A DNA stretch of 64,000 nt, from NCBI RefSeq assembly GCF_900199375.1, contig NZ_LT900217.1, positions 1,860,001-1,924,000 of the forward strand. Reading direction: 5' to 3'. The DNA comes from Gordonibacter urolithinfaciens (GTDB lineage Bacteria > Actinomycetota > Coriobacteriia > Coriobacteriales > Eggerthellaceae). Below the pieces are notes generated by a model. It did not search any database. It was not told where the DNA came from and saw nothing but the letters and a program-made list of their open reading frames with translations. The position numbers were made by a program, and so were the translations under genes. The number at the start of each line of letters is the position of its first letter. The first letter of the stretch is position 1. This document shows positions 1 through 64,000 of this stretch, one piece after another.

Positions 1-1306
1 GATGATCCAGAGCGCCTTCCTCGACGTGTCCGGTCGGCGCCGGAAAAGCCACGAGCTCGATCTGCAGCGTTTCACGGAGGTGCTGTGCTCGGTATACGAC
101 GAGATATTCGAGTTCGACCGCATGGACGACCGGTACCACGTGCTGTATTCCGCCCTGCACCCCGAATCGATCGGCGTCGCGCTTCCGCTAGAAGAGGCGC
201 TCGGGCGGTGGATGGCGCACATTCCCGATGGCGTGGAGCGCGCCGGCCTGCGCAAAACCTTTGACGAATGCCGTGCGAACGTCAGCGGAAAGCCGTCTTC
301 CTGCACGTACAAGCTGTCGAAAGGCGGCAACGCCACCTGGTGCCAGAGCACGTTCATCCGCGTGTCCGATACCTGCACGCTGTGCTGCAACAAGGATGTC
401 ACGGAGGGCCTGGCCACCGAGGATCGCAGGCGGGCGTGGCAGGACGAGCGCTACCGGCTGCTCACCGAGATGACGAACAAGATGAGCTTCGACTACGATT
501 CCGACACCGACACGGTCCTGCTGTACATCGATCGTACGGGCGACGGCGTCGAAGCGCAGGTCATACCGCATTACTTGGAAAAGCTTGCCAGCGCGCGCAG
601 CGGCGTGGTGCATCCCGACGATATGGACGACGTGCGCAGGATGTTCGAAGACGCCCGGGCCGGTGCTGCGGAGGTGAGCGCGAAGTATCGGGCGAACTAC
701 TACGGTCACGGCTACGCGTGGTACCGCGCGAACCTGTTCGTCGCGCACGACAATGCGGGCGCATGGCATCTCGTGGGCCTCATCGAGAACATCGAGGACG
801 AACGCGACCTGCGCTACCGTGCCGAGAACGATGCCGCCACGGGGCTGAGCAACCATGCAACCACGCAAGACCTGGTGGCAGCGGCGCTTGCGAAGCCCGC
901 CGTTCGCGAGCACAGCGTGTGCGTGGTGCTGGACATCGATGACTTCAAGGCGGTAAACGACAACTCCGGCCACATGGAGGGCGATGCGCTGCTGCGCAAA
1001 GTGGGCTCGGTGCTGCGCTCGAGCTTCCGCGAGAGCGACGTCATCGGCCGCGTAGGCGGCGACGAGTTCGTGCTGCTGCTGAAAGAAGTGGATATGGATG
1101 TGGTGCTGCGCAAGTTGAACCAGGTGCGAGCCCAGATATCTGCCACGACGGTGCCCGGGCTGGGCCACGCCCCCACCCTCAGCGTGGGCGTGTATGCTAC
1201 CTGTTCCGACGACCGCACGTACCGCGACGTGTTCACCCGTGCCGACGAAGCCCTCTACCAGGCGAAACGCGCTGGAAAGAACCGGATCCAAGTCTACGGC
1301 TCCTAG
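1..1306 (+). CDS. PAS-GGDEF diguanylate cyclase, 5' end at window edge
   Basis: Likely makes the second messenger c-di-GMP from two GTP. The C-terminal third is a full GGDEF domain: GRVGGDEF at about residues 349-356 counting from the ATG at position 2, with an allosteric I-site RESD exactly five residues before GGDEF, so product inhibition is probable. The first 270 residues look like one or two PAS-like sensory folds with no transmembrane segment in the visible part. The first ATG sits on the window edge, so the true start may lie further upstream. The stop is followed by 230 bp before the next gene. A second c-di-GMP protein, at 51654-53426, has the opposite predicted activity. Confidence 0.85.
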   Translation, partial: MIQSAFLDVSGRRRKSHELDLQRFTEVLCSVYDEIFEFDRMDDRYHVLYSALHPESIGVALPLEEALGRWMAHIPDGVERAGLRKTFDECRANVSGKPSSCTYKLSKGGNATWCQSTFIRVSDTCTLCCNKDVTEGLATEDRRRAWQDERYRLLTEMTNKMSFDYDSDTDTVLLYIDRTGDGVEAQVIPHYLEKLASARSGVVHPDDMDDVRRMFEDARAGAAEVSAKYRANYYGHGYAWYRANLFVAHDNAGAWHLVGLIENIEDERDLRYRAENDAATGLSNHATTQDLVAAALAKPAVREHSVCVVLDIDDFKAVNDNSGHMEGDALLRKVGSVLRSSFRESDVIGRVGGDEFVLLLKEVDMDVVLRKLNQVRAQISATTVPGLGHAPTLSVGVYATCSDDRTYRDVFTRADEALYQAKRAGKNRIQVYGS

Positions 1307-1464
1307 CGTCCATCCGCTCCCTGCCGGCAGTGCGCCCGTCGGCCCTCGCGCCCGCACCCTCCCGGCAGCAGCCGGTCTGACCCTGCCGTCCTGCGCATCC
1401 GCGGCGGTCGTGCCCGCGCCCGCGCCGGCCTTCCCGTCCCCGCTCTTTTTCCCGCCGATATCCC

Positions 1465-1495
1465 TTGACCTTCGACTTGGTTCAGGCCGTAAGGT
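1465..1495 (+). promoter_or_regulatory. MerR-type promoter with 19-bp spacer
   Basis: A -35 TTGACC (1465-1470) and a -10-like TAAGGT (1490-1495) are separated by 19 bp, longer than the usual 17 and typical of promoters remodelled by MerR regulators. ACCTT (1468-1472) and AAGGT (1491-1495) are inverted relative to each other. It lies 43 bp before the flavoprotein reductase start. The convergent MerR gene at 3402-4199 is the obvious candidate regulator; that link is inferred. Confidence 0.5.
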
Positions 1496-1537
1496 GAGGC
1501 CAGCTTTTCAAACTGCAAGGGGAAAGGGAGGCTCATC

Positions 1538-3295
1538 ATGGAGAAGCAGGACAATGGGGAGATCCGGGCGAACGAGGCCGGGCAGGAGGCCGACGAGGCC
1601 GTGCGCGCCGCCGGCGCGCCGAGGCGCGGCATGGACCGCCGCAACTTCCTGAAGGGTGCGGCGCTGTCCGCCCTGGGCGTGGCGTCGGCGGGCGCGCTGG
1701 CGGCCTGCGCGCCGCAGCAGAACGGTGGCAAGGCGGCGGATGCGTCCGACGGCGCGAAGGCCGGCGAGGACGAGCCGTTCAAGGCCGAGGAGACGGTGGA
1801 CGCCGACGTGGTGGTGGTCGGCTGCGGCGCGGCCGGCTTCATGGCGGCGCTGCGCGCGTCGAAGGGCGGCGCGCACGTGGTGGTGCTGGAGAAGGGCGAC
1901 AGCATGGCGGCCCCGAACGGCATCTACGTGTCCGGCCCGTTCGCCGTGGGCACCGACGTGCTGCAGAACAAGCCCGGCGGCACCACGCTCACCGTGGACG
2001 ACGCGTTCTACCACGTCATGGAGTACTCGCACTGGACGCCGAACCCCGCGCTCATGCGCCGCTGCCTGGAGACGTCGGCCAGCGCCGTGGCCCAGCTCGA
2101 GGAGATCGGCTACACGTTCGAGGAGAAGAACTTCCGCTTCGAGACGCCGTTCATGGGTGAGAAGGGCGGCTTCCACGCCATCACGAACGCCTCCGACGAG
2201 CGCGCGAAGCTGTGGGAGCAGGCGCTGGCCGACCACAACGTGGACGTGCGGTTCTCCACGGCCCTCGTGTCGCTGGCTACCGCCGACGACGGCTCCGTGA
2301 CCGGGGTGAACGCCGTCGAGAAGGACAAGAAGAACATCACGTTCAACGCCAGGGCGACCATCTTGGCGGCGGGCGGCTACCTGGGCAACCGCGATTTGCA
2401 GGAGCGCTTCCTGCACACGCGCAAGCTCAACGTGGCGCGTGGCGGCGACTCCATCTGCACGGGCGACACCATCCTCGCGGCCGAGAAGGCCGGCGCCGCG
2501 CTGGAGAAGACGTACGGCTACTGCCCCTGCGAGTACGGCGGCACGCACGCCGACGCGTCGCGTCCGGCCAAGCAGGACAAGTTCGACCAGAATACCGCGT
2601 TCAAGTTCGGCCTGTACGGCTGCCTCTTGGTGGACGCCGAGGGCAAGCGCTTCATCAACGAGGGCCTGCTGTGCGACTATCCCATGAGCTACGGTTCCGA
2701 GCAGATCCTCAAGAACTCGCCGTGGTACGCCGTGGTCGACCAGGCCTACGTGGACGCCATGAGCACGCAGGGCCTCTACAACTACACCACGGCGAAGGGC
2801 GCCACCGAGGACACGTGGTTCATCGGCAACTACTTCAAGGACCGCATCCTCGAGAACCTGCCCGCCGACATCGAGGAGGGCATCAAGGAAGGCTGGTGCT
2901 TCAAGGCCGACTCGCTGGAGGAGCTTGCCGAGCACTTCGGGCTTGACGAGCTGCCCCAGACGGTGGCGCGGTACAACGAGTTCTGCGACGCCGGCGCCGA
3001 TGCCGAGTTCGGCGCGAACCCGTGGTACCTCTCGAAGGTGGCCACGCCGCCGTTCTACGTGACCGAGAACGAGCCGAGCGCCTGGAGCACGTTCGGCGGC
3101 GTGCGCATCGACGACTGCTGCCGCGTGCTGTCCGCCGAGACGAACGATCCCATCCCCGGCCTCTACGCTGCGGGTACCGACGCGGGCAGCCTATACTACT
3201 CGCCCTACTACGACATCCCCGGCTACTGCTACGGTCTGTGCATCGATTCCGGCTACATCGCCGCCGAGGAGGCCGTGGCCGCGCTCAAGGCGTAG
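1538..3295 (+). CDS. Tat-exported FAD-dependent reductase (fumarate reductase/KstD-like flavoprotein)
   Basis: Exported flavoprotein reductase, 585 aa. A twin-arginine motif RRNFLK (residues 34-39) and a lipobox ending at Cys57 (ALAAC) point to Tat export and lipid anchoring on the outer face. The FAD site GCGAAG is at 95-100. The family covers fumarate, urocanate and many anaerobic enoate or steroid reductases, usually fed by a membrane cytochrome. None is encoded next door. The C-terminal motif usual in fumarate reductases (RLGGNA-like) is replaced by a Tyr-rich stretch, SLYYSPYYDIPG, so fumarate is unlikely to be the substrate. The start has a good GGGAGG site 8 bp upstream. The promoter looks MerR-controlled. 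Substrate unknown. Confidence 0.85.
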   Translation: MEKQDNGEIRANEAGQEADEAVRAAGAPRRGMDRRNFLKGAALSALGVASAGALAACAPQQNGGKAADASDGAKAGEDEPFKAEETVDADVVVVGCGAAGFMAALRASKGGAHVVVLEKGDSMAAPNGIYVSGPFAVGTDVLQNKPGGTTLTVDDAFYHVMEYSHWTPNPALMRRCLETSASAVAQLEEIGYTFEEKNFRFETPFMGEKGGFHAITNASDERAKLWEQALADHNVDVRFSTALVSLATADDGSVTGVNAVEKDKKNITFNARATILAAGGYLGNRDLQERFLHTRKLNVARGGDSICTGDTILAAEKAGAALEKTYGYCPCEYGGTHADASRPAKQDKFDQNTAFKFGLYGCLLVDAEGKRFINEGLLCDYPMSYGSEQILKNSPWYAVVDQAYVDAMSTQGLYNYTTAKGATEDTWFIGNYFKDRILENLPADIEEGIKEGWCFKADSLEELAEHFGLDELPQTVARYNEFCDAGADAEFGANPWYLSKVATPPFYVTENEPSAWSTFGGVRIDDCCRVLSAETNDPIPGLYAAGTDAGSLYYSPYYDIPGYCYGLCIDSGYIAAEEAVAALKA

Positions 3296-3317
3296 GGTTT
3301 CACCAACTCCGAACGGT

Positions 3318-3398
3318 CCCGGCGGCGCACCCCCCCCCCGCGCCGCCGGGGCCCTCTCCGACCGCCCCGCCGCCTCCTCTCCCTCCAACGGCGGGGCG
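3318..3398. terminator. Two GC-rich hairpins between convergent genes
   Basis: Hairpin A: CCCGGCGGCGC (3318-3328) pairs with GCGCCGCCGGG (3340-3350), the loop holding a run of ten C. Hairpin B: CGCCCCGCCG (3363-3372) pairs with CGGCGGGGCG (3389-3398), followed by CCTTTAT on the plus strand. They sit between the 3' ends of the reductase and the MerR gene and probably end both transcripts. The C10 run is a plausible length-variable tract. Confidence 0.6.
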
Positions 3399-3401
3399 CC
3401 T

Positions 3402-4199
3402 TTATCTCACCGGGGCGAACAGCGTCTCGATATCGCTGCCGTTCCCGTCCAGGTTCAGAAACGACGGGAACAGGATCACGTCCCCCCGCAGCGCGTAGCC
3501 GTGGTCGTCCAGGTAGGCGAACAGGTCCGCGAACGTCTCCTTGCGCACGCTCTCCGCCCGCGTCACGCGGCGCCGGAACCGCACGCATTTCCCCAGGCAC
3601 AGGCGGCCCACGTGCGCGCGGTCGACGCCTTCCAGCCGGTGCTCCTCGCTCTCGGGCATGGCGATGACGTAGCTGGGGTCCACCATTTCGCCCGGCGCGT
3701 CGAAGTCGCGCTTGGCGATGATGCGCGCGCAGCTGGTGATGCTCAGCAGGTCGTAGAACAGGGCGATCTCCCGCTCGTTTTCCACCGACACGCCGAAGTC
3801 GCGGCCCACCGATGCGCTCACGTACAGCTGGTCGGGCGCGTCCACGAGCGTGAAGGCCGCCCGGCCGCCCCCGTCGATCAGCGCGAGCGCGCTGTCTATC
3901 TTCGCCAGCCGGTAGCGCAGCAGGTCGGCCTCGCGGCGCAGCTTCGCCTGCTGGTCCTCCAGAGAGCGCTTGAACTCCTCGGTGCCCTGCTCGGCATCCA
4001 GCATGGCCACGGCCTGCTCCACGGTGAACCCGTACTGCAGCAGCACGCGGAACGCGTTTGCGCGGAAGGCGTCCTCGGGCGAGAACACCCGGTAGCCGTT
4101 CTCCTCGCGGCGCGTGGCCAGCAGGCCGTGCTTCTCGTAAAACCTGATCTTCGACGGCGGCAGCCCCGTCATTGCCGCAAACTCCTTGATGCGGTACAT
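3402..4199 (-). CDS. MerR-family transcriptional regulator with effector-binding domain
   Basis: 265-aa regulator. Residues 1-70 are a MerR winged helix (MYRIKEFAAMTGLPPSKIRF..., then the NGYRVF wing), followed by a coiled-coil dimerisation helix (about 80-120) and a GyrI/BltR-like ligand-binding half of about 140 residues. This layout is typical of multidrug-binding or metabolite-binding MerR proteins that twist promoters with 19-bp spacers. Two such promoters occur nearby (1465-1495 and 7398-7428). The gene converges on the flavoprotein reductase and is likely its activator, with the ligand perhaps the reductase substrate. No cysteine cluster of the metal-sensing type is visible. Confidence 0.88.
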   Translation of the reverse strand: MYRIKEFAAMTGLPPSKIRFYEKHGLLATRREENGYRVFSPEDAFRANAFRVLLQYGFTVEQAVAMLDAEQGTEEFKRSLEDQQAKLRREADLLRYRLAKIDSALALIDGGGRAAFTLVDAPDQLYVSASVGRDFGVSVENEREIALFYDLLSITSCARIIAKRDFDAPGEMVDPSYVIAMPESEEHRLEGVDRAHVGRLCLGKCVRFRRRVTRAESVRKETFADLFAYLDDHGYALRGDVILFPSFLNLDGNGSDIETLFAPVR

Positions 4200-4377
4200 G
4201 CGAACCCCTCCCTCGCGCCAGCGTGCCGGCGGTCGTTCTCTGCGTGCAGCATACCATCCGCCCCTCCTTCAGGCATCTGGTGATTTGCGCGAGATTGCGC
4301 GCGCAAACGCCGCCGCGCGAACCCTTCGCGCTATCATGGGCGCCGAGGAGAGCAACCTTTCGCCAAGGAGCAACAAC

Positions 4378-5121
4378 ATGCCAGACGCATCGCAGCAGCG
4401 GTCGGACCAGCGGCTCGCCGTGGGGGAGAAGAAGGAACAGCCGCAGGAGCGCCCCCCGTTCAGCGTGACCGACGACCTGCGCGAGCCCATCGACGAGCTG
4501 ACCCGCCTCAAGGACATGGAGGCGAAGACGCGCGAGATCATCCAGAAGTACCAGGCCGCCATGCGCGAGATGGAGGTGCGCTTCGAGATCCTCGACCAGG
4601 ACCTCAACCTCAAGAAGCACCGCAACCCCATCCACCACGTGGAATCGCGCATCAAGAAGCCGGCGAGCATCTTCGAGAAGCTGGGCCGCTACGGTAAGGA
4701 GCCCACGCTCGAGAACATGGAGCGCTACATCATGGACATCGCGGGCGTGCGCGTGATCTGCTCGTACATCCACGACGTGTACAACCTGCTGGAGCTTTTG
4801 CGCAAGCAGGACGACCTCACCATCGTCACGGTGAAGGACTACATCGCCAACCCCAAGCCCAACGGCTACCGCAGCCTGCACGTCATCGTGCGCATCCCCG
4901 TGTACTTCCTTGACAACAAGGAGCTCATCCCCGTGGAGGTGCAGCTGCGCACCATTGCCATGGACTTCTGGGCCAGCCTCGAGCACGACCTGAAGTACAA
5001 GGCCGTGAGCGAGGTGGAGGGCATCGACTCCTACGACGAGCTGAAGGACTGCAGCCGCATCATCGAGGACGTGGAGGCCCGCATGCAGATTCTCGCCGGC
5101 GCCCTCGAGGTGGACGACTAG
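4378..5121 (+). CDS. Small alarmone synthetase (RelP/RelQ-type GTP pyrophosphokinase)
   Basis: Stand-alone (p)ppGpp synthetase of about 247 aa, lacking the HD hydrolase, TGS and ACT domains of long RelA/SpoT proteins. The synthetase fold covers residues 85-245: IHHVESRIKKP, the IAGVRVIC strand, the G-loop-like NPKPNGYRSLH stretch (about 157-167), and VQLRTIAMDFWASLEH with the catalytic Glu. ATP pyrophosphate is transferred to GTP or GDP, adjusting growth under stress. The first 60 residues are charged and poorly conserved. ATG 4378 was chosen because AAGGAG stands 6 bp before it; an upstream in-frame ATG exists at 4336. It is divergent from the MerR gene. Confidence 0.87.
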   Translation: MPDASQQRSDQRLAVGEKKEQPQERPPFSVTDDLREPIDELTRLKDMEAKTREIIQKYQAAMREMEVRFEILDQDLNLKKHRNPIHHVESRIKKPASIFEKLGRYGKEPTLENMERYIMDIAGVRVICSYIHDVYNLLELLRKQDDLTIVTVKDYIANPKPNGYRSLHVIVRIPVYFLDNKELIPVEVQLRTIAMDFWASLEHDLKYKAVSEVEGIDSYDELKDCSRIIEDVEARMQILAGALEVDD

Positions 5122-5219
5122 CAGGCGCCGCAGCCGCCCGCGCTCGCACGCCCGAACGCACCCTCCCGACGTTCGCGCTCGCTTGCCCCCAGAACGCTTT
5201 CGCGCGCCTCCCCCCATAA

Positions 5220-5254
5220 CGCGAACAGACCCCGCATCGCAGGGCCTGTTCGCG
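5220..5254 (-). terminator. Hairpin downstream of the TDT transporter gene
   Basis: CGCGAACAG (5220-5228) and CTGTTCGCG (5246-5254) form a perfect 9-bp stem with a 17-nt GC-rich loop, 15 bp beyond the stop of the minus-strand transporter gene and about 100 bp beyond the plus-strand synthetase gene. Likely terminates one or both. Confidence 0.5.
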
Positions 5255-5269
5255 AAAGAAAAGGGGAGG

Positions 5270-6259
5270 CTAGTTGTCGAAGTTCTCCGAGAAGCGCGCG
5301 ATCTGGGCGTTCTCCTTGAGCACGGCCACGCTCTGCGGCTGCTCGATGCGGCGGAAGAAGAAGCGCAGGTAGTGCGCCAGCACGTAGGCCACCATGATCG
5401 TGGCCAGCGCAACCTCCACGTAGAACACCACGTCGAAGGCGAAGGGAAGCGCCACGCCGTTCGCCCGGAAAAACGCCGTGCCCTGGCCGAGCGCCGTGGC
5501 CGTTATGACGAAGGGGAACGTCATGGCCGCGTAGCTGGGGTAGAACTTCAGGCGCAACAGGCGCGGCAGGCGGGAGAGCACCACCAGGAACAGCACCTGG
5601 GCCAGCGCCATCATCACGCCCACGAACAGGGCGTTCGGCGCGTCCGTCACGGCCAGGTAGCCCACGATGGACAGGCTCATGGGGGCGGTGTAGATGCAGA
5701 ACAGCGGGCGCGCGCCCTCGGGCACCTCGTGCTTGGCGTAGCGGTACGTCACCAGCACCAGCAGCGCCGCGTAGCACGCGAAGCCGAACCAGAAGATTAC
5801 CTGGCCCAGGGCCTGCATCCCGAACGCGGGCGACGTGACCGAGGCCACCACGATGCCCACGTAGCAGATGAAGTAGGTGGGGAACACCTCGTGCAGCTTG
5901 AACGGGCGGAAGAAGCGCACCGTGAACCACACGATGAGCGCCAGGTGCGCCATCGTGGCCGCCACCCAGAGCGCGAACGCGGGGCCGAAGGCCAGCGGCG
6001 CCAGGTAGTTGGAGAACTGCATGAGCGTCATGAACACGGTGCCGCTCACGCTGGCCATGATGGAGTTATGCAGGTCGTCGCGGATAAGCTGGGGAAACAT
6101 GACCGCCTTCGCCGCCAGCAGCACGATGAGGAACAGCGCGACGGCGCCGCAGAGGATATGGATGCCCTCGTAGGCCGGCTGCAGCAGGTTGCCCAGCGCC
6201 GTGAGGGCAAGGGCGACGCCCGCCGTGGGAATGGGTACTTTCTCTATGATGTCGCGCAT
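5270..6259 (-). CDS. TDT-family (tellurite-resistance/dicarboxylate) transporter
   Basis: Integral membrane protein of about 329 aa with roughly ten hydrophobic segments, resembling the TDT family (TehA, Mae1, SLAC1-like), which moves C4-dicarboxylates, sulfite or similar anions. ATG 6259 (MRDIIEKVPIP) was chosen because AAAGG stands about 10 bp before it; an in-frame ATG at 6304 would add 15 polar residues. It is divergent from the LysR gene at 6480, with a palindrome between them, so it is probably that regulator's target. The substrate cannot be read from sequence. Confidence 0.75.
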   Translation of the reverse strand: MRDIIEKVPIPTAGVALALTALGNLLQPAYEGIHILCGAVALFLIVLLAAKAVMFPQLIRDDLHNSIMASVSGTVFMTLMQFSNYLAPLAFGPAFALWVAATMAHLALIVWFTVRFFRPFKLHEVFPTYFICYVGIVVASVTSPAFGMQALGQVIFWFGFACYAALLVLVTYRYAKHEVPEGARPLFCIYTAPMSLSIVGYLAVTDAPNALFVGVMMALAQVLFLVVLSRLPRLLRLKFYPSYAAMTFPFVITATALGQGTAFFRANGVALPFAFDVVFYVEVALATIMVAYVLAHYLRFFFRRIEQPQSVAVLKENAQIARFSENFDN

Positions 6260-6332
6260 GGTCACGTGCCTTTCAATGCCGTCCTTAGATTTGCTTAGAC
6301 GCATTCTGGCATGCTCCCATCAAAAAGAAAAA

Positions 6333-6366
6333 TTATATATCGTTATGCGTTGATAACTATATATAA
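6333..6366. promoter_or_regulatory. 34-bp palindromic operator between TDT transporter and LysR genes
   Basis: Two 14-bp arms, TTATATATCGTTAT (6333-6346) and ATAACTATATATAA (6353-6366), match at 13 of 14 positions around a 6-bp centre. The inner part contains a T-N11-A LysR motif. TATAAT-like -10 elements occur on both strands at its edges. It is an A/T-rich island in GC-rich DNA and the likely autoregulatory site of the divergent LysR gene. Confidence 0.6.
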
Positions 6367-6479
6367 TAGATTGTCGTTCGCTCGGCGATTCTGCACCGTA
6401 AAAGGGCAGGTGATGTGCGCCGTTGTAATGCCGACGATACCGCGCCCGTCATGCGAGCACAAGCAACGAAAGGATTACC

Positions 6480-7367
6480 ATGCAAGATTTCCGCATGAGC
6501 ACGTTCTTGAGCGTGTGCCGAACGTTGAACTATACCCGGTCGGCGGCGGAGCTCAATATCACGCAACCCGCCGTGTCGCAGCACATCGCTTATCTGGAGA
6601 AGGCGTACGGCGCAAAGCTGCTTTCCTACCGCGGCAAGAAGCTCGCGCTCACGCCGGCAGGCGAGCTGCTGCGCGACGCCGCGGCTACCATGGCGCACGA
6701 CGAGGCCACGCTGCGCGACGCCATCGCCGCGTTGGCTGGGCCGCGCCGCCGCCTGCGGCTGGGCATGACGCTCACCGCCGGCGAGTACGTGCTGGCGGAG
6801 CCGCTGGCGCACTACCTGGTGGGCCATCCCGAGGTGCAGGTGCGCATCGCCTCGTCCGACACCGAGCGCTTGCTGGCGCAGCTGCATGCCGGCGAGATCG
6901 ATTGCGCGCTCGTGGAGGGGTTTTTCGACAAGAGCGCCTATGACTGGCGCGTGTTCGCCACCGAGCATCTCATGGCGGTCTGCGCCCCCGACGCGCCGCT
7001 TGCCGGCGTGAAGGAGCCCCAGCACTTCGAGGACCTGCTCGACCAGCATATCCTGGTGCGGGAGCGCGGCTCCGGCACGCGCGCCGTGCTCGAGCACGCC
7101 CTGGCCGCCCGGAACCTTTCGGTGGACAGCTTCGCGCGGGCGACGGAAGTGGAGAGCGTCAACATCATAAAGCAGTTCGCTGCCAGCGGCTACGGCATCG
7201 CCTTCCTCTACGGCGCCGCCGTGGTCTGCGAGCTCGAAGCCGGCACGCTCGCGCGCATCCCGTTGGCAGGCCACCTCATCGAGCACGACATCACGTTCAT
7301 CCGCCCCAAGGGCAGCGTGTTCGGAGACGAGTACGCCCGCCTGTTCGACGACCTGCGCTCGGTGTGA
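6480..7367 (+). CDS. LysR-family transcriptional regulator
   Basis: 295-aa LysR regulator. The N-terminal winged helix (residues 1-60: FLSVCRTLNYTRSAAELNITQPAVSQHI) is canonical. From about 88 on it has the periplasmic-binding-protein-like effector domain (RRRLRLGMTLTAGEYVL...). GAAAGGA lies about 7 bp before the ATG. Divergent orientation from the TDT transporter and the shared 34-bp palindrome suggest it controls that transporter in response to its substrate. It is separated by 90 bp from the aldo/keto reductase, which has its own promoter of another type. Confidence 0.9.
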   Translation: MQDFRMSTFLSVCRTLNYTRSAAELNITQPAVSQHIAYLEKAYGAKLLSYRGKKLALTPAGELLRDAAATMAHDEATLRDAIAALAGPRRRLRLGMTLTAGEYVLAEPLAHYLVGHPEVQVRIASSDTERLLAQLHAGEIDCALVEGFFDKSAYDWRVFATEHLMAVCAPDAPLAGVKEPQHFEDLLDQHILVRERGSGTRAVLEHALAARNLSVDSFARATEVESVNIIKQFAASGYGIAFLYGAAVVCELEAGTLARIPLAGHLIEHDITFIRPKGSVFGDEYARLFDDLRSV

Positions 7368-7397
7368 GGCCGCGAGCATCCTGCGCGAAATTTCCGC

Positions 7398-7428
7398 TTG
7401 ACTTCGAGTGCGCTCCAAGTTCTATGAT
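7398..7428 (+). promoter_or_regulatory. MerR-type promoter of the aldo/keto reductase
   Basis: -35 TTGACT (7398-7403) and -10 TATGAT (7423-7428) with a 19-bp spacer. Across the spacer runs a 20-bp dyad, ACTTCGAGTGCGCTCCAAGT (7401-7420), whose 8-bp arms match at 7 of 8 positions. This is the classic layout of a MerR-regulated promoter and resembles sites of the AdhR/NmlR subgroup. No MerR gene is adjacent; the nearest is at 3402-4199. Confidence 0.68.
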
Positions 7429-7459
7429 GGTCGGGCAATCCTGACGAGAGGAGACCCCC

Positions 7460-8581
7460 ATGAGGCCCGATTTGGAATCCACGCCGAAGCTCGGCTTCGG
7501 CTGCATGCGCTTGCCGCTGCTGGACCCCGCCGACCAGCAGAGCATCGACCTTGCGCAGCTCGAGCAGATGGTGGACGTGTTCCTGGAAGGCGGCGGCACG
7601 TACTTCGACACGGCGTTCGTCTACCACGAGGGCGCCTCGGAGAAGGCGCTCGGCCAGGCGCTCGTGGCGCGGCACCCGCGCGAGTCGTTCACCATCGCGA
7701 CGAAGTGCCTGGCCTGGGCCATCGGCAGCGCCGAGGAGGCGAAGTCCAACCTGGGCACGTCGCTTGAGCGCCTGGGCACCGACTACATCGACTTCTACCT
7801 GCTGCACAACGTGGGCGGCCCGCGCACGGCCAAGTTCGACGAGCACGGCATGTGGGACTTCGTGCGCGAGCAGAAGGCGGCTGGCCGCATCCGCAACTGG
7901 GGCTTCTCCATGCACGACGGCCCTGAGGCGCTCGATGCGCTGCTCGAGGCGCACCCCGACGCCGACTTCGTGCAGCTGCAAGTGAACTATCTGGATTGGG
8001 AGAACCCGGTCACGCGGTCGCGCGCCTGCATGGAAGTGGCCGCCAAGCACGGCGTGCCCGTGGTGGTCATGGAGCCCGCGCGCGGCGGGCGGCTGGCCGA
8101 GTTGCCCGAGCAGGTGGCCGCGCCGCTTTTGGCGTGCCGCCCCGACCTGAGCATGGCTTCATGGGCGTACCGCTTCTGCTACAACCTCCCGAACGTGCTC
8201 ACGGTGCTCTCGGGCATGTCCACGATCGAGCAAACGCGCCAGAACGTGGCCGAGTTCCGGGCGAGCGCGCCGTTCTCGCCCGAGGAGGAGCGCGCGCTGG
8301 CCGAAGCGCGCGAGATGCTTGAGAAGCTGGCCGCCGTGCCCTGCACGAACTGCCGCTACTGCGTGAAGGACTGCCCGCAGGGCGTGGCCATCCCCGAGAT
8401 CATGAGCCTGCTGAACCTCGAGCTCATGACCGGCAACCGCGCCTTCGCGAAGGGCCTCTACTCGTGGCAGGCCGTGAAGCCGGCCTCGGAGTGCATCGCC
8501 TGCGGCGCGTGCGAGGCCATGTGCCCCCAGAGCATCGACATCGTCCGTCAGCTGGAAACGGCAGCCGAGCACTTCGAGTAG
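7460..8581 (+). CDS. Aldo/keto reductase with C-terminal ferredoxin domain
   Basis: 373-aa cytoplasmic oxidoreductase. Residues 1-270 form the TIM-barrel aldo/keto reductase domain (GFGCMRLP near the start, YFDTAFVYHEGASE with the catalytic Asp/Tyr region, TKCL with the catalytic Lys). Residues about 290-360 carry two clusters, CTNCRYCVKDCP and CIACGACEAMCP, each suited to a [4Fe-4S] centre. Such fusions are common in anaerobes and probably link carbonyl or quinone reduction to low-potential electron carriers. The ATG follows GAGAGGAG. A single-gene unit is suggested by its own promoter and a strong terminator at 8615-8647. Confidence 0.87.
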   Translation: MRPDLESTPKLGFGCMRLPLLDPADQQSIDLAQLEQMVDVFLEGGGTYFDTAFVYHEGASEKALGQALVARHPRESFTIATKCLAWAIGSAEEAKSNLGTSLERLGTDYIDFYLLHNVGGPRTAKFDEHGMWDFVREQKAAGRIRNWGFSMHDGPEALDALLEAHPDADFVQLQVNYLDWENPVTRSRACMEVAAKHGVPVVVMEPARGGRLAELPEQVAAPLLACRPDLSMASWAYRFCYNLPNVLTVLSGMSTIEQTRQNVAEFRASAPFSPEEERALAEAREMLEKLAAVPCTNCRYCVKDCPQGVAIPEIMSLLNLELMTGNRAFAKGLYSWQAVKPASECIACGACEAMCPQSIDIVRQLETAAEHFE

Positions 8582-8614
8582 GACAGGGCGGTCCGTCTAA
8601 TCGAATACCGTACG

Positions 8615-8647
8615 CGAAAAAGCTCTCATCTATTGAGAGCTTTTTCG
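8615..8647. terminator. Bidirectional intrinsic terminator
   Basis: CGAAAAAGCTCTCA (8615-8628) and TGAGAGCTTTTTCG (8634-8647) form a perfect 14-bp stem with a 5-nt loop and a T-run within the 3' arm. It follows the aldo/keto reductase and insulates it from the toxin promoter that begins 6 bp later. Confidence 0.85.
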
Positions 8648-8652
8648 AGCAA

Positions 8653-8680
8653 TTAAAGCACGGGGAATGTTTGCTAGAAT
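8653..8680 (+). promoter_or_regulatory. Promoter of the small toxin gene
   Basis: -35-like TTAAAG (8653-8658) and extended -10 TGCTAGAAT (-10 hexamer 8675-8680) with a 16-bp spacer. This predicts a start near 8687 and a 5' leader of about 57 nt before the toxin ATG. Confidence 0.6.
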
Positions 8681-8743
8681 GCCACTTGTGCCGGCATAGT
8701 CCCGAGCGGGCGGCGCTTCCCGAGAGAGGGGAGGTGATCGCCT

Positions 8744-8890
8744 ATGAGCATCGAATGCGCTCTTGAAATCCTGTACGCCGCCGCAGCGGTGGCGACGATA
8801 GCCGGGTTCGTTCTGGCTGTCTGGGAACATAAGCGGAGGGATGACGTGGGAGGAGGGGGAGACCCCGAGCGCAAAAAAGATCGGCGCTAG
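8744..8890 (+). CDS. Holin-like small hydrophobic toxin (type I toxin candidate)
   Basis: 48-residue protein: an acidic start (MSIECALEIL), one transmembrane helix (about residues 7-27, ending in Trp), then a charged tail with HKRRDD and ERKKDRR. Single-helix peptides with this layout are known as putative holin-like or Fst-like toxins, mostly from Firmicutes, and depolarise the membrane when overproduced. The Shine-Dalgarno region GGGGAGGTGA is unusually strong, 8 bp before ATG. The stop codon lies inside the hairpin (8879-8909) that ends the convergent antisense RNA. The gene has its own promoter and is flanked by terminators. Identification rests on architecture, not a family search. Confidence 0.65.
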   Translation: MSIECALEILYAAAAVATIAGFVLAVWEHKRRDDVGGGGDPERKKDRR

Positions 8891-8974
8891 CTGGAACTAG
8901 TCGCCGATCTGGGTAAATCCGCGCCGCCCGTGTAGCAACACCTCTAACGAGGTTGGAACGGGCTTTGCCGGTGC
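8873..8974 (-). ncRNA. Antisense antitoxin RNA candidate
   Basis: On the minus strand an extended -10 TGCTATAAT (hexamer at plus 8981-8986) and a -35 TTGCGC (plus 9003-9008) with a 16-bp spacer predict a start near 8974. The RNA would run into a hairpin, stem 8879-8886/8902-8909, followed by six U (plus A-run 8873-8878), giving about 100 nt. It overlaps the 3' end of the toxin mRNA. Internally it holds AACCUC, which can pair with GAGGU of the toxin ribosome-binding site. This matches convergent type I modules such as Fst/RNA II. Confidence 0.6.
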
Positions 8975-9078
8975 TCCTGCATTATAGCACGCATGGCGGG
9001 ACGCGCAACGCCGTGCAAGTTTGCTCCATCTTCAAAAGTTTCATGAGCGGCAATCCCCTCTGTCACGGAATCGGTGCT

Positions 9079-9177
9079 CTTTACGCTGCCCTTTCCTCAT
9101 CCTGATCCCGTCTTTGCCTGATCTTGGGAGCATCTTTACGTGCGCCTGAACCCGCTTTTACCTGCCTTTCGTAGCAT
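9079..9177 (+). promoter_or_regulatory. Pho-box-like array upstream of the phosphonate operon
   Basis: Heptamers related to CTTTACG recur at 9079, 9091, 9101, 9112, 9123, 9134, 9145, 9155 and 9166, that is every 10-12 bp (CTTTACG, CTTTCCT, CCTGATC, CTTTGCC, CTTGGGA, CTTTACG, CCTGAAC, CTTTTAC, CTTTCGT). Direct repeats in 11-bp phase are the binding pattern of PhoB/PhoP response regulators. A -10-like TAGCAT (9172-9177) follows. It is placed 86 bp before phnD, as expected for phosphate-starvation control of C-P lyase. The regulator is not in this window. Confidence 0.55.
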
Positions 9178-9262
9178 GGTCTGCAACGCGCCGAGCAATC
9201 GGCGGCGCGGCAACGAGACAACACTCCGGCGCTAAGGCCGGGAATGCGAAAGGATGGGTCGA

Positions 9263-10366
9263 ATGGCAGACGGGTACCTGAGCAGGCGGCAGTTCGTGGC
9301 CGGCGGAGCGGCTGTGGCATTGGCGGGCATGTTCGGCGTGATGACGGGCTGCACGGCCGGGGGGTCGGGCGCGGCGGCGGGCGCGGCCGACCCGCAGTCC
9401 GGCAACGGCGGCGGCGCGGGCGACGGCTCGTCCGAGCCGATCACGTTCGTGTGGCTGCCGGACAACTCCTCGTCGGACATGACGTCGTCGCGCGAGGCCA
9501 TCGGCGCAGCCATCCTGGCGGCCTGCGGGCGCAAGGCCGAGCTTCTGACCACCACCGACTACAACGTGGCCATCGAGGCCATCGCCTCGGGCAAGGCGCA
9601 GATGGCGCTCCTCGGCCCCGAGGGCTACGTGCAGGCCAACAAGAAGAACTCCGCCGTGCAGGCGGCGTTCACGAACAGCGACGAGGACGGCGGCCTGGAC
9701 GGGGCGTGCTACTACAGCCGCATCTGCGTGCGCACCGAGGACGCCGACGCGTACAAGAGCGGCAGCGGCTACTCCATCGAGGGCATCAAGGGCGGGTCGT
9801 TCTCGTTCGTGTCCGCCACCTCCACGTCGGGTTTCAAGGTGCCTTCGAGCGGCATCGTGGAGGAGTTCGACCTGGACAGTTCCGACGTGCTCTTGGAGGC
9901 GGGCGGCTTCTTCAGCGAGGTGTTGTTCGGCAACTCGCACGTGGGCTCGGTGGTGAACCTGCTCTCGGGCGACGCCGACGCTGCCGCGTTCGACGACGTC
10001 GACGTGGACATGTACCTGGACCTCGTGTCCGGCGAGCCCAACAGCGTGGGCGCGGTGTACCAGGCCAAGGCCGACGCCGAGGCGCCCATGGACACCGTGC
10101 GCGGCAAGCAGTTCACCATCATCGCCGTCACGCCGGTGCTGAACTCGCCTTTCTGCTTCAACGAGGACGCCATTTCCGAGGAGGACCGCACGAAGATCGT
10201 CGACCACTTCTGCTCGGACGCGGTGGCCAACGACCCGGCCATCTTCGTCGATCCCGAGGATGAGAACGCGAAGGGCCTGTTCGAAAAGGATTCCGACAAG
10301 ACGTGCTTCGTGAAGACCGACGACGCGTGGTACGAGCCCATCCGCAAGCTGGGCGGGGCCGCGTGA
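9263..10366 (+). CDS. phnD: Phosphonate ABC transporter substrate-binding lipoprotein
   Basis: Captures phosphonates outside the membrane for the PhnCE importer. About 367 aa with a twin-arginine-like signal (SRRQFVAGG) followed by a lipobox (VMTGC), so it is a Tat-type lipoprotein. The body is a type II periplasmic-binding fold with the PhnD signature region (TTTDYNVAIEAIASGKAQ...). ATG 9263 was chosen because AAAGGA lies 8 bp before it; the in-frame ATG at 9254 overlaps that site. It is first in the operon, downstream of the Pho-box-like array, and its TGA overlaps the phnC ATG. Confidence 0.9.
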   Translation: MADGYLSRRQFVAGGAAVALAGMFGVMTGCTAGGSGAAAGAADPQSGNGGGAGDGSSEPITFVWLPDNSSSDMTSSREAIGAAILAACGRKAELLTTTDYNVAIEAIASGKAQMALLGPEGYVQANKKNSAVQAAFTNSDEDGGLDGACYYSRICVRTEDADAYKSGSGYSIEGIKGGSFSFVSATSTSGFKVPSSGIVEEFDLDSSDVLLEAGGFFSEVLFGNSHVGSVVNLLSGDADAAAFDDVDVDMYLDLVSGEPNSVGAVYQAKADAEAPMDTVRGKQFTIIAVTPVLNSPFCFNEDAISEEDRTKIVDHFCSDAVANDPAIFVDPEDENAKGLFEKDSDKTCFVKTDDAWYEPIRKLGGAA

Positions 10367-11241
10367 TGGCCGAGCCTCTGCTGGCGGTGCGGGGCCTGAC
10401 GAAGAGCTACGACGGCTGGTCGAAGGCGCTTGACGGCGTGTCGATGGAGGTGGCGCGCGGCGAGTTCGTGTCCATCATCGGCTCGTCGGGCGCGGGCAAG
10501 TCCACGCTGCTGCGCTGTGCGAACCGCCTCGTCGATCCCACCCAGGGTACGGTGGCGTTCGACGGCTGCGACGTCACGCGCGTGAAGGGCCGCGAGCTGC
10601 GCCAGGTGCGCCGCCGCATCAGCATGATCTTCCAGCACTACAACCTGGTGTACCGCGCCACGTCCATCGAGAACGTGCTGCAGGGCCGCCTGGGCTACAA
10701 GTCCACGGCGGCCGGCGCGCTCGGGCTGTTCTCGGAGGACGAGAAGCGCCGTGCGTTCGAGGCGCTCGACCAGGTGGGCCTGGCCGACTTCGCCTACACG
10801 CGCACCGACCAGCTGTCCGGCGGGCAGAAGCAGCGCGTGGGCATCGCCCGGGCGCTCGTGCAGGACCCGTTGCTCATGCTGGCCGACGAGCCCATCGCCA
10901 GCCTCGACCCGAAGTCGTCGCGCACGGTCATGGAGCACCTGCGCTGGGCGGCCGACGAGCTGGGCATCGCGTGCCTCGTGAACCTGCACCAGGTGGATTT
11001 CGCGTTGGAGTTCTCCGATCGCATCGTGGCGCTCAAGAGGGGCCGGCTCGTGTTCGACGGATCGCCGTCCCAGCTCGACGAGGCCGCCATCGCCGCTATC
11101 TACGAGACGGATGAGGGCGATGGCGAAGGGGTTGGCGGCGACGCGGGCGGTGCAGGTGGTGCGGGGGCTGCGGGCGCACCGGCATCGGGCGGTCCCGGCG
11201 ATATCACTGGCGCCGCGCCCGTGGCGGGAGAGGCCGCATGA
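10366..11241 (+). CDS. phnC: Phosphonate ABC transporter ATP-binding protein
   Basis: 291-aa ATPase powering phosphonate import. Walker A GSSGAGKS near residue 41, signature LSGGQKQR, Walker B MLADEP and the switch His (NLHQVD) are all intact. PhnC proteins usually end near residue 255; here a Gly/Ala-rich tail of about 35 residues is added, low in complexity and probably a result of high-GC drift. It overlaps phnD by 1 bp and phnE by 4 bp, which implies translational coupling. Confidence 0.93.
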   Translation: MAEPLLAVRGLTKSYDGWSKALDGVSMEVARGEFVSIIGSSGAGKSTLLRCANRLVDPTQGTVAFDGCDVTRVKGRELRQVRRRISMIFQHYNLVYRATSIENVLQGRLGYKSTAAGALGLFSEDEKRRAFEALDQVGLADFAYTRTDQLSGGQKQRVGIARALVQDPLLMLADEPIASLDPKSSRTVMEHLRWAADELGIACLVNLHQVDFALEFSDRIVALKRGRLVFDGSPSQLDEAAIAAIYETDEGDGEGVGGDAGGAGGAGAAGAPASGGPGDITGAAPVAGEAA

Positions 11242-12098
11242 TGGAGCGCACATTGCGGCCGTCGGGCCTGATCGCTGGCTTGCGCGGTGGAAAGGCTCAG
11301 CGGCGCGGCCAATACGACGCGTCCTTCTTCGTCCGCCGCACCGCGTCCCTCGTAGTTGCGGCGCTCGTGTTCGTGGCGCTCGGCGCGCTGTCGGGCACGT
11401 ACGTCGGATTCGATTTCGTGCAGGCAATCCTCGACGTCCCGGGCGGGTTCGCGTGGATGGCCGCCCAATTCGCCCCCTCCCTCCCTTCCCTTGGCAAATT
11501 GGGCACCATCCTTCCCGCCTTGGGTTCGACGATCCTCGCCTCCATCGCTTCCAGCTGCACGGCGGCGGTGTTGGCCTATATAGTCGCAGTGCTCGGTTCG
11601 CGTACGGTGGGGGTGGGGGGACCCGTTCCCCTCATCGTGCGCGGCATCGCGTCGCTCTTCCGCAATATCCCGGTGGTGGCCTGGGCTTTCATTTTGCTGT
11701 TCTCGTTCAAGCAGAGCGAGTTCACCGGGTTCTTCGCCCTGTTCCTCACCAGCTTCGGCTACCTGACGCGCTGCTTCCTGGAAAGCATCGACGAGATGGG
11801 CTCCGGGCCGGTGGAGGCGCTGCGGGCGGCGGGCGCCACGTACGGCCAGATCGTGGTGCAGGCCGTCATTCCGATGAGCATCACGTCGGTGGTCAGCTGG
11901 GTGCTCTACATGATTGAGACGAACATCCGCGACGCCACCCTCATCGGCCTGCTCACCGGCACGGGTATCGGTTTCGTGTTCGACGTGTACTACAAGAGCT
12001 TCCGCCACGACGTGGCCGGCTTGGTGATACTCGTCATCATCCTGGCCGTGGTGGCGTGCGAGCTCGCCTCGAACTTCGTGAGGAGGAAGATCCTGTGA
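11238..12098 (+). CDS. phnE: Phosphonate ABC transporter permease, first copy
   Basis: 286-aa permease with about six membrane segments. The cytoplasmic EAA loop (EALRAAGATYGQIVVQAVIP) that docks onto PhnC is at about residues 195-215. A positively charged N-terminus of 35 residues precedes the first helix. It starts inside the phnC stop (ATGATG) and overlaps the second permease by 4 bp. Two consecutive phnE genes are common in Gram-positive phosphonate operons and probably form a heterodimeric channel. Confidence 0.9.
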   Translation: MMERTLRPSGLIAGLRGGKAQRRGQYDASFFVRRTASLVVAALVFVALGALSGTYVGFDFVQAILDVPGGFAWMAAQFAPSLPSLGKLGTILPALGSTILASIASSCTAAVLAYIVAVLGSRTVGVGGPVPLIVRGIASLFRNIPVVAWAFILLFSFKQSEFTGFFALFLTSFGYLTRCFLESIDEMGSGPVEALRAAGATYGQIVVQAVIPMSITSVVSWVLYMIETNIRDATLIGLLTGTGIGFVFDVYYKSFRHDVAGLVILVIILAVVACELASNFVRRKIL

Positions 12099-13060
12099 CG
12101 GGCTGTGCAGACAAGATCGCGGCCGAAGCCGCCGCGGCCTCCCTGGCGGAGGAGGTGGGCGCGACGCGCAGTATGCCGGCCGACGAGCGCGGCGTCGGCG
12201 CTGGCGCGGGTGTCGCGCCGATGCGGGCGAACGGTGCGCGTCTGACCCGGTCGGGCAAGATCAAGGTGCGGGTGCCCAACCCGTCGAACGTGGCGCTGTT
12301 CGCCGTGCTGGCCGCTTTGGCGCTGGTGACGGCGTTCGCGCTGGCCACGATGGACTACGGGAAGGTGGCGTTCCCCGCGGCGATGGCGGCCGCGGTGGAC
12401 GATTTCCTCACCATGATGCTGCAGCCGGGCCTCGGCGGGCACTTCACGCTGCCCGACGTGGTGGAGGGCCTGTTCGTCTCGCTGGCGCTGGCGCTGCTCA
12501 CCACGTTCATCGGGGCGGCGATCGCCTTCGTGCTGGGGCTTCTGGCCGCGTCCAACCTGTCGAACCGCGCCGCGAGCAACGCCATCAAGGTGCTCATGAG
12601 CGTGGCGCGCGCCGTGCCCACCATCCTGTGGGTGCTCGTGTTCAGCGTGGCCATCGGGCTGGGGCCGGAGGCGGCCGTCATCGGCCTGCTGTTCCACAGC
12701 GTGGCGTACCTGGTGAAGGCGTACTCGGAGAGCTTCGAGGAAGTCGACGCCGGCGTGATCGAGGCACTGCGCGCCAGCGGCGCGTCGTGGTGGCAGGTGG
12801 TGTTCCAGGGCGTGGTGCCCGAGAAGGTGAACGAGATGCTGTCGTGGACGTTCATCCGCTTCGAGATCAACTTCGTGAACGCCGTGGCCGTGGGCGCCGT
12901 GGCGGGCGCGGGCGGCATCGGCTACCAGCTGTTCCTGGCGGGGAGCTTCTACTACAACATCCACGAGGTGGGGCTGATCGTGTACTTGTGCCTTGCGGTG
13001 GCCGTGGTGCTGGAAGTGGCGGCGACGAAGCTGCGGAAACGGTACTTGGTGCAGCGGTAG
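12095..13060 (+). CDS. phnE: Phosphonate ABC transporter permease, second copy
   Basis: About 321 aa from a GTG at 12095 that overlaps the previous stop (GTGA). The first 60 residues are a polar, Ala-rich extension of uncertain status; in-frame ATGs at 12174 and 12222 are alternative starts. Six membrane segments follow, with the EAA loop (IEALRASGASWWQVVFQGVVP) intact. Paired with the upstream permease. After its stop there are 310 bp with repeats before phnG, so the transport genes and the lyase genes may be separate or attenuated units. Confidence 0.88.
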   Translation: MTGCADKIAAEAAAASLAEEVGATRSMPADERGVGAGAGVAPMRANGARLTRSGKIKVRVPNPSNVALFAVLAALALVTAFALATMDYGKVAFPAAMAAAVDDFLTMMLQPGLGGHFTLPDVVEGLFVSLALALLTTFIGAAIAFVLGLLAASNLSNRAASNAIKVLMSVARAVPTILWVLVFSVAIGLGPEAAVIGLLFHSVAYLVKAYSESFEEVDAGVIEALRASGASWWQVVFQGVVPEKVNEMLSWTFIRFEINFVNAVAVGAVAGAGGIGYQLFLAGSFYYNIHEVGLIVYLCLAVAVVLEVAATKLRKRYLVQR

Positions 13061-13118
13061 GTTCCACCTGCGGCGGGGCCTCGGGCAGCGCCCAGTCGCT
13101 CGGCAGTCCTGGCTCGCA

Positions 13119-13141
13119 CGAAACGTCCACTGGACGTTTCG
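13119..13141. repeat. Short perfect palindrome in the phnE-phnG gap
   Basis: CGAAACGTCC and GGACGTTTCG, 10-bp arms around a 3-bp centre, sit inside wider mirrored flanks (GGCTCGCAC before, GGCTCGTGC after). It resembles a REP-type extragenic palindrome. There is no U-run, so it is not a standard terminator. Confidence 0.6.
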
Positions 13142-13253
13142 GCTCGTGCGGAACTCGCTTGGTGGGCGCTACCCGAGGCCCTTCGAGTCGATGGCCTACT
13201 GCTCACGCGGGCGTTTCCGCAGATTAGCGGCTGCACGTTATGAGGGGACTGTG

Positions 13254-13324
13254 GATGACAGGGGGACGTGACAGGGGGAGACCGTGACAGGGGGAGACCG
13301 TGACAGGGGGACGGTTCTCTTGTC
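13254..13324. repeat. Tandem 16-bp repeats with a terminal hairpin
   Basis: GTGACAGGGGGAGACC recurs with 16-bp period at 13268, 13284 and 13300, with a partial copy at 13254. The last copy runs into ACGGTTCTCTTGTC, which pairs with GACAGGGGGA allowing G-U pairs. The block lies in the leader of phnG, 47 bp before its GTG start. A frame starting in the repeat at 13284 would lengthen PhnG by 29 non-conserved residues and is rejected. Similar GACAGGGGGACGG elements are scattered extragenic repeats in many genomes. Confidence 0.75.
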
Positions 13325-13370
13325 GTTGGGGAAAGAGAAGTCGGTTTTGAGACGGACGGAAAGGATTGTT

Positions 13371-13820
13371 GTGAGTTTGAAGCGATACGAGAGAACGCGG
13401 GCGTTGGTGGACGGGGATCCGTCGCTGGCGCGGGAGATTGTGCGGGAGGTGGAAGGCGAGCTGGGCGCGGAGGCGCTCGAGGAGCTCGATGCGCCGCGCG
13501 AGGAGCTGGTGATGGTGCAGGTGCGCGAGACGGCGCAGGGCGGCCTGTTCTACCTGGGCGAGGCGCTCATGACGTCGTGCCGGGTGCGCGTGGGCCCGTC
13601 CGTGGGACTGGGGCTCGTGCTGGGCAGCGATCGCTGCCGCGCCTACGAGCTGGCCGTGGTGGACGCGGCGTTCGCGGGCGAGGCAGGTGCGCCGCGCGCG
13701 GAGCGCTGGGACGGGCGGCTGCGGCAGGAGCTCGCGCGCATCGAGGCCCGCGAGGCGGCCGAGGCGCGCCGCGTCGCCACGACGAAGGTGGACTTTTCGA
13801 CTATGAAGGTGGAAGCATGA
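13371..13820 (+). CDS. phnG: C-P lyase core subunit PhnG
   Basis: 149 aa, the usual PhnG length, from GTG 13371 preceded by GGAAAGGA. Part of the PhnGHIJ core, which couples phosphonate to ATP (forming ribose 1-phosphonate triphosphate) and carries PhnJ. The family features are visible: VQVRETAQGGLFYLGEALMT in the middle and the C-terminal KVDFSTMKVE, matching the RVDFFTM end of the Escherichia coli protein. Its stop overlaps the phnH ATG (ATGA). Confidence 0.9.
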   Translation: MSLKRYERTRALVDGDPSLAREIVREVEGELGAEALEELDAPREELVMVQVRETAQGGLFYLGEALMTSCRVRVGPSVGLGLVLGSDRCRAYELAVVDAAFAGEAGAPRAERWDGRLRQELARIEAREAAEARRVATTKVDFSTMKVEA

Positions 13821-14644
13821 TGATAAGGGAAGATGCCGAGCTGCACCGGGCGCAGCGGGCGTTCCGAAGCGTGCTCGACGCGTTCGCACGGCCCGGCACC
13901 GTGCAGAGCATCGAGCTGGCGCCCGGCAACCCGGCGCGTCCGGCCGCGCTCGACGCCGCGCTCGAGGCGGCCACGCGGCTGTTCGTGGATCAGGCGGTGA
14001 CGTTCTGCGTTGCCGATTCCGAGACGGACGCGACGACCGCCTACCTGACGAGCGAGACGCATGCGCGCCGCGCGCCCCTGCGCGATGCCGACTTCGTGGT
14101 GGTTCCCGCCCGTGCCGACGCGCAGACGGCACGCGAGGCGGTGGCCGAAGCGTGCCGCGGCACGCTGACCTCGCCCGAGAAGGGCGCGACCGTGCTCATG
14201 GGCTGCGCCCGTCTGGCCGAGGTGCCCGAGGACGGCCAGGTGGCCGAGCCGGCCGTCCATGTGGTGGCGCTGCGCGGCCCGGGCGTGGAGCGCGAGAACC
14301 GCTTCGCCGTCGACCGCGCCGACTGGCTGCGTGCCCGCGACGCGCGGGGCGACGAGTTCCCCTGCGGCATCGAGATCGTGCTGGTGGATCCGGACGGCCG
14401 CGTGGTTGCCGTGCCGCGCAGCTCCCGCGCGACGTTGCTTGACGTGAAACAATCGGCACAAGGTGGTGCGACAAGGGAACAAATGTTTCACGTGAAACAT
14501 TCCGAGGCTGCGCCCGGCGAGGCCGTGGAGACCGGCGCTTCGGTCGCAGGCGGCGCGTCCTCCGCTTCCGCCGAGGACCGCGCTTTCTCCGTATCCGCCG
14601 CGTCTGCCGTGGGCTGCGCGTCCGCCGCGAAGGAGGTGCGCTAG
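13817..14644 (+). CDS. phnH: C-P lyase core subunit PhnH with long C-terminal tail
   Basis: 275 aa; the PhnH core (AQRAFRSVLDAFARPGTVQ to EIVLVDPDGRVVAVPRS) ends near residue 205, so about 70 residues of Ala/Ser/Glu-rich tail are extra compared with the E. coli protein of about 194 aa. The tail reads through a perfect parS site (14484-14499, giving MFHVKH) and a degenerate one at 14436. It looks like permissive coding sequence tolerating a chromosomal site. Start overlaps phnG by 4 bp, stop abuts phnI. Role: PhnGHIJ complex subunit. Confidence 0.9.
   Translation: MMIREDAELHRAQRAFRSVLDAFARPGTVQSIELAPGNPARPAALDAALEAATRLFVDQAVTFCVADSETDATTAYLTSETHARRAPLRDADFVVVPARADAQTAREAVAEACRGTLTSPEKGATVLMGCARLAEVPEDGQVAEPAVHVVALRGPGVERENRFAVDRADWLRARDARGDEFPCGIEIVLVDPDGRVVAVPRSSRATLLDVKQSAQGGATREQMFHVKHSEAAPGEAVETGASVAGGASSASAEDRAFSVSAASAVGCASAAKEVR
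14436..14451. promoter_or_regulatory. Degenerate parS-like site
   Basis: TGCTTGACGTGAAACA agrees with the parS consensus at 14 of 16 positions. It lies 48 bp (start to start) from a perfect site, inside phnH. Possibly a weak secondary ParB site or chance. Confidence 0.35.
14484..14499. promoter_or_regulatory. parS: parS chromosome-partition site
   Basis: TGTTTCACGTGAAACA is the exact 16-bp palindrome bound by ParB/Spo0J across bacteria, extended by one base pair each side. ParB loads here and spreads, recruiting SMC and guiding origin segregation. It sits in the non-conserved 3' part of phnH. A second perfect copy is at 21932. Confidence 0.88.
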
Positions 14645-15814
14645 ATGGGCTACGTAGCCGTCCGCGGTGGCGGGAAGGCCATCGAGGAGAGCCTCAAGCT
14701 GCTGGAGTACGAGCGCGTGAGCGCGTCGTCCGCCTGGGGAACCGACGAGATCGAGGGCACGTTCCCCGAGCTGGTGGACCAGGTGATGGGCGAGGCATCG
14801 CTGTACGCCCCGCGCCTGGCGGCGCTCGCGCTCAAGCAGGCGCAGGGCTCGCCCGACGAGGCCGTGTTCCTGCTGCGCGCGTTCCGCTCCACGCTGGAGC
14901 GCCCCTATGTCTCGCGTCCGGTGGACACCGGAGCCATGCGCGTCGCTCGCCGCGTGTCGGCCGCCTTCAAGGACGTGCCCGGCGGCCAGGTGCTCGGCGC
15001 CACGCGCGACTACAGCCACCGTTTGCTCGCGTTCGATCTGGAAACGGAAGGTGCCGAGGAGCTGGCCGGGAAGCGCGCCGCGCTGGCCCGCCACTTCGAG
15101 GAAGCCGTCGGCGACGCCCCCGAGTCCCCCGCAACCCTTCCTCGCGTGCTCGACTACCTGCGCACCGAGGGGCTCGTTGCGCGCGTGCCTGCCGACGAGG
15201 CCCCGCCCGTGGATGCCACCATGGTGCCGCTCGCTTTTCCCGCGCCGCGCTCCGTGCGCTTGCAGACGCTCGCGCGCGGCATGACGCAAGCGGTGGAGGC
15301 GCTGGGCTATGCCGCCATTCGCGGGTTCGGCCCGGCGCATCCCACGGTGGGCGAGCTGCGGCAGGGCCGCGTGGCGGTGGCCGTGGACGATCCGCTCGAG
15401 GCGGGCGGGCCGGACGACGCCTACTACCTGGGCTCGCTCCCCGTGACCGAGGTGGAGAGCGTGTTCGAGGGCGAAGGCGAGGACGGCCTCGCGCTCGACA
15501 TCGGCTACGGGTGCGTGATCGGCCGCGCCGAGACGAAGGCCATTGCCATGAGCGTGCTCGACCACTGCCTCGAGCATGGCGACGCGCGCTACCCAACGGA
15601 AGACGAGGAGTTCGTGCTCTACCACGTGGACGGCGTGGAGGCCACGGGCTTCATCTCGCACCTCAAGCTGCCGCACTACGTGACGTTCCAGTCGAAGCTG
15701 TCCAGCGTGCGCGGCACGCGCGGCGACGCGGCTCCCGACGACGACCAAGCCGCCGACCAGGCCGCCATCGCGGCACTGGAAGCGAAGGAGGCGACCGATG
15801 CAGCAGCGCTATAA
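14645..15814 (+). CDS. phnI: C-P lyase core subunit PhnI (nucleosidase)
   Basis: 389 aa, close to the family norm. PhnI displaces adenine from ATP so that phosphonate becomes attached to ribose C1, working in the PhnGHIJ complex. Begins MGYVAVRGGGKAIEES, the conserved PhnI N-terminus, and carries the family segment QTLARGMTQAVEALGYAAIRGFGPAHPT near residue 200-230 as well as RDYSHRLLAFDLE. The last 35 residues are Ala/Asp-rich. AAGGAGGTG stands just before the ATG. It overlaps phnJ by 17 bp. Confidence 0.92.
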   Translation: MGYVAVRGGGKAIEESLKLLEYERVSASSAWGTDEIEGTFPELVDQVMGEASLYAPRLAALALKQAQGSPDEAVFLLRAFRSTLERPYVSRPVDTGAMRVARRVSAAFKDVPGGQVLGATRDYSHRLLAFDLETEGAEELAGKRAALARHFEEAVGDAPESPATLPRVLDYLRTEGLVARVPADEAPPVDATMVPLAFPAPRSVRLQTLARGMTQAVEALGYAAIRGFGPAHPTVGELRQGRVAVAVDDPLEAGGPDDAYYLGSLPVTEVESVFEGEGEDGLALDIGYGCVIGRAETKAIAMSVLDHCLEHGDARYPTEDEEFVLYHVDGVEATGFISHLKLPHYVTFQSKLSSVRGTRGDAAPDDDQAADQAAIAALEAKEATDAAAL

Positions 15815-16688
15815 CTACGCGTTCTTCGACGAGGCGTCGAAGCGCGAGATCCGCCGCGCTCTCATCAAGGGCGTGTCCATCCCCGGCTATCAGGTGCCCT
15901 TCGCCTCGCGCGAGATGCCCATCGGCCGCGGCTGGGGCACGGGCGGCCTGCAGATCACGCTGGCCATCATCGGTCCCGATGACACGCTCAAGGTGATCGA
16001 CCAAGGCTCCGACGACAGCGTGAACGCCGTTAACATCAAGAAGCTCGTCGTTGACACCACCGACGTGGAGGTGACTGACGACACGGAATCGGCCACGCTC
16101 ATCCAGTCGCGCCACCGTATTCCCGAGCATCCGCTCGACGAGGGCCAGATCCTCGTGCTGCAAGTGCCCACGCCCGAGCCGCTGCGCAGCTTCGAGCCCA
16201 GCGAGGCCGCCACCAAGCGCCTCCATGCCGAAGCCGACTACACCGGCGCATGGCTCGAGCTGTTCGACCAGATCGTGCGGTACGACGCTACCACGACCGG
16301 CGCCGACCATCCCGTGCAGGTGTTCGGCCGCTACGTGATGGCCCCGTCGCCCATCCCGCGCTTCGATAACCTGAAGCTTAACCAGGCGCGGCACCTCACG
16401 CTGTTAGGAGCCGGCCGCGAGAAGAAGATCTACGCCGTGCCGCCCTTCACCGACGTCGTCCCCCTCGACTTCGAGGACTACCCCTTCGCGGTGGAGCGCT
16501 TCGACGGGAAGCGCTGCCGCCGTTGCGGCGCGACGGGCGTCTACCTCGACGAGCTCGTCGACGAAGCCACCGGCGAAACGTACTACCAATGCAACGACAC
16601 CTCATGGTGCGCGCGTGTCCCAAATGGGGACAGTCCCCATGTGGGACATCGCGCGCAGCGACGCGAGGAAGGAGCTCCCCATGCTTGA
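15798..16688 (+). CDS. phnJ: C-P lyase PhnJ (radical SAM-type)
   Basis: The catalytic C-P lyase: with SAM and a [4Fe-4S] cluster it breaks the carbon-phosphorus bond of ribose 1-phosphonate 5-phosphate, giving alkane and 5-phosphoribosyl 1,2-cyclic phosphate. The four key cysteines are present at C240, C243, C265 and C271, one residue off the E. coli positions 241, 244, 266 and 272. The family protein ends soon after the last Cys; here about 25 extra residues are encoded by a REP-like palindrome (16617-16647) and following bases. phnK starts 8 bp inside the 3' end. Confidence 0.95.
   Translation: MQQRYNYAFFDEASKREIRRALIKGVSIPGYQVPFASREMPIGRGWGTGGLQITLAIIGPDDTLKVIDQGSDDSVNAVNIKKLVVDTTDVEVTDDTESATLIQSRHRIPEHPLDEGQILVLQVPTPEPLRSFEPSEAATKRLHAEADYTGAWLELFDQIVRYDATTTGADHPVQVFGRYVMAPSPIPRFDNLKLNQARHLTLLGAGREKKIYAVPPFTDVVPLDFEDYPFAVERFDGKRCRRCGATGVYLDELVDEATGETYYQCNDTSWCARVPNGDSPHVGHRAQRREEGAPHA
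16617..16647. repeat. 31-bp REP-like palindrome at the phnJ/phnK junction
   Basis: Arms GTCCCAAATGGGGAC (16617-16631) and GTCCCCATGTGGGAC (16633-16647) match at 14 of 15 positions around one base, and further GCGCG-rich flanks extend the pairing. It is translated as the tail of PhnJ. A hairpin here would also sit 34 bp before the phnK start. Looks like a mobile extragenic palindrome that settled in a tolerant spot. Confidence 0.7.
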
Positions 16689-17541
16689 TGCGCAACGATT
16701 CGGCGTCGACGAGGAGCCGTGCCTGTCGGTGCGGCACCTGTCGAAGCGCTTCGGGGTGGGATGCCCGCACTGCCTCGGCGCGGTCGCGCAGCTCGAGCGC
16801 AACGTGTGCCCGCGGTGCGGCACGGTGCACGCCGTGCGCGATGTGAGCCTCGACGTGTTCCCGGGCGAGATCGTCGGCATCGTCGGCGAGTCGGGCAGCG
16901 GGAAGTCGTCGCTCATGAAGTGCCTGTTCTTCGACGAGGAGGCCACGGAAGGAGACGTGCGCGCCCGCCCGTTCGACGGCGGCGCGGCGAACCTGCTGGA
17001 ACGGTCGTCCCAGCATCAGCGCGCCATCCGAAACACGGTGTTCGGCATGGTGTACCAGAACCCCTACCTGGGGCTGCGCATGGATTTCTCCAGCCTGTCG
17101 AACATCGCGGAGCAGATGATCGCCGCCGGCAACCGCCACGTGGGCGCCATGCGCGATCGCGGCAAGGAGCTGCTCGAGCGCGTGAACATCCCGCTCTCGC
17201 GCGCCGCCGAGCCGCCGCGCAACTTCTCCGGCGGCATGCAGCAGCGCGTGCAGATCGCCAAGGCGCTGTCGAACAACCCGCCCATCCTCCTGCTCGACGA
17301 GGTGACCACGGGGCTCGACCTGTCCGTGCAGGCCGCCGTGCTCGACCTCATCCAGCAGATCCGTCGCGACTTCAACGTCAGCATGCTCGTGGTCAGCCAC
17401 GATTTGGGCGTCATCCGCATGCTGGCCGACCGCACGCTCGTCATGCTGGACGGCCGCGTCATCGAAAGCGGCCTGACCGACCAGATATTGGAAGACCCGC
17501 AGCACGCCTACACCCAGCAGCTCGTCTATTCGCTTCTGTAG
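16681..17541 (+). CDS. phnK: C-P lyase ABC protein PhnK with zinc-ribbon insertion
   Basis: 286-aa ATPase that binds the PhnGHIJ core and is needed for turnover rather than transport. Walker A GESGSGKS (69-76), signature FSGGMQQR, Walker B LLLDEV and switch His (VVSHD) are intact. Unlike E. coli PhnK, residues 28-46 hold two CxxC pairs (C28/C31, C43/C46: GCPHC and CPRCG) that would bind zinc or iron before the P-loop. ATG 16681 follows AGGAAGGAG. It overlaps phnJ by 8 bp and is 19 bp from phnM. Confidence 0.93.
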   Translation: MLDAQRFGVDEEPCLSVRHLSKRFGVGCPHCLGAVAQLERNVCPRCGTVHAVRDVSLDVFPGEIVGIVGESGSGKSSLMKCLFFDEEATEGDVRARPFDGGAANLLERSSQHQRAIRNTVFGMVYQNPYLGLRMDFSSLSNIAEQMIAAGNRHVGAMRDRGKELLERVNIPLSRAAEPPRNFSGGMQQRVQIAKALSNNPPILLLDEVTTGLDLSVQAAVLDLIQQIRRDFNVSMLVVSHDLGVIRMLADRTLVMLDGRVIESGLTDQILEDPQHAYTQQLVYSLL

Positions 17542-17560
17542 TCCCGAAAGGACTCATCCC

Positions 17561-18871
17561 ATGAACGACAACTCCTGCATCATCCGCGGCGGCACGGTGG
17601 TGTGCGCCGACCGGGTGCTTCCCGACCACGACGTCGTGGTCATCGACGGGCGCATCGCGGCCATCGAGCCCGCCGGCGCGTCCGACTTCGACGCGCAGCC
17701 CGACGCCACCGTGGGCGTGCTGCCCATCGTGGACGCGCGCGGCGCGTTCGTGGCGCCCGGCCTCATCGACATCCACTCGGACTACGTGGAGAACGTCGCC
17801 TCGCCGCGTCCGAGCGTGGTCATGGACCTGAACACGTCGCTGTACAAGGCCGACCGCGAGCTCGTGTCGCACGGCATCACCACCATCTTCCACTCCCTGT
17901 CGGTGTACGGCGCGCACATCTTCGACCACAAGCCCATCCGCGACTTCGGCAACGTGAGCGCGCTCATCGACCGTGTGGCCGGCCTGCGCGCGGGCGAGGA
18001 GCGCGACCACCTCATCCGCCACCGCCTGCACATGCGCGTGGAGCTGGACTCGGTCGACCTCTACGACGACATCGAGGCGTTCCTGCGCTCCGGCAAGGTG
18101 GACCTCGTGTCGTTCATGGACCACACGCCCGGCCAGGGCCAGTACCGCGACCTCCTGCTGTTCGGCGACACGCTCAAGGGCTACCGCGACGTCACCGACG
18201 ACGAGGTGCGCGACATCATCCGCCAGCAGCAGGAGAGCAGCAAGATGACGTACGCGCAGATCGCGGCCCTGGCGTCCATCGCGTGCGAGCGCGGCATCTC
18301 CATCGCGTCGCACGACGACGACAGCGCGGAGAAGCTCGCGTTCATGGACGGCCTGGAGGCCTCCATCTCCGAGTTCCCCATCTCGCTCGACGTGGCCCGC
18401 GAGGCGCGCGCCCGCGGCCTGCACACGGTGGCCGGCGCGCCGAACGTGATGCTGGGCCACAGCCACTCCGGCAACCTGAGCGCGCGCGAGGCTGTTGCGG
18501 CCGGCGCCATCGACGTGCTGTGCAGCGACTACTACCCGGCGGCGCTGCTCGACGCCGTGTTCGCGCTGCGCGACGAGTGCGGGCTCGACATCGCGCGGGC
18601 CTTCGCGCTCGTGTCCGCGAACCCGGCGAAGGCCGCCGGCATCGCCGACGAGGTGGGATCGCTCGCGGTGGGCAAGCGCGCCGACGTGCTGCTCGTGCGC
18701 GAGATCGCCTGCGGCGAGGCCGGCACGCGCACGATGCCCGTGGTCACGCGCGCGTTCGTGGGAGGCCGCTCCGTGTTCCGCTCGCATTACCCCGACCAGC
18801 CTCTCGGCTACGCCCGCGACCTGGGCGAGCACGTGCAGGTCCGGCGCGCCCTCGCCTCCGAGGCGGTGTGA
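17561..18871 (+). CDS. phnM: Ribose 1-phosphonate triphosphate diphosphatase PhnM
   Basis: 436-aa amidohydrolase-superfamily enzyme that removes pyrophosphate from alpha-D-ribose 1-phosphonate 5-triphosphate before PhnJ acts. Metal-binding elements are visible: GLIDIHSDYVE near residue 67 (HxD in place of the usual HxH, as in the PhnM family), ASHDDDS near 250 and the C-terminal SDYYP. AAAGGA stands 9 bp before the ATG. It lies between phnK and phnL, an order that differs from E. coli (K-L-M). Confidence 0.93.
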   Translation: MNDNSCIIRGGTVVCADRVLPDHDVVVIDGRIAAIEPAGASDFDAQPDATVGVLPIVDARGAFVAPGLIDIHSDYVENVASPRPSVVMDLNTSLYKADRELVSHGITTIFHSLSVYGAHIFDHKPIRDFGNVSALIDRVAGLRAGEERDHLIRHRLHMRVELDSVDLYDDIEAFLRSGKVDLVSFMDHTPGQGQYRDLLLFGDTLKGYRDVTDDEVRDIIRQQQESSKMTYAQIAALASIACERGISIASHDDDSAEKLAFMDGLEASISEFPISLDVAREARARGLHTVAGAPNVMLGHSHSGNLSAREAVAAGAIDVLCSDYYPAALLDAVFALRDECGLDIARAFALVSANPAKAAGIADEVGSLAVGKRADVLLVREIACGEAGTRTMPVVTRAFVGGRSVFRSHYPDQPLGYARDLGEHVQVRRALASEAV

Positions 18872-18872
18872 C

Positions 18873-19571
18873 ATGGCGCTCCTGGAAATCGATGACCTCT
18901 CGAAGTCCTTCCTGCTGCATCGCGTGGACCGGCGCATCCAAGGGTGCCAGCACGTGAGCTTCGCCATTGAGCCGGGGCAGTTCGTGGGCATCACCGGGCG
19001 CAGCGGCAGCGGCAAGTCCACCATCCTGCGCTGCATCTGGCGCACGAACCTGCCCGAGCAGGGGCGCATCCTGTACGATTCCGCCCGCTTCGGCCTCGTC
19101 GACCTCGCGCAGGCCACGCAGCGCCAGATGCTCTACCTGCGCGCCTTCGAGCTGGGCTACGTGTCCCAGTTCCTCAACGCGCTGCCGCGCCAAACGGCCC
19201 GTGACATCGTGCTGAAGAGCGCGCTCGAAGCCTACGGCGCCGACGAGCGCGCCCGCGCCGAGCAGGAGACCGAGCGCATGCTGCGCCACTTCGACCTGGA
19301 CGAGAGCCTGTGGGAGCTCTACCCGCGCACCTTCTCCGGCGGCGAGAAGCTGCGCCTCAACATCGCCGCCGCCATGATCAAGCGCCCGCGCCTGCTGCTC
19401 CTGGACGAGCCCACCGCCTCGCTCGACAACGCGTCGAAGCTCAAGGTGCGCACCCTCATCGAGCAGCTCAAGGCCGAGGGCACCACCATGCTCGGCATCT
19501 TCCACGACCTCGAATTCATGGACGGCTTGTGCGATCATGAGTTCAACATGCAGGAAGGGATGATGGCGTGA
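18873..19571 (+). CDS. phnL: C-P lyase ABC protein PhnL
   Basis: 232-aa second ATPase of the C-P lyase machinery. Walker A GRSGSGKS near residue 42, signature FSGGEKLR, Walker B LLLDEPTASLD and the switch His (GIFHDL) are present. PhnL binds PhnK on the core complex. The start is 1 bp beyond the phnM stop. After the gene, 298 bp containing a small inverted-repeat element separate it from phnPP. Confidence 0.93.
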   Translation: MALLEIDDLSKSFLLHRVDRRIQGCQHVSFAIEPGQFVGITGRSGSGKSTILRCIWRTNLPEQGRILYDSARFGLVDLAQATQRQMLYLRAFELGYVSQFLNALPRQTARDIVLKSALEAYGADERARAEQETERMLRHFDLDESLWELYPRTFSGGEKLRLNIAAAMIKRPRLLLLDEPTASLDNASKLKVRTLIEQLKAEGTTMLGIFHDLEFMDGLCDHEFNMQEGMMA

Positions 19572-19656
19572 GGAACGGGCGGGAGCAAGGACGAATCGCG
19601 ACGGCGGCCGCGCGCGGCCCGGCTCTCCACGCAGCGCGCAGGCGAACTCCGGTTAC

Positions 19657-19820
19657 GTGGCAGTTTTTGACGGTAGTTGATCATTCGGAAGCGCCGAATC
19701 GGGCCAAGGTGTCGGCAGAGAATACGCGTCCCTGCATTTCACCTGGTCATAAGCGTGGCGAAAATCGCTATGAACGAGCCGACTCCGAGGCGATGATCAA
19801 CTATCGTCGTTTTCTGCCAC
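19657..19820. mobile_element. 164-bp MITE-like element with 28-bp inverted ends
   Basis: Left end GTGGCAG-N5-GACG-N-TAGTTGATCAT (19657-19684) and its inverted copy (19793-19820) match at 22 of 28 positions and enclose 108 bp without a credible gene. The DNA is less GC-rich than its neighbours. It lies between phnL and phnPP. Most likely a non-autonomous derivative or scar of an insertion sequence whose ends start GTGGCAG. A target duplication is not obvious. Confidence 0.55.
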
Positions 19821-19869
19821 GACTGAAGGTTTCTCGTGCGCGCGGGCTCGGCAGGGAAGGGGTGACGGC

Positions 19870-20661
19870 ATGAAAGCCGACCTCCACGTGCACACCACCA
19901 TGTCGGACGGCTCGGACACCTTCGAGGAGGTGCTCGCCCAGGCGCGCGAGCGCGGCATCGGGCGCATCGCGTTCACGAACCACGACACCACGTGCGGCCT
20001 GGACGGGGCTGCGGCCCTCGGCGCGCGCTACGGCGTCCAGGTCACGGGCGGCATCGAGGTGAGCGCCTACGACTTCCAGCGCGGCCGCAAGGTGCACGTG
20101 CTGGGCCTCGGCCTGTGCGAGGACGCGCCCGCGCTCGCCGCCCTCTGCGGCCCGCTGCTCGAGCGCCGCAACCAGAACTCGCTCTGGCAGCTCGACCGCA
20201 TGGTGGAAGCCGGCCTCCCCGTCGACGTCGAGCGCGCCCTCGCCCTCGGCCGCGCCTCCACCTGCCTGTACAAGCAGCACCTCATGGCCGCGCTCACCGG
20301 CGAGCCGCACCCGAGCGCCGCCTACCGCGCGCTCTACCGCAGCCTGTTCAAGGACGGCGGCATCTGCGACCGCGACATCGCCTACGTGGACGTCCGCGAC
20401 GCCGTGCGTGCCATTGCGGAGGACGGCGGCCTGCCCGTGCTCGCGCATCCCGGCCAGCTGGACAGCTACGACCTCGTCCCCGAGCTCGTCCCCCTCGGCC
20501 TCGCCGGCATCGAGCAGCACCACCCCGACCACACGCCCGCCGACCACGACCGCTGCGCCCAGCTGGCCGAACGCTACGCCCTCGCCTGCACCGGCGGCTC
20601 CGACTACCACGGCCGCTTCGGCTCCATCCCGCACGTGGGCTACCGCATTCCCCAAGCCTGA
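19870..20661 (+). CDS. phnPP: PHP-family 5-phosphoribosyl 1,2-cyclic phosphate dihydrolase
   Basis: 263-aa PHP phosphoesterase. Metal ligands of the PHP fold are visible: HVHTTMSDGSD (His6, His8), TNHD near residue 41, GGIEVSA, VLAHPGQ near 193 and SDYH near the C-terminus. A published E. lenta enzyme of this family hydrolyses the cyclic product of PhnJ to ribose 5-phosphate and phosphate, replacing the PhnP and PhnN steps, which fits the absence of phnP and phnN here. The assignment to that enzyme is from memory of the family and context. A GGGAAGGGG site precedes the ATG. Confidence 0.85.
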   Translation: MKADLHVHTTMSDGSDTFEEVLAQARERGIGRIAFTNHDTTCGLDGAAALGARYGVQVTGGIEVSAYDFQRGRKVHVLGLGLCEDAPALAALCGPLLERRNQNSLWQLDRMVEAGLPVDVERALALGRASTCLYKQHLMAALTGEPHPSAAYRALYRSLFKDGGICDRDIAYVDVRDAVRAIAEDGGLPVLAHPGQLDSYDLVPELVPLGLAGIEQHHPDHTPADHDRCAQLAERYALACTGGSDYHGRFGSIPHVGYRIPQA

Positions 20662-20930
20662 CCGCGAATCCCCCTGCCGTCAAAATGCCTCGATGTTGGC
20701 GGCCGCCGCCGTCGGGCTTTGCCGGTGTGAGCTCGCTTCCCTCTGCCGTTCCGGCATGCCGATGACGCGTGCTTAGCGGCGCGGATGCGGAGCAGGCTGA
20801 ATGGCTTGATGCACACGCCGACGAAGCGGGGTCGCCATCCGGAGCCGGCTTATCGGAAAGCTGTCTTTCGGCGAGAAGTTGAATCGCCGTCCGTGGCCCA
20901 TGCCTGCTGTTCGCGCTACACTTACCAGCT
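20662..20930. other. Intergenic, little seen
   Basis: 269 bp between phnPP and the kinase fragment. No convincing gene, terminator or repeat. A TACACT -10-like hexamer at 20917-20922 lies 8 bp before the ATG of the kinase fragment, which would make that transcript leaderless. Confidence 0.4.
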
Positions 20931-21143
20931 ATGGAAAAGCAGACCTTGCATATCGCGCAGCGCACCCGGATCGACGGACCTGTCGGCTGCCTTCCCGATG
21001 ATCCCGTCGTTCTCGGCGTGGACGTGGGCGGCACGCATACGAAGGTCGCGGCGTTCGACCTCGGCGGCGAGTTGCTGGGCACCCGCGCGCTCGACCTACT
21101 CGCGCACGGCGAGGGCTTCGGCACAGGGGAGCGCCTGAAATGA
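20931..21143 (+). pseudogene. Truncated sugar-kinase-fold (ROK-like) gene
   Basis: 70 codons carrying only the N-terminal phosphate-1 motif of an actin-fold kinase: VVLGVDVGGTHTKVAAFDLGG at about residues 26-46. Full ROK or related kinases have about 300 residues, so the rest is missing. Its stop overlaps the start of the anion permease (ATGA). It could still be translated and could couple translation of the permease. No ribosome-binding site is visible; a leaderless mRNA is possible. Confidence 0.5.
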
Positions 21144-22553
21144 CGAATGCCCGATGCGGGAGCGCTTCCATGCGCCCGCTTACCTCGCGGATCGCCCGGT
21201 TCGCGCGCGAGCGCACGGTGCTTGTCGTGTCGGCCTTAGCCGCCTTGGCAACTGTGGCCTTCGTCCCGCCCGACGAAGCGTATCTCGGCTATTTCGACGT
21301 GAAGACGCTCGCCTGCCTGTTCGGGATCCTCGCCGTCGTGGGTGCGCTGCGCGGCATCGGCCTGTTCGAGCATGCGGCGCGCCTCATCGTAGCGCGCTTC
21401 TTCACCTGCCGGTCGGCCGTGGCAGCGCTCGTGGGGTCCACGCTCGTGCTTTCGATGTTCGCCACGAACGACCTGGCGCTCATCATGATGCTGCCCCTCT
21501 CGGCCGCCACGCTGCTCAAAGCCGGATGGGAGCGCTCCCTGCCCTTCGCGTTCATCATGCAGAACCTGGCGGCGAACCTCGGCGGCATGATCCTGCCGTT
21601 CGGCAATCCGCAGAACCTCTACCTGTACGAGCGCTTCTCCATCCCGCTGGGTGATTTCCTCTCCAGCATGGCGCTGCCCTTCGCGGTCTCGGTCGTGCTC
21701 ATCGCCCTCTGCTGCGTCTTGTTCGCCAAGCCAGAGCCCCCGAAAGCAACGAAAAAAACGAGCATCGGAAAAAGAGGCAGCAGAAAAAGGCGTGACGAAA
21801 AAACGAGCGGAAGAAAAGCGCGTTGGGAAGAATCGGTCAGCGGAGGAACGAGCAACGGAAAGCTCGCTTGCAGATGAGGGCCGGCAGCAGGCGGCATCCT
21901 CCGCATCTGGCGAGCCCCTCGAACGAACGGATGTTTCACGTGAAACATCCGCCTCCGAACAGGGGAAAGATGCCTATGCCGCCACTCCGCGCATCGTCTC
22001 GGCGCGCCGGCCGCGAGCGCTCGCTTATGCGGCACTGATGGCGCTGGTCATCGCGTCGGTGTTCCGGATCGTGCCCTATCCGGTTGCGGTGGGCGCCGTC
22101 GTGGTCGCGCTCGGCGCGCTCGACCGGCGGGCGCTGAGGACGGTGGATTGGGGGCTGCTGCTCACGTTCGCCTGCTTCTTCGTGTTCGCCGGCAACATGG
22201 CGCGCATCCCGGCCGTGGAGGGCTTCTTCTCGTTCTGGATGCACGAGAACGCGCTGCTCGTGGCTGCAGGCGCCAGCCAGGTGATCAGCAACGTTCCTGC
22301 CGCCGTGCTGCTGTCGCACTTCGCCGACGGCTACGCGGCGCTGCTCGTGGGCGTGAACATCGGTGGCGCCGGCACGCTCGTGGCATCGCTTGCCAGTCTC
22401 ATCACGTTCAACGAGTACCGCATCGTCCGCCGCGGCTTCCCCGGCCGCCCTGCGCTCTCCCGCGTCACGCCCGGTGCCTACCTCGCCCGCTTCACCGCGT
22501 ACAACGCGGCCTTTCTCGCCGTGCTCCTGTTCGTGTGCGCGCCCTTCGTGTAG
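21140..22553 (+). pseudogene. SLC13/ArsB-NhaD-type anion permease, frameshifted in an A7 run
   Basis: Two frames together encode one permease: 21140-21877 gives about six membrane segments (including ATNDLALIMMLPLSAA and LPFGNPQNLYLY), and the other, open from before 21752 to 22553, gives the remaining segments (VISNVPAAVLL, GVNIGGAGTLVASLA). They meet in a charged cytoplasmic loop at AAAAAAA (21752-21758); six A instead of seven would give a continuous protein of about 470 aa. Both half-sites look well conserved. It may be a sequencing error, phase variation, slippage-rescued or a recent mutation. The loop also contains a parS site. The family carries citrate, arsenite, sodium/proton or similar ions; substrate unknown. 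Confidence 0.7.
21932..21947. promoter_or_regulatory. parS: parS chromosome-partition site, second copy
   Basis: TGTTTCACGTGAAACA, again the perfect consensus, within a 22-bp palindrome (21929-21950). It is in the charged loop region of the anion permease, 7.4 kb from the first copy. Clusters of parS normally lie in the origin region. Confidence 0.88.
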
Positions 22554-22671
22554 GGGCGTGCCGGACGGGTTTCCACTCCACCGCTTTAGTGTGATAAACC
22601 GTACACATGCCAAAACGCCCCGTTCGCGGGGGCCCATTCATCGAAAACGTCGTTCGGCGACGGATAACTGT

Positions 22672-22700
22672 TTGAAAAGAGAGGGCTGGCGCTTTATAGT
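22672..22700 (+). promoter_or_regulatory. Promoter of the amino-acid ABC operon
   Basis: -35 TTGAAA (22672-22677), 17-bp spacer, -10 TATAGT (22695-22700), 62 bp before the binding-protein ATG. A close match to the housekeeping consensus. Confidence 0.65.
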
Positions 22701-22761
22701 AGTGCGACTGCATCATACTTCATGACGTGAAAGCGAGATGCAGAGGAAAGGGGAGAGACCA

Positions 22762-23577
22762 ATGAACATCAAGAAAATGGTTGCGCTCGTTGCAACCGGC
22801 GCCCTCGCGGCGTCGCTCGCGCTGTTCGGCTGCTCGTCGGGCGACGGGCAGGACTCCGGCGCGAAGGACGACAAGGCGGCCGGCAACGAGTCCGGCTACA
22901 CGCTGGTGAACGACGGCAAGCTGACGGTGGCGGCTTCGCTCGACTTCCCGCCGTTCGAGAACCTGAACGGCGACACGCCCGAGGGCTTCGAGGTGGAGCT
23001 CATGGGCCTTCTGGCCGAGGAGATGGGCCTGGAGATCAACTACCTGCCGTCCACGAAGTTCGACACCATCGTTCCGCTCATCCAGACCGGCGGCAAGGCC
23101 GATGTGGGTGTTTCGGGCATCACCATCACCGACGAGCGCCTGGACCAGGTCGACTTCACCGACGCCGTGTGCGACGTGAACCAGAGCATCACCGTGCTCA
23201 AGGATTCGGGCGTCACCGACGTGGCGCAGCTCGAGGGCAAGAAGGTGGGCGCCCAGACCGGCACCACGGGCTACGAGTGGGCTGCCGAGAACATCAAGGA
23301 CGTGGAGATGGTGGGCTTCGACGAGATGACCGCCGTGTTCCTGGCGCTGCAGTCCGGCCAGATCGACGCCATTGCGGTGGACCTGCCGGTGGCGAACTAC
23401 TACGTGAAGACGGCCTACACCGACTGCCAGGTCATCAAGGAGATCCCCACGGGCGAGCAGTACGCCATCGCGGTGAGCAAGGACAGCCCCGAGCTGACCA
23501 AGGCGCTCAACACGGCGCTCAAGGCCATGCGCGAGAACGGGAAGTACGACGAGCTTGCCGCCAAGTGGTTGCAGTAA
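22762..23577 (+). CDS. Amino-acid ABC transporter substrate-binding lipoprotein
   Basis: 271-aa polar-amino-acid binding protein (family 3, HisJ/GlnH-like). Signal peptide with lipobox LFGC (Cys at about 24), then a short Asp/Lys-rich linker and the SBP_bac_3 fold (KLTVAASLDFPPFENLNGDTPEGFEVEL... FDTIVPLIQTGGKADVGVSGITITDER). ATG 22762 follows GGGGAGAG. First gene of a three-gene importer; the ligand, perhaps arginine, glutamine or cystine, cannot be fixed from sequence. Confidence 0.9.
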   Translation: MNIKKMVALVATGALAASLALFGCSSGDGQDSGAKDDKAAGNESGYTLVNDGKLTVAASLDFPPFENLNGDTPEGFEVELMGLLAEEMGLEINYLPSTKFDTIVPLIQTGGKADVGVSGITITDERLDQVDFTDAVCDVNQSITVLKDSGVTDVAQLEGKKVGAQTGTTGYEWAAENIKDVEMVGFDEMTAVFLALQSGQIDAIAVDLPVANYYVKTAYTDCQVIKEIPTGEQYAIAVSKDSPELTKALNTALKAMRENGKYDELAAKWLQ

Positions 23578-23595
23578 CGCACAGATAGGGTGAGC

Positions 23596-25038
23596 ATGCA
23601 GATCGCATTCGCATTTGCGCGGAAACACCTCGCAGGCGCCGCGGCGGTTCTCTTCGCCGCGGCGCTGGCGGTCTCGTTCGTCTTGCCGGTCCAAGCGCAC
23701 GCGCTCGACGTGGAGCGCTGGACCGCCAAGCCGAACAAGGACGGCGACAACACCACGGTTCTGGGAGCCACGGCGACGCGCGTCACGTGGCAGGGCCAGA
23801 CGGCGGAGGACGAGTCCCTTGCCTCCGTGACCATCGAGATGCCCGAGGGCACCACCGTCGGGGCCGAGAACGTGAAGACCACCGTGCTCGTGGGGCTCGA
23901 TCGCCTGGATGCGGCGTCCGAGGCCGTCGTGGACGGCAACGACGTCACGGTGACGCTCGCCGAGCCTGCGCCGGCCGGTGCGCTCGTCATGGTGGAGTGC
24001 AACCGCACGCTCCTGCCGGGCGGCGGCGGGTCGTTCGGCCTGGCGGGCAGTTACACCACGGCCGACGGGCAGCGCCACGACATGCCGGCCACGGACCAGG
24101 TCATCAACGTGACGGGCACCTCGCCCGCCGAGCAGCTGTCCAGCTGGCTCAACCAGCAGGACTGGGTGAAGGCGTGGAACTCCAACAAGTTCCTGCACCT
24201 GTTCTTCGACCCGGCCATCATCGTCACGTCCGTGCCGGCGCTGTTCGCCGGCTGGCTCGTGTCGATCGGCGTGGTGGTGGTGAGCTTCCCGCTGGCCATC
24301 CCCCTGGGCCTTCTGCTGTCGTTTTTACGCATGGCGAAGCACCGCCTTCCGCGCGCCATCGGCGCCACGTACATCAACATCGTGCGCGGAACGCCGCTGT
24401 TCCTGCAGCTCTACATCGCGTTCTTCGGCCTGCCGCTCATGGGCGTGCAGATGGACAACTTCACCATGGGCGCCATCGTGCTGGTCATGAACTCCAGCGC
24501 GTACCTGGCCGAGATATTCCGCGCGGGCATCCAGTCCATCAGCCAAGGGCAGTTCGAGGCGGCGCGGTCGCTGGGCATGAACGGTGCGCAGACCATGTTC
24601 TTCGTTATCATCCCGCAGACGGTACGGCGTGTGATTCCCACTATGACCAGCGAGTTCATCCTCATGTACAAGGACACCTCGCTCCTGGCCGCCGTGGGCG
24701 TGACCGAGCTCATGATGTACGCGAAGACCATCACGGCCGCCACGGGCAACGTGACGCCCTATATCGTGGCCGCCGGGTTCTACCTCATCGTCACCATTCC
24801 GCTCACGAAGCTCATCAACACCATGGAAGCGCGCATGTCCAACGGGCGCCGCAAGCATAAGAAGGGCCCCGCCGACCGCAGCATCACGTCGGCCGCCTCG
24901 GTGGTGCCTGATTCCGACGCCGGCGTGGCGCGCAGCATCCGCCTGTCCGAGACGTTCGCCGGGCCCGCCTCGCAGACCGACGCGGCAACGCGCATCTACG
25001 AGGATGCGAAGCGCAACGGCAACCATATCAGCCATTAA
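23596..25038 (+). CDS. Amino-acid ABC permease with fused extracytoplasmic domain
   Basis: About 480 aa. The C-terminal half is a standard HisM-type permease with five or six membrane helices and the EAA loop ([21 protein letters not shown]). Unusually, residues 1-35 form a signal peptide or first helix (ending VQAHALDVE) and residues about 35-190 a predicted beta-rich domain outside the membrane before the transmembrane part. A polar tail of 55 residues follows the last helix. ATG 23596 was chosen over the GTG at 23590. It lies 18 bp after the binding protein and 13 bp before the ATPase gene. Confidence 0.88.
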
Positions 25039-25051
25039 GGAGGTGCGGATC

Positions 25052-25849
<798 letters not shown>

Positions 25850-25862
25850 GGGCTCCTCTTTC

Positions 25863-25965
25863 AGCCGGCCAAAGGCGCGTCACCTGCATAGCCGGCCGAA
25901 GATGTGTTGCCGCATAACCGGCCGAAGGCGTGCCGCCGCATAGAGCCGGCTGGGGGCATGCGTAT
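25863..25965. repeat. Four degenerate about 26-bp tandem repeats
   Basis: Units beginning AGCCGGCC/ACCGGCC and ending GCAT occur at 25863, 25890, 25916 and 25942, with cores like AAGGCG-GT--CC-GCAT. They directly follow the ABC ATPase gene. The unit start GCCGGC is itself palindromic. No gene is evident. Confidence 0.6.
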
Positions 25966-25966
25966 C

Positions 25967-26030
25967 GGGGGAGCCGTCCGGCGCATGGAGAAACCTCCGA
26001 GGTTGACCACATGCGCCGGACGGCCTCCCC
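25967..26030. repeat. Large cruciform-forming inverted repeat
   Basis: 21-bp arms at 25967-25987 and 26010-26030 (core GCCGTCCGGCGCATG) match at 19 of 21 positions. The 22-bp loop contains a second small hairpin, AACCT-CCG-AGGTT. There is no U-run, so it is either a very stable 3' mRNA structure of the ABC operon or a repeat element. Confidence 0.65.
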
Positions 26031-26676
26031 TGCACGCGTGGTCCCTGCCGGCTGGATGGAAAGGCGGCATTTCCGGCGAATGGAAGAGCGGCGTATGGCC
26101 CGCCGGAAGGAAGAGCGGTGCAGGGGCTGGAGGGGAGCGTTGCGCGGCCGACTGAATGGAAGCGGCGGCGGATGCTTGCAGGGGGAAGGGGTCGATGAGC
26201 GGCAAGATATGTTTTTTCCCGCCCCCTCTATCCCGGCGATTCTTCGGATCCCCTCGTTTTGTGCAAAACGCCGCCGTTTTTCCTACGGCAACCGCGGGCA
26301 GCTCCCCTGCATGAGGTTACGATTTGATTCCTTTTTATGCAGAACTATGGAAACAAAGAAGAAGAATATCCAATATGGTCATGATCTCGTTTCGCGCAAA
26401 GCTTCACCAAACCGTAATATTTTTGTGCATATGAACAAGATCATTGTTTTTTTGTTAAAAATCATTCGAAAATTTGTGTTGCAGGTGAACAAAAAAGATG
26501 GTATAACTTCCTCAACGGCAAATCTGGTAAGCATGCGACGGTAGGAAAACCGGGAGCGTCATGAACCACCAGTCTCCCAGCACTCTGAGTTGCAGCGCAA
26601 AAACCAGCAAGCTGCAGTAGTATGTAGTGTGCCACCCAACGGTAGCGAAGAGCGCTGCCACAGAAAGGAGACTGTC
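26031..26676. other. Long A/T-rich leader region of the amidinotransferase gene
   Basis: About 650 bp without a credible gene. From about 26310 to 26510 the DNA turns strongly A/T-rich with several A and T tracts, in contrast to the surrounding GC-rich genome. Such islands are typical targets of silencing or stress-responsive regulators. The final 120 bp form the mRNA leader, with AAAGGAG 7 bp before the gene. Confidence 0.5.
26479..26507 (+). promoter_or_regulatory. Promoter of the amidinotransferase gene
   Basis: -35 TTGCAG (26479-26484), 17-bp spacer, -10 TATAAC (26502-26507) at the edge of the A/T-rich island. Predicts a leader of about 160 nt. Confidence 0.55.
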
Positions 26677-27825
26677 ATGGCGAAGATAGTCAATTCTTGG
26701 AACGACTGGGATCCGCTGAAGCGCGTTATCGTCGGTCGTTGCGACAACTCGATGATCCCCCCCGAGGAGCCCGCGACTTCCGAGAAGGTGCCTGTCGACT
26801 CCGAGATGCGCGGCATGTGGGGCCTGCGTCCCCTCGCCACCGTCGAGCGTGGCAACGAGTGCCTCGAGAACCTCGTGAAGATCCTCGAGGACCGCGGTGT
26901 CGTCGTCGACCGTCCCACCCCGCTGCAGTGGAACCAGGCCATCGGCACGCCGGACTTCCGCAACGACTCCATGATGACCTGCATGCCTCCGCGTGACATC
27001 CTGCTCACCGTCGGCAACGAGATCATGGCCTCCGCGAACTCCTTCCGCTGCCGCTACTTCGAGTACCTGGCCTACTGGCCCCTCATGAAGCAGTACTTCG
27101 ACGAGGATCCCGACTTCCTGTGGACCCAGGCTCCCCGTCCCCGCCTGACGGACGCCTCCTACAAGCACAACTACTACGACGAGAAGATCACGCTGGAAGA
27201 GCGCCTCGTCCGCACGGCCAACAAGGACTTCGTGACCACCGAGGTCGAGCCGATGTGGGATGCCGCCGACGTGATGCGCATGGGCAAGGACCTGTTCATC
27301 CAGCACGGCCTGACCACGAACCGCACGGCCATGGACTGGTTCCAGCGCTACTACCCCGAGTACCGCGTGCACGCCGTGAACTTCCCCGGCGACCCGTACC
27401 CGATCCACATCGACGCCACCTTCGTGCCGCTGCGTCCGGGCCTGATCATCAACAACCCGCACCGCAAGCTCCCCGAAGAGCAGCGCGCCATCTTCGAGGC
27501 CAACGATTGGCAGATCGTCGAAGCCGCCCAGCCGGCCCACGACGAGCCGCCGGCGCTGTGCTACAGCTCCGTCTGGCTGTCCATGAACTGCCTCGTGCTC
27601 GACCCGAAGACGGTCATCGTGGAGGCTTCCGAGGTTCACCAGCAGGAGCAGATGGACAAGCTCGGCATGAACGTCATCCCCTGCGACCTGCGCGACGCCT
27701 ATCCGTTCGGCGGCGGCCTGCACTGCTCCACGGCTGACGTCTACCGCGAGGGCGACTGCCTCGACTACTTCCCGAACCGCGTCAAGGATCCCACCCTGGT
27801 GCGCCCGGAGATGTGGAACGACTAG
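26677..27825 (+). CDS. Glycine amidinotransferase-like enzyme (AGAT family)
   Basis: 382-aa guanidino-transferring enzyme. AGAT moves the amidino group of arginine to glycine, giving ornithine and guanidinoacetate. The AGAT active-site layout is complete: MWDAADVMRMGKD (catalytic Asp about residue 196), PIHIDATF (His244, Asp246) and GGGLHCSTADV with the nucleophile Cys350. The second half closely follows the animal enzyme (WLSMNCLVLDPKTVIVEASEV). Not agmatine or arginine deiminase, whose motifs differ; a true arginine deiminase is encoded at 37787-39004. The acceptor amine could be something other than glycine. The codon choice (many GTC/CGT) suggests high expression. Confidence 0.82.
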   Translation: MAKIVNSWNDWDPLKRVIVGRCDNSMIPPEEPATSEKVPVDSEMRGMWGLRPLATVERGNECLENLVKILEDRGVVVDRPTPLQWNQAIGTPDFRNDSMMTCMPPRDILLTVGNEIMASANSFRCRYFEYLAYWPLMKQYFDEDPDFLWTQAPRPRLTDASYKHNYYDEKITLEERLVRTANKDFVTTEVEPMWDAADVMRMGKDLFIQHGLTTNRTAMDWFQRYYPEYRVHAVNFPGDPYPIHIDATFVPLRPGLIINNPHRKLPEEQRAIFEANDWQIVEAAQPAHDEPPALCYSSVWLSMNCLVLDPKTVIVEASEVHQQEQMDKLGMNVIPCDLRDAYPFGGGLHCSTADVYREGDCLDYFPNRVKDPTLVRPEMWND

Positions 27826-27884
27826 TCGCTTAGCCGCCTAGCACAACAAGCCACTTGCTGAAAGCAAGCGTCGATTAACAGAAG

Positions 27885-27924
27885 AAAGGGGATCTGGCAG
27901 GGTTTATCGCTCCAGATCCCCTTT
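27885..27924. terminator. Hairpin after the amidinotransferase gene
   Basis: AAAGGGGATCTGG (27885-27897) and CCAGATCCCCTTT (27912-27924) form a perfect 13-bp stem ending in a T-run. Confidence 0.8.
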
Positions 27925-27956
27925 CCTGCTCTTCAACCTATACCACCGCATGCACG

Positions 27957-28016
27957 ATTCGGCCCTGTGAGGCCGACTAGGTACCCGTATACCCATTCGG
28001 CCTCACAGGGCCCGAT
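27957..28016. repeat. 20-bp inverted repeat before the DMT transporter gene
   Basis: Arms 27957-27976 and 27997-28016 (core GGCCCTGTGAGGCCGA) match at 18 of 20 positions with a 20-bp loop. Located 55 bp before the transporter ATG, in its likely leader; could act as attenuator or operator. Confidence 0.55.
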
Positions 28017-28071
28017 TTGCGGCTGGCAAAGGGGATTTCCTTTTTCTTGCTACTGGTTTTAAGGAGGACCA

Positions 28072-29238
28072 ATGGCAGATACCAACAAAACCACCAACAC
28101 GCCGGATCTGGGTGACAAGCCCGAGCTCGGCAACGGCAAGGACGGCTCCGGCAGCTACCAGATGAGGGTGGGCTTCGGCACCATCGCCATGCTCATCTCG
28201 GCGACCGGCATGGGCCTCGTGCCGCTGTTCAGCCGCTGGGCCACGCGCACCGACATGTTCAACGGGGCGGCGGGCCTGAACGCCGGCGATTCCATCGGCG
28301 CCCTCATGGCCGTGGGACGCATGGGCATGGGCGTCCTCTTCTTCGTCGTCCTGCTTCTTGCCACGCACAAGGTGCATGTGTTCAAGAAGCTCAAGCTCAC
28401 GCCGGCTATCGCGCTCGGCGGCCTCATGATCGGCATGTCGTTGGCGTGCTACGTCACGTCCACGCTGCTCACCACCGTGTCGAACGCGGTTCTGTTCATC
28501 TACATAGGCCCGGTAGTCTGCGTATTGCTCGCGCGCATCTTCCGCAAGGAGCCTATGTCCAAGCTGCAGTGGATCTGCCTGGGGGCGGTGTTCATCGGCA
28601 TGCTGTTCGGCAACAACCTCATGGGCTTCGGCGACAACGGCTTCTTCGTGGACTTCAACCTCGTGCCGTCCACGCCCGAATTCCCGCAGAAGGGCATCGG
28701 CGATGCGTTCGGCCTCGCTTCCGGCTTCTTCTACGGCGCCTCGATGTTCTTCAACGGCTATCGCAAGGACGCCGACACCACGGCGCGCGGCGTGTGGAAC
28801 TTCATCTTCGCCGTCATCGGCGCCGGCTCCATCACCATCGTGCTGAACTCGCTCGGCAGCATCGACCCGAGCATGGCCAACTGGGCGCTCAACATCCACT
28901 TCACGCCGTTCAACTGGATTGGCGCCGTGCTCCTGTGGATCATCTGCGGTCCCATCGCGCTCGGATTCCTGCTGGTTGCCGGCCGTAACCTGCCTGCCGC
29001 AGACTACGGCACCATCGCGTACTGGGAGGTGCCCGTCGCCATCTTCGTGGGCCTCGTGGTGTTCGGCGAGGCGCTCACCATCAACACCATCATCGGCGGC
29101 CTGCTCATCATCGGCGGCGGCGCAGTGCCCTCCATCAGGGGCATGATCGTCGGCCGCAAGCAGAAGCAGCAGGAGGAGATCAGCGAGAACCTGGCTGCCC
29201 GCCTGGAAAAGGCCGAGGAAGACGAGCATCTGCAGTAG
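28072..29238 (+). CDS. DMT/EamA-family transporter
   Basis: 388-aa membrane protein of the drug/metabolite transporter superfamily with about ten helices in two EamA halves (first from FGTIAMLISATGMGLVPLFS, second from GVWNFIFAVIGAG). Hydrophilic ends: 30 residues at the N-terminus and a charged tail. Strong AAGGAGG site before the ATG. It sits between the amidinotransferase and a small unknown gene, so export of the guanidino product or exchange with arginine or ornithine is a reasonable but unproven guess. Confidence 0.8.
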   Translation: MADTNKTTNTPDLGDKPELGNGKDGSGSYQMRVGFGTIAMLISATGMGLVPLFSRWATRTDMFNGAAGLNAGDSIGALMAVGRMGMGVLFFVVLLLATHKVHVFKKLKLTPAIALGGLMIGMSLACYVTSTLLTTVSNAVLFIYIGPVVCVLLARIFRKEPMSKLQWICLGAVFIGMLFGNNLMGFGDNGFFVDFNLVPSTPEFPQKGIGDAFGLASGFFYGASMFFNGYRKDADTTARGVWNFIFAVIGAGSITIVLNSLGSIDPSMANWALNIHFTPFNWIGAVLLWIICGPIALGFLLVAGRNLPAADYGTIAYWEVPVAIFVGLVVFGEALTINTIIGGLLIIGGGAVPSIRGMIVGRKQKQQEEISENLAARLEKAEEDEHLQ

Positions 29239-29269
29239 GCCGAGCGAGAAGAAAGGAACGGTGTGTCAT

Positions 29270-29830
29270 ATGAAGATCACGACCAATCTGACCCACATCG
29301 CCACCGAGGTCGAGTTCGAGCCTGCCCTGACCGAGGAGCAGCTCAAGGAGGCGTTCGGGGCAGTCGGCCTCAAGGGCTTCCCCGCCGAGCTGGACATTGC
29401 AGAACGCACGGAAGAGCATGTGCAGATGATGGCGCTGGACTCGTTCCTCGGGTTCGCCCAGACGTCGGGCGTGGCGGCCGTCACCTACGATGTGACGTAT
29501 TTCCCGCATGCCGATGACGCCGAGGTGACCTACCAGCTCAAGCAGCTTGCACGCGAGCTGGAGATCAGCGCCGACGTTATCCGCGACGTATGCGCCGACG
29601 AGATCCGCGAGTACCTGGAGCTCGACGCGAAGCGCGATGCCAACGCCCCCGTGCACAGCATCGTGGAATGCTACGTGGGCGGCACGGCGTTCGCCTGGTA
29701 CGGCATGAACGAGTACCCGCGCTTGAAGCGCGTCATCCTGCGCAAGCTGGCCCAGGGCGGTCAACGGGCCAAGCACAACTTCATCATGCGTGCGAGCAAG
29801 GCGCAGGTCGACCTGCTCGAAGATTACTGA
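29270..29830 (+). CDS. Hypothetical protein of the amidinotransferase cluster
   Basis: About 186 aa, acidic and soluble, no signal peptide, no membrane segment, no cysteine motif. Not recognised. The sequence alternates strands and helices (VEFEPALTEEQLKEAFGAVG, then LDSFLGFAQTSGVAAVTYDVTYF). The start could be ATG 29270 or GTG 29261; the AAAGGA site lies between the optimal distances for both. It follows the DMT transporter by 31 bp and is likely co-transcribed. Confidence 0.65.
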   Translation: MKITTNLTHIATEVEFEPALTEEQLKEAFGAVGLKGFPAELDIAERTEEHVQMMALDSFLGFAQTSGVAAVTYDVTYFPHADDAEVTYQLKQLARELEISADVIRDVCADEIREYLELDAKRDANAPVHSIVECYVGGTAFAWYGMNEYPRLKRVILRKLAQGGQRAKHNFIMRASKAQVDLLEDY

Positions 29831-29900
29831 TAGCCGACTGGGCACGACAGGGGTTCTGAAAACGCGGCGGCTCGGTTCTGCCGGCCGCCGCGCCTCGGGC

Positions 29901-29928
29901 ATCGCAGCGTCGGGGTTCTCGCTGCGAT
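29901..29928. terminator. Hairpin in the gap before the MHS permease
   Basis: ATCGCAGCG (29901-29909) and CGCTGCGAT (29920-29928) form a perfect 9-bp stem followed by CTTCCCTT. Probable terminator of the preceding gene. The rest of the gap (29831-30106) shows only another GC-rich hairpin and CGTTATCATAACG near 30050, a 13-bp palindrome. Confidence 0.5.
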
Positions 29929-30106
29929 CTTCCCTTGCCGCCGCTTGCTCCAGCTGGTTTCCGCGCGTTCCGCGCCTTCTCCCAGACCCCGGTCGCGGAG
30001 CGCTGCCTGCCGGGTAAACGTTACATCTTGGTGGTAGGCCGAGTTTTGGCGTTATCATAACGGTTGCTGGAAGCGTATCTCCCCATTTTTGTCAGGAGGG
30101 CTCCAC

Positions 30107-30187
30107 ATGAAGCGAAGGCTTGCCAAGCGGTTTTGTCCCCGGCTCCACAAAGCCGCGCATTTCTTAGGGGACTATCATGAATGTTGA
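30107..30187 (+). CDS. 26-residue leader peptide overlapping the MHS permease start
   Basis: Begins with ATG after a strong AGGAGG site and encodes a basic peptide (MKRRLAKRFCPRLHKAAHFL...) that stops 11 bp inside the permease gene in another frame. It has Lys/Arg/His-rich content. Such a layout suggests translational coupling or attenuation. It could also be chance. Confidence 0.4.
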   Translation: MKRRLAKRFCPRLHKAAHFLGDYHEC

Positions 30188-31526
30188 AAGCGGTACTGCC
30201 AACGCTGTTCCTCCCCGGTCGTTCTCGGAAGAAGAGCAGCATAAAACCCTGAAAAAGGTCACGTTCTCGTCGTTCCTGGGCAATTTCATCGAATGGTTCG
30301 ACTACGCGAGTTATTCCTACCTGGCCACGGTCATCGCGCTCGTGTTCTTCCCGGGCGAGGACCGCTTCGTGGCGGTGATGAGCACGTTCGCCGTGTTCGC
30401 GCTCTCGTTCCTCGTGCGCCCCATCGGTGCGGTGTTCTGGGGGAACATGGGCGACAAGAAGGGCCGCAAGTGGGCCTTGTCCATCTCCATCCTCATGATG
30501 AGCGGTGCGACGTTCCTCATCGGCTGTCTGCCCGGCTACGCCCTCCTCGGCGTGGGCGCGCCGCTGCTGCTGCTTGCGCTGCGCATGGTGCAGAGCTTCT
30601 CGGCCGCCGGCGAGTATGCGGGTGCGGCCACGTTCATCGCCGAGTACGCGCCGAAGAACCACCGCGGCTTCTACTGCTCCATGGTGCCGGCGTCCACGGC
30701 CACGGGCCTGCTCGTGGGCTCGCTGTTCGCCACGTTCATGTTCAACACCTGGGGCGCCACGTCGGACTTCGTCGTGGACTGGGGCTGGCGCATACCGTTC
30801 TTGCTCGCGCTGCCGCTGGGCTACATCACGCACTACATCCGAACGCATCTCGAGGATTCCCCGGTGTACGAGGAGATGCAGGAGCACCTGAAGCAGCAGG
30901 GTTCCAGCGTGAAGCATCCCATCCGCACGCTGTTCAAGAAGCACCTGCGCGTGCTCATCATCTCGTTCGGCGCCTGCGTGTTGAACGCCGTGGGCTTCTA
31001 TGCGGTGCTCACCTACCTGCCGAACTACCTCGAGACCACGCTGAACTACGATCCGAGCGCGGCATCCATCATCACCACTATCGTGCTGGTGGCCTACATC
31101 GGGTTCATCTTCGTGTCCGGCCGCATCTCCGACCGCTTCGGCCGCAAGAAGATGCTCATCATCGCCTGCGTCGGGTTCATCGTGCTCACCATCCCGGCGT
31201 TCATGCTGCTGGGTACGAAGAACTTCTGGATCATCCTGCTGGTCGAGCTGGTCATGTGCCTCATACTCACCATCAACGACGGCACGCTGTCCAGCTACCT
31301 GACCGAGACGTTCCCCACCGACGTGCGCTACTCCGGGTTCGCGTTGAGCTTCAACCTGGCCAATGCCATCTTCGGCGGCTCGGCGTCGTTCATCTCGTTC
31401 TGGTTGATCGATATGACGGGCAACGACATCGCGCCCGGGTTCTACATGGTGTTCATCGCCGCGCTGGCGCTGGTGGCCATGATCCTGTCGCACGAGCACA
31501 CGGGCAAGGACTTGTCCGAGGTGTAG
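30177..31526 (+). CDS. MHS-type major facilitator permease (ProP/KgtP-like)
   Basis: 449-aa transporter with 12 predicted helices. Family marks: FLGNFIEWFDYASYSYLA at the first helix, the loop motif GNMGDKKGRKWAL between helices 2 and 3, RMVQSFSAAGEYAGA on helix 4 and GRISDRFGRKKML in the second half. MHS permeases are proton symporters for organic acids, betaine, proline or similar zwitterions. Given the amidinotransferase and glutamate genes around it, a guanidino or amino-acid compound is possible. AGGGGA precedes the ATG. Confidence 0.88.
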   Translation: MNVESGTANAVPPRSFSEEEQHKTLKKVTFSSFLGNFIEWFDYASYSYLATVIALVFFPGEDRFVAVMSTFAVFALSFLVRPIGAVFWGNMGDKKGRKWALSISILMMSGATFLIGCLPGYALLGVGAPLLLLALRMVQSFSAAGEYAGAATFIAEYAPKNHRGFYCSMVPASTATGLLVGSLFATFMFNTWGATSDFVVDWGWRIPFLLALPLGYITHYIRTHLEDSPVYEEMQEHLKQQGSSVKHPIRTLFKKHLRVLIISFGACVLNAVGFYAVLTYLPNYLETTLNYDPSAASIITTIVLVAYIGFIFVSGRISDRFGRKKMLIIACVGFIVLTIPAFMLLGTKNFWIILLVELVMCLILTINDGTLSSYLTETFPTDVRYSGFALSFNLANAIFGGSASFISFWLIDMTGNDIAPGFYMVFIAALALVAMILSHEHTGKDLSEV

Positions 31527-31562
31527 GCGGGGTGCGTGCGCCGCGCGCTGCGAGGCCTGCCG

Positions 31563-31594
31563 GGAGCCGCTCCGTTGGGGCGGCTCCTTCTTTC
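31563..31594 (+). terminator. Intrinsic terminator after the MHS permease
   Basis: GGAGCCGC (31563-31570) and GCGGCTCC (31580-31587) form an 8-bp GC stem followed by TTCTTTC. Confidence 0.75.
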
Positions 31595-31698
31595 GGCGGC
31601 CGTCCGGGCCGCGGCGGCGGGCCGTCTCGGCACCGGCGCGTATTTCATCGTATAATGGGGCGGTTGCAACAGCGGCAGGGAGCAGGTTGGAGGGGTCT

Positions 31699-32295
31699 AT
31701 GAGCGAATCGTCAACGCCGAAGTCATTGAAGGCTCAGATCACGCGCACGTCGCTCGTGCTCGCCGCCGCCGCGCTCCTGCGCGAGGAGGGTCCCAAGGCC
31801 GTCACGTACCGCAAGGTGGCGAAGTGGGCCGGGGCGGCGTCCTCGTCGGTGGGCTACTACTTCGACTCCGTCACCGAGCTCTTGCACGAGGCGGGCATGT
31901 ACAACATCCAGCTGTGGGCGCAGCGCGCCGAGCGGGTGGCGGATTTGTGCGAGAAGCTGGAGCCCGAGGAATGCCGCGCGCGCATTACCGAGCTTCTGAC
32001 GCGCGCGTGCCTGCCGGACGACTCCATCGTGCCCAAGGCGCACTACGCGCAGCTCATCGGCGCGGCTGATTCGAGCGTGGTCACGGAGGCCTACCGCAAG
32101 GGCCGCGTTCTGCTGGATGCCGCCATCGCGCGCATCCTCGAGCGGGCGGGCGTTCCCATGACGCCGCGCATCGTGGTGGCCATCGTCGATGGTGCCGCCG
32201 TGGCCTCTATCTCCGAGGGTCTGGACGTGCGCGAGACCACCGGCAAGCTGCTCGACGAGGCTATCGAGGCCTACACGAAGGCCGCTGGCTGCTAG
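31699..32295 (+). CDS. TetR-family transcriptional regulator
   Basis: 198-aa regulator with the TetR helix-turn-helix at residues 12-58 (LVLAAAALLREEGPKAVTYRKVAKWAGAASSSVGYYF) and a C-terminal helical ligand domain. ATG 31699 follows GGAGGGG. Single-gene unit between two terminators. It may control the upstream permease or the downstream gadC; no operator could be assigned. Confidence 0.88.
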   Translation: MSESSTPKSLKAQITRTSLVLAAAALLREEGPKAVTYRKVAKWAGAASSSVGYYFDSVTELLHEAGMYNIQLWAQRAERVADLCEKLEPEECRARITELLTRACLPDDSIVPKAHYAQLIGAADSSVVTEAYRKGRVLLDAAIARILERAGVPMTPRIVVAIVDGAAVASISEGLDVRETTGKLLDEAIEAYTKAAGC

Positions 32296-32327
32296 AGGCT
32301 TTCCCGCCGGCCCTGAAAGCCTCTAGC
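32291..32327. terminator. Hairpin overlapping the TetR stop codon
   Basis: GCTAGAGGCTTTC (32291-32303) and GAAAGCCTCTAGC (32315-32327) form a perfect 13-bp stem. The TetR stop codon lies in the left arm. The following 300 bp to gadC show no gene or clear promoter. Confidence 0.7.
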
Positions 32328-32629
32328 TCGGCTTCGCCGTCGTCCGTTTGCGCATCCCGCATCCAGGGGCACCGCTGTATACGCACCTGCGCCCGGCGCC
32401 GTCGTTGCGCCCTTGCCCGGCACCGCGCCTGCATGCGCCTGCAGCCGAGCCTCCTGCACCTCCTTTCATATCCCGAACCTCACGCTTGAGCGACGGGAGA
32501 GTGAACCTTCTTCCCTCCATCGCTCTCCCTTTCCTGCGTCTGGTAGAACGGACGGACGCAAGCAAATGCGACGGCATCCATCTGCCTTTTGGGATGGCGG
32601 CGTCGCCCGTCTAGGAAAGGAGTTGGAGC

Positions 32630-34894
32630 ATGAGCGAAACCCGTCAGCAGGCGGTCGCGCCCTCGGCCGATCCCGGTCCCGTGGGCAAGGTGAGCCGCCC
32701 GTCTTTCAAGCGGTCTTTGACGTTCTTCGGGTTCTTCGCCATCACCGCGTCCATGGTGATGACGGTGTACGAGTACCCTTCGTTCGCCTCGTCCGGGTTC
32801 CAGCTGGTGTTCTTCTTGATCATCGGCGGCATCCTGTGGTTTTTGCCCGTTGCCATGTGCGCGGCGGAAATGGCCACGGTGAAGGGATGGGAGTCCGGCG
32901 GCATCTTCTCGTGGGTTGGCAACACGCTGGGGAGGCGCTGGGGTTTCGCCGCGCTGTTCTTCCAGTGGTTCCAGATCACCGTGGGCTTCGTGACCATGGC
33001 GTTCTTCATATTGGCGGCGTTCGCCTACGTGGTGAAATGGGACGCGCTTTACAACAACCCGCTGGTCATGTTCTTCGGCGTGGCCGCCATCGTGTGGATC
33101 CTCACGCTCACGCAGCTGGGCGGCACGAAGTACACGGCGCGCATCTCGAAGGTGGGCTTCGTGGGCGGCATCATCCTGCCGGTCATCGTGCTTCTGGTGG
33201 GCCTGTTGTACTACTTCGCCACGGGCGGCGTGTCGCAGATCAACATGACGCCGGCCACGTTCGTGCCCGACTTCGGCAAGGTGGACACGCTCGTGATCTT
33301 CGCATCGTTCATCCTGGCTTACATGGGTGTGGAAGCGTCCGCCTCGCACGTGAACGAGCTGAAGAACCCTAACCGCAACTACCCCCTGGCCATGATCATC
33401 CTGGCGGTGCTCACCATCGCGCTCGATGCGCTGGGCGGCTTGGCCGTGGCCACGACGCTGCCGGCGTCGGTGCTGGACGGCAACCTGTCGTTCGGCGTGA
33501 TCGAGGCGTTCCGCGCCATCTTCGTGCAGCACATCGGTCCCGGCCTCAGCTGGATCGTGTTCGCGGTGGCGCTGCTTTTGGCGCTGGGCGTGCTGGCCGA
33601 GATTTCGGCATGGATCGTGGGCCCGTCGCGCGCGCTGCTCGACACGGCGCACGACGGCATCCTGCCCCCCTCCTTCAAGAAGGTCAACAAGCACGGCGTG
33701 TCGGTGAAGACCGTGGTCATCCAGGCCTGCATCGTCACGGTGTGGGATGCGGTGCTCTGCGGCTCCATCGCGCTGTCCGGCGGGTCCAGCTCGTCGGTGG
33801 GCTACCTTACGGCCATCGGCCTGACGGTGGTCATCTACCTGGTGGGCTACGTGCTGTTCTTCCTCGGGTACTTCTATCTGATCTTCAAGAAGAAGGACCT
33901 GCCGCGTTCGTTCCAGCTGCCGGGCGGCACGCCGTTCAAGGCCATTGTGGCGGGCGCCGGCCTGTTCATGACCGTGGCGACGCTCATCATCTCGTTCTTC
34001 CCGTCGTCGAACCTCGACGCTCAGTCGAACATGGTGTACCAGGCCACGCTCGGCATCGCGTTCGTGATATCGGTGGCCATCCCGTTCGTCATCTACGCGC
34101 TGCGGCATAGGTGGGCGCCGCAGGGCCCGACCGACCGTGCAGCGGTCGGTGCCGCTGTCGGCGCGGGCGCTGGTGCGGCAGCTGGGACGCATGCTGCCGG
34201 CGCGCATGTCGGCAAGGGCGCCCCGATGGGCACGGCGGCGCGCGCGGTGCCCCTGGGCCCGAACGCCCGCAAGGCGGCGCATCCGTCCGATCCGGCCGCG
34301 GCCGATCCTAAGAAGGGCGCGGCCCCGACGACGAAGTCGAGCACGCTCGGCGACAGCGGGCCCATCAACAAGCGCACCCGGGCGTCGGAGAACCTGCGCG
34401 GCGGCAAGCCGAGCGGGGCGGGAGCGGCCGGCATGTCGGCCGGCGGCGGGCCCGGTTCCGATTTCGGCGCGACGGTCGCGCGCGGCATCTCCGCCGCGGT
34501 GGTCAGCGTGACCAGTCGTCCCTCCGGCCCCATGGCAGTCGATTCCGGCCCCACGGTCACCACGGACGACGTGCCGGCCGAGCCCCAGCCCGTCATGCGC
34601 GACGAGGTGGCGGTGCGCGAGATCGACCTCGATACGGGCGCCGGCGCCCATGAGGCGCCGCCCTCGTGCGGGGTGGCGGCGCATGCGCGCAAGAGCAACG
34701 TCAAGGATGCCGGCGAGGTGCGCGACGACTTGCTGGAGCGCGAGGCCGAGGGCGACCCGTCGCTGCGTGCGAGCGTCACCGAGGCCGTGGTGGGCGAGCG
34801 TGTCCCCCGTGCCGATCCGGACTCGCCCGACCCGCGACGAGAGACCGGCATCGACACGAACGGCCCCGACTCGAACGGCCCGGCGTCGCGCTAG
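32630..34894 (+). CDS. gadC: GadC-like glutamate/GABA antiporter with 240-residue tail
   Basis: 754 aa. Residues 20-500 form an APC-superfamily transporter with 12 helices (SLTFFGFFAITASMVM, YMGVEASASHVNELKNPNRN, ISAWIVGPSRALLDTAHDG), as in GadC, which exchanges external glutamate for internal GABA. It is followed by glutamate decarboxylase, supporting the role in acid resistance. The tail after residue 505 is hydrophilic, Ala/Gly/Pro-rich and far longer than the C-plug of E. coli GadC. It has no recognisable domain. AGGAAAGGAG precedes the ATG. Gene symbol by homology and context. Confidence 0.82.
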   Translation: MSETRQQAVAPSADPGPVGKVSRPSFKRSLTFFGFFAITASMVMTVYEYPSFASSGFQLVFFLIIGGILWFLPVAMCAAEMATVKGWESGGIFSWVGNTLGRRWGFAALFFQWFQITVGFVTMAFFILAAFAYVVKWDALYNNPLVMFFGVAAIVWILTLTQLGGTKYTARISKVGFVGGIILPVIVLLVGLLYYFATGGVSQINMTPATFVPDFGKVDTLVIFASFILAYMGVEASASHVNELKNPNRNYPLAMIILAVLTIALDALGGLAVATTLPASVLDGNLSFGVIEAFRAIFVQHIGPGLSWIVFAVALLLALGVLAEISAWIVGPSRALLDTAHDGILPPSFKKVNKHGVSVKTVVIQACIVTVWDAVLCGSIALSGGSSSSVGYLTAIGLTVVIYLVGYVLFFLGYFYLIFKKKDLPRSFQLPGGTPFKAIVAGAGLFMTVATLIISFFPSSNLDAQSNMVYQATLGIAFVISVAIPFVIYALRHRWAPQGPTDRAAVGAAVGAGAGAAAGTHAAGAHVGKGAPMGTAARAVPLGPNARKAAHPSDPAAADPKKGAAPTTKSSTLGDSGPINKRTRASENLRGGKPSGAGAAGMSAGGGPGSDFGATVARGISAAVVSVTSRPSGPMAVDSGPTVTTDDVPAEPQPVMRDEVAVREIDLDTGAGAHEAPPSCGVAAHARKSNVKDAGEVRDDLLEREAEGDPSLRASVTEAVVGERVPRADPDSPDPRRETGIDTNGPDSNGPASR

Positions 34895-35032
34895 GCCCCT
34901 CTCGGCAACGGGTAGACGGCCGGCGCGGCGATCCGCGCCGGCACGCCCCGCCTGCGCCGCCGGGCGCGGTGCAGGCGGGGCACCCGTTCGCCCTCTGATT
35001 CTGGTTCCAACCCTACTTACCAGGAGGTTTTC

Positions 35033-36523
35033 ATGAAGGAACAAACGTCAACCAGCAAGATCCTCGACACGATGGACGAGGGCACCAAGTACTCCACGCC
35101 CATCTTCGGCTCCGAGGCGTCCGACGTGGCCATGCCGCGCACGCAGATGAACGACAAGCCGGTCGAGCCGCGCATCGCCTACGAGATGATCAAGGAGTAC
35201 CTGTCCATCGAGGGCAACGCCACGCAGAACCTCACCACGTTCTGCCAGACCTACATGGAGCCCATGGCCACGAAGATCATGGCCGAGACCATGGAGAAGA
35301 ACGCCATCGACAAGGACGAGTACCCCATGACGGCCGACCTCGAGAACCGCTGCGTCGCCATGATCGGCGACCTGTGGCACGCGAACCCCGACGAGGAGCC
35401 CATGGGCACCTCCACGGTGGGCTCGTCCGAGGCCTGCATGCTGGGCGGCTTGGGCATGCTGTTCCGCTGGAAGAAGCTCGCGAAGGACGCCGGCATCGAC
35501 ATCTACACCGAGCAGCGCCCGAACCTGGTGATCTCCGCAGGCTACCAGGTGTGCTGGGAGAAGTTCTGCCGCTATTGGGACATCGAGATGCGCCTCGTGC
35601 CGCTTGAGAAGGACCATCTGTCGCTGAACATGGACACGGTCATGGACTACGTGGACGACCACACCATCGGCATTACGGCCATCCTCGGCATCACCTACAC
35701 CGGCAAGTTCGACGACGTGCAGAAGCTCGACGAGCTGGTGGAAGCGTACAACCAGGAGCATCCGAAGCTGCCGATCCGCATCCACGTCGACGGCGCGTCG
35801 GGCGGCATGTTCGCCCCGTTCGTGGAGCCCGACCTGGTGTGGGACTTCCAGCTGAAGAACGTGTGGTCCATCAACTGCTCCGGCCATAAGTACGGCCTCG
35901 TGTACCCCGGCATCGGCTGGGTGGTGTGGCGCAGCAAGGAAGCGCTGCCCGAGGACCTGATCTTCTGGGTGAGCTACCTGGGCGGCGAGGAGGCCACGAT
36001 GGCCATCAACTTCTCGCGCAGCGCCTCGCAGATCGTGGGCCAGTACTACGTGCTCATGCGCAACGGCTTCGAGGGCTTCAAGGAGATCCAGGAGCGCACG
36101 CTCGACGTGGCGCGCTACCTGGCCGCCGAGCTCAAGGAGATGGGCATCTTCGAGATCTACGAGGATGCGTCGCACATTCCGATCGTGTGCTGGGGCCTGA
36201 AGGACGACGCCGACGTGGAGTGGTCGCTGTACGACCTGTCCGACCGCCTGCGCATGAGCGGCTGGCTGGTGCCCGCGTACCCGATGCCCGCCGATATGCA
36301 GGACACCACCGTCCAGCGCGTCGTGGCGCGCGCCGACTTCTCGATGCAGCTGTGTATCAAGCTGGTCGAGGATATGAAGAAGGAGATGGACACGCTGAAC
36401 AAGGCGAAGTTCGTCACCGGCAACACCCAGGGCGTCATCCAGACCGGCTTCAACCACGGCGGCCGCTCTGCCGTCGACAAGGTCGAGAAGGTCCAGACGA
36501 AGGCGAAGACCACGCAGAAGTAA
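35033..36523 (+). CDS. gadB: Glutamate decarboxylase
   Basis: 496-aa PLP enzyme converting glutamate to GABA and CO2 with uptake of a cytoplasmic proton. The PLP lysine is K286 in CSGHKYG; GTSTVGSSEACMLGG binds the cofactor phosphate and HVDGASGG holds the Asp that pairs with the pyridine nitrogen. Length and C-terminus (ARADFSMQLCIKLVEDM) match bacterial GadB. The N-terminal 30 residues include the stretch that shifts with pH in E. coli. AGGAGG stands 6 bp before the ATG. 138 bp of hairpin-rich DNA separate it from gadC. A good terminator follows. Confidence 0.95.
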   Translation: MKEQTSTSKILDTMDEGTKYSTPIFGSEASDVAMPRTQMNDKPVEPRIAYEMIKEYLSIEGNATQNLTTFCQTYMEPMATKIMAETMEKNAIDKDEYPMTADLENRCVAMIGDLWHANPDEEPMGTSTVGSSEACMLGGLGMLFRWKKLAKDAGIDIYTEQRPNLVISAGYQVCWEKFCRYWDIEMRLVPLEKDHLSLNMDTVMDYVDDHTIGITAILGITYTGKFDDVQKLDELVEAYNQEHPKLPIRIHVDGASGGMFAPFVEPDLVWDFQLKNVWSINCSGHKYGLVYPGIGWVVWRSKEALPEDLIFWVSYLGGEEATMAINFSRSASQIVGQYYVLMRNGFEGFKEIQERTLDVARYLAAELKEMGIFEIYEDASHIPIVCWGLKDDADVEWSLYDLSDRLRMSGWLVPAYPMPADMQDTTVQRVVARADFSMQLCIKLVEDMKKEMDTLNKAKFVTGNTQGVIQTGFNHGGRSAVDKVEKVQTKAKTTQK

Positions 36524-36536
36524 GTGCGCCGACCCC

Positions 36537-36566
36537 GCCCCGACCTCCCCGGTCGGGGCGCTTTTT
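36537..36566 (+). terminator. Intrinsic terminator of gadB
   Basis: GCCCCGACC (36537-36545) and GGTCGGGGC (36551-36559) form a 9-bp stem with a 5-nt loop followed by GCTTTTT. Confidence 0.92.
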
Positions 36567-36603
36567 CGGTGCTGGAGGAAAGCAGAAGGGCCTCTTATTT
36601 AGA

Positions 36604-36801
36604 TTACGGTAATAGAATTGAAAAGAATTTCTGATATTTTACCGTAACGGGCAATCAGGCCCCCGAAATCCCCTCCGAAGGCGAGAAAACCGCCCAAAAC
36701 AGCGGGAAGAGCCGCACGTTGGATGCCCAAAAGCGGGCTTCGGACAAGAATTCCCGCGATTCGGTAATATATCGATAAAAAATTCCAAATCCATTACCGT
36801 A
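36604..36801. repeat. Two inverted pairs of a TTACGGTAA motif between convergent genes
   Basis: TTACGGTAA (36604-36612) is mirrored by TTACCGTAA (36639-36647), and TTCGGTAAT (36760-36768) by ATTACCGTA (36793-36801), with loops of 26 and 24 bp. The flanking DNA is A/T-rich. The region lies between the 3' ends of gadB and the XRE gene and encodes no credible protein. Possible small RNA, DNA-binding site cluster or terminator-like structure. Confidence 0.5.
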
Positions 36802-36877
36802 GCCGAATATTCGATATCGTGAACGCGATCAACTTGCTTCTGATCGACACACGACGTGCGTTTTGCTCGCTGCGACT

Positions 36878-37465
36878 CTACCCGAAGAGCTGGTAGCCGA
36901 AGTAGCCTAGAACGGCGCCTACCGCGGCGGCTGCGAGGGTGAGGAGCACGCCTCTGAGCACGGGATGCCGCCGTGCGCGCAGGCTTTTGGCGTTGTTGCG
37001 GTCGATGGGCTCACCTTTCGAGAAGGCCATCAGCTCGCGATACGTCACCACGTCGTGCTGCTTCTTCAGGTGCTCGACCACCGTGAGCATGACCAAGCCG
37101 ATGCCCCACACCAGCAGCCCGATGATGGCGGACGGCACGAGCCCCCAATCCCAGAAGGTGAACCCTCCGATGAAGAGCGCACATCCGACGACCACGACTG
37201 CGGTCCCTCCCCACGCCAGGTAGATCATCTTCCGGTAGTCTTTCTCGATTGCTTCCTTCATGGCTTCCACGTCTCCTTTGATCAGTTCGTCGACCGTTAC
37301 GTCGAAGAGGACGCTAAGGAGCAGCAGGCTTTCCACGTCAGGGTAGGTCTTGTCGTTCTCCCAGCTTGAGACGGTCTGGCGCGAGACGTAGATCTTCGCG
37401 GCGAGGTCGTCTTGCGAGAGTCCGCGTTCCGTTCGGTGGCGTTTGATCTGGCTGCCGAGCTCCAT
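36878..37465 (-). CDS. XRE-family regulator with membrane helices
   Basis: 195 aa. Residues 1-60 are a Cro/CI-type helix-turn-helix (IKRHRTERGLSQDDLAAKIYVSRQTVSSWEN). After an amphipathic linker come two membrane helices (about 95-140) and a third near the C-terminus, so the DNA-binding domain is tethered to the membrane. ATG 37465 follows GAAGGGA; longer in-frame starts lack a site. Target genes are unknown; the neighbouring gad and arginine deiminase genes are candidates. Confidence 0.85.
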   Translation of the reverse strand: MELGSQIKRHRTERGLSQDDLAAKIYVSRQTVSSWENDKTYPDVESLLLLSVLFDVTVDELIKGDVEAMKEAIEKDYRKMIYLAWGGTAVVVVGCALFIGGFTFWDWGLVPSAIIGLLVWGIGLVMLTVVEHLKKQHDVVTYRELMAFSKGEPIDRNNAKSLRARRHPVLRGVLLTLAAAAVGAVLGYFGYQLFG

Positions 37466-37663
37466 GCGTTTCCCTTCGTTGATCCAAGGTTGCCATGACG
37501 CAGGGAAGTGTACCATCAAAGGGCTTTGACACGTCTCGCTTCGCGACCCTTTTCTGTGTCAAAAGTGCTTTACAATACGTTTGAACAGGTGTTATTTAGA
37601 ATGACGCAGGACGTTGCCGGGAGTGCGCATGCGGGGCGGCGCCTCCAGCTGTACAGAGAGAAC
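37466..37663. other. Promoter region of the XRE gene
   Basis: About 200 bp, A/T-richer near 37540-37600. It must contain the XRE promoter on the minus strand, since its ATG is at 37465. No perfect promoter or operator can be named. Confidence 0.3.
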
Positions 37664-37723
37664 GCCCCCTGCGCTGAATCCGGTTCTCGTTCGCCATTTG
37701 GGACCGGATTCAGCGCAGGGGGC
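37664..37723. terminator. Perfect 21-bp hairpin downstream of arginine deiminase
   Basis: Arms 37664-37684 and 37703-37723 (core CTGCGCTGAATCCGG) are perfectly complementary with an 18-bp loop. It begins about 63 bp beyond the arginine deiminase stop in its reading direction. No U-run, so it acts either as a stabilising 3' structure or is a repeat element. Confidence 0.6.
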
Positions 37724-37786
37724 GCAGGGGGAAGAGGTGGCCACGCGGAGCGCGTCGCGCGCGACCACCGGTGATAGCGGAAGAGC

Positions 37787-39004
37787 TTAGTCCTCGCGCT
37801 CGATGGGCATGCTCATGCAGCGCGGGCCGCCACGGCCGCGGGACAGCTCGGCGGAGGGCACGATGATGAGGTCGAGGCCCTTGTCGCGCAGCACCTTGTT
37901 CGTGACGTCGTTGCGCTCGTACACCACGATCTTGCCCGGGGCGATGCACAGCGTGTTCGAGCCGTCGTTCCACTGCTCGCGCTCGGCCGCGATGCGGTCG
38001 CCGCCGCCGCAGGGGATGAGCTCCACGGGATGGCCGACGTAGGTCTCCAGGATGCTCTCCAGCGTGCCGTTCACTTCCTTGACCTTGATGCCGTCGCCTT
38101 CGGCGGTGATCTCGAACACCGTCAGCGGGCCCATGATGCCGGGGTGGATGGTGAACTTGTCCGTGTCGATCTGCGTGAACACGGTGTCGAGGTGCATGAA
38201 GGCGCGGGAGTTCGGGATGTTGAACGCCAGGATGGTCTCGATGGGGCTCGTCGGATCGCCGAAGATGTTCTTCGCGATAGCGTCGATGGCATCGGGCTCG
38301 GTGCGCTGGGAAATGCCGATGGCCAGCACCTTGTCGTTGATGTTGAGGATGTCGCCGCCCTCGATGTGGAACGTGTTGTAGCGGCTGTAGTACTCAGGCG
38401 TGCCCTTGAGCATCGGATGGTACTTGAAGATGTACTCGCCGTAGATGGTCTCGCGGTTGCGGGTCTCGGAGTACATGCGGTTGATGGACACGCCGTTGCC
38501 GATCATCGCGAACGGGTCGCGGGTGAAGTACAGGTTCGGCATGGGCTTGACGACCATCTTGGAGGACTCGGACACCAGGTCCACCAGCGAGTTGGACTTG
38601 TCGGTGTGGAGCTCGGTGAGGTTGATGCCCTCCATCGTCTTCAGCACGAGGTCCTTGGCGTCGGGGTAGTTCTCCTGCAGGTAGTCGAAGATGATCTTCT
38701 GGTAGCGATCCGTGCGGATGCCGGCCTCTTCGATCCACTGCTTGAGGAACTGCTCGCGCAGCTCGGGGTTGGCCTCGAGAACCTCGGCCATGAGGTCTTC
38801 CAGGTAAAACACTTCGACGCCGTTGTCGCGCAGAGCCTGCGCGAACGCGTCATGCTCCTCCTGGGCGACCTTCAAGAACGGGATGTCGTCGAACAGCAGC
38901 TCTTCGAGCGTGTTCGGCGTCAGGTTCAGAAGCTCTTTGCCCGGGCGGTGCAGCAGGACTTTCTTCAAGGGCTTGATCTCGCTCTTGACGTTCACTCCTG
39001 ACAT
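37787..39004 (-). CDS. arcA: Arginine deiminase
   Basis: 405-aa cytoplasmic enzyme converting arginine to citrulline and ammonia, the first step of the ADI energy and acid-defence pathway. Motifs: FTRDPFAMIGNG (substrate Asp), HIEGGDILNI (Glu/Asp), HLDTVFTQID (His) and the C-terminal RGRGGPRCMSMPI with the nucleophilic Cys. ATG 39004 (MSGVNVKSEI) follows GGAGGG. arcB and arcC are not nearby, so citrulline use must be encoded elsewhere. Divergent from the LuxR gene, which may be its activator. A weak TTGGCG/TTAAAG pair lies upstream on the minus strand. Confidence 0.95.
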   Translation of the reverse strand: MSGVNVKSEIKPLKKVLLHRPGKELLNLTPNTLEELLFDDIPFLKVAQEEHDAFAQALRDNGVEVFYLEDLMAEVLEANPELREQFLKQWIEEAGIRTDRYQKIIFDYLQENYPDAKDLVLKTMEGINLTELHTDKSNSLVDLVSESSKMVVKPMPNLYFTRDPFAMIGNGVSINRMYSETRNRETIYGEYIFKYHPMLKGTPEYYSRYNTFHIEGGDILNINDKVLAIGISQRTEPDAIDAIAKNIFGDPTSPIETILAFNIPNSRAFMHLDTVFTQIDTDKFTIHPGIMGPLTVFEITAEGDGIKVKEVNGTLESILETYVGHPVELIPCGGGDRIAAEREQWNDGSNTLCIAPGKIVVYERNDVTNKVLRDKGLDLIIVPSAELSRGRGGPRCMSMPIERED

Positions 39005-39315
39005 GTGCAACCCTCCTTCGGTTTGTCGGCCCGCGCGTCCTTTAAGCGCGCCGGCCTTTCTTCGCCAAGTGCGTCCGCGGCGCGATGCCGTGACGCGTTG
39101 GTCTCACCATGCGCCCTCCGCTGCGTGAAGGAAAGATGTAAAGCGGGTTTACCGGTGCATCGATCGGGGTGTACCCGGCCGGGAAAGACGCTAAACCTCA
39201 AATAAACCGCAGGTGGGAGCAATGCGCATCCTGCAACCATACACTGCGGCCGCGCGCGTTCGGCTCGGATGCCGCAGCCTTTTCCGAAACGATGCCGATT
39301 CGTGTATCATGGGTC
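39005..39315. other. Divergent control region arcA/LuxR
   Basis: 311 bp between the arginine deiminase and LuxR starts. A/T-richer stretch near 39190-39210 (CTAAACCTCAAATAAACC). On the minus strand TTGGCG (plus 39063-39068) and TTAAAG (plus 39040-39045) have 17-bp spacing, a weak arcA promoter. On the plus strand a TATCAT -10-like hexamer at 39305-39310 precedes the LuxR gene. No clear dyad operator. Confidence 0.4.
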
Positions 39316-40317
39316 ATGTTGCAGACGGCCGTGCGCAAGCGAGGAAAGAGGTGCTCCTTCGTGGGATTCGTGCTCTTCCACTACACGCTCTTCGTGCTGT
39401 TGGGTTCTATCATGGCATCGGCTGCATGCCTTTCCGCCTACCTGGTATCGCGCAAGCGCGCCATGCGGTACGCCTTCGCTGGCTTCCTGTTCTACTTCTT
39501 CGACGTGGCGTGGGTGTTCCAAGACGACTTCTTCACCGGCGCCGACGCGGGGCTGGGCGCGGCGTACGCGGTGGTCATGTCGCTGGTGCTCGTGGTGACG
39601 GGCGGCGGGTTCCTCACGTCGTTCTGGCTTCTGGTATGCGATTACCTGGGCGAGGAGCGCCGTGTGTTCAAGGTGGCGCCGGCCGTGCTGTTCGTGGCGG
39701 CGAGCGTGGCCGTGCTGGCGCTGCTGCCCAAGGGCGATTTGCGCAGCTTCCTGTTCTACTTCCCGCGCGAGCTGTACCTGTTCTGGATGCTGCTGTTCGC
39801 CGGGTTCCGCTTCCTCGTGACGAAGGACGAGTCCGGGCGCAACCGCTTGCGCCGCCACCGCTTGCTCTACGTGCTGTTGTGGGTGTTGGGCCTGATGATC
39901 GTTGCGGAGGACGCCTGCGTGTTCCTGCTGCCCGACCTCGTCCTGCTCGGGCCGCGCGCCTATGCGCCCGAGCGCAACTTCGCCGAGAACGTGCTTATGC
40001 TGTGCTGCGCGTTCTTCGCCTGCCGCGATGCCTTCCGCGTGCTGTCGCTGCGCTTCGAGCGGCCTCCCATGCACGAGGGCGGCCGGCAGGAGGAGCTCAT
40101 CGACGACAACCTGCTCCTGTACGGCAAGCGCTACCGCCTGTCCGAGCGCGAGTGCGAGGTGCTGCGCTACGTGCTGGTGGGCAAGGACAACCAGAACATC
40201 GCCTCCGCCATGCACCTGGCCTTGAGCACCGTGAAGGTGCACGTGCACAACATCCTGCAGAAAACGGGCCAGCCGAACCGCCAGGCCCTCGTCCAGGATT
40301 TCTGGAAGACATCGTAG
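39316..40317 (+). CDS. Membrane-anchored LuxR-family regulator
   Basis: About 333 aa from ATG 39316, or 318 from GTG 39361. Residues 15-245 contain seven or so membrane helices with short loops. Residues 265-330 are a LuxR/GerE helix-turn-helix (RLSERECEVLRYVLVGKDNQNIASAMHLALSTVKVHVHNILQKTGQPNRQALV). This architecture is expanded in Eggerthella-type genomes, where such genes often sit next to the metabolic genes they control. ATG 39316 is 6 bp after the -10 TATCAT, giving a leaderless mRNA; GTG 39361 has a ribosome site (AAAGAGGTG). The start is unresolved. Probable regulator of arcA. Confidence 0.87.
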   Translation: MLQTAVRKRGKRCSFVGFVLFHYTLFVLLGSIMASAACLSAYLVSRKRAMRYAFAGFLFYFFDVAWVFQDDFFTGADAGLGAAYAVVMSLVLVVTGGGFLTSFWLLVCDYLGEERRVFKVAPAVLFVAASVAVLALLPKGDLRSFLFYFPRELYLFWMLLFAGFRFLVTKDESGRNRLRRHRLLYVLLWVLGLMIVAEDACVFLLPDLVLLGPRAYAPERNFAENVLMLCCAFFACRDAFRVLSLRFERPPMHEGGRQEELIDDNLLLYGKRYRLSERECEVLRYVLVGKDNQNIASAMHLALSTVKVHVHNILQKTGQPNRQALVQDFWKTS

Positions 40318-40326
40318 AACGGCCTA

Positions 40327-40398
40327 GAGCGTGCCAAAAGCCCGGGGGCAATGGCACATCGGAAAATGTGCCATTGCCCCCGGGCTTTTGGCACGCTC
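40327..40398. terminator. Perfect 33-bp hairpin after the LuxR gene
   Basis: Arms 40327-40359 and 40366-40398 are perfectly complementary over 33 bp with a 6-nt loop CGGAAA. The core is GTGCCAAAAGCCCGGGGGCA. It starts 10 bp after the LuxR stop. Much longer than usual terminators and lacks a terminal U-run, so it may be a mobile hairpin element used as a terminator. Confidence 0.65.
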
Positions 40399-40414
40399 CC
40401 CTGTCGCGCTCGCT

Positions 40415-40640
40415 CTACTGCTCCGCCAGCCATCTTCTCAACATGCTCACGATGTCGCTGACCAGGAAGTCGAACTGGTAGTTGCACAGCGCCTCGCCCA
40501 GGGCGGGGCCCGCGCGCGAGCGGCCTTGGCCGATCCCGCTTCGACGCCGGATTCGATAGCGATGGCGATGCGGGCGTGCGTTCGGCGCGGTGTCGCTGCC
40601 AACCGGCGACGCCGCGCCGTTCTTCCATATACGCGTGTCC
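40415..40640 (-). pseudogene. Decayed C-terminal fragment, TetR-like
   Basis: The minus strand ends ALCNYQFDFLVSDIVSMLRRWLAEQ then stop at 40415, a typical C-terminal helix pair of TetR-type regulators. A neighbouring frame upstream reads IAIAIESGVEAGSAKAAR, suggesting a frameshift near 40510. No N-terminal DNA-binding domain remains. Weak evidence, based on sequence style. Confidence 0.3.
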
Positions 40641-40775
40641 TCCGTTCTGCTAAAGTAGACGAATCTGCGCGGCGCACCGCGCCGTAGGTTTCGCGCAACC
40701 GAGGCGAAACATGCAAGGGGGATCATTGGGGAGGCAAGAAGGTCGGCCCCAACGTGAGAAGGGAAAGGAGAGGGT

Positions 40776-42026
40776 ATGAGCAGTACATTGGTACAGAAGT
40801 TCAAGAACGTGGGCCCCGGCGCGCTTGTGGCGGCCGGCTTCATCGGGCCCGGCACCGTCACCACGTGTACGGTTTCGGGTGCGAGCTACGGCTACACCAT
40901 GCTGTGGGCACTGTTGTTCGCCACGGTGGCCACCATCATCTTCCAGGAGATGGCGTCGCGCGTGGGCATCGTCTCGGGCAAGGGACTGGGTGAAAACATC
41001 CGCGATCGTATTCCCAACAAGGCGCTGATGTGGATTGCGATCGTGATTGTTATCATCGCCATCTTCGTGGGCAACATCGCATACGAGACGGGCAACATCA
41101 CGGGCGGCATCCTGGGCATCCAGGCGGTCCTGCCCGACGTGCCGATGATCCCCATCGTCATCGTGCTGGGTGTGCTGGCGTTCATCGCCATGTGGATCGG
41201 CTCGTACAAGGTGGTCGAGGTCATCCTCACGGCCATCGTGGTGTTCATGGGCGTGGTGTTCTTCGTCACGGCCATCGCGTCGTCGCCCGACTGGGGCGCC
41301 ATCGCCACGGGCCTCTTCGTGCCGACGTTGCCCGAAGAAGGCTCGAAGGGCATCCTCACGGCCGTGGGCCTCATCGGCACCACCATCGTGCCGTATAACC
41401 TGTTCCTGCATGCGTCCGGTGCCTCCGAGCGCTTCAAGGACCCCGAGCAGGTTTCCGACGCCCGCTTTGACACCATCCTGAGCATCGGCCTGGGCGGCAT
41501 CATCTCCATGGCCATCCTCATCTGCGCCGCCGCCAACATCTACGGCACCGATGCCGTGGTGGCGAACGGCAAGGACATGGCGTTGGCGCTGCAGCCGCTG
41601 CTGGGCTCGTGGGCCACGTGGATGATCGGCCTGGGGCTTCTGTGCGCCGGCTTCTCGAGCGCCATCACGGCTTCGTTCTCCGCCGCGTATGCCGTGAACG
41701 GCGTGCTGGGCTGGAAGAAGACGACGAAGGACCTGCGCTTCAAAGTGATCTGGATGATCGTGCTCCTGGCCGGCTGCATCATGGCGGTCGTGCTGGGCAA
41801 GAGCCCCACCGAGCTGATCCTGGTGGCGCAGGCGGCCAACGCCATCCTGCTGCCCATCATGGCGTTCTTCGTCATCTACTGCGCGAACGGCAAGGACCTG
41901 GGCAAGTGGCGCAACCACATCTTCGCGAACTGCGCGGGCGTGGTGATCATCGTCATCACGCTGTTCATGTGCTGGCGCAACATGTCCAGCTTCCTCACCT
42001 CGCTCCAGGCGCTCATCGGGGGCTAG
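40776..42026 (+). CDS. NRAMP-like transporter (YcsG type) without canonical metal ligands
   Basis: 416-aa membrane protein with about 11 helices and the NRAMP fold. The first helix reads GPGALVAAGFIGPGTVTT; the universal DPGN metal motif is GPGT here (residues 24-27). The sixth-helix MPH motif is VPYN (205-208), so the Asp, Asn and Met ligands for manganese or iron are all missing. B. subtilis ycsG, in the oxoprolinase operon, is a relative. Together with pxpABC nearby this suggests an organic substrate such as 5-oxoproline. GGAAAGGAG precedes the ATG. Confidence 0.82.
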   Translation: MSSTLVQKFKNVGPGALVAAGFIGPGTVTTCTVSGASYGYTMLWALLFATVATIIFQEMASRVGIVSGKGLGENIRDRIPNKALMWIAIVIVIIAIFVGNIAYETGNITGGILGIQAVLPDVPMIPIVIVLGVLAFIAMWIGSYKVVEVILTAIVVFMGVVFFVTAIASSPDWGAIATGLFVPTLPEEGSKGILTAVGLIGTTIVPYNLFLHASGASERFKDPEQVSDARFDTILSIGLGGIISMAILICAAANIYGTDAVVANGKDMALALQPLLGSWATWMIGLGLLCAGFSSAITASFSAAYAVNGVLGWKKTTKDLRFKVIWMIVLLAGCIMAVVLGKSPTELILVAQAANAILLPIMAFFVIYCANGKDLGKWRNHIFANCAGVVIIVITLFMCWRNMSSFLTSLQALIGG

Positions 42027-42046
42027 GGCTAGGGCCTTCGCAACCG

Positions 42047-42083
42047 CAGATGCGCCCGCCGTTCGGCGGGCGCATCTGTTTAT
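42047..42083. terminator. Terminator between convergent NRAMP-like and pxpA genes
   Basis: CAGATGCGCCCGCCG (42047-42061) and CGGCGGGCGCATCTG (42064-42078) form a perfect 15-bp stem followed by TTTAT. Confidence 0.9.
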
Positions 42084-42144
42084 GATTCACGGTGGGTCGT
42101 GGCGGGCGCTTATGCGCCAGGCGCAGGCGACGCCTATCCTCGGC

Positions 42145-42909
42145 CTAGCGTGCGCCCACCGGCTTGATGGCGATGCTATCCTGCTCCAGCGCCTCGCGGA
42201 TGCGGCGCACGAAGGCGAGGGCGGTAGGGGAGTCGCCGTGCACGCAGATCGTGTCGGCATGCAGGTCGATGAGCTTGCCGTTCACGGAGAGGATGGCGCC
42301 GTCGCGGATGGCGTTCTTCACCCGCTCGATAGCTTCCTCCTCGTTGCGGATGAGCGCGGCGGGGTCGTTGCGGCTCACCAGCTTGCCCTCGTCCGTATAG
42401 TTGCGGTCGGTGAAGAACTCCTCGGCGGTGACCAGGCCGATCTTTCGCCCCTCGTCCACGAGCGCGCTGTTCGCTAGGCCCACCAGCACCAGGTGATCGT
42501 CCACGTCGCGCACCGCCTGGGCGAGCGCGGCGGCAAGCTCCGGGTCCACGGCGGCATGGTTGTACAGCTGGCCGTGCGGCTTCACGTGCCGAAGCGGGAC
42601 GCCGGCGGCGGCGCAGAACGCTTGCAGCGCGCCTATCTGGTACAGCATGTACGAGTAAGCCTCGTCGGGCGACAGGTTCATGTCGCGGCGGCCGAAGCCC
42701 TGCAGGTCGGGGTAGCCGGGATGCGCGCCGATGGCTATGCCGGCATCCGCTGCCATGCGTACGGTGTCGCGCATGACCATCGGGTCGCCCGCATGCTGCC
42801 CGCACGCAACGTTCGCGCTGGAAACGAGCGGGATGATCTGGTCGTCGAGCCCGAGCGTATAGCGCCCGAAGCTCTCGCCCAGGTCGCTGTTGAGGTCGAT
42901 ACGGTACAT
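42145..42909 (-). CDS. pxpA: 5-oxoprolinase subunit A (LamB/YcsF)
   Basis: 254 aa with the full LamB/YcsF signature: MYRIDLNSDLGESFGRY at the start, VSSANVACGQHAGDP near 30, IGAHPGYPDLQGFGRR near 60 and HVKPHGQLYN near 108. PxpA works with PxpB and PxpC to open 5-oxoproline to glutamate with ATP. Here it is separated from pxpB/pxpC by a nuclease gene, a DUF1445 gene and accC/accB, all on the same strand. AAGG lies 7 bp before the ATG. Confidence 0.93.
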   Translation of the reverse strand: MYRIDLNSDLGESFGRYTLGLDDQIIPLVSSANVACGQHAGDPMVMRDTVRMAADAGIAIGAHPGYPDLQGFGRRDMNLSPDEAYSYMLYQIGALQAFCAAAGVPLRHVKPHGQLYNHAAVDPELAAALAQAVRDVDDHLVLVGLANSALVDEGRKIGLVTAEEFFTDRNYTDEGKLVSRNDPAALIRNEEEAIERVKNAIRDGAILSVNGKLIDLHADTICVHGDSPTALAFVRRIREALEQDSIAIKPVGAR

Positions 42910-42975
42910 AAGCTGCCTTCTTTCCCACGGTGTTAGCTCCTATTGTAGAGCAAGGGTCGGCACGCTGCGAATACT

Positions 42976-44010
42976 TCACGCGCCTTCGGATTGCCCCCAA
43001 TCTACCAGCACGCTTTCCACTTGCTGTATCAGCTGCTTTTTACCGGGTACGTGAGATACGTATCGCGAGGCGAAAACGGTGTTCTGCAATCCTCCGAGCG
43101 CGTATTCGGCTGTGACGGCGTCTTTGTCCGTGCATAAGATGATGCCGATGGGAGGATTATCGAACTCGTCGTTAATTTCGCAAGCATAGTAGTTCAGGTA
43201 CATGTTGATTTGCCCGACCGCTTCCGGCATCAGCTTGGAGGTTTTCAACTCGATGAGCACGTATGCTCGGAGCAGCTTGTTGTAGAAGACCATGTCGACA
43301 TGGTAGTGAGTGTTGTTGAGCGTGATCCGCTGCTGCGTGCCCACGAACATAAAGCCCTGACCCAGTTCAAGGAGGAATTTTTCAATATGGGTGACGAGTG
43401 CTCGTTCAAGCTCGCTCTCCGGGAGGGGTGCGTCGTCGGGAATTCCCAGGAATTCGAAGACGTATGGATCCTTGATGATATCGGCGGGTTGCACGACGCG
43501 GGCTTCGTCGTTCGAGGGGGAGAGCCTGCGCTGCATGCTCCAAGTGCTGCCCGATTGGATCAGCCGCTCGTACAGCGATGTCGATATCTGTCGCTTGAGC
43601 TCACGTACCGACCATCCGGCTTCGATGCATTCTCGCTCGTAGAAACGCCGCTTGTCAGGATCCGAGATGCTCAAAAGCTCGCAATAATGCGACCAACTCA
43701 ATTTGCCAGACAGTGTCTGGCAAATTGGATAATCCAGATAGAGTAGGCGCATGTTCTGCAGATTCGAGCGCGAGAACCCCTTGCCGTATGTCTCGGTCAA
43801 TTCTCGAGACAACCGCTTGAGCGTTGCAGCGCCGTACTCCGCGCGATCGGGGTTTTCCTGCTCGTGTTCCACTATGATGCGGCCGACATTCCAGTACGTG
43901 ACCAGCATCTCATGGTTCACGTGCGCAATAGCACGCCGACGCCCCTGTTCCAACACGCGCTTGATGTCGTTGAAAACGGACTCGTAGGATGCGATTTCTT
44001 CATAAGACAT
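42976..44010 (-). CDS. PDDEXK nuclease of the YhcG/DUF1016 family
   Basis: 344 aa. Residues 1-160 are the DUF1016 N-terminal helical domain (YWNVGRIIVEHEQ, GFSRSNLQNMRLLYL). Residues 200-340 form a PD-(D/E)xK nuclease-like fold, with VDMVFYNKLLRAYVLIELKT supplying Asp, Glu and Lys. YhcG proteins are linked to DNA repair or defence and are often mobile. This gene is less GC-rich than its neighbours and interrupts the oxoproline locus. AGGAGG before ATG 44010. Not part of oxoproline metabolism, in my view. Confidence 0.88.
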   Translation of the reverse strand: MSYEEIASYESVFNDIKRVLEQGRRRAIAHVNHEMLVTYWNVGRIIVEHEQENPDRAEYGAATLKRLSRELTETYGKGFSRSNLQNMRLLYLDYPICQTLSGKLSWSHYCELLSISDPDKRRFYERECIEAGWSVRELKRQISTSLYERLIQSGSTWSMQRRLSPSNDEARVVQPADIIKDPYVFEFLGIPDDAPLPESELERALVTHIEKFLLELGQGFMFVGTQQRITLNNTHYHVDMVFYNKLLRAYVLIELKTSKLMPEAVGQINMYLNYYACEINDEFDNPPIGIILCTDKDAVTAEYALGGLQNTVFASRYVSHVPGKKQLIQQVESVLVDWGQSEGA

Positions 44011-44180
44011 GGCAAGCCTCCTCTTCGGTTCCCAAGGATGAGAAGATCTTGCTGGATCTTGCAGGCGTGGTACGGGCAACGGGGGAACGCGCTACCATCT
44101 ATGGGCCGTCTGTTCGGAAGCGGCGCCTGCACTGGTTCTTTGTAGCGCATAATCTAATACACTGAAGGTTTAATTGCAAG

Positions 44181-44227
44181 AGCAAAAATCCCCCGCCTTC
44201 CAAAAAGAAAGGCGGGGGATTTTTGCT
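44181..44227. terminator. Strong bidirectional terminator
   Basis: AGCAAAAATCCCCCGCCTT (44181-44199) and its exact complement (44209-44227) form a 19-bp stem with T-runs on both strands. It ends the DUF1445 transcript, so the nuclease gene and pxpA downstream need their own promoters. Confidence 0.95.
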
Positions 44228-44290
44228 GCTTGGTGTCGAGGCTGATACAGCCCCGACGATTTTCCCTCGCAGAGCAGTTGTTCCGGGGTT

Positions 44291-45130
44291 CTATTCTTTC
44301 AGGTCGATGTTCTTCGTGTCGGTGATGAGCATGCATCCCGGGGCGTGGGTGATGGCGAACGGTGGCTTGCTGTTCATGACGATGGACTGGGGCGTGACGC
44401 CGCACGCCCAGAACACGGGCACCTCGCCGTCGCGGATCTCCACCGGGTCGCCGAACTCGGGGTGGGCCAGGTCGCGCACGCCGATGGCCGCAGGGTTGCC
44501 GATGTGGATGGGCGCGCCATGCACCTTGGGGATGGCGCCGGAGATCTGCACCGCCTTCACCACCTGGTTATACGGGATGGGGCGCATCGACATGACCATG
44601 TTGCCGGACATGCTGCCGGCGGGCGTGCACGGCACGCCGGTGAGGTACATGGGCACGTTGCAGCCCATGGTGTTGTGCCGGATCTCGATGCCGGCCTCGA
44701 TGAGCTCGCTCTCGAACGAGAACGAGCAGCCGATGACGAACGACACCAGGTCGTCGCGCCAGTAGTCCTCGACGTTCTCCACCTCGGCTGTCAGCTGGCC
44801 GTGCTCGTAGATGCGATAGCGCGGGAAGTCGGTGGCGATGTCACAGTCGGTGGCGCAGATGGTGGCCTCGCGCGCGCCCGTCTCGGTGACCTCGAGCAGC
44901 GGGCAAGGCTTGGGGTTGCGCTGCGCGAACAGCAGGAAGTCGTAGGCCTGCTCGCGCGGCAGCACGATGAGGTTCGCCTGCGCATAGCCGGGGCACAGGC
45001 CGCTCGTCGGCGCCGTGAACGCGCCCGAGCGGATCAGCCGACGCGCCTCCACCGGCGACGCGGCAAGCATCTGGGCCCAAACCTCGTCGGCAACGCCCTC
45101 GGGCTTGGCAGGTTCCGGAGCATTCAACAT
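44291..45130 (-). CDS. DUF1445 putative hydro-lyase (YcsI family)
   Basis: 279 aa with the conserved YcsI/DUF1445 pattern: [60 protein letters not shown], and NMVMSMRPI. Relatives accompany oxoprolinase genes in B. subtilis, and a DUF1445 domain is also found in mammalian D-glutamate cyclase, an enzyme that forms 5-oxo-D-proline. A role in making or isomerising 5-oxoproline or glutamate derivatives is therefore plausible, but the reaction is not established. Lies 250 bp after accC. Confidence 0.88.
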
Positions 45131-45340
45131 GGCAGAACTCCCTTCTCGATAACTGCCCCCATTATCGCACGCCGCGCAGGCGATGAGGAGTGCTGGACGA
45201 AATCGGAGGCTATGGCAAGATCTGCTGCATCTGAAGCAGCAAAAATACCGCTCCGAACATCATAACCCCAGATCGCGCTCTGCTGCGCTCCTTCGCATCA
45301 TGCCATAGCGCAAGATCTCTTCCATGACATGGAAAGTCAT

Positions 45341-45371
45341 ATATAAAAGCCGGTGCCGCACGGGCCCCGGC
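45341..45371 (-). terminator. Terminator of the pxpBC-accBC operon
   Basis: On the minus strand GCCGGGGCC (plus 45363-45371) pairs with GGCACCGGC (plus 45349-45357) and is followed by TTTTATAT. Confidence 0.78.
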
Positions 45372-45382
45372 AGCCCCGTACC

Positions 45383-46732
45383 CTACACCTCGCCCTTCAT
45401 GAAGCGGTCGATGAAGCTGGTGTCCGCCGCGCCGGCGGCGAACGTCTCGTTCTCCATGATGGCGTACTGGAAGTCCAGGTTCGTCTTCACGCCCACCACC
45501 ACCATCTCCTCCAGCGCGGTGCGCATCTTGGCGATGGCCTCGGTGCGGTCGCGGCCGTGCACGATGATCTTGGCTATCATGGAATCGTAGTAGGGCGAGA
45601 TCTCGTAGCCGTCGAAGGCAGCCGTGTCCACGCGCACGCCGTTGCCGCCGGGCAGGTGCATCTGGGAGATGGTGCCGGGCGACGGCAGGAAGCCGCGCTC
45701 GGGCTGCTCGGCGTTCACGCGGCACTCGATGGCGTGGCCGCGATACGTGATGTCGTCCTGCGTGAACGTGAGCGGGTCGCCCGCCGCCACGCGGATCATC
45801 TCCTGCACGATGTCGGTGCCCGTGACCATCTCGGTCACGGAATGCTCCACCTGCACGCGCGTGTTCATTTCCATGAAGTAGTAGTTCATCTGGTCGTCCA
45901 GCAGGAACTCTATCGTGCCGGCCGACGTGTAGCCCACGGCCTGCGCCGCGCGCACGGCAGCGTCCAGCATCTCGGCGCGCACCTCCGCGGACAGCGCGGG
46001 GGAGGGGCTCTCCTCGATCATCTTCTGGTGGTTGCGCTGCACGGAGCAGTCGCGCTCGCCCAGTGCCACCACGGTGCCGTACGTGTCGGCGATGACCTGC
46101 ACCTCCACGTGGCGCGGGTTCAGCACGCAGCGCTCCAGGTACATGGTGTTGTCGCCGAACGCGCCCACGCTCTCGCGCTGCGCGATGGAGAACTGCTCGC
46201 AGAAGTCGTCCTCGGACAGGCTCACGCGCATGCCCTTGCCGCCGCCGCCCGACGACGCCTTGATCATGATGGGCCAGCCCACGGCACGCGCCTTCGCAAG
46301 CGCCTCCTCTGGCGCATGCACCGGCTCCTTCGTGCCGGGCACCACGGGCACGCCGGCCTCCATCATGGTCTTGCGGGCCTGGCTCTTGTTACCCATGCGG
46401 TCGATGACCTCGGGCGCGGGGCCTATGAACACGATGTCGTTCTCGCGGCACAGCTTCGCGAACGTGGAGTTCTCGGACAAGAAGCCGTAGCCCGGATGGA
46501 TGGCTTGCGCGCCGGTGCCCTTCGCGGCGGACAGGATGGCGGCGATGTTCAGGTACGAGTCGCGCGCCGCGGGCGGCCCGATGCACACGCTCTCGTCGGC
46601 CAGGTACACGTGCAGCGCATGCTTGTCGGCCGTGGAGTACACGGCCACGGTCTTGATGTTCATGGCGCGGCACGCGCGGATGATGCGCACGGCTATCTCG
46701 CCGCGGTTCGCTATGAGGATCTTCTCGAACAT
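45383..46732 (-). CDS. accC: Biotin carboxylase subunit
   Basis: 449 aa, the usual AccC length. MFEKILIANRGEIAVRIIRA start, the Gly-rich ATP-grasp loop (SSGGGGKGM) near 165, HPGYGFLSEN, EMNTRVQVEHSVTE near 290 with the catalytic region, and a full C-terminal domain. It carboxylates biotin with ATP and bicarbonate. No acetyl-CoA or propionyl-CoA carboxyltransferase gene is nearby; instead the neighbours are pxpC and pxpB, relatives of the urea carboxylase transferase domain. The 15-bp gap to accB implies one operon. It may supply fatty-acid synthesis or a special carboxylase. Confidence 0.92.
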   Translation of the reverse strand: MFEKILIANRGEIAVRIIRACRAMNIKTVAVYSTADKHALHVYLADESVCIGPPAARDSYLNIAAILSAAKGTGAQAIHPGYGFLSENSTFAKLCRENDIVFIGPAPEVIDRMGNKSQARKTMMEAGVPVVPGTKEPVHAPEEALAKARAVGWPIMIKASSGGGGKGMRVSLSEDDFCEQFSIAQRESVGAFGDNTMYLERCVLNPRHVEVQVIADTYGTVVALGERDCSVQRNHQKMIEESPSPALSAEVRAEMLDAAVRAAQAVGYTSAGTIEFLLDDQMNYYFMEMNTRVQVEHSVTEMVTGTDIVQEMIRVAAGDPLTFTQDDITYRGHAIECRVNAEQPERGFLPSPGTISQMHLPGGNGVRVDTAAFDGYEISPYYDSMIAKIIVHGRDRTEAIAKMRTALEEMVVVGVKTNLDFQYAIMENETFAAGAADTSFIDRFMKGEV

Positions 46733-46747
46733 GGCAGCCCTCGCGCC

Positions 46748-47215
46748 CTAGCGCGCTTCTGCGGTGGCGATGCGGAACAGCGGCTGGTCGTACTCCACCT
46801 GCGTCCCGTTGGCGGCCAGCACTTCCACCACCACGCCGGGGGCGGGCGCCGTTATCTCGTTCATCATCTTCATGGCCTCCACAATGGCCATGGTCTGGCC
46901 GGAGAGCACCTCTTGGCCCACCTTGACGAACGGGTCCTCGTCGGGGCTGGGCGACAGGTAGAACATGCCCACCATGGGACTGCGCACCAGCAGCGAGTCC
47001 TTGTCCACGTCCTCGAGCGCCGCGGCCTCGTGGCTCTCGGTCTTGCCGGCCAGAAGCGCGCTCACGCGGTCGGCCATGAGCGGCAGGGCCGACGACGGCA
47101 GCGGTCCGTGGCTGCGCTCCAGCTCGATCTTCGTCTCGCCGTCGTCCACGCGCAGGGCCGTGAGCTCGGCCTTGTCCATGATGGCGATGAGTTCTTCGAT
47201 GGCTTTCGTGTCCAT
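46748..47215 (-). CDS. accB: Biotin carboxyl carrier protein
   Basis: 155 aa. An N-terminal helical part (MDTKAIEELIAIMDKAELTALRV), a Pro/Ala/Ser linker, and a C-terminal biotinyl domain with the target Lys116 in EAMKMM. Carries carboxybiotin between the AccC and transferase sites. AAGGAG precedes the ATG. Directly between pxpC and accC. The gap to pxpC is 102 bp with no terminator seen. Confidence 0.93.
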   Translation of the reverse strand: MDTKAIEELIAIMDKAELTALRVDDGETKIELERSHGPLPSSALPLMADRVSALLAGKTESHEAAALEDVDKDSLLVRSPMVGMFYLSPSPDEDPFVKVGQEVLSGQTMAIVEAMKMMNEITAPAPGVVVEVLAANGTQVEYDQPLFRIATAEAR

Positions 47216-47317
47216 GGTGGCTCTCCTTGCACTTCTCTAGGCGGTGCGGCCGTTGCCGCGGCTCGCGGTCTGCGGGGCGTTGTCGGCGCCCGCCTTCTCG
47301 TCGGGGGTCTTCTCGTA

Positions 47318-48430
47318 TTACAGCGCGTTGCGGCTCCCCACCCGCTCGGCGCGGTTCGCGCGGTCGATCCACAGCGTGTCGGCCTGCGTCTTCGCTGCTT
47401 GGCGCTCCAAGATGGGCGTGAGGCGGCGGGCCGTGCGGCGGGGCGATATGCCGTCGGCGCTGGGACGGCGCACCTTCAGCGCCAGCATCTCGAACTGGCG
47501 GGCCTCCTGGCGCAGCAGCTCTTGGGCCTGCTGGACCGTCACGGGTTCGAAGCGCACGCGGCTTCCCGGCGGGCGCTGCACGAGCTTCGGTATGTCCACG
47601 GTGGCGATGGTGCCGATCTTCGCGTACCCGCCGGTGGTCTGGCGGTCGGCCAGCATGACGATGGGCCGCCCGTGCGAGGGCACCTGCACGGCGCCGAACG
47701 CGATGCCGTCCGAAATGATGTCAGACCCGTTCCTCGTCTCGATCTCCGGGCCGTCCAGGCGGTATCCCATGCGGTCGCACTTAGCGGTGGTGGTGTAGGT
47801 TTGGCTGTAGAATGCCTCGATGCCCTCTTCGGTGAACAGGTCCTCCTGCGGCCCGGGCACCACGCGCACGAGCACCTCGTCATTTGCGAAGCCGTAGAAG
47901 GCGTCATCGTTGCCCGCATCGAGGCGGTGCGAGCCTAAATTCGGCAGGAAGTCCACGCCCTTGGTGACGAACGGGAGGTAGTCGCCCGTCATGAGCGTGC
48001 GCCCCTTCCAGCCGCCGAACTCGCACTTCAGGTTCGTGGAGCGGCTGCCCATGATCTCGGGTATGCGCACGCTGCCGCCCGCGATGGCCAGGTAGCCGTA
48101 GCAGCCCGTCTTCGCGGCGCCGAAGCGCAGGATGGAGCCTCGCTTCACCATGAGGGCCGTGTAGCGCGGGGCGGGCTCCCCGTCGATGGTTGCGCCGAAG
48201 TCGGCGCCCGTGATGGCGATGATCGTCTTGGTGGTGAAGCGCAAAAGGGGGCCGGCCAGCGCGAACTCCAGCACGGGGGCGTTCGGGTCGTTCTCTACCA
48301 GCAAGTTGGCAATGACGTAGGCGCGGCGGTCCATAACGCCGTTCGTGGAAAAGCCGCTGCCTTGGTAGCCGAAGCGGCCGTTGTCTTGGATCGACGTGTA
48401 CACGCCGGGTTTTCTGACGACGAGGCCCAT
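47318..48430 (-). CDS. pxpC: 5-oxoprolinase subunit C (KipA/AHS2)
   Basis: 370 aa, KipA family: starts MGLVVRKPGVYTSIQDNGRFGYQGSGFSTNG, contains GSRSTNLKCEFGGWKGRTL near 127 and the segment MGYRLDGPEIE. PxpC pairs with PxpB. The same fold makes up half of the carboxyltransferase domain of urea carboxylase, which matters because biotin enzymes follow in the operon. Its start is 1 bp from the pxpB stop. The last 60 residues are less conserved. Confidence 0.92.
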   Translation of the reverse strand: MGLVVRKPGVYTSIQDNGRFGYQGSGFSTNGVMDRRAYVIANLLVENDPNAPVLEFALAGPLLRFTTKTIIAITGADFGATIDGEPAPRYTALMVKRGSILRFGAAKTGCYGYLAIAGGSVRIPEIMGSRSTNLKCEFGGWKGRTLMTGDYLPFVTKGVDFLPNLGSHRLDAGNDDAFYGFANDEVLVRVVPGPQEDLFTEEGIEAFYSQTYTTTAKCDRMGYRLDGPEIETRNGSDIISDGIAFGAVQVPSHGRPIVMLADRQTTGGYAKIGTIATVDIPKLVQRPPGSRVRFEPVTVQQAQELLRQEARQFEMLALKVRRPSADGISPRRTARRLTPILERQAAKTQADTLWIDRANRAERVGSRNAL

Positions 48431-48431
48431 G

Positions 48432-49160
48432 CTATTCGTCCTCCACGAAGATCTGGTACTCGTAGGTGTTGGCTGCGAGCTGCTGTTCTATGGCGGCGTA
48501 CTCGTCGGCTGTGATGGGCACGAAACGCAGGTACTCGCCGGCCGCGTACAGAATGGGCTCGGTGCGGTCCGGGTCGTAAGGGCGCAGCGGCGTGCGGCCG
48601 ATGATCTGCCAGCCGCCGGGCGAGGCCAGCGGGTAGATGCCCGTCTGCGCGCCCCCGATGCCCACGCTGCCGGGCTCGATGCGCGTGCGCGGCGTGGCGA
48701 GACGCGGCGTGTGCAGGCGCTCGTCGAGGCCGCCCAGGTACGCGAATCCGGGCAGGAATCCCAGCATGTCTATGAGGTAATCGTGCGCGGTGTGGATGTT
48801 CACGACCTCCTGCGGGGTGAGCCCGGCATGCGCGGCCACGTTGGCCAGGTCGGGACCGTACTCGCCGCCGTAGCACACGGGTATCTGCACGATCTTGCGC
48901 ACGGAGAGGTCGGCCTCGCCCACGTCGCGCAGCTTCCCGCGCAGGCGTGCGGACAGCTCGTCGAACGTGACCGCCAGGGGGTTGTAGTACACCATGAGCG
49001 AGCAGAACGTGGGCACGAGCTCGGTGATGCCCTCGATGGGGTCGGCAGTGAGGTTCTCCGCGGCCAGGCGGATCATCGCGCTCGTCTCCGGGGAGATCGC
49101 GTGTGCGAACTCCAGGTTGAGCGCCGAATCGCCGGCGATGGTGATGCTGAATCCCGCCAT
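48432..49160 (-). CDS. pxpB: 5-oxoprolinase subunit B (KipI/AHS1)
   Basis: About 242 aa from ATG 49160. Family marks: FSITIAGDSALNLEF at the start, IPVCYGGEYGPDL in the middle, HTAHDYLIDMLGFLPGFAYLGGLDERLHTPR near 130 and PGSVGIGGAQTGIYPLASPGGWQIIGRTP near 165. First gene of the minus-strand operon pxpB-pxpC-accB-accC. The upstream region is shared with the divergent TSUP permease and contains a small dyad. A longer in-frame start exists, with no ribosome site. Confidence 0.92.
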   Translation of the reverse strand: MAGFSITIAGDSALNLEFAHAISPETSAMIRLAAENLTADPIEGITELVPTFCSLMVYYNPLAVTFDELSARLRGKLRDVGEADLSVRKIVQIPVCYGGEYGPDLANVAAHAGLTPQEVVNIHTAHDYLIDMLGFLPGFAYLGGLDERLHTPRLATPRTRIEPGSVGIGGAQTGIYPLASPGGWQIIGRTPLRPYDPDRTEPILYAAGEYLRFVPITADEYAAIEQQLAANTYEYQIFVEDE

Positions 49161-49300
49161 GTGGTTCCGTTTCTCGTCCGTTGGACCGCTGCTGCGCGAT
49201 TGCAGGGGTTCGGTCGCATCGCCGCACGACCGCAGGGGCCCGGTACCGGCATCGCCCACCGGTACGCATCGATGGCTCTGCCCATCAATGCTACACTTAT

Positions 49301-49319
49301 CTATCGGTTATCTCGATAG
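49301..49319. promoter_or_regulatory. Palindromic operator between pxpB and TSUP permease
   Basis: CTATCG (49301-49306) and CGATAG (49314-49319) are inverted around 7 bp, in the gap between divergent genes and 14 bp before the permease ATG. A TACACT -10-like hexamer lies just upstream of it. Regulator unknown. Confidence 0.45.
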
Positions 49320-49332
49320 GATTGTAGCATAT

Positions 49333-50046
49333 ATGGAAAAAGCACTGTTTCTTGCGGCGTTCTTCTTTGCCTACACCGTGCAGGCGGTCACGGGTTTTGC
49401 CGGCAACATATTCGCCATGCCTGTGGGCACCACGCTCTTGGGGTTGAGCCCCACCGTATCTATCTTGAACGCGATGGGCTTCTTCGCCTGCGGCCTCTTG
49501 GCCGTGCTGAACATCAAGCACGTGAACTGGCGCGAGTTCGGCAAGATCATCGCCGTCATGATCGTGTTCATGGTGGTGGGCATCTGGCTGGATACGCTCA
49601 TGCCGCTGCATGTGCTGCTGAAGATATACGGCGCCGTGATCGTGTTCATCGGCGCGAAGAACCTCATCTTCACCCGCCAGAAGTTCCTGCCGGAGTGGGC
49701 GCTGTGGATCATCCTGGCGCTGGCGGGCCTCATCCAAGGCATGTTCGTGTCGGGCGGCGCGCTGCTGGTGATTTACGCCGTGCAGAAGCTGCGCGACCAG
49801 CAGGAGTTCCGCATCACGCTCTCTCTCATCTGGACGGTGCTGAACTTCATCTACGCGTGCATCGCGTTCCAGCAAGGGCACTTCACGGGCGACGTCGTGC
49901 AGATCATCGTCATGTGCATCCCATTGGCCATCGTGGCCACCGTGCTGGGCAACAAGCTGCAGAAGAAGATCAGCCGCGAGAAGTTCCTGAAGCTCACGTA
50001 CGTGCTGCTGCTGTTCATCGGCGTGGTGCTGCTGGTGACGTCATAG
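49333..50046 (+). CDS. TSUP-family (TauE/SafE) permease
   Basis: 237 aa with about seven or eight hydrophobic helices. The start FFFAYTVQAVTGFAGNIFAMP and the repeat-like GLIQGMFVSGGALLVIYAV are typical of TauE/SafE permeases, which export or import sulfur-containing or organic anions. Divergent from the oxoprolinase operon and sharing its control region, so it may move 5-oxoproline or a related acid. Weak GGA ribosome site 12 bp before the ATG. Confidence 0.82.
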   Translation: MEKALFLAAFFFAYTVQAVTGFAGNIFAMPVGTTLLGLSPTVSILNAMGFFACGLLAVLNIKHVNWREFGKIIAVMIVFMVVGIWLDTLMPLHVLLKIYGAVIVFIGAKNLIFTRQKFLPEWALWIILALAGLIQGMFVSGGALLVIYAVQKLRDQQEFRITLSLIWTVLNFIYACIAFQQGHFTGDVVQIIVMCIPLAIVATVLGNKLQKKISREKFLKLTYVLLLFIGVVLLVTS

Positions 50047-50135
50047 GCCCGCCACGGTTCTGGCCGACGGGTGACCTTTCGGGCGGACGGGGGCTCGGTT
50101 TCGTTTTGCTTGGAGCATGAGTCATCTTTCGCAAC

Positions 50136-50208
50136 ATTATTCATGAATAATATAGCTATGCATATTCATCTCGGATAACTATTGTTCTTTGAACATTATA
50201 TGAATAAT
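50136..50208. promoter_or_regulatory. MarR-type palindromes upstream of the MarR-like gene
   Basis: ATTATTCATGAATAAT (50136-50151) is a perfect 16-bp palindrome; ATTATATGAATAAT (50195-50208) is a shorter variant with the same ends. Both are in the A/T-rich leader of the MarR-like gene, with a TTGAAC -35-like hexamer (50189-50194) touching the second. Likely autoregulatory operators. A TATAGT hexamer lies at 50232. Confidence 0.6.
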
Positions 50209-50287
50209 AGATCGCATGCGGGGAACAAGACTATAGTGTCAACGTCAACCACAGAGAGAGACGATGAACCGAAAGAAGGAACCCCTC

Positions 50288-50758
50288 ATGACCGAAGCAA
50301 CCAAGACCCTGGCGCAGCTGAAGAAGGCCAGCAAGCTCACGCGCCTCGCGTTCCACAAGAACGGCCCGAAAAGCTACAAGCGCGGCCAGGGCGCCCTGCT
50401 GAACGCCCTGCTGGCGAACGACGGCACCACGCAGCGCGAGTTGGTGAAGACCATGGGTATGGACCGCGGCGACCTCAAGGGCATCGTGAAGAAGGCCGAG
50501 CGCAACGGCTACGTGACCATCGAGGACTGCGACGCGAAGCACACCTATGCCGTGAAGCTGACCGACGAGGGCCGCAAGGTGGCCGAGAAGCGCGTGGCCG
50601 CCAACGACAAGACGGCCGAGGATATCCTCGACTGCCTGTCCGCCGACGAGGTGGCCCAGCTGAACGCCCTTACCGAGAAGCTCATCCTGTCTTGCAAGGA
50701 CAAGGGCATCAACGGCAAGAAGAAGGGCCGCAAAGCCCACAGCTGCCACTGCTGCTAG
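50288..50758 (+). CDS. MarR-like winged-helix regulator with Cys/His tail
   Basis: 156 aa. Residues 40-105 form a winged helix (GQGALLNALLANDGTTQRELVKTMGMDRGDLKGIVKKAERNGYV, then a wing), flanked by helices, as in MarR proteins. It ends in KAHSCHCC, a cluster of three Cys and two His that could bind metal or act as a redox switch. ATG 50288 follows AAGAAGGAA; an upstream in-frame ATG lies at 50264. No target other than its own palindromes is obvious. Confidence 0.83.
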   Translation: MTEATKTLAQLKKASKLTRLAFHKNGPKSYKRGQGALLNALLANDGTTQRELVKTMGMDRGDLKGIVKKAERNGYVTIEDCDAKHTYAVKLTDEGRKVAEKRVAANDKTAEDILDCLSADEVAQLNALTEKLILSCKDKGINGKKKGRKAHSCHCC

Positions 50759-50766
50759 CGCTCGAG

Positions 50767-50801
50767 GGAAGGGCCCGGTGCGTGGAGCATCGGGCCCTTC
50801 C
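50767..50801 (+). terminator. Terminator of the MarR-like gene
   Basis: GGAAGGGCCCG (50767-50777) and CGGGCCCTTCC (50791-50801) form a perfect 11-bp stem. The remaining gap to the stress protein (to 51065) shows only a TACAAT -10-like hexamer (51033-51038). Confidence 0.7.
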
Positions 50802-51065
50802 TGCGCTGCATGCCGTCCCGTGCATCGCGATCGTCTGTTGCTGCCGCAGGCGCCCTACTTGCAGTACGCGCCGCGGGATCCGGACGGCAGCTGGGCTTCC
50901 GGGCAGGGCCGATGCGTTGGTTCGGCATCTCCTCCTGCTCGCATTCCGCTGCTGCGACTGCAACCGCGCGCTTATCGATTCCGTTGCCGAAACGGCGTGC
51001 GCTGGGGGTTCACGGACGGGGATCGGAACCGGTACAATAGGGGCAAGGCGAGGCAAGGAGCATCC

Positions 51066-51512
51066 ATGGCGCAGTACCAACGCATCTTCGCAGCACTCGA
51101 CGGCGCATCCACGCAGAAGGCGGTGGCCCAGCGGGCTGTGGCGCTCGCGGCCGACAACGGGGCGCGGCTCCTGTTCGGCCACGTGGTAGACTCGGTTCCC
51201 AACGAGGCGAACGGGGCCGACTATGAAGCCCTGTGCGCGGAAGACGTCATGCGCATCGAGGACGAGCTCGCCGACGAGCTTCGCGCGGTGCGCGAGAACC
51301 CCGCCATCCCGTCCGTCGACGTGCAGGTGCGCGCGGGGCGCGTGGCCGAAACGCTGGCCGAGCAGCTTATCGAGCCCTTCGCGCCCGATTTGGTAGTGTG
51401 CGGCGAGCGCGGGCTCTCCAACATCAAGTACGTGTTCGTGGGCAGCGTGTCCACCTACCTCATCCGCAACCTGCGCTGCGACGTGCTGGTGGTTAAGCAG
51501 GCAGGGGCATAA
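51066..51512 (+). CDS. Universal stress protein (UspA family)
   Basis: 148-aa single-domain Usp fold: YQRIFAALDGASTQKAVAQRAVALA at the start, DLVVCGERGLSNIKYVFVGSVSTYLIRNLRCDVLVVK at the end, where the usual ATP-binding G-x2-G-x9-G-S pattern is largely kept. Cytoplasmic stress-response protein. GGCAAGGAG precedes the ATG. Single gene. Confidence 0.92.
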   Translation: MAQYQRIFAALDGASTQKAVAQRAVALAADNGARLLFGHVVDSVPNEANGADYEALCAEDVMRIEDELADELRAVRENPAIPSVDVQVRAGRVAETLAEQLIEPFAPDLVVCGERGLSNIKYVFVGSVSTYLIRNLRCDVLVVKQAGA

Positions 51513-51653
51513 TCCGATGCGGATCGGCCCCGGCTCCCTACCTTGTTTTCCATCTTTGCTTTAATGGTTGCACTTGCTGGTTTCGCTCGGTGAAAAGGCG
51601 TAAAATGGCACGTTGATTTAGCGGTGCCCGCGGATGTGGCGTCGGAGCGTTCG

Positions 51654-53426
51654 ATGGGCGGAGGCAGAGAGAAGCTCGCGATGACGCACGTTCCCGATCG
51701 TCCGGCCCCTTCGTCGCTCGTGAGCGAGGGCGACAGCGTTCTTGTGGACACGCTTCGCCTGAGCGTGAGCAAGCACAAGGTTGATGAGCACTTCACGCTC
51801 GTGTGGGCCAACCGCTACTACTACGACTTCATCGGCTATCCCAAAGACGAGTACGAGGCGCTGTTTCATAATCGGCCCGATCTCTACTTCGCGGACAATC
51901 CCGAGGACTTTGCCGTCATTGCCGAGCATGTGACGGAGGCTTTCGAGAAGAACACGGGTGGATACGAGTGCATCGCCGGGCTGAACGTGAAGGGCGGCCA
52001 TAAATGGGTGAAATTCGCCTCGACGTTCCTCGACGAGTACGTGGACGGCTACCAGCTGTCCTACACCACCATGACCGACGTGACCGACCTGGTGGAGGCG
52101 CGGCAACATCTGGAGGAAGCGAACGAGGAGCTGGAACGGCTCGCGTTCGTTGACCCCGTGACGGAGGGCTTCAACCAAACGCGGTTCGACCTGACCGCCC
52201 GCCATGCCATCGACCGGGCCGAGCCGGGGGCCTACGCCCTGGTGGCGCTGGATCTGAAGAAGTTCAAGCTGCTCAACGAGATACAGGGCACGGAAAGCGG
52301 CGACATGGTGCTGCGTTATGTGTACGATTGCCTGCGCGCGCATCTCGACGGGGACGAATGCGTGGGCCGCATCAACGCCGACGCCTTCAACGTGCTCATG
52401 CGCAACGAGGACCAGCAGGCCGTGTACGAGCGCATCGGCGGCATGGTCCAGGACGTCAACCGCTTCAACGTGGATGCGGAGCGGCCGTACTTCCTCTCGT
52501 TCACGGTGGGCGTGTACCCCATCGACGACACGAGCCTGCCCATGACGCTTGTGCGCGACCGGGCGAACGTCGCGCGCGGCTCCAGCAAGGAAGCGTCGAA
52601 TGCGCGCCATTTCACCTGCGTGTTCTACAGCGATGTCGACCGCCAGAATTTGCTGTCCGAGCAGGACATGGAGAACCGCATGCACGGCGCGCTCGAGCGG
52701 GGCGAGTTCGTGGCATACTTCCAGCCCAAGCAACGCCTGGCCGACGGCTCCATCGGGGGTGCCGAGGCGCTCGTGAGGTGGATCGACCCGGCGCGCGGTC
52801 TCGTGCCGCCCGACGACTTCGTGCCGTACTTCGAGCGCAACGGCTTCATCATCAACGTTGACCTGTGCGTGTTCGAGCAGGTGTGCGCCCTGCTGGCCTC
52901 GTGGATCGAGCAGGGGCGGCAGCCGGTGCCCATCTCGGTGAACATGTCCCGCGCGCACCTGCGCGAGCAGGATTTTCTCACCCCCTACGAGCAGATCCGC
53001 GCACGCTACGGCGTGCCGGCATCGCTCATCGAGTTCGAATTGACCGAGACGTTGGTGTTCGGCGATCCCGAGACGTTCATGGGCGTTATCGACCTGCTGC
53101 ACGCGCGCGGTTACCGCTGCTCGCTCGACGACTTCGGCAGCGGGTACTCGTCGCTCAACGTGCTGAAGGACGTGGACATAGACACGATGAAGCTCGACCG
53201 CGCGTTCTTCTCGGCCGGCGACGATGCCGGCCAGCGCGAATGGGACGTGGTGGAGTCGGTGGTGGACCTGGCGAAGAAGCTGGATTTGGGCACGGTGGCC
53301 GAAGGCGTCGAGGAACCCGGTCAGGCGGCTCGCCTGCGCGCCATCAACTGCGATATGCTGCAGGGCTACGTGTTCTCACGTCCCGTACCGGTGGCCGAGT
53401 TCGAGCAGATGCTGTTCGGCGCGTAA
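51654..53426 (+). CDS. PAS-GGDEF-EAL protein, predicted c-di-GMP phosphodiesterase
   Basis: About 590 aa. A PAS domain (residues about 40-150) precedes a GGDEF domain whose signature is degenerate (GRINADAF in place of GRxGGDEF), so cyclase activity is unlikely. The EAL domain (about 340-590) keeps its catalytic set: EALVRW, SVNMSR, ELTETL, DDFGSGYSS, KLDRAF, AEGVEE and QGYVFSRP. Likely degrades c-di-GMP, with GGDEF as a regulatory part. ATG 51654 was chosen because GGAG lies 6 bp upstream; 51681 is possible. No membrane segment. Confidence 0.9.
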   Translation: MGGGREKLAMTHVPDRPAPSSLVSEGDSVLVDTLRLSVSKHKVDEHFTLVWANRYYYDFIGYPKDEYEALFHNRPDLYFADNPEDFAVIAEHVTEAFEKNTGGYECIAGLNVKGGHKWVKFASTFLDEYVDGYQLSYTTMTDVTDLVEARQHLEEANEELERLAFVDPVTEGFNQTRFDLTARHAIDRAEPGAYALVALDLKKFKLLNEIQGTESGDMVLRYVYDCLRAHLDGDECVGRINADAFNVLMRNEDQQAVYERIGGMVQDVNRFNVDAERPYFLSFTVGVYPIDDTSLPMTLVRDRANVARGSSKEASNARHFTCVFYSDVDRQNLLSEQDMENRMHGALERGEFVAYFQPKQRLADGSIGGAEALVRWIDPARGLVPPDDFVPYFERNGFIINVDLCVFEQVCALLASWIEQGRQPVPISVNMSRAHLREQDFLTPYEQIRARYGVPASLIEFELTETLVFGDPETFMGVIDLLHARGYRCSLDDFGSGYSSLNVLKDVDIDTMKLDRAFFSAGDDAGQREWDVVESVVDLAKKLDLGTVAEGVEEPGQAARLRAINCDMLQGYVFSRPVPVAEFEQMLFGA

Positions 53427-53513
53427 GCGGGTGTGCAGCGCCCGACGCGCTGGCATGCTGTTCGTCGGGCAGCCGCCGCCGGATTCCCGCTGTGCGCGGC
53501 CGGTGGACGCGTG

Positions 53514-53945
53514 CTAAGCGCGCGCGGCGGCCGCCTTGCGGTTGACGACGCGCTTGAACATGATCACGAGCAGCACCAGCCCCACGCCCACCATGATATG
53601 GCCGATGCCCGCAATCCCGGACAGGGCCGCGTCGGGCAGCGGCAGGACCGTGCCCGTCACCTGCGCCACCCCGCGCACGAGCATCATGCCAGCCGTGATG
53701 ACCAGCCCGATGTTGTATACGAGGTAGAACGGCTTGAACAGCCGGTCGCCGGTGAAGTCGCTGGCGAGGGCGAACAGCGTGGCGATAAGGAACACGAGGA
53801 AGCCGAGCGCCAGCAGGTGCGGATGCATGAACCCGAGCGCGGTCTGCCCGGCGAAGCCGGAGAGCTTCGTGAACTCGCGGAAGAACACGCCGGCGGCCGC
53901 ACCGGCAATGAGGTAGACGAGGGCCGTGTTGATGAGGCGCTTCAT
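53514..53945 (-). CDS. DUF2871 four-helix membrane protein
   Basis: 143 aa, four predicted helices (LINTALVYLIAGAAAGVFFREFT, MHPHLLALGFLVFLIATLFAL, LVYNIGLVITAGMMLVRG, IGHIMVGVGLVLLVIMF) with a His-rich turn HPH. It resembles the DUF2871 family of unknown function; the conserved histidines may bind haem or metal. AAAGGAA precedes the ATG 53945. Alone on its strand. Confidence 0.8.
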   Translation of the reverse strand: MKRLINTALVYLIAGAAAGVFFREFTKLSGFAGQTALGFMHPHLLALGFLVFLIATLFALASDFTGDRLFKPFYLVYNIGLVITAGMMLVRGVAQVTGTVLPLPDAALSGIAGIGHIMVGVGLVLLVIMFKRVVNRKAAAARA

Positions 53946-53969
53946 ATGATTCCTTTCTAATAGCAATAT

Positions 53970-53984
53970 ATGAACGTTGTTCAT
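53970..53984. promoter_or_regulatory. Palindrome upstream of the DUF2871 gene
   Basis: ATGAAC-GTT-GTTCAT (53970-53984), 6-bp perfect arms, 25 bp before the DUF2871 start on the minus strand. Probable operator overlapping its leader. The rest of the gap to 54261 is GC-rich with no clear feature. Confidence 0.5.
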
Positions 53985-54261
53985 CATGAGAGTTCGTCCA
54001 GGGGGATGCAAGGCTTTCGGGCAAACTGTTCCGAAGTTGCGATTCGGCAACCGGGTAGCCCGCCGACCGTGCGACCGTGCAATCAGGTGAAAGTGCGACC
54101 AATCGCCGGGCGCATTGCACGACCGGGTATTCAGGGCGAGGGCCCGGCCGGGCAGGCACGCCCCCGGCCGGGCGGTGCACGCGCCGCTGGTCTTGCGCGC
54201 CGTTCGTTGTGCTACCCTGTTCATCATCTAAAACAAGCGGCAAGACGAGGACGTGGTGCAT

Positions 54262-55443
54262 ATGGTGAACGAGAGGATGTACGGGCTGGGAGCGGAGCCG
54301 AGCGCGATTCGCGAGCTGTTCGCGTACGGCATGGCGCGCAAGGCGGAGATCGGCGCCGACAGCGTGTTCGACTTCAGCATCGGGAACCCTAGCGTGCCCG
54401 CGCCCGACGCCGTGAAGCAGGCGGTGCTCGAGCTCATGGAGGAGGAGCCGAGCGCGCTGCACGGCTACTCGCCGGCGGCTGGCGACCCGCGCGTGCGGGC
54501 CGCGGTGGCCGACCATATCCGCCGCCGCTTCGACGTGCCGGCCTCGCCCGACCAGGTGTACCTGACGGCGGGTGCCGCGGCGGGCCTGGCCATCTCCATC
54601 TGCGCCGTCACGGAGCCGGGCGACGAGGTGGTCGTCATCGCGCCGTTCTTCCCCGAGTACCAGGTGTGGATAGAGACCGCCGGCTGCACGCGCGTGGAGG
54701 TGCCGGCGCACGTGCCCGACTTCCAGCTTGACATCGATGCGCTGGACGCGGCCATCGGACCCGCAACGGCCGCCGTCATCATCAACTCGCCGAACAACCC
54801 GGTGGGCGCCGTGTACACGCGCGAGAACCTGGAGGCCCTCGCCGCGCTGCTGGCGCGCAAGGAGGCCGAGCTGGGACGCAAGATCTACGTCATCAGCGAC
54901 GAGCCGTACCGCGAGATCACCTACGGCGCCGAGGTTCCCTACGTGCCGTGCGTGTGGCCGCGCACCATCGTATGCTACTCGTACTCGAAGTCGTTCTCGT
55001 TGCCGGGCGAGCGTATCGGCTATATCTACGTGTCCGACCTCATGGACGATGCGGCCGAGGTGTCCACGGCCGTGGCAGGCGCGGGACGCGCGCTCGGGTT
55101 CATATGCGCGCCGGTGCTGTTCCAGCGCGTGATTGCCGCCTGTATCGACGAGCCGAGCGACGTGGCGTCCTACGCCGAGAACCGCCGCCTGCTTACCGAG
55201 GGCCTGGGCGCGCTGGGCTACGAGTTCGTGGAGCCCGACGGCGCGTTCTACCTGTGGGTGCGCGCGCTTGAGGACGACGCCCAGGCGTTCAGCGACCGCG
55301 CGAAGGCCCATGAGCTCCTGCTGGTGCCCTCCGACAGCTTCGGCGTGCCCGGCTGGGTGCGCGTGAGCTACTGCGTTTCGCGCGCCACCATCGAGCGCTC
55401 GATGCCCGCGTTCAAGGCGCTCATGGAGGAGTACCGGGGGTAG
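54262..55443 (+). CDS. Class I pyridoxal-phosphate aminotransferase
   Basis: 393 aa, fold type I aminotransferase of the AspC/AlaT group. The PLP lysine lies in YSYSKSFSLPGERIGY; NSPNNPVGAVY, SDEPYREI and the C-terminal RVSYCVSRATIERS with the carboxylate-binding Arg are present. Transfers amino groups between an amino acid and a keto acid; which one is not clear. ATG 54262 has GAGGA 10 bp upstream, and a GTG at 54253 is possible. Ends in a long hairpin. Confidence 0.9.
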   Translation: MVNERMYGLGAEPSAIRELFAYGMARKAEIGADSVFDFSIGNPSVPAPDAVKQAVLELMEEEPSALHGYSPAAGDPRVRAAVADHIRRRFDVPASPDQVYLTAGAAAGLAISICAVTEPGDEVVVIAPFFPEYQVWIETAGCTRVEVPAHVPDFQLDIDALDAAIGPATAAVIINSPNNPVGAVYTRENLEALAALLARKEAELGRKIYVISDEPYREITYGAEVPYVPCVWPRTIVCYSYSKSFSLPGERIGYIYVSDLMDDAAEVSTAVAGAGRALGFICAPVLFQRVIAACIDEPSDVASYAENRRLLTEGLGALGYEFVEPDGAFYLWVRALEDDAQAFSDRAKAHELLLVPSDSFGVPGWVRVSYCVSRATIERSMPAFKALMEEYRG

Positions 55444-55461
55444 GGGCTCCCAACTTCGCGC

Positions 55462-55505
55462 GCAACGAAGCGACGGCGGCCGGAGGGCCGCCGTCGCTTC
55501 GTTGC
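55462..55505. terminator. Perfect 20-bp hairpin after the aminotransferase
   Basis: Arms 55462-55481 and 55486-55505 (core GAAGCGACGGCGGCC) pair perfectly with a GGAG tetraloop. There is no terminal U-run. Confidence 0.75.
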
Positions 55506-55618
55506 GGGGTATGCCGCCACGGCATAGAGCGTTCGGCAAAACCGCATTTCCCCTATGCGCTGGTCAGAACCTACACTGCGAGCAACGTCAAGTAGGCGGC
55601 GATCGACAGGAGGAGAAC

Positions 55619-55858
55619 ATGCTGACGGTATCGGAGCACGTGTACGACGAGGCGACGGGCATCGACCACTACGTATTCGAGCCTGGGGCCATGAAGGCGC
55701 AGGTAAAGGTGACTGAAACGAACGGCGAGCCCCAGGTGCTCCTCGGTGTGGAGGGCATGGCCGTCCAGCAAAGCGTTTCGGAGCCCACGTGGACGGTTTG
55801 CATGAACAAGGAGATTGTCGAGCGGGCGCTTGCCGATTATCGCGAACGCCGGATGTGA
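55619..55858 (+). CDS. Small hypothetical protein
   Basis: 79 aa, acidic, soluble, no signal or membrane helix (MLTVSEHVYDEATGIDHYVF at the start). Predicted beta-rich followed by a C-terminal helix. Excellent AGGAGGAG ribosome site, so likely real. Not recognised. A strong terminator follows. Confidence 0.65.
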   Translation: MLTVSEHVYDEATGIDHYVFEPGAMKAQVKVTETNGEPQVLLGVEGMAVQQSVSEPTWTVCMNKEIVERALADYRERRM

Positions 55859-55883
55859 GAATCTGGCTGTTGGATCTTTAGAG

Positions 55884-55920
55884 CAAGGGGCGCGCCGTTA
55901 TCGCAACGGCGCGCCCCTTG
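55884..55920. terminator. Bidirectional terminator
   Basis: CAAGGGGCGCGCCGTT (55884-55899) and its exact complement (55905-55920) form a 16-bp stem with a 5-nt loop between convergent small genes. Confidence 0.85.
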
Positions 55921-56157
55921 TCATAGTGCTCGGCTTTCGCCATTCGCGCGGAGCGCTTCCTGGGCCGTGTAATAGTCGGATGCTCCCTGTGGCTTGCCGA
56001 TAGCCCCGCGCCTCATGTTGTGCAAATAGGGTTCATGGCACGAAGGGCACGCGGCTGCGCCTGGCTTGACGGGTTCGCCGCATGAGGAGCAGGTGAGCTC
56101 AAGTTTGAGGGAGAATATCCCGCATTTGTTGCAGTGGTTGCACGGGTAGCAGGGCAT
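55921..56157 (-). CDS. Small zinc-ribbon protein
   Basis: 78 aa with many CxxC motifs: C3, C6, C9 and C12 in the first 12 residues, then TCSSCG and ACPSCHEPYLHN, suggesting two zinc sites. The C-terminal part is polar. AGGA stands 6 bp before ATG 56157. It starts 9 bp after the LysR stop, so the two are one transcript. Function unknown. Confidence 0.7.
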   Translation of the reverse strand: MPCYPCNHCNKCGIFSLKLELTCSSCGEPVKPGAAACPSCHEPYLHNMRRGAIGKPQGASDYYTAQEALRANGESRAL

Positions 56158-56165
56158 GGCAATTC

Positions 56166-57095
56166 CTAACAGTGTTCGCGCTCGGCAAGGTCGGCTTCCA
56201 TGAAGTCGATGAAGCGATCGAGCGCCGGGTTGAGGTTCCCTATGTGGTACAGGGCCGAAAGGGGAAACGAGGTCGCCTCGCCGGTGAGCTCGATCACGCG
56301 GCATGACGAGGGGAGCCCCGCTTCGATGCGCTTCACGAAGTTGACCCCGGCGATGAGCACGTCGTTGCCGATGGTCGACGAGAGCGTGAGAAGATCGGTC
56401 AGGCGCATGGAGTACCTTCGCCGTGTTTTCGGTGCGAACCCGTTGAGCAGGCAGGCCCGCTCGATAAACCGCCATGCCTCGCTGACGTGCGCGCCCTCTA
56501 TCCTGACCAGCGTCTCGTGGCGAAGATCCTCGATGTCGATGGATGCGCGGTTTGCGAAGGGGTGGCCGGCGTCGACGATGGCGGCCCATGGGCAACGGCC
56601 CACGATCACGGCCCCCACGGTGTCGTCATCGAGCTCGCTGGGTTCGAAGTAATCGAAGGCGACGTCGATGGAGCCGGCCTTGACGAAGTCGATGGGCCGT
56701 TTATGGTGGCAGCTTCGAACCTGGATGAAGCCGGTGCCGTACTCGCTTTCCGCAGAGGTGATGAAGCGTCCGAGCAGGGCCATCACGACCGTCTCGTCGG
56801 TGAGTCCCGTCACGGAAAGGCGTGCCGGCGCCTCGCTCTTTATGCGGCGTGCCTCCTCGTAGAACATGCTCTGCGCATCGAGGATCTTGTATGCAAAGGG
56901 GAGCAGCGCATTGCCGGCCTCGGTGAGGCGCATGGCAGATCCCGTCCGCTCGAACAGCGACAAGCGCAGTTCCTTCTCGAACGAGATGATGTGCTTGCTC
57001 AGCGTTGGCTGGGACATGTTGAGCATGCGGGCTGTTTCCGTGATGTTCAGCCTCTTGGCCAGCTCGACGAACTCGTTGAAGGCGCTGATATCCAA
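56166..57095 (-). CDS. LysR-family regulator of the respiratory island
   Basis: About 309 aa from TTG 57095 (reading LDISAFNEFVELAKRLNITE), which aligns with typical LysR starts; frames open further to 57131. Helix-turn-helix at residues 15-45 (ITETARMLNMSQPTLSKHI), effector domain from about 90. Divergent from the MFS carrier and the molybdoenzyme genes, with a dyad between them, so probably their regulator and sensor of the enzyme substrate. Confidence 0.85.
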   Translation of the reverse strand: MDISAFNEFVELAKRLNITETARMLNMSQPTLSKHIISFEKELRLSLFERTGSAMRLTEAGNALLPFAYKILDAQSMFYEEARRIKSEAPARLSVTGLTDETVVMALLGRFITSAESEYGTGFIQVRSCHHKRPIDFVKAGSIDVAFDYFEPSELDDDTVGAVIVGRCPWAAIVDAGHPFANRASIDIEDLRHETLVRIEGAHVSEAWRFIERACLLNGFAPKTRRRYSMRLTDLLTLSSTIGNDVLIAGVNFVKRIEAGLPSSCRVIELTGEATSFPLSALYHIGNLNPALDRFIDFMEADLAEREHC

Positions 57096-57237
57096 AGCCG
57101 ACTCGCCCCCTGTTATAACCACCGAGGTCAACGATGTGTTTTCGATCTATGAGATTCCCTTTTCCACCTCTCGCTCGAACCAACATACCACATTCGCCCG
57201 GCATGGTTCGAATTCCCGGGCGGCATGGGCGGCAGGC

Positions 57238-57300
57238 ATAAAAAGAATCCATCGCGGAGCTTTTTATCATTATTTCCATGCGGCATGCCCTTCCTATAAT
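57238..57300 (+). promoter_or_regulatory. LysR-type dyad and promoter of the MFS-molybdoenzyme genes
   Basis: ATAAAAAG (57238-57245) and CTTTTTAT (57260-57267) are perfect 8-bp inverted arms 14 bp apart. Downstream comes a -10 TATAAT (57295-57300), with a poor -35 near 57272. The leader to the MFS ATG is about 70 nt. Arms and spacing fit a LysR binding site next to the -35 region. Confidence 0.6.
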
Positions 57301-57375
57301 GCGCCCCATCCGATGCCGGACCGAACGGGGAAGCGGGCCGAATTCGGCAGAACAGCCGAGAGGAAGGGGAATTCT

Positions 57376-58623
57376 ATGAGTTCCGCACAGGTTAAAGAGG
57401 GGTTCAACAAGGCGATCATTCCCATCATGGCGATCTTCGCGCTCGGCGCCTCCCAAGGAGGCGTCAACGCCGGCCTGGCCACCATGGGGGCGGCGTTCCC
57501 GGAGGCGGGGCCGAACATCGGCTACGTGATCAGCATGGTGGCGCTCGGCATGATTCCGTCGGGCATCATCTCGGGCGCGGTCACGGGCCGGTTCATCAAG
57601 TACCGTACCTCCATCATAGCCGCCATCGTCCTGTACATCGTTTCAGGTTGCTGGCCGTTCTTCATGGGGAGTGGCGAGTCGTTCGGCATGCTGCTGGCCT
57701 CGCGCTTCGTGTTCGGCTTCGCGGTAGGGTGGTCGTACCCGCTCGCCCAGGCGCTCACGTTCAAGACGTTCGACAACGAGAACAAGCGCGCGAGCATCCT
57801 CGGCGCCGGCATGGCGTTCTTCAATCTGGGAAGCCTGATCATGGAGCTTGCCGGCGGGTACCTTGCGCTTGTGAGCTGGCAGGCGTGCTTCCTGGTCTAC
57901 CTGATCGGCATCATCCCGCTCGTCATCGTCATCTTCATGCTGAAAGAGCCCGAGCGTGATTCCGAGCAGGCGGCCGAGCTCGCTGCCGAGACGGGCGGCG
58001 AGGTGAAGACGAAGATACCGCCCATCGCCTTTTTGTACATGCTCATGCTCACGCTTATCGTTGCGTTCGCCATGCCCACGATCCTGTACTGCTCGTTCGT
58101 GCTGCCCGACTCGGCCATCTCCGGTTGGGTGCTCTCGGCCATGACGCTTGTGGGCGCCGTCACGGGCTTCACGCTGGGGCCGGTGTACAAGAAGCTCAAG
58201 AAGTGGACGCTGCCGGTAGCGGGGCTGTTCCTGGGCGTGCTGTACGTCGTCTGCACCCTCAACGCGCAGCCGGGCAGCTTCAACCTCGTGGTGTACATCG
58301 CGACGTTCCTCGTGGGGCATTGGGGCTTCGCCATCGTGATCCCCGCCACGGGCAACATGATCACGAACCTGGTGCCCATTGGCGCAGCCACGCGCGCCAT
58401 GGGGTTCAACACGGCGTTCCATCAGGCCGGCTGCTTCCTTGCGACCCCGGTGGCAACGCTGGTCATGGGATTGCTGGGCGCGCAGGCGGTCACCGACCTG
58501 CTGCTTCCCTGCAGCATCGTCATCGTGGTGCTGGGCGTGCTCCAGTTCGTGCTGGCGGGCTTCACCGATATGTCCAAATACGATGACGGCTACGGCAAGG
58601 TCGAGCTGCATCACGACGCCTAA
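57376..58623 (+). CDS. MFS transporter of the molybdoenzyme island
   Basis: 415 aa, about 12 helices in two halves with a central charged loop (residues 190-220). N-half marks: ASQGGVNAGLATMGAAFP and GMIPSGIISGAVTGRFIKYRTS. It probably imports the substrate of the adjacent molybdoenzymes or exports the product, as no exporter-type family mark is seen. AGGAAGGGG precedes the ATG. 94 bp before the first molybdoenzyme gene. Confidence 0.85.
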   Translation: MSSAQVKEGFNKAIIPIMAIFALGASQGGVNAGLATMGAAFPEAGPNIGYVISMVALGMIPSGIISGAVTGRFIKYRTSIIAAIVLYIVSGCWPFFMGSGESFGMLLASRFVFGFAVGWSYPLAQALTFKTFDNENKRASILGAGMAFFNLGSLIMELAGGYLALVSWQACFLVYLIGIIPLVIVIFMLKEPERDSEQAAELAAETGGEVKTKIPPIAFLYMLMLTLIVAFAMPTILYCSFVLPDSAISGWVLSAMTLVGAVTGFTLGPVYKKLKKWTLPVAGLFLGVLYVVCTLNAQPGSFNLVVYIATFLVGHWGFAIVIPATGNMITNLVPIGAATRAMGFNTAFHQAGCFLATPVATLVMGLLGAQAVTDLLLPCSIVIVVLGVLQFVLAGFTDMSKYDDGYGKVELHHDA

Positions 58624-58717
58624 GCGAGACGGCGCGCCAAGCGCACGGCATTCCAGGAGGATTGCCCGCTTCCCCTGTTCGGTTCGCACATCGAAGCAAC
58701 AAAGAGAGGAGACATCC

Positions 58718-61084
58718 ATGTCGAACGATTACTACGAAAGCCACCGAGGCGAATGGCAGTGGCAGGACGGCGAGTACACCGTCACGCGCACGACCGCCTG
58801 GTCGGGGCCCGGTTGCCACGACGGCTGCGGCGTGCTGTACTACACGAAGGACGGCAAGCTGGAGAAGGTGGAGGGCGACCCCGATAACCCGTTCAACCAG
58901 GGCGCGCTGTGCATGCGCTGCCTGGAGATGCCCGAGTTCGTGAACAACCCCACGCGCCTCGGCCACCCCATGAAGCGTGCCGGCGAGCGGGGCGAGAACA
59001 GATGGGAGCGCGTGTCCTGGGAGGAGGCGCTCGACCTCATCGAGGAAAAGGTACGCGCCATCTGGAAGGACTACGGCCCCGAGTCCATCGTCTGCCATAT
59101 CGGCACCGGGCGCAACAACTGCGACCAGATACCGTACCTGTGCTACGCGGCGTTCGGATCGCCGAACTTCTCCATGGGCTATCTGGCCGGCGACTCCTGC
59201 TTCTGCCCGCGCTCCGCGTCGATGGCGTCGCAGAACGGCGACTTCATGATCGCCGACTGCTCGCAGCAGTTCGAGAAGCGCTACGACGAGAGCACGGGCT
59301 GGCGCTGCCCCGAAGTCATCGTGAACTGGGGCTGCAACGCGGTCGTCTCGAACTCCGACAACTTCTTCGGCGGCTGGATCGTGGACTGCATGCAGCGCGG
59401 CTCCAAGATGATCACCATCGACCCGTCGCTCACCTGGCTGGCCTCCCGCTCGGCGTACTGGCTGCGCGTGCGCCCGGGCACCGACGCGGCTTTGGCCATG
59501 GCCATGCTCAACGTCATCATCTCCGAGGACCTCTACGACCACGATTTCGTGGCCAAGTGGTGCTACGGCTTCGACGAGCTTGCCGAGCGCGTGCGCGACT
59601 GGACGCCCGAGCGGGCTGCGGAGGTTTGCTGGGTCGAGGCCGAGGACATCGTGGGCGCCGCCCGCCTGTACGCCCAGGCCGACCCCGCCGCCATCCAGTG
59701 GGGGCTCAAGCTCGACCAGACCACCAACGCCACCGCCACCGCGTGCGCCGTCAACTCGCTGTGGGCCATCACGGGCAACGTGGACAATCCCGGCGGCAAC
59801 ATCATCATCCGCAACGCCTTCGACCAGAACCTCTCGTACGGCTACGGGTACCACCTGCTGCCGCCCGAGGTGCAGGCGAAGCGCCTGGGGGCCGAGTTCC
59901 CGCTGATGAGCCGTGCGGGCTACAGCTCCTCCGCCCATGCGGACTCCGTGCTGAAGGCCATCGAGACTGGCGAGCCGTATCCTATCCGCATGGTGTGGAT
60001 GACGTCCACGAACCCCATCGCCAACATGGGCGCCGACGCGCCGCGCCTGTTCCGCGCCTTGAAGAGCGTCGATTTCGTGGTGGTGAACGACCTGTTCATG
60101 ACGCCAACCGCCATCGCCTTCGCCGATCTGGTGCTGCCGGCCGCCATGTCTCCCGAACGCAACTCGCAGCGCTGCTGGTGGGTTCCGAACCGCACGCTCA
60201 CCAAGGTCACCCAGTACGAGGAGTGCGTCTCGGACGACGACCTGGTCACCATGGTGGGCAAGCGCCTGCACCCCGAGAACTTCCCCTGGGACGACAACGT
60301 GGGATGGATCAACCACATCTTCGAGCACGAGACGAACGACGAGCTGCCCTACAAGAGCTTCGAGGAGGCGCAGAAGGTCGTGTGGTCCTACCCGGCGTTC
60401 ACCTACCTCAAGCACGAGAAGGGCCTGCTGCGCCCCGATGGGCAGCCCGGGTTCAACACGCCGTCCGGCCGCATCGAGCTGTACAACACGAACCTCATGC
60501 TGTGGGGCTACGATCCGCTGCCCGACTTCAAGGAGCCCAGCTGCTCTCCGGTGAGCAGCCCCGAGCTCGCCGAGAAGTACCCGCTCGTCCTGACCACCGG
60601 CGCGCGGTCCTTCGAGTTCTTCCATTCCGAGCATCGCCAGGAGGGGACGACGTCGCGCGAGTTGCACCCCGACCCGCTGTTCGAGATGAGCCCTGCCGCC
60701 GCCGAGGCCGCGGGCATCTCCGAGGGCGATTGGGCCTGGATCGAGAACCAGCGCGGTCGCTGCCGCCAGAAGCTGCACGTGAACCCCTCGCTCGACGACC
60801 GCGTGGTACGCGCCGAGCACGGCTGGTGGTTCCCCGAGACCGAGGGGGCGGAGCCGAACCTGTACGGCGTGTTCGACTCCAACATCAACAACCTCACCCC
60901 GCAGTGCGAGAACGGCGACACCGGCTTCGGCGCCCCATACGCGAACCAGCTGTGCCGCGTGTACCCGTGCACAGAGGAGAACAGCCGCGTCCTGCCGGGC
61001 GAGCAGGTCACCAGGCGCGGGGGCTATTCCAAGGTAATCGACGAGTCCAACGGCGACGTGAAGGTGGGTGCTATCTATGGCTAA
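58718..61084 (+). CDS. Molybdopterin oxidoreductase, DMSO reductase superfamily, copy 1
   Basis: 788-aa catalytic subunit without Tat signal, so cytoplasmic. N-terminal iron-sulfur region has WSGPGCHDGCGVLYY and GALCMRC: C33, C37, C65 and C68; the first Cys of the usual CxxCxxxC is Gly. Bis-MGD binding regions (IVNWGCNAVVSNSDN, MVWMTSTNPIANMG) and the C-terminal molydopterin-binding domain (LTTGARSFEFFHSEHR) are complete. The general style recalls the pyrogallol transhydroxylase/acetylene hydratase/catechol dehydroxylase branch. Its stop overlaps the ferredoxin gene by 8 bp. Substrate unknown. Confidence 0.88.
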   Translation: MSNDYYESHRGEWQWQDGEYTVTRTTAWSGPGCHDGCGVLYYTKDGKLEKVEGDPDNPFNQGALCMRCLEMPEFVNNPTRLGHPMKRAGERGENRWERVSWEEALDLIEEKVRAIWKDYGPESIVCHIGTGRNNCDQIPYLCYAAFGSPNFSMGYLAGDSCFCPRSASMASQNGDFMIADCSQQFEKRYDESTGWRCPEVIVNWGCNAVVSNSDNFFGGWIVDCMQRGSKMITIDPSLTWLASRSAYWLRVRPGTDAALAMAMLNVIISEDLYDHDFVAKWCYGFDELAERVRDWTPERAAEVCWVEAEDIVGAARLYAQADPAAIQWGLKLDQTTNATATACAVNSLWAITGNVDNPGGNIIIRNAFDQNLSYGYGYHLLPPEVQAKRLGAEFPLMSRAGYSSSAHADSVLKAIETGEPYPIRMVWMTSTNPIANMGADAPRLFRALKSVDFVVVNDLFMTPTAIAFADLVLPAAMSPERNSQRCWWVPNRTLTKVTQYEECVSDDDLVTMVGKRLHPENFPWDDNVGWINHIFEHETNDELPYKSFEEAQKVVWSYPAFTYLKHEKGLLRPDGQPGFNTPSGRIELYNTNLMLWGYDPLPDFKEPSCSPVSSPELAEKYPLVLTTGARSFEFFHSEHRQEGTTSRELHPDPLFEMSPAAAEAAGISEGDWAWIENQRGRCRQKLHVNPSLDDRVVRAEHGWWFPETEGAEPNLYGVFDSNINNLTPQCENGDTGFGAPYANQLCRVYPCTEENSRVLPGEQVTRRGGYSKVIDESNGDVKVGAIYG

Positions 61085-61412
61085 CGCATTGATGATCGAC
61101 TACGAGTTCTGCACGGGCTGCCACGCCTGCGAGGTGGCCTGCAAGAAGCATTTGGGCCTGCCCGCGGGCCAGCACGGCATCCGCGTGCTCCAGGACGGCC
61201 CCCGCGAGCTGGAGAACGGCAGGTGGGAGTACAACTTCCTGCCCATGCCCACGTCGCTGTGCGACCTGTGCGCCTCCCGCCTGGCCGAGGGCAAGGACGC
61301 CGCCTGCGTCCACCACTGCCCGGCCCACTGCATGGCGCTCGGGCCGGCCGAGGAGCTGGCGGCACGGTTCGACGGGAAGGTCGACCGCGCGCTGTTCGTT
61401 CCCGCTCAGTAA
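61077..61412 (+). CDS. Small 4Fe-4S ferredoxin subunit, copy 1
   Basis: 111 aa electron-transfer partner. CTGCHACEVACKKH near the start and CDLCASRLAEGKDAACVHHCP in the second half provide eight Cys, enough for two clusters. Shorter than NrfC/DmsB-type subunits (about 200 aa), like the small subunit of pyrogallol transhydroxylase-type enzymes. Starts inside the end of the oxidoreductase gene, so it is translationally coupled. DNA identical to the second copy over at least 213 bp. Confidence 0.88.
   Translation: MANALMIDYEFCTGCHACEVACKKHLGLPAGQHGIRVLQDGPRELENGRWEYNFLPMPTSLCDLCASRLAEGKDAACVHHCPAHCMALGPAEELAARFDGKVDRALFVPAQ
61080..61292 (+). repeat. 213-bp identical direct repeat, copy 1
   Basis: Every base from 61080 to 61292 equals 63788-64000 (offset 2708). 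The repeat covers the ferredoxin gene from its second codon and may continue beyond the window edge. Confidence 0.95.
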
Positions 61413-61466
61413 CGACGGTTCGCGCCGGGTGCCCTGCCGCCCGGCGCGGTTATGGAAGGAGAAGCA

Positions 61467-63785
61467 ATGGATCAGGCCAATAGCTACTACGAGGCCCATA
61501 AGGGCGAGGTGGAGTGGCGAGACGGCGACTACACGGTGACGCGCACGACGGTGTGGTCGGGGCCCGGCTGCCACGACGGCTGCGGCGTGCTGTACTACAC
61601 GAAGGACGGCAAGCTGGAGAAGGTGGAGGGCGACCCCGACTGCCCCTTCAACCAGGGCACGCTGTGCATGCGCTGCCTGGAGATGCCCGAAGCCGTGAAC
61701 CATCCCGACCGGCCGACCGGTCCGCTCAAGCGGGCGGGCGAGCGCGGCGAGAACAAGTGGGAGCCCGTCACCTGGGACGAGGCCTACGACATCATCGAGG
61801 AGAAGGTGCGCGCCATCTGGAAGGACTACGGCGCCGAGTCCATCGCGTGCATGATCGGCACCGGCCGCAACAACTGCTGGCAGATCCCGTACCTGTGCTA
61901 CGCGGCGTTCGGCTCGCCGAACTTCTGCCTGGGATTTCTCTCGGGCGAGTCGTGCTTCCAGCCGCGCTCGGCGGCCATGGCCTCCATGAACGGCGACTTC
62001 CTCATCGCCGACATGTCGCAGCAGTTCGAGAGCCGCTACGACACCGAGAACACCGAGTGGGTTCCGCCCGAGATGATCGTGGTCTGGGGATGCAACCCCA
62101 TCGCCTCGAACTCCGACAACTTCTACGGCGGCTGGGTCGTCGACTGCATGCAGCGCGGCAGCCGGTTGATCACCGTCGACCCGTCGCTCACCTGGTTGGC
62201 GGCCCGTTCCGACTACTGGCTGCGCCTGCGCCCCGGCACCGACGGCGCGCTCGCCCTGGCCATGCTCAACGTCATCATCTCCGAGGATCTCTACGACCGC
62301 GAGTTCGTCGAGAAGTGGTGCTACGGGTTCGACGAGCTTGCCGAGCGCGTCAAGGAATGGACGCCGGAGCGGGCGGAGGCGGTGTGCTGGGTTCCGAAGG
62401 ACACCATAATCGGGGCGGCGCGCGCCTACGCGAAGGCCAAGCCCGCCACCGTCCACTGGGGCCTGCCCATCGACCAGGCGGTTGTCGGTATCCCCACGGC
62501 GCAGGCCATCAACGCGCTGTGGGCCGTCACCGGCAACACGGACGTGCCGGGCGGCAACATCATCATCCGCAACGCGTTCGAGCAGAACGTTTCGTACAAC
62601 TACGGCTACCAGACCCTTCCCGCCGAGGTGCAGGCCAAGCGCATCGGCGCGGAGTACCCGCTCATGTCCAAGGCCGGGTTCAGCTCCACGGCCCATTCGG
62701 ACTCCATCCTGCAGGCCATCGAGACCGGCGAGCCGTATCCCATCCGCATGCTCTGGCTTTCCTCCACGAACCCTATTGCCAACATGGCGTCCGACGCGCC
62801 GCGCGTCTACCGGGCGGTGCGCACCCTCGACTTCGTCGTGGTGTCCGACCCGTTCCTCACCCCCACGGCCGTGGCGTTTGCCGACGTGTTCCTGCCGGCG
62901 TCCATGAGCTGCGAGCGCAACACGCAACGCGTGTGGTGGGTGCCGCTGCGCGGCATGAAGAAGGTGACGCAGTTCGCCGACGTGCGTTCCGACGACACCA
63001 TCGTCACGGACCTCGGACGCCGCCTGCATCCCGAGAACTTCCCCTGGACCGACGACATCGGCTGGACGAACGACATCCTCGTCAACGACACGCCAGGTTA
63101 CGACGGCGACTTCGAGCAGCTGTGCAAGGACGTGTACGTCTATCCCGCGTTCGAGTACCGCAAGCACGAGAAGGGCCTGCTGCGCCCCGACGGGCAGCCC
63201 GGTTTCAACACGCCGTCCGGCCGCATCGAGCTCTACAACAGCATCTTCGCGCTGTGGGGCTACGACCCGCTGCCGCAGTGGGAGGAGCCATCCTGCTCGC
63301 CGTACGCCTCGCCGGAGCTGTACGAGCAGTACCCCTTCGTGCTGACGACGGGCGCGCGCTCGGTGGAGTTCTTCCATTCCGAGCATCGCCAGCTGGAGAC
63401 GAGCCGCGAGTTCCACCCCGATCCGCTGTTCGAGATGAGCCCGAAGGCTGCCGAGGCCGCAGGGCTGTCCGAGGGGGATTGGTGCTGGCTGGAGAACCAT
63501 CGCGGCCGCTGCCGCCAGAAGCTGCACGTGAACCCCTCGCTCGACGACCGCGTGGTGCGCGCCGAGCACGGCTGGTGGTTCCCGGAGCAGGAGGCCGCGG
63601 AACCCGTCCTGTTCGGGGTGTTCGACTCCAACATCAACAACCTGTTGCCGCAGTGCGAGAACGGGCCGACCGGTTACGGTGCCCCGTACAAGAACCAGCT
63701 GTGCCGTGTGTACGCCTGCACGGAGGAGAACAGCGCCGAGCTGCCCACGGCATGCGTGACGAGGAAGGACGGGTACTCGAAATGA
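61467..63785 (+). CDS. Molybdopterin oxidoreductase, DMSO reductase superfamily, copy 2
   Basis: 772 aa, paralogue of the protein at 58718 with the same N-terminal layout (WSGPGCHDGCGVLYY, TLCMRC) and a nearly identical C-terminal 100 residues, but clearly different in the middle (GFLSGESCFQPRSAAMAS in place of GYLAGDSCFCPRSASMAS; different linker near residue 540). The middle differences affect the funnel to the molybdenum, so the two probably prefer different substrates. GAAGGAGAAG precedes ATG 61467. Stop overlaps the next ferredoxin start (ATGA). Confidence 0.88.
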   Translation: MDQANSYYEAHKGEVEWRDGDYTVTRTTVWSGPGCHDGCGVLYYTKDGKLEKVEGDPDCPFNQGTLCMRCLEMPEAVNHPDRPTGPLKRAGERGENKWEPVTWDEAYDIIEEKVRAIWKDYGAESIACMIGTGRNNCWQIPYLCYAAFGSPNFCLGFLSGESCFQPRSAAMASMNGDFLIADMSQQFESRYDTENTEWVPPEMIVVWGCNPIASNSDNFYGGWVVDCMQRGSRLITVDPSLTWLAARSDYWLRLRPGTDGALALAMLNVIISEDLYDREFVEKWCYGFDELAERVKEWTPERAEAVCWVPKDTIIGAARAYAKAKPATVHWGLPIDQAVVGIPTAQAINALWAVTGNTDVPGGNIIIRNAFEQNVSYNYGYQTLPAEVQAKRIGAEYPLMSKAGFSSTAHSDSILQAIETGEPYPIRMLWLSSTNPIANMASDAPRVYRAVRTLDFVVVSDPFLTPTAVAFADVFLPASMSCERNTQRVWWVPLRGMKKVTQFADVRSDDTIVTDLGRRLHPENFPWTDDIGWTNDILVNDTPGYDGDFEQLCKDVYVYPAFEYRKHEKGLLRPDGQPGFNTPSGRIELYNSIFALWGYDPLPQWEEPSCSPYASPELYEQYPFVLTTGARSVEFFHSEHRQLETSREFHPDPLFEMSPKAAEAAGLSEGDWCWLENHRGRCRQKLHVNPSLDDRVVRAEHGWWFPEQEAAEPVLFGVFDSNINNLLPQCENGPTGYGAPYKNQLCRVYACTEENSAELPTACVTRKDGYSK

Positions 63786-64000
63786 GCGCTAACGCATTGA
63801 TGATCGACTACGAGTTCTGCACGGGCTGCCACGCCTGCGAGGTGGCCTGCAAGAAGCATTTGGGCCTGCCCGCGGGCCAGCACGGCATCCGCGTGCTCCA
63901 GGACGGCCCCCGCGAGCTGGAGAACGGCAGGTGGGAGTACAACTTCCTGCCCATGCCCACGTCGCTGTGCGACCTGTGCGCCTCCCGCCTGGCCGAGGGC
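63782..64000 (+). CDS. Small 4Fe-4S ferredoxin subunit, copy 2 (cut at right edge)
   Basis: First 73 codons of a second ferredoxin, starting MSANALMIDYEFCTGCHACEVACKKH. From codon 3 on it is the same DNA as the first copy. Overlaps the molybdoenzyme stop by 4 bp. Continues beyond the window. Confidence 0.88.
   Translation, partial: MSANALMIDYEFCTGCHACEVACKKHLGLPAGQHGIRVLQDGPRELENGRWEYNFLPMPTSLCDLCASRLAEG
63788..64000 (+). repeat. 213-bp identical direct repeat, copy 2
   Basis: Second copy of the repeat described at 61080-61292, running to the window edge. Confidence 0.95.

Follow-up and report, generated by a model that had tools for sequence, protein, structure and literature searches.

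The Pho box is described as a series of direct repeats, each with seven conserved bases followed by four that vary more, in the portion of PMC4415409 available to us, which also ascribes multiple boxes to Escherichia coli ugp, their count not being given there, and lists RegX3 among the phosphate-starvation systems. In E. coli the box lies about 10 bp upstream of the -10 element, a short and constant gap, with its last unit over the -35 region (PMC1906773, accessible part), and phn is activated by PhoB, according to the available text of PMC10294691. Here we describe an unusually long array of this kind in front of the phosphonate operon of Gordonibacter urolithinfaciens. The window, that is, the whole 64,000-nucleotide stretch analysed, corresponds to C1:1860001-1924000 of a one-contig 3.29-Mb genome, and its PhnD is 96% identical to PhnD of Gordonibacter pamelaeae 7-10-1-b.

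Results

The array occupies the forward strand of the window and was delimited by direct reading, with scores taken from the unit matrix described below.

9079 to 9162, forward strand: PHO-box-like array, eight 7-nt units in exact 11-bp steps
9079, forward strand: unit 1, CTTTACG
9090, forward strand: unit 2, CCTTTCC, weak on the matrix (1.1)
9101, forward strand: unit 3, CCTGATC
9112, forward strand: unit 4, CTTTGCC
9123 to 9133, forward strand: unit 5 with its linker, together CTTGGGAGCAT (core CTTGGGA), off-consensus (matrix score -0.8)
9134, forward strand: unit 6, CTTTACG
9145, forward strand: unit 7, CCTGAAC, weak on the matrix (1.2)
9156 to 9162, forward strand: unit 8, TTTTACC, in the -35 region, nine bases upstream of the -10
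9163 to 9171, forward strand: 9-nt spacer, containing the ninth unit of an earlier note on this DNA
9172 to 9177, forward strand: -10-like TAGCAT

The earlier note had counted nine units spaced 10-12 bp apart. Its direct repeats in 11-bp phase stand, but the units number eight, their steps are exactly 11 bp, and the supposed ninth (9167, score -1.7) falls in the spacer that separates unit 8 from the -10. The -10-like TAGCAT it had placed after the array is confirmed at 9172-9177; relatives mostly carry TACGAT instead. Unit 8 lies over the -35 region, and reading showed no hexamer resembling TTGACA at 16-18 bp spacing from the -10. As far as sequence can tell, the array has the architecture of a PHO box: two or more 7+4 direct repeats of 11-bp period, whose last unit covers the -35 region a short, constant distance upstream of the -10. 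Tandem Repeats Finder gave no row at the array.

The unit matrix has seven positions and was built from 15 rows of nptA, pstS and PiT promoters only, phn being excluded. At 9079 the eight-unit sum is 44.9 (z 7.9), the highest among 127,824 positions when both strands of the window are scored. Only period 11, among periods 7-15, gives a positive sum, and the 11-mers on either side fall to -19 (9068) and -16 (9178). Each half array also stands out alone, units 1-4 ranking first and units 5-8 third of 127,912 in the window. The array is real and beyond chance. A full-length profile (R2; 55 positions, 15 promoter rows, without phn rows) misses phn both in the genome and in the window, probably because it had learned the linkers of its training promoters; the single-unit matrix from those promoters recovers the array. 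Wider searches relied on a profile, R1, of 24 promoter rows (9 phn, 9 pstS, 5 nptA and 1 PiT).

Behind the array, all on the forward strand, lie transport and C-P lyase genes.

9263 to 10366, forward strand: phnD-like binding lipoprotein with a twin-arginine signal (start chosen by visual comparison with relatives; the ORF as listed begins at 9254)
10303 to 11241, forward strand: ABC ATPase ORF, phnC-like
11238 to 12098, forward strand: permease ORF, phnE-like
12056 to 13060, forward strand: second permease ORF, phnE-like
13284 to 13820, forward strand: phnG
13577 to 14644, forward strand: phnH ORF, true start probably later
14645 to 15814, forward strand: phnI
15798 to 16688, forward strand: phnJ
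16615 to 17541, forward strand: ABC protein ORF, phnK-like, named by place
17561 to 18871, forward strand: amidohydrolase, phnM-like, named by place
18495 to 19571, forward strand: ABC protein ORF, phnL-like, named by place, true start probably later
19870 to 20661, forward strand: PHP-domain protein

On the other side of the array, window 8744-8970 holds a 48-aa ORF that has a single hydrophobic segment and no Pfam family, followed by inverted-repeat-rich DNA; by eye it looks like a small membrane-toxin locus.

The box is common to other phosphate-acquisition genes of this genome. A simple two-unit pattern matches the genome 18 times versus 11 for the reversed control; six of these matches, the sole perfect one among them, precede nptA, two PHO4-family (PiT) genes and pstS, and the other 12, including a one-mismatch match, lie away from those four genes. 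At E<=10, R1 finds six places in the genome, four of which, at pstS, nptA, phn and PiT, are its own promoters. The fifth, untrained (E 0.0125), is upstream of a calcineurin-like phosphoesterase (metallophosphoesterase) gene. Two places lack any evident phosphate gene, namely the weak R1 match at C1:1677073 (E 0.51) and the pattern match with one mismatch at C1:1628199. The second PHO4-family gene has two units only, not a full array. The gap from last unit to -10 is 9 nt at phn, pstS and PiT and 10 nt at nptA. There, four units are followed by TATCCT both in this genome and in seven relatives, with TATTCT in an eighth.

The array at the phosphoesterase gene (G000:C1:2514924-2514965, reverse strand; L140) has five to six units, and the product has a twin-arginine-like start, making it a candidate Pho-controlled secreted phosphatase. 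In the pst locus (L081), units CTTTACG and TTTGACC stand 11 bp apart between pstB and the regulator gene (L081:7690-7720), and no pair in the window matches the score of this pair (n=127,966). Their position suggests self-control of phoBR. In another genome (G126, L167) an array lies upstream of the PhoB-like regulator gene itself.

Across the family, R1 at E<=0.01, with filters that lose some weak matches, yields 77 matches, spread over 41 of the 138 genomes. Phosphate or phosphonate genes follow 71 of the 77, which is an enrichment rather than a fully independent count, since the R1 training promoters are among the matches. By coordinates, 23 precede pstS, 15 phnD and 14 nptA. The other 25 were named by Pfam scan for eight proteins plus this genome's PiT and by eye for the rest, PstB included. 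They comprise 15 PiT, two PstB, one PhoB-like regulator and one PHP protein divergent from phnD, all phosphate-linked, together with two matches before an undecaprenyl-phosphate-translocase-like gene (G052, G053) and four with no evident phosphate link (L185, L189, L190, L191). Three clean box units stand at the translocase-like gene in both genomes, which belong to one genus (L187 in G053, L188 in G052). At E<=0.001, 26 of 346 genomes of the class (the family's share of which is not stated) have matches, and only two matches lie outside the family, before NptA-like and PstS-like genes named by eye. The suggestion that the motif would define the lineage's Pho consensus is supported, and the proposed search before other phosphate genes found the motif concentrated there, with boxes at pstS, nptA and PiT. 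Judged from these promoters, the Pho box of Eggerthellaceae is about YTTKACS-N4, in a promoter of activator type.

PhnD matches occur in 32 of the 138 family genomes. Upstream DNA was compared for 29 loci, L003-L031; this set takes in the locus of the window and omits L032 and four additional places that lack a locus. In 21 of the 29 the best chain, which may include weak units, has at least four units and is equalled in none of 200 dinucleotide-matched resamples of the sequence. Exactly eight units are present in 11 loci (L003, L005-L012, L014, L015); the others have 11 (L029), 10 (L017), seven (L016, L018, L027), six (L013, L028), five (L022, L023) or four (L030). Among the eight loci without such an array, seven are readable, with one unit (L019, L021, L024, L025, L026, L031) or two (L020), and one, L004, is N-masked in the slice, although R1 still finds a box upstream of phnD in its genome. 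The conservation expected of the phn upstream regions in Eggerthellaceae thus extends to most loci and fails in the seven readable ones.

Other phosphate promoters are shorter. nptA has 4-6 units in this genome and its eight closest relatives (L051-L059) and 1-6 in 21 more distant loci; pstS, covered in 26 of 30 loci, has four units in 15 and one to six in the others; PiT has four in 10 of 11. Most nearer genera have exactly eight units at phn, versus mostly four at nptA, pstS and PiT. On the sequences compared, the phn array is about double the length of the others, and the doubling is conserved at the phosphonate operon. As an origin of the eight units, a 44-bp duplication was considered and set aside: identity at lag 44 reaches 0.57 in the window, yet its mean over 12 loci is 0.43, which does not exceed that at lag 22 (0.45) or lag 55 (0.45), and we do not claim such an origin.

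Across ten loci, made up of the window and nine relatives, seven of the eight units have a 7-nt core that is more strongly conserved than the 4-nt linker. Majority agreement reaches 0.78 over the array and -10, versus 0.46 in the 40 nt upstream and 0.55 in the 40 nt downstream. Unit 5 (CTTGGGNGCWT) has nine of 11 columns in agreement in at least seven of the ten loci, its linker being as conserved as its core. If unit 5 is read as the right arm of a palindrome, a matching left arm can be seen by eye in the L006/L009/L010 group; it is absent in L017, and we reject the palindrome as a general feature.

In this genome the pst operon runs pstSCAB, then a PhoB-like regulator, then a PhoR/PnpS-like kinase. 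Neither the regulator nor the kinase reaches the curated equivalog cut-offs for PhoB, PhoR and PnpS, and the closest solved relative of the regulator is RegX3 (2oqr, E 1.7e-50); a two-component system of PhoB/PhoP/RegX3 type is thus encoded. In this locus (L081; G000:C1:2201000-2216000) the two genes follow pstSCAB directly and there is no phoU; the only PhoU match of the genome is weak and falls within NptA. Of 55 family genomes with this pstS, only nine have a strong PhoU match (E<1e-15) apart from the weak domain in NptA. That count comes from an intersection made by hand; not all of the genomes are complete, and a PhoU of very divergent sequence could escape.

A separate observation concerns the PstS-like protein at L081:4014-4946, whose N-terminal part matches the C-terminal part of PstS-type profiles, and vice versa. 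By profile matching it looks circularly permuted, and the PstS-like protein in L196 has the same pattern by eye. A literature search for permuted PstS found nothing related.

Discussion

We propose a model in which phosphate shortage would lead to phosphorylation of a PhoB/RegX3-type regulator, which would then line up head to tail on the array, each dimer taking two units, so that eight units would hold at most four dimers. The dimer at unit 8 would stand in for the missing -35 and recruit sigma70-type RNA polymerase to TAGCAT nine bases downstream. Transcription would start from this promoter, and phnDCE and the C-P lyase genes would be activated along with the remaining Pho regulon. As the phn operon shares its box word with other phosphate-uptake genes, joint switch-on at phosphate exhaustion is very probable. 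The binder is very likely the PhoB/RegX3-like regulator of the pst operon. Taken as a whole, an eight-unit PHO box through which that regulator would activate phn under phosphate shortage is an explanation we hold with high confidence.

The alternative that survives best is a mosaic array, in which Pho units flank unit 5 (CTTGGGNGCWT) as the site of a second factor and the operon is under joint control. Unit 5 is poor on the unit matrix yet conserved across loci with its linker, as such a site would be; it nevertheless keeps exactly the phase of the other units, and some array loci (L016, L018) have an ordinary unit at its place. We consider a mosaic unlikely.

OmpR-family members commonly read direct repeats. 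The 18 Trans_reg_C domains encoded in the genome mean that other OmpR-type regulators exist, and the pst-operon regulator is accordingly a likely rather than a proved binder. One of the others might bind or share the array, but the boxes follow phosphate genes in 71 of the 77 family matches, and the PhoB-like regulator sits in a box-bearing operon and, in G126, has its own box upstream. These points make a different regulator highly improbable. A chance pyrimidine-rich tract or functionless decayed tandem repeat, with which degenerate copies and the empty Tandem Repeats Finder result would agree, is in our view refuted by the first rank of the held-out matrix (z 7.9, period 11 only), the unit counts and conservation across genera with cores above linkers, and its probability is negligible.

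The PHO box in front of phn is unusual in its doubled array and conserved off-consensus unit 5, as is the missing PhoU. It is tempting to speculate that the phn operator is two four-unit Pho modules in one register, a dedicated switch of high cooperativity that would delay the costly C-P lyase until deep phosphate shortage in a lineage mostly without a detectable separate PhoU. We offer this tentatively and find it rather doubtful. Array length may nonetheless influence the threshold or the steepness of the response, and the contrast of four and eight units provides natural variants with which to study operator length.

Beyond this operon, the analysis yields a usable Pho-box consensus for Eggerthellaceae, YTTKACS-N4 with the last unit 9-10 nt upstream of the -10, as well as a first Pho regulon based on sequence for this gut family, and it links phosphonate breakdown in the gut to phosphate control. 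Within the open-access literature, with subscription journals mostly outside, the best-ranked 12-15 papers per search showed, by title and abstract start, no report of a Pho box or regulon in Eggerthellaceae, and no paper was found to combine phosphonate, C-P lyase and Eggerthella. The kind of switch is well known; what is new for Eggerthellaceae, as far as we found, is the description of its word and of its long row.

The array resembles the E. coli PhoB box in its 7+4 repeats, its near-constant gap to the -10 and phn as a target, but the E. coli consensus is CTGTCAT, versus about YTTKACS in Eggerthellaceae. The available part of PMC10294691 has the E. coli phnC site conserved in few of the species compared, whereas the phn array of Eggerthellaceae is found in 21 of 29 loci. 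The cyanobacterial SphR box, from an unrelated lineage, has a similar word, with the consensus CTTAACCT and 3-bp linkers (accessible portion of PMC1906773) and thus 11-bp steps; it has three tandem repeats, against eight at Gordonibacter phn. Mycobacterial RegX3 is alike at the protein level, as the closest solved relative of the pst-operon regulator. Streptomyces PhoP boxes likewise form runs of 11-nt units covering the -35 region, at glpQ1 and glpQ2 (PMC7866108, in the part available), with the consensus GTTCACC (PMC4415409, likewise) versus about YTTKACS here. The longest Streptomyces run among those described in that part of PMC7866108 has six units, at pitH2, versus eight at Gordonibacter phn. 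That the array would exceed most Pho boxes holds in that it is about double the lineage's usual four; with eight units rather than nine, it does not lie outside every known range. Given six units in Streptomyces and the multiple boxes of E. coli ugp, as far as these sources describe them, eight is long, though not unheard of.
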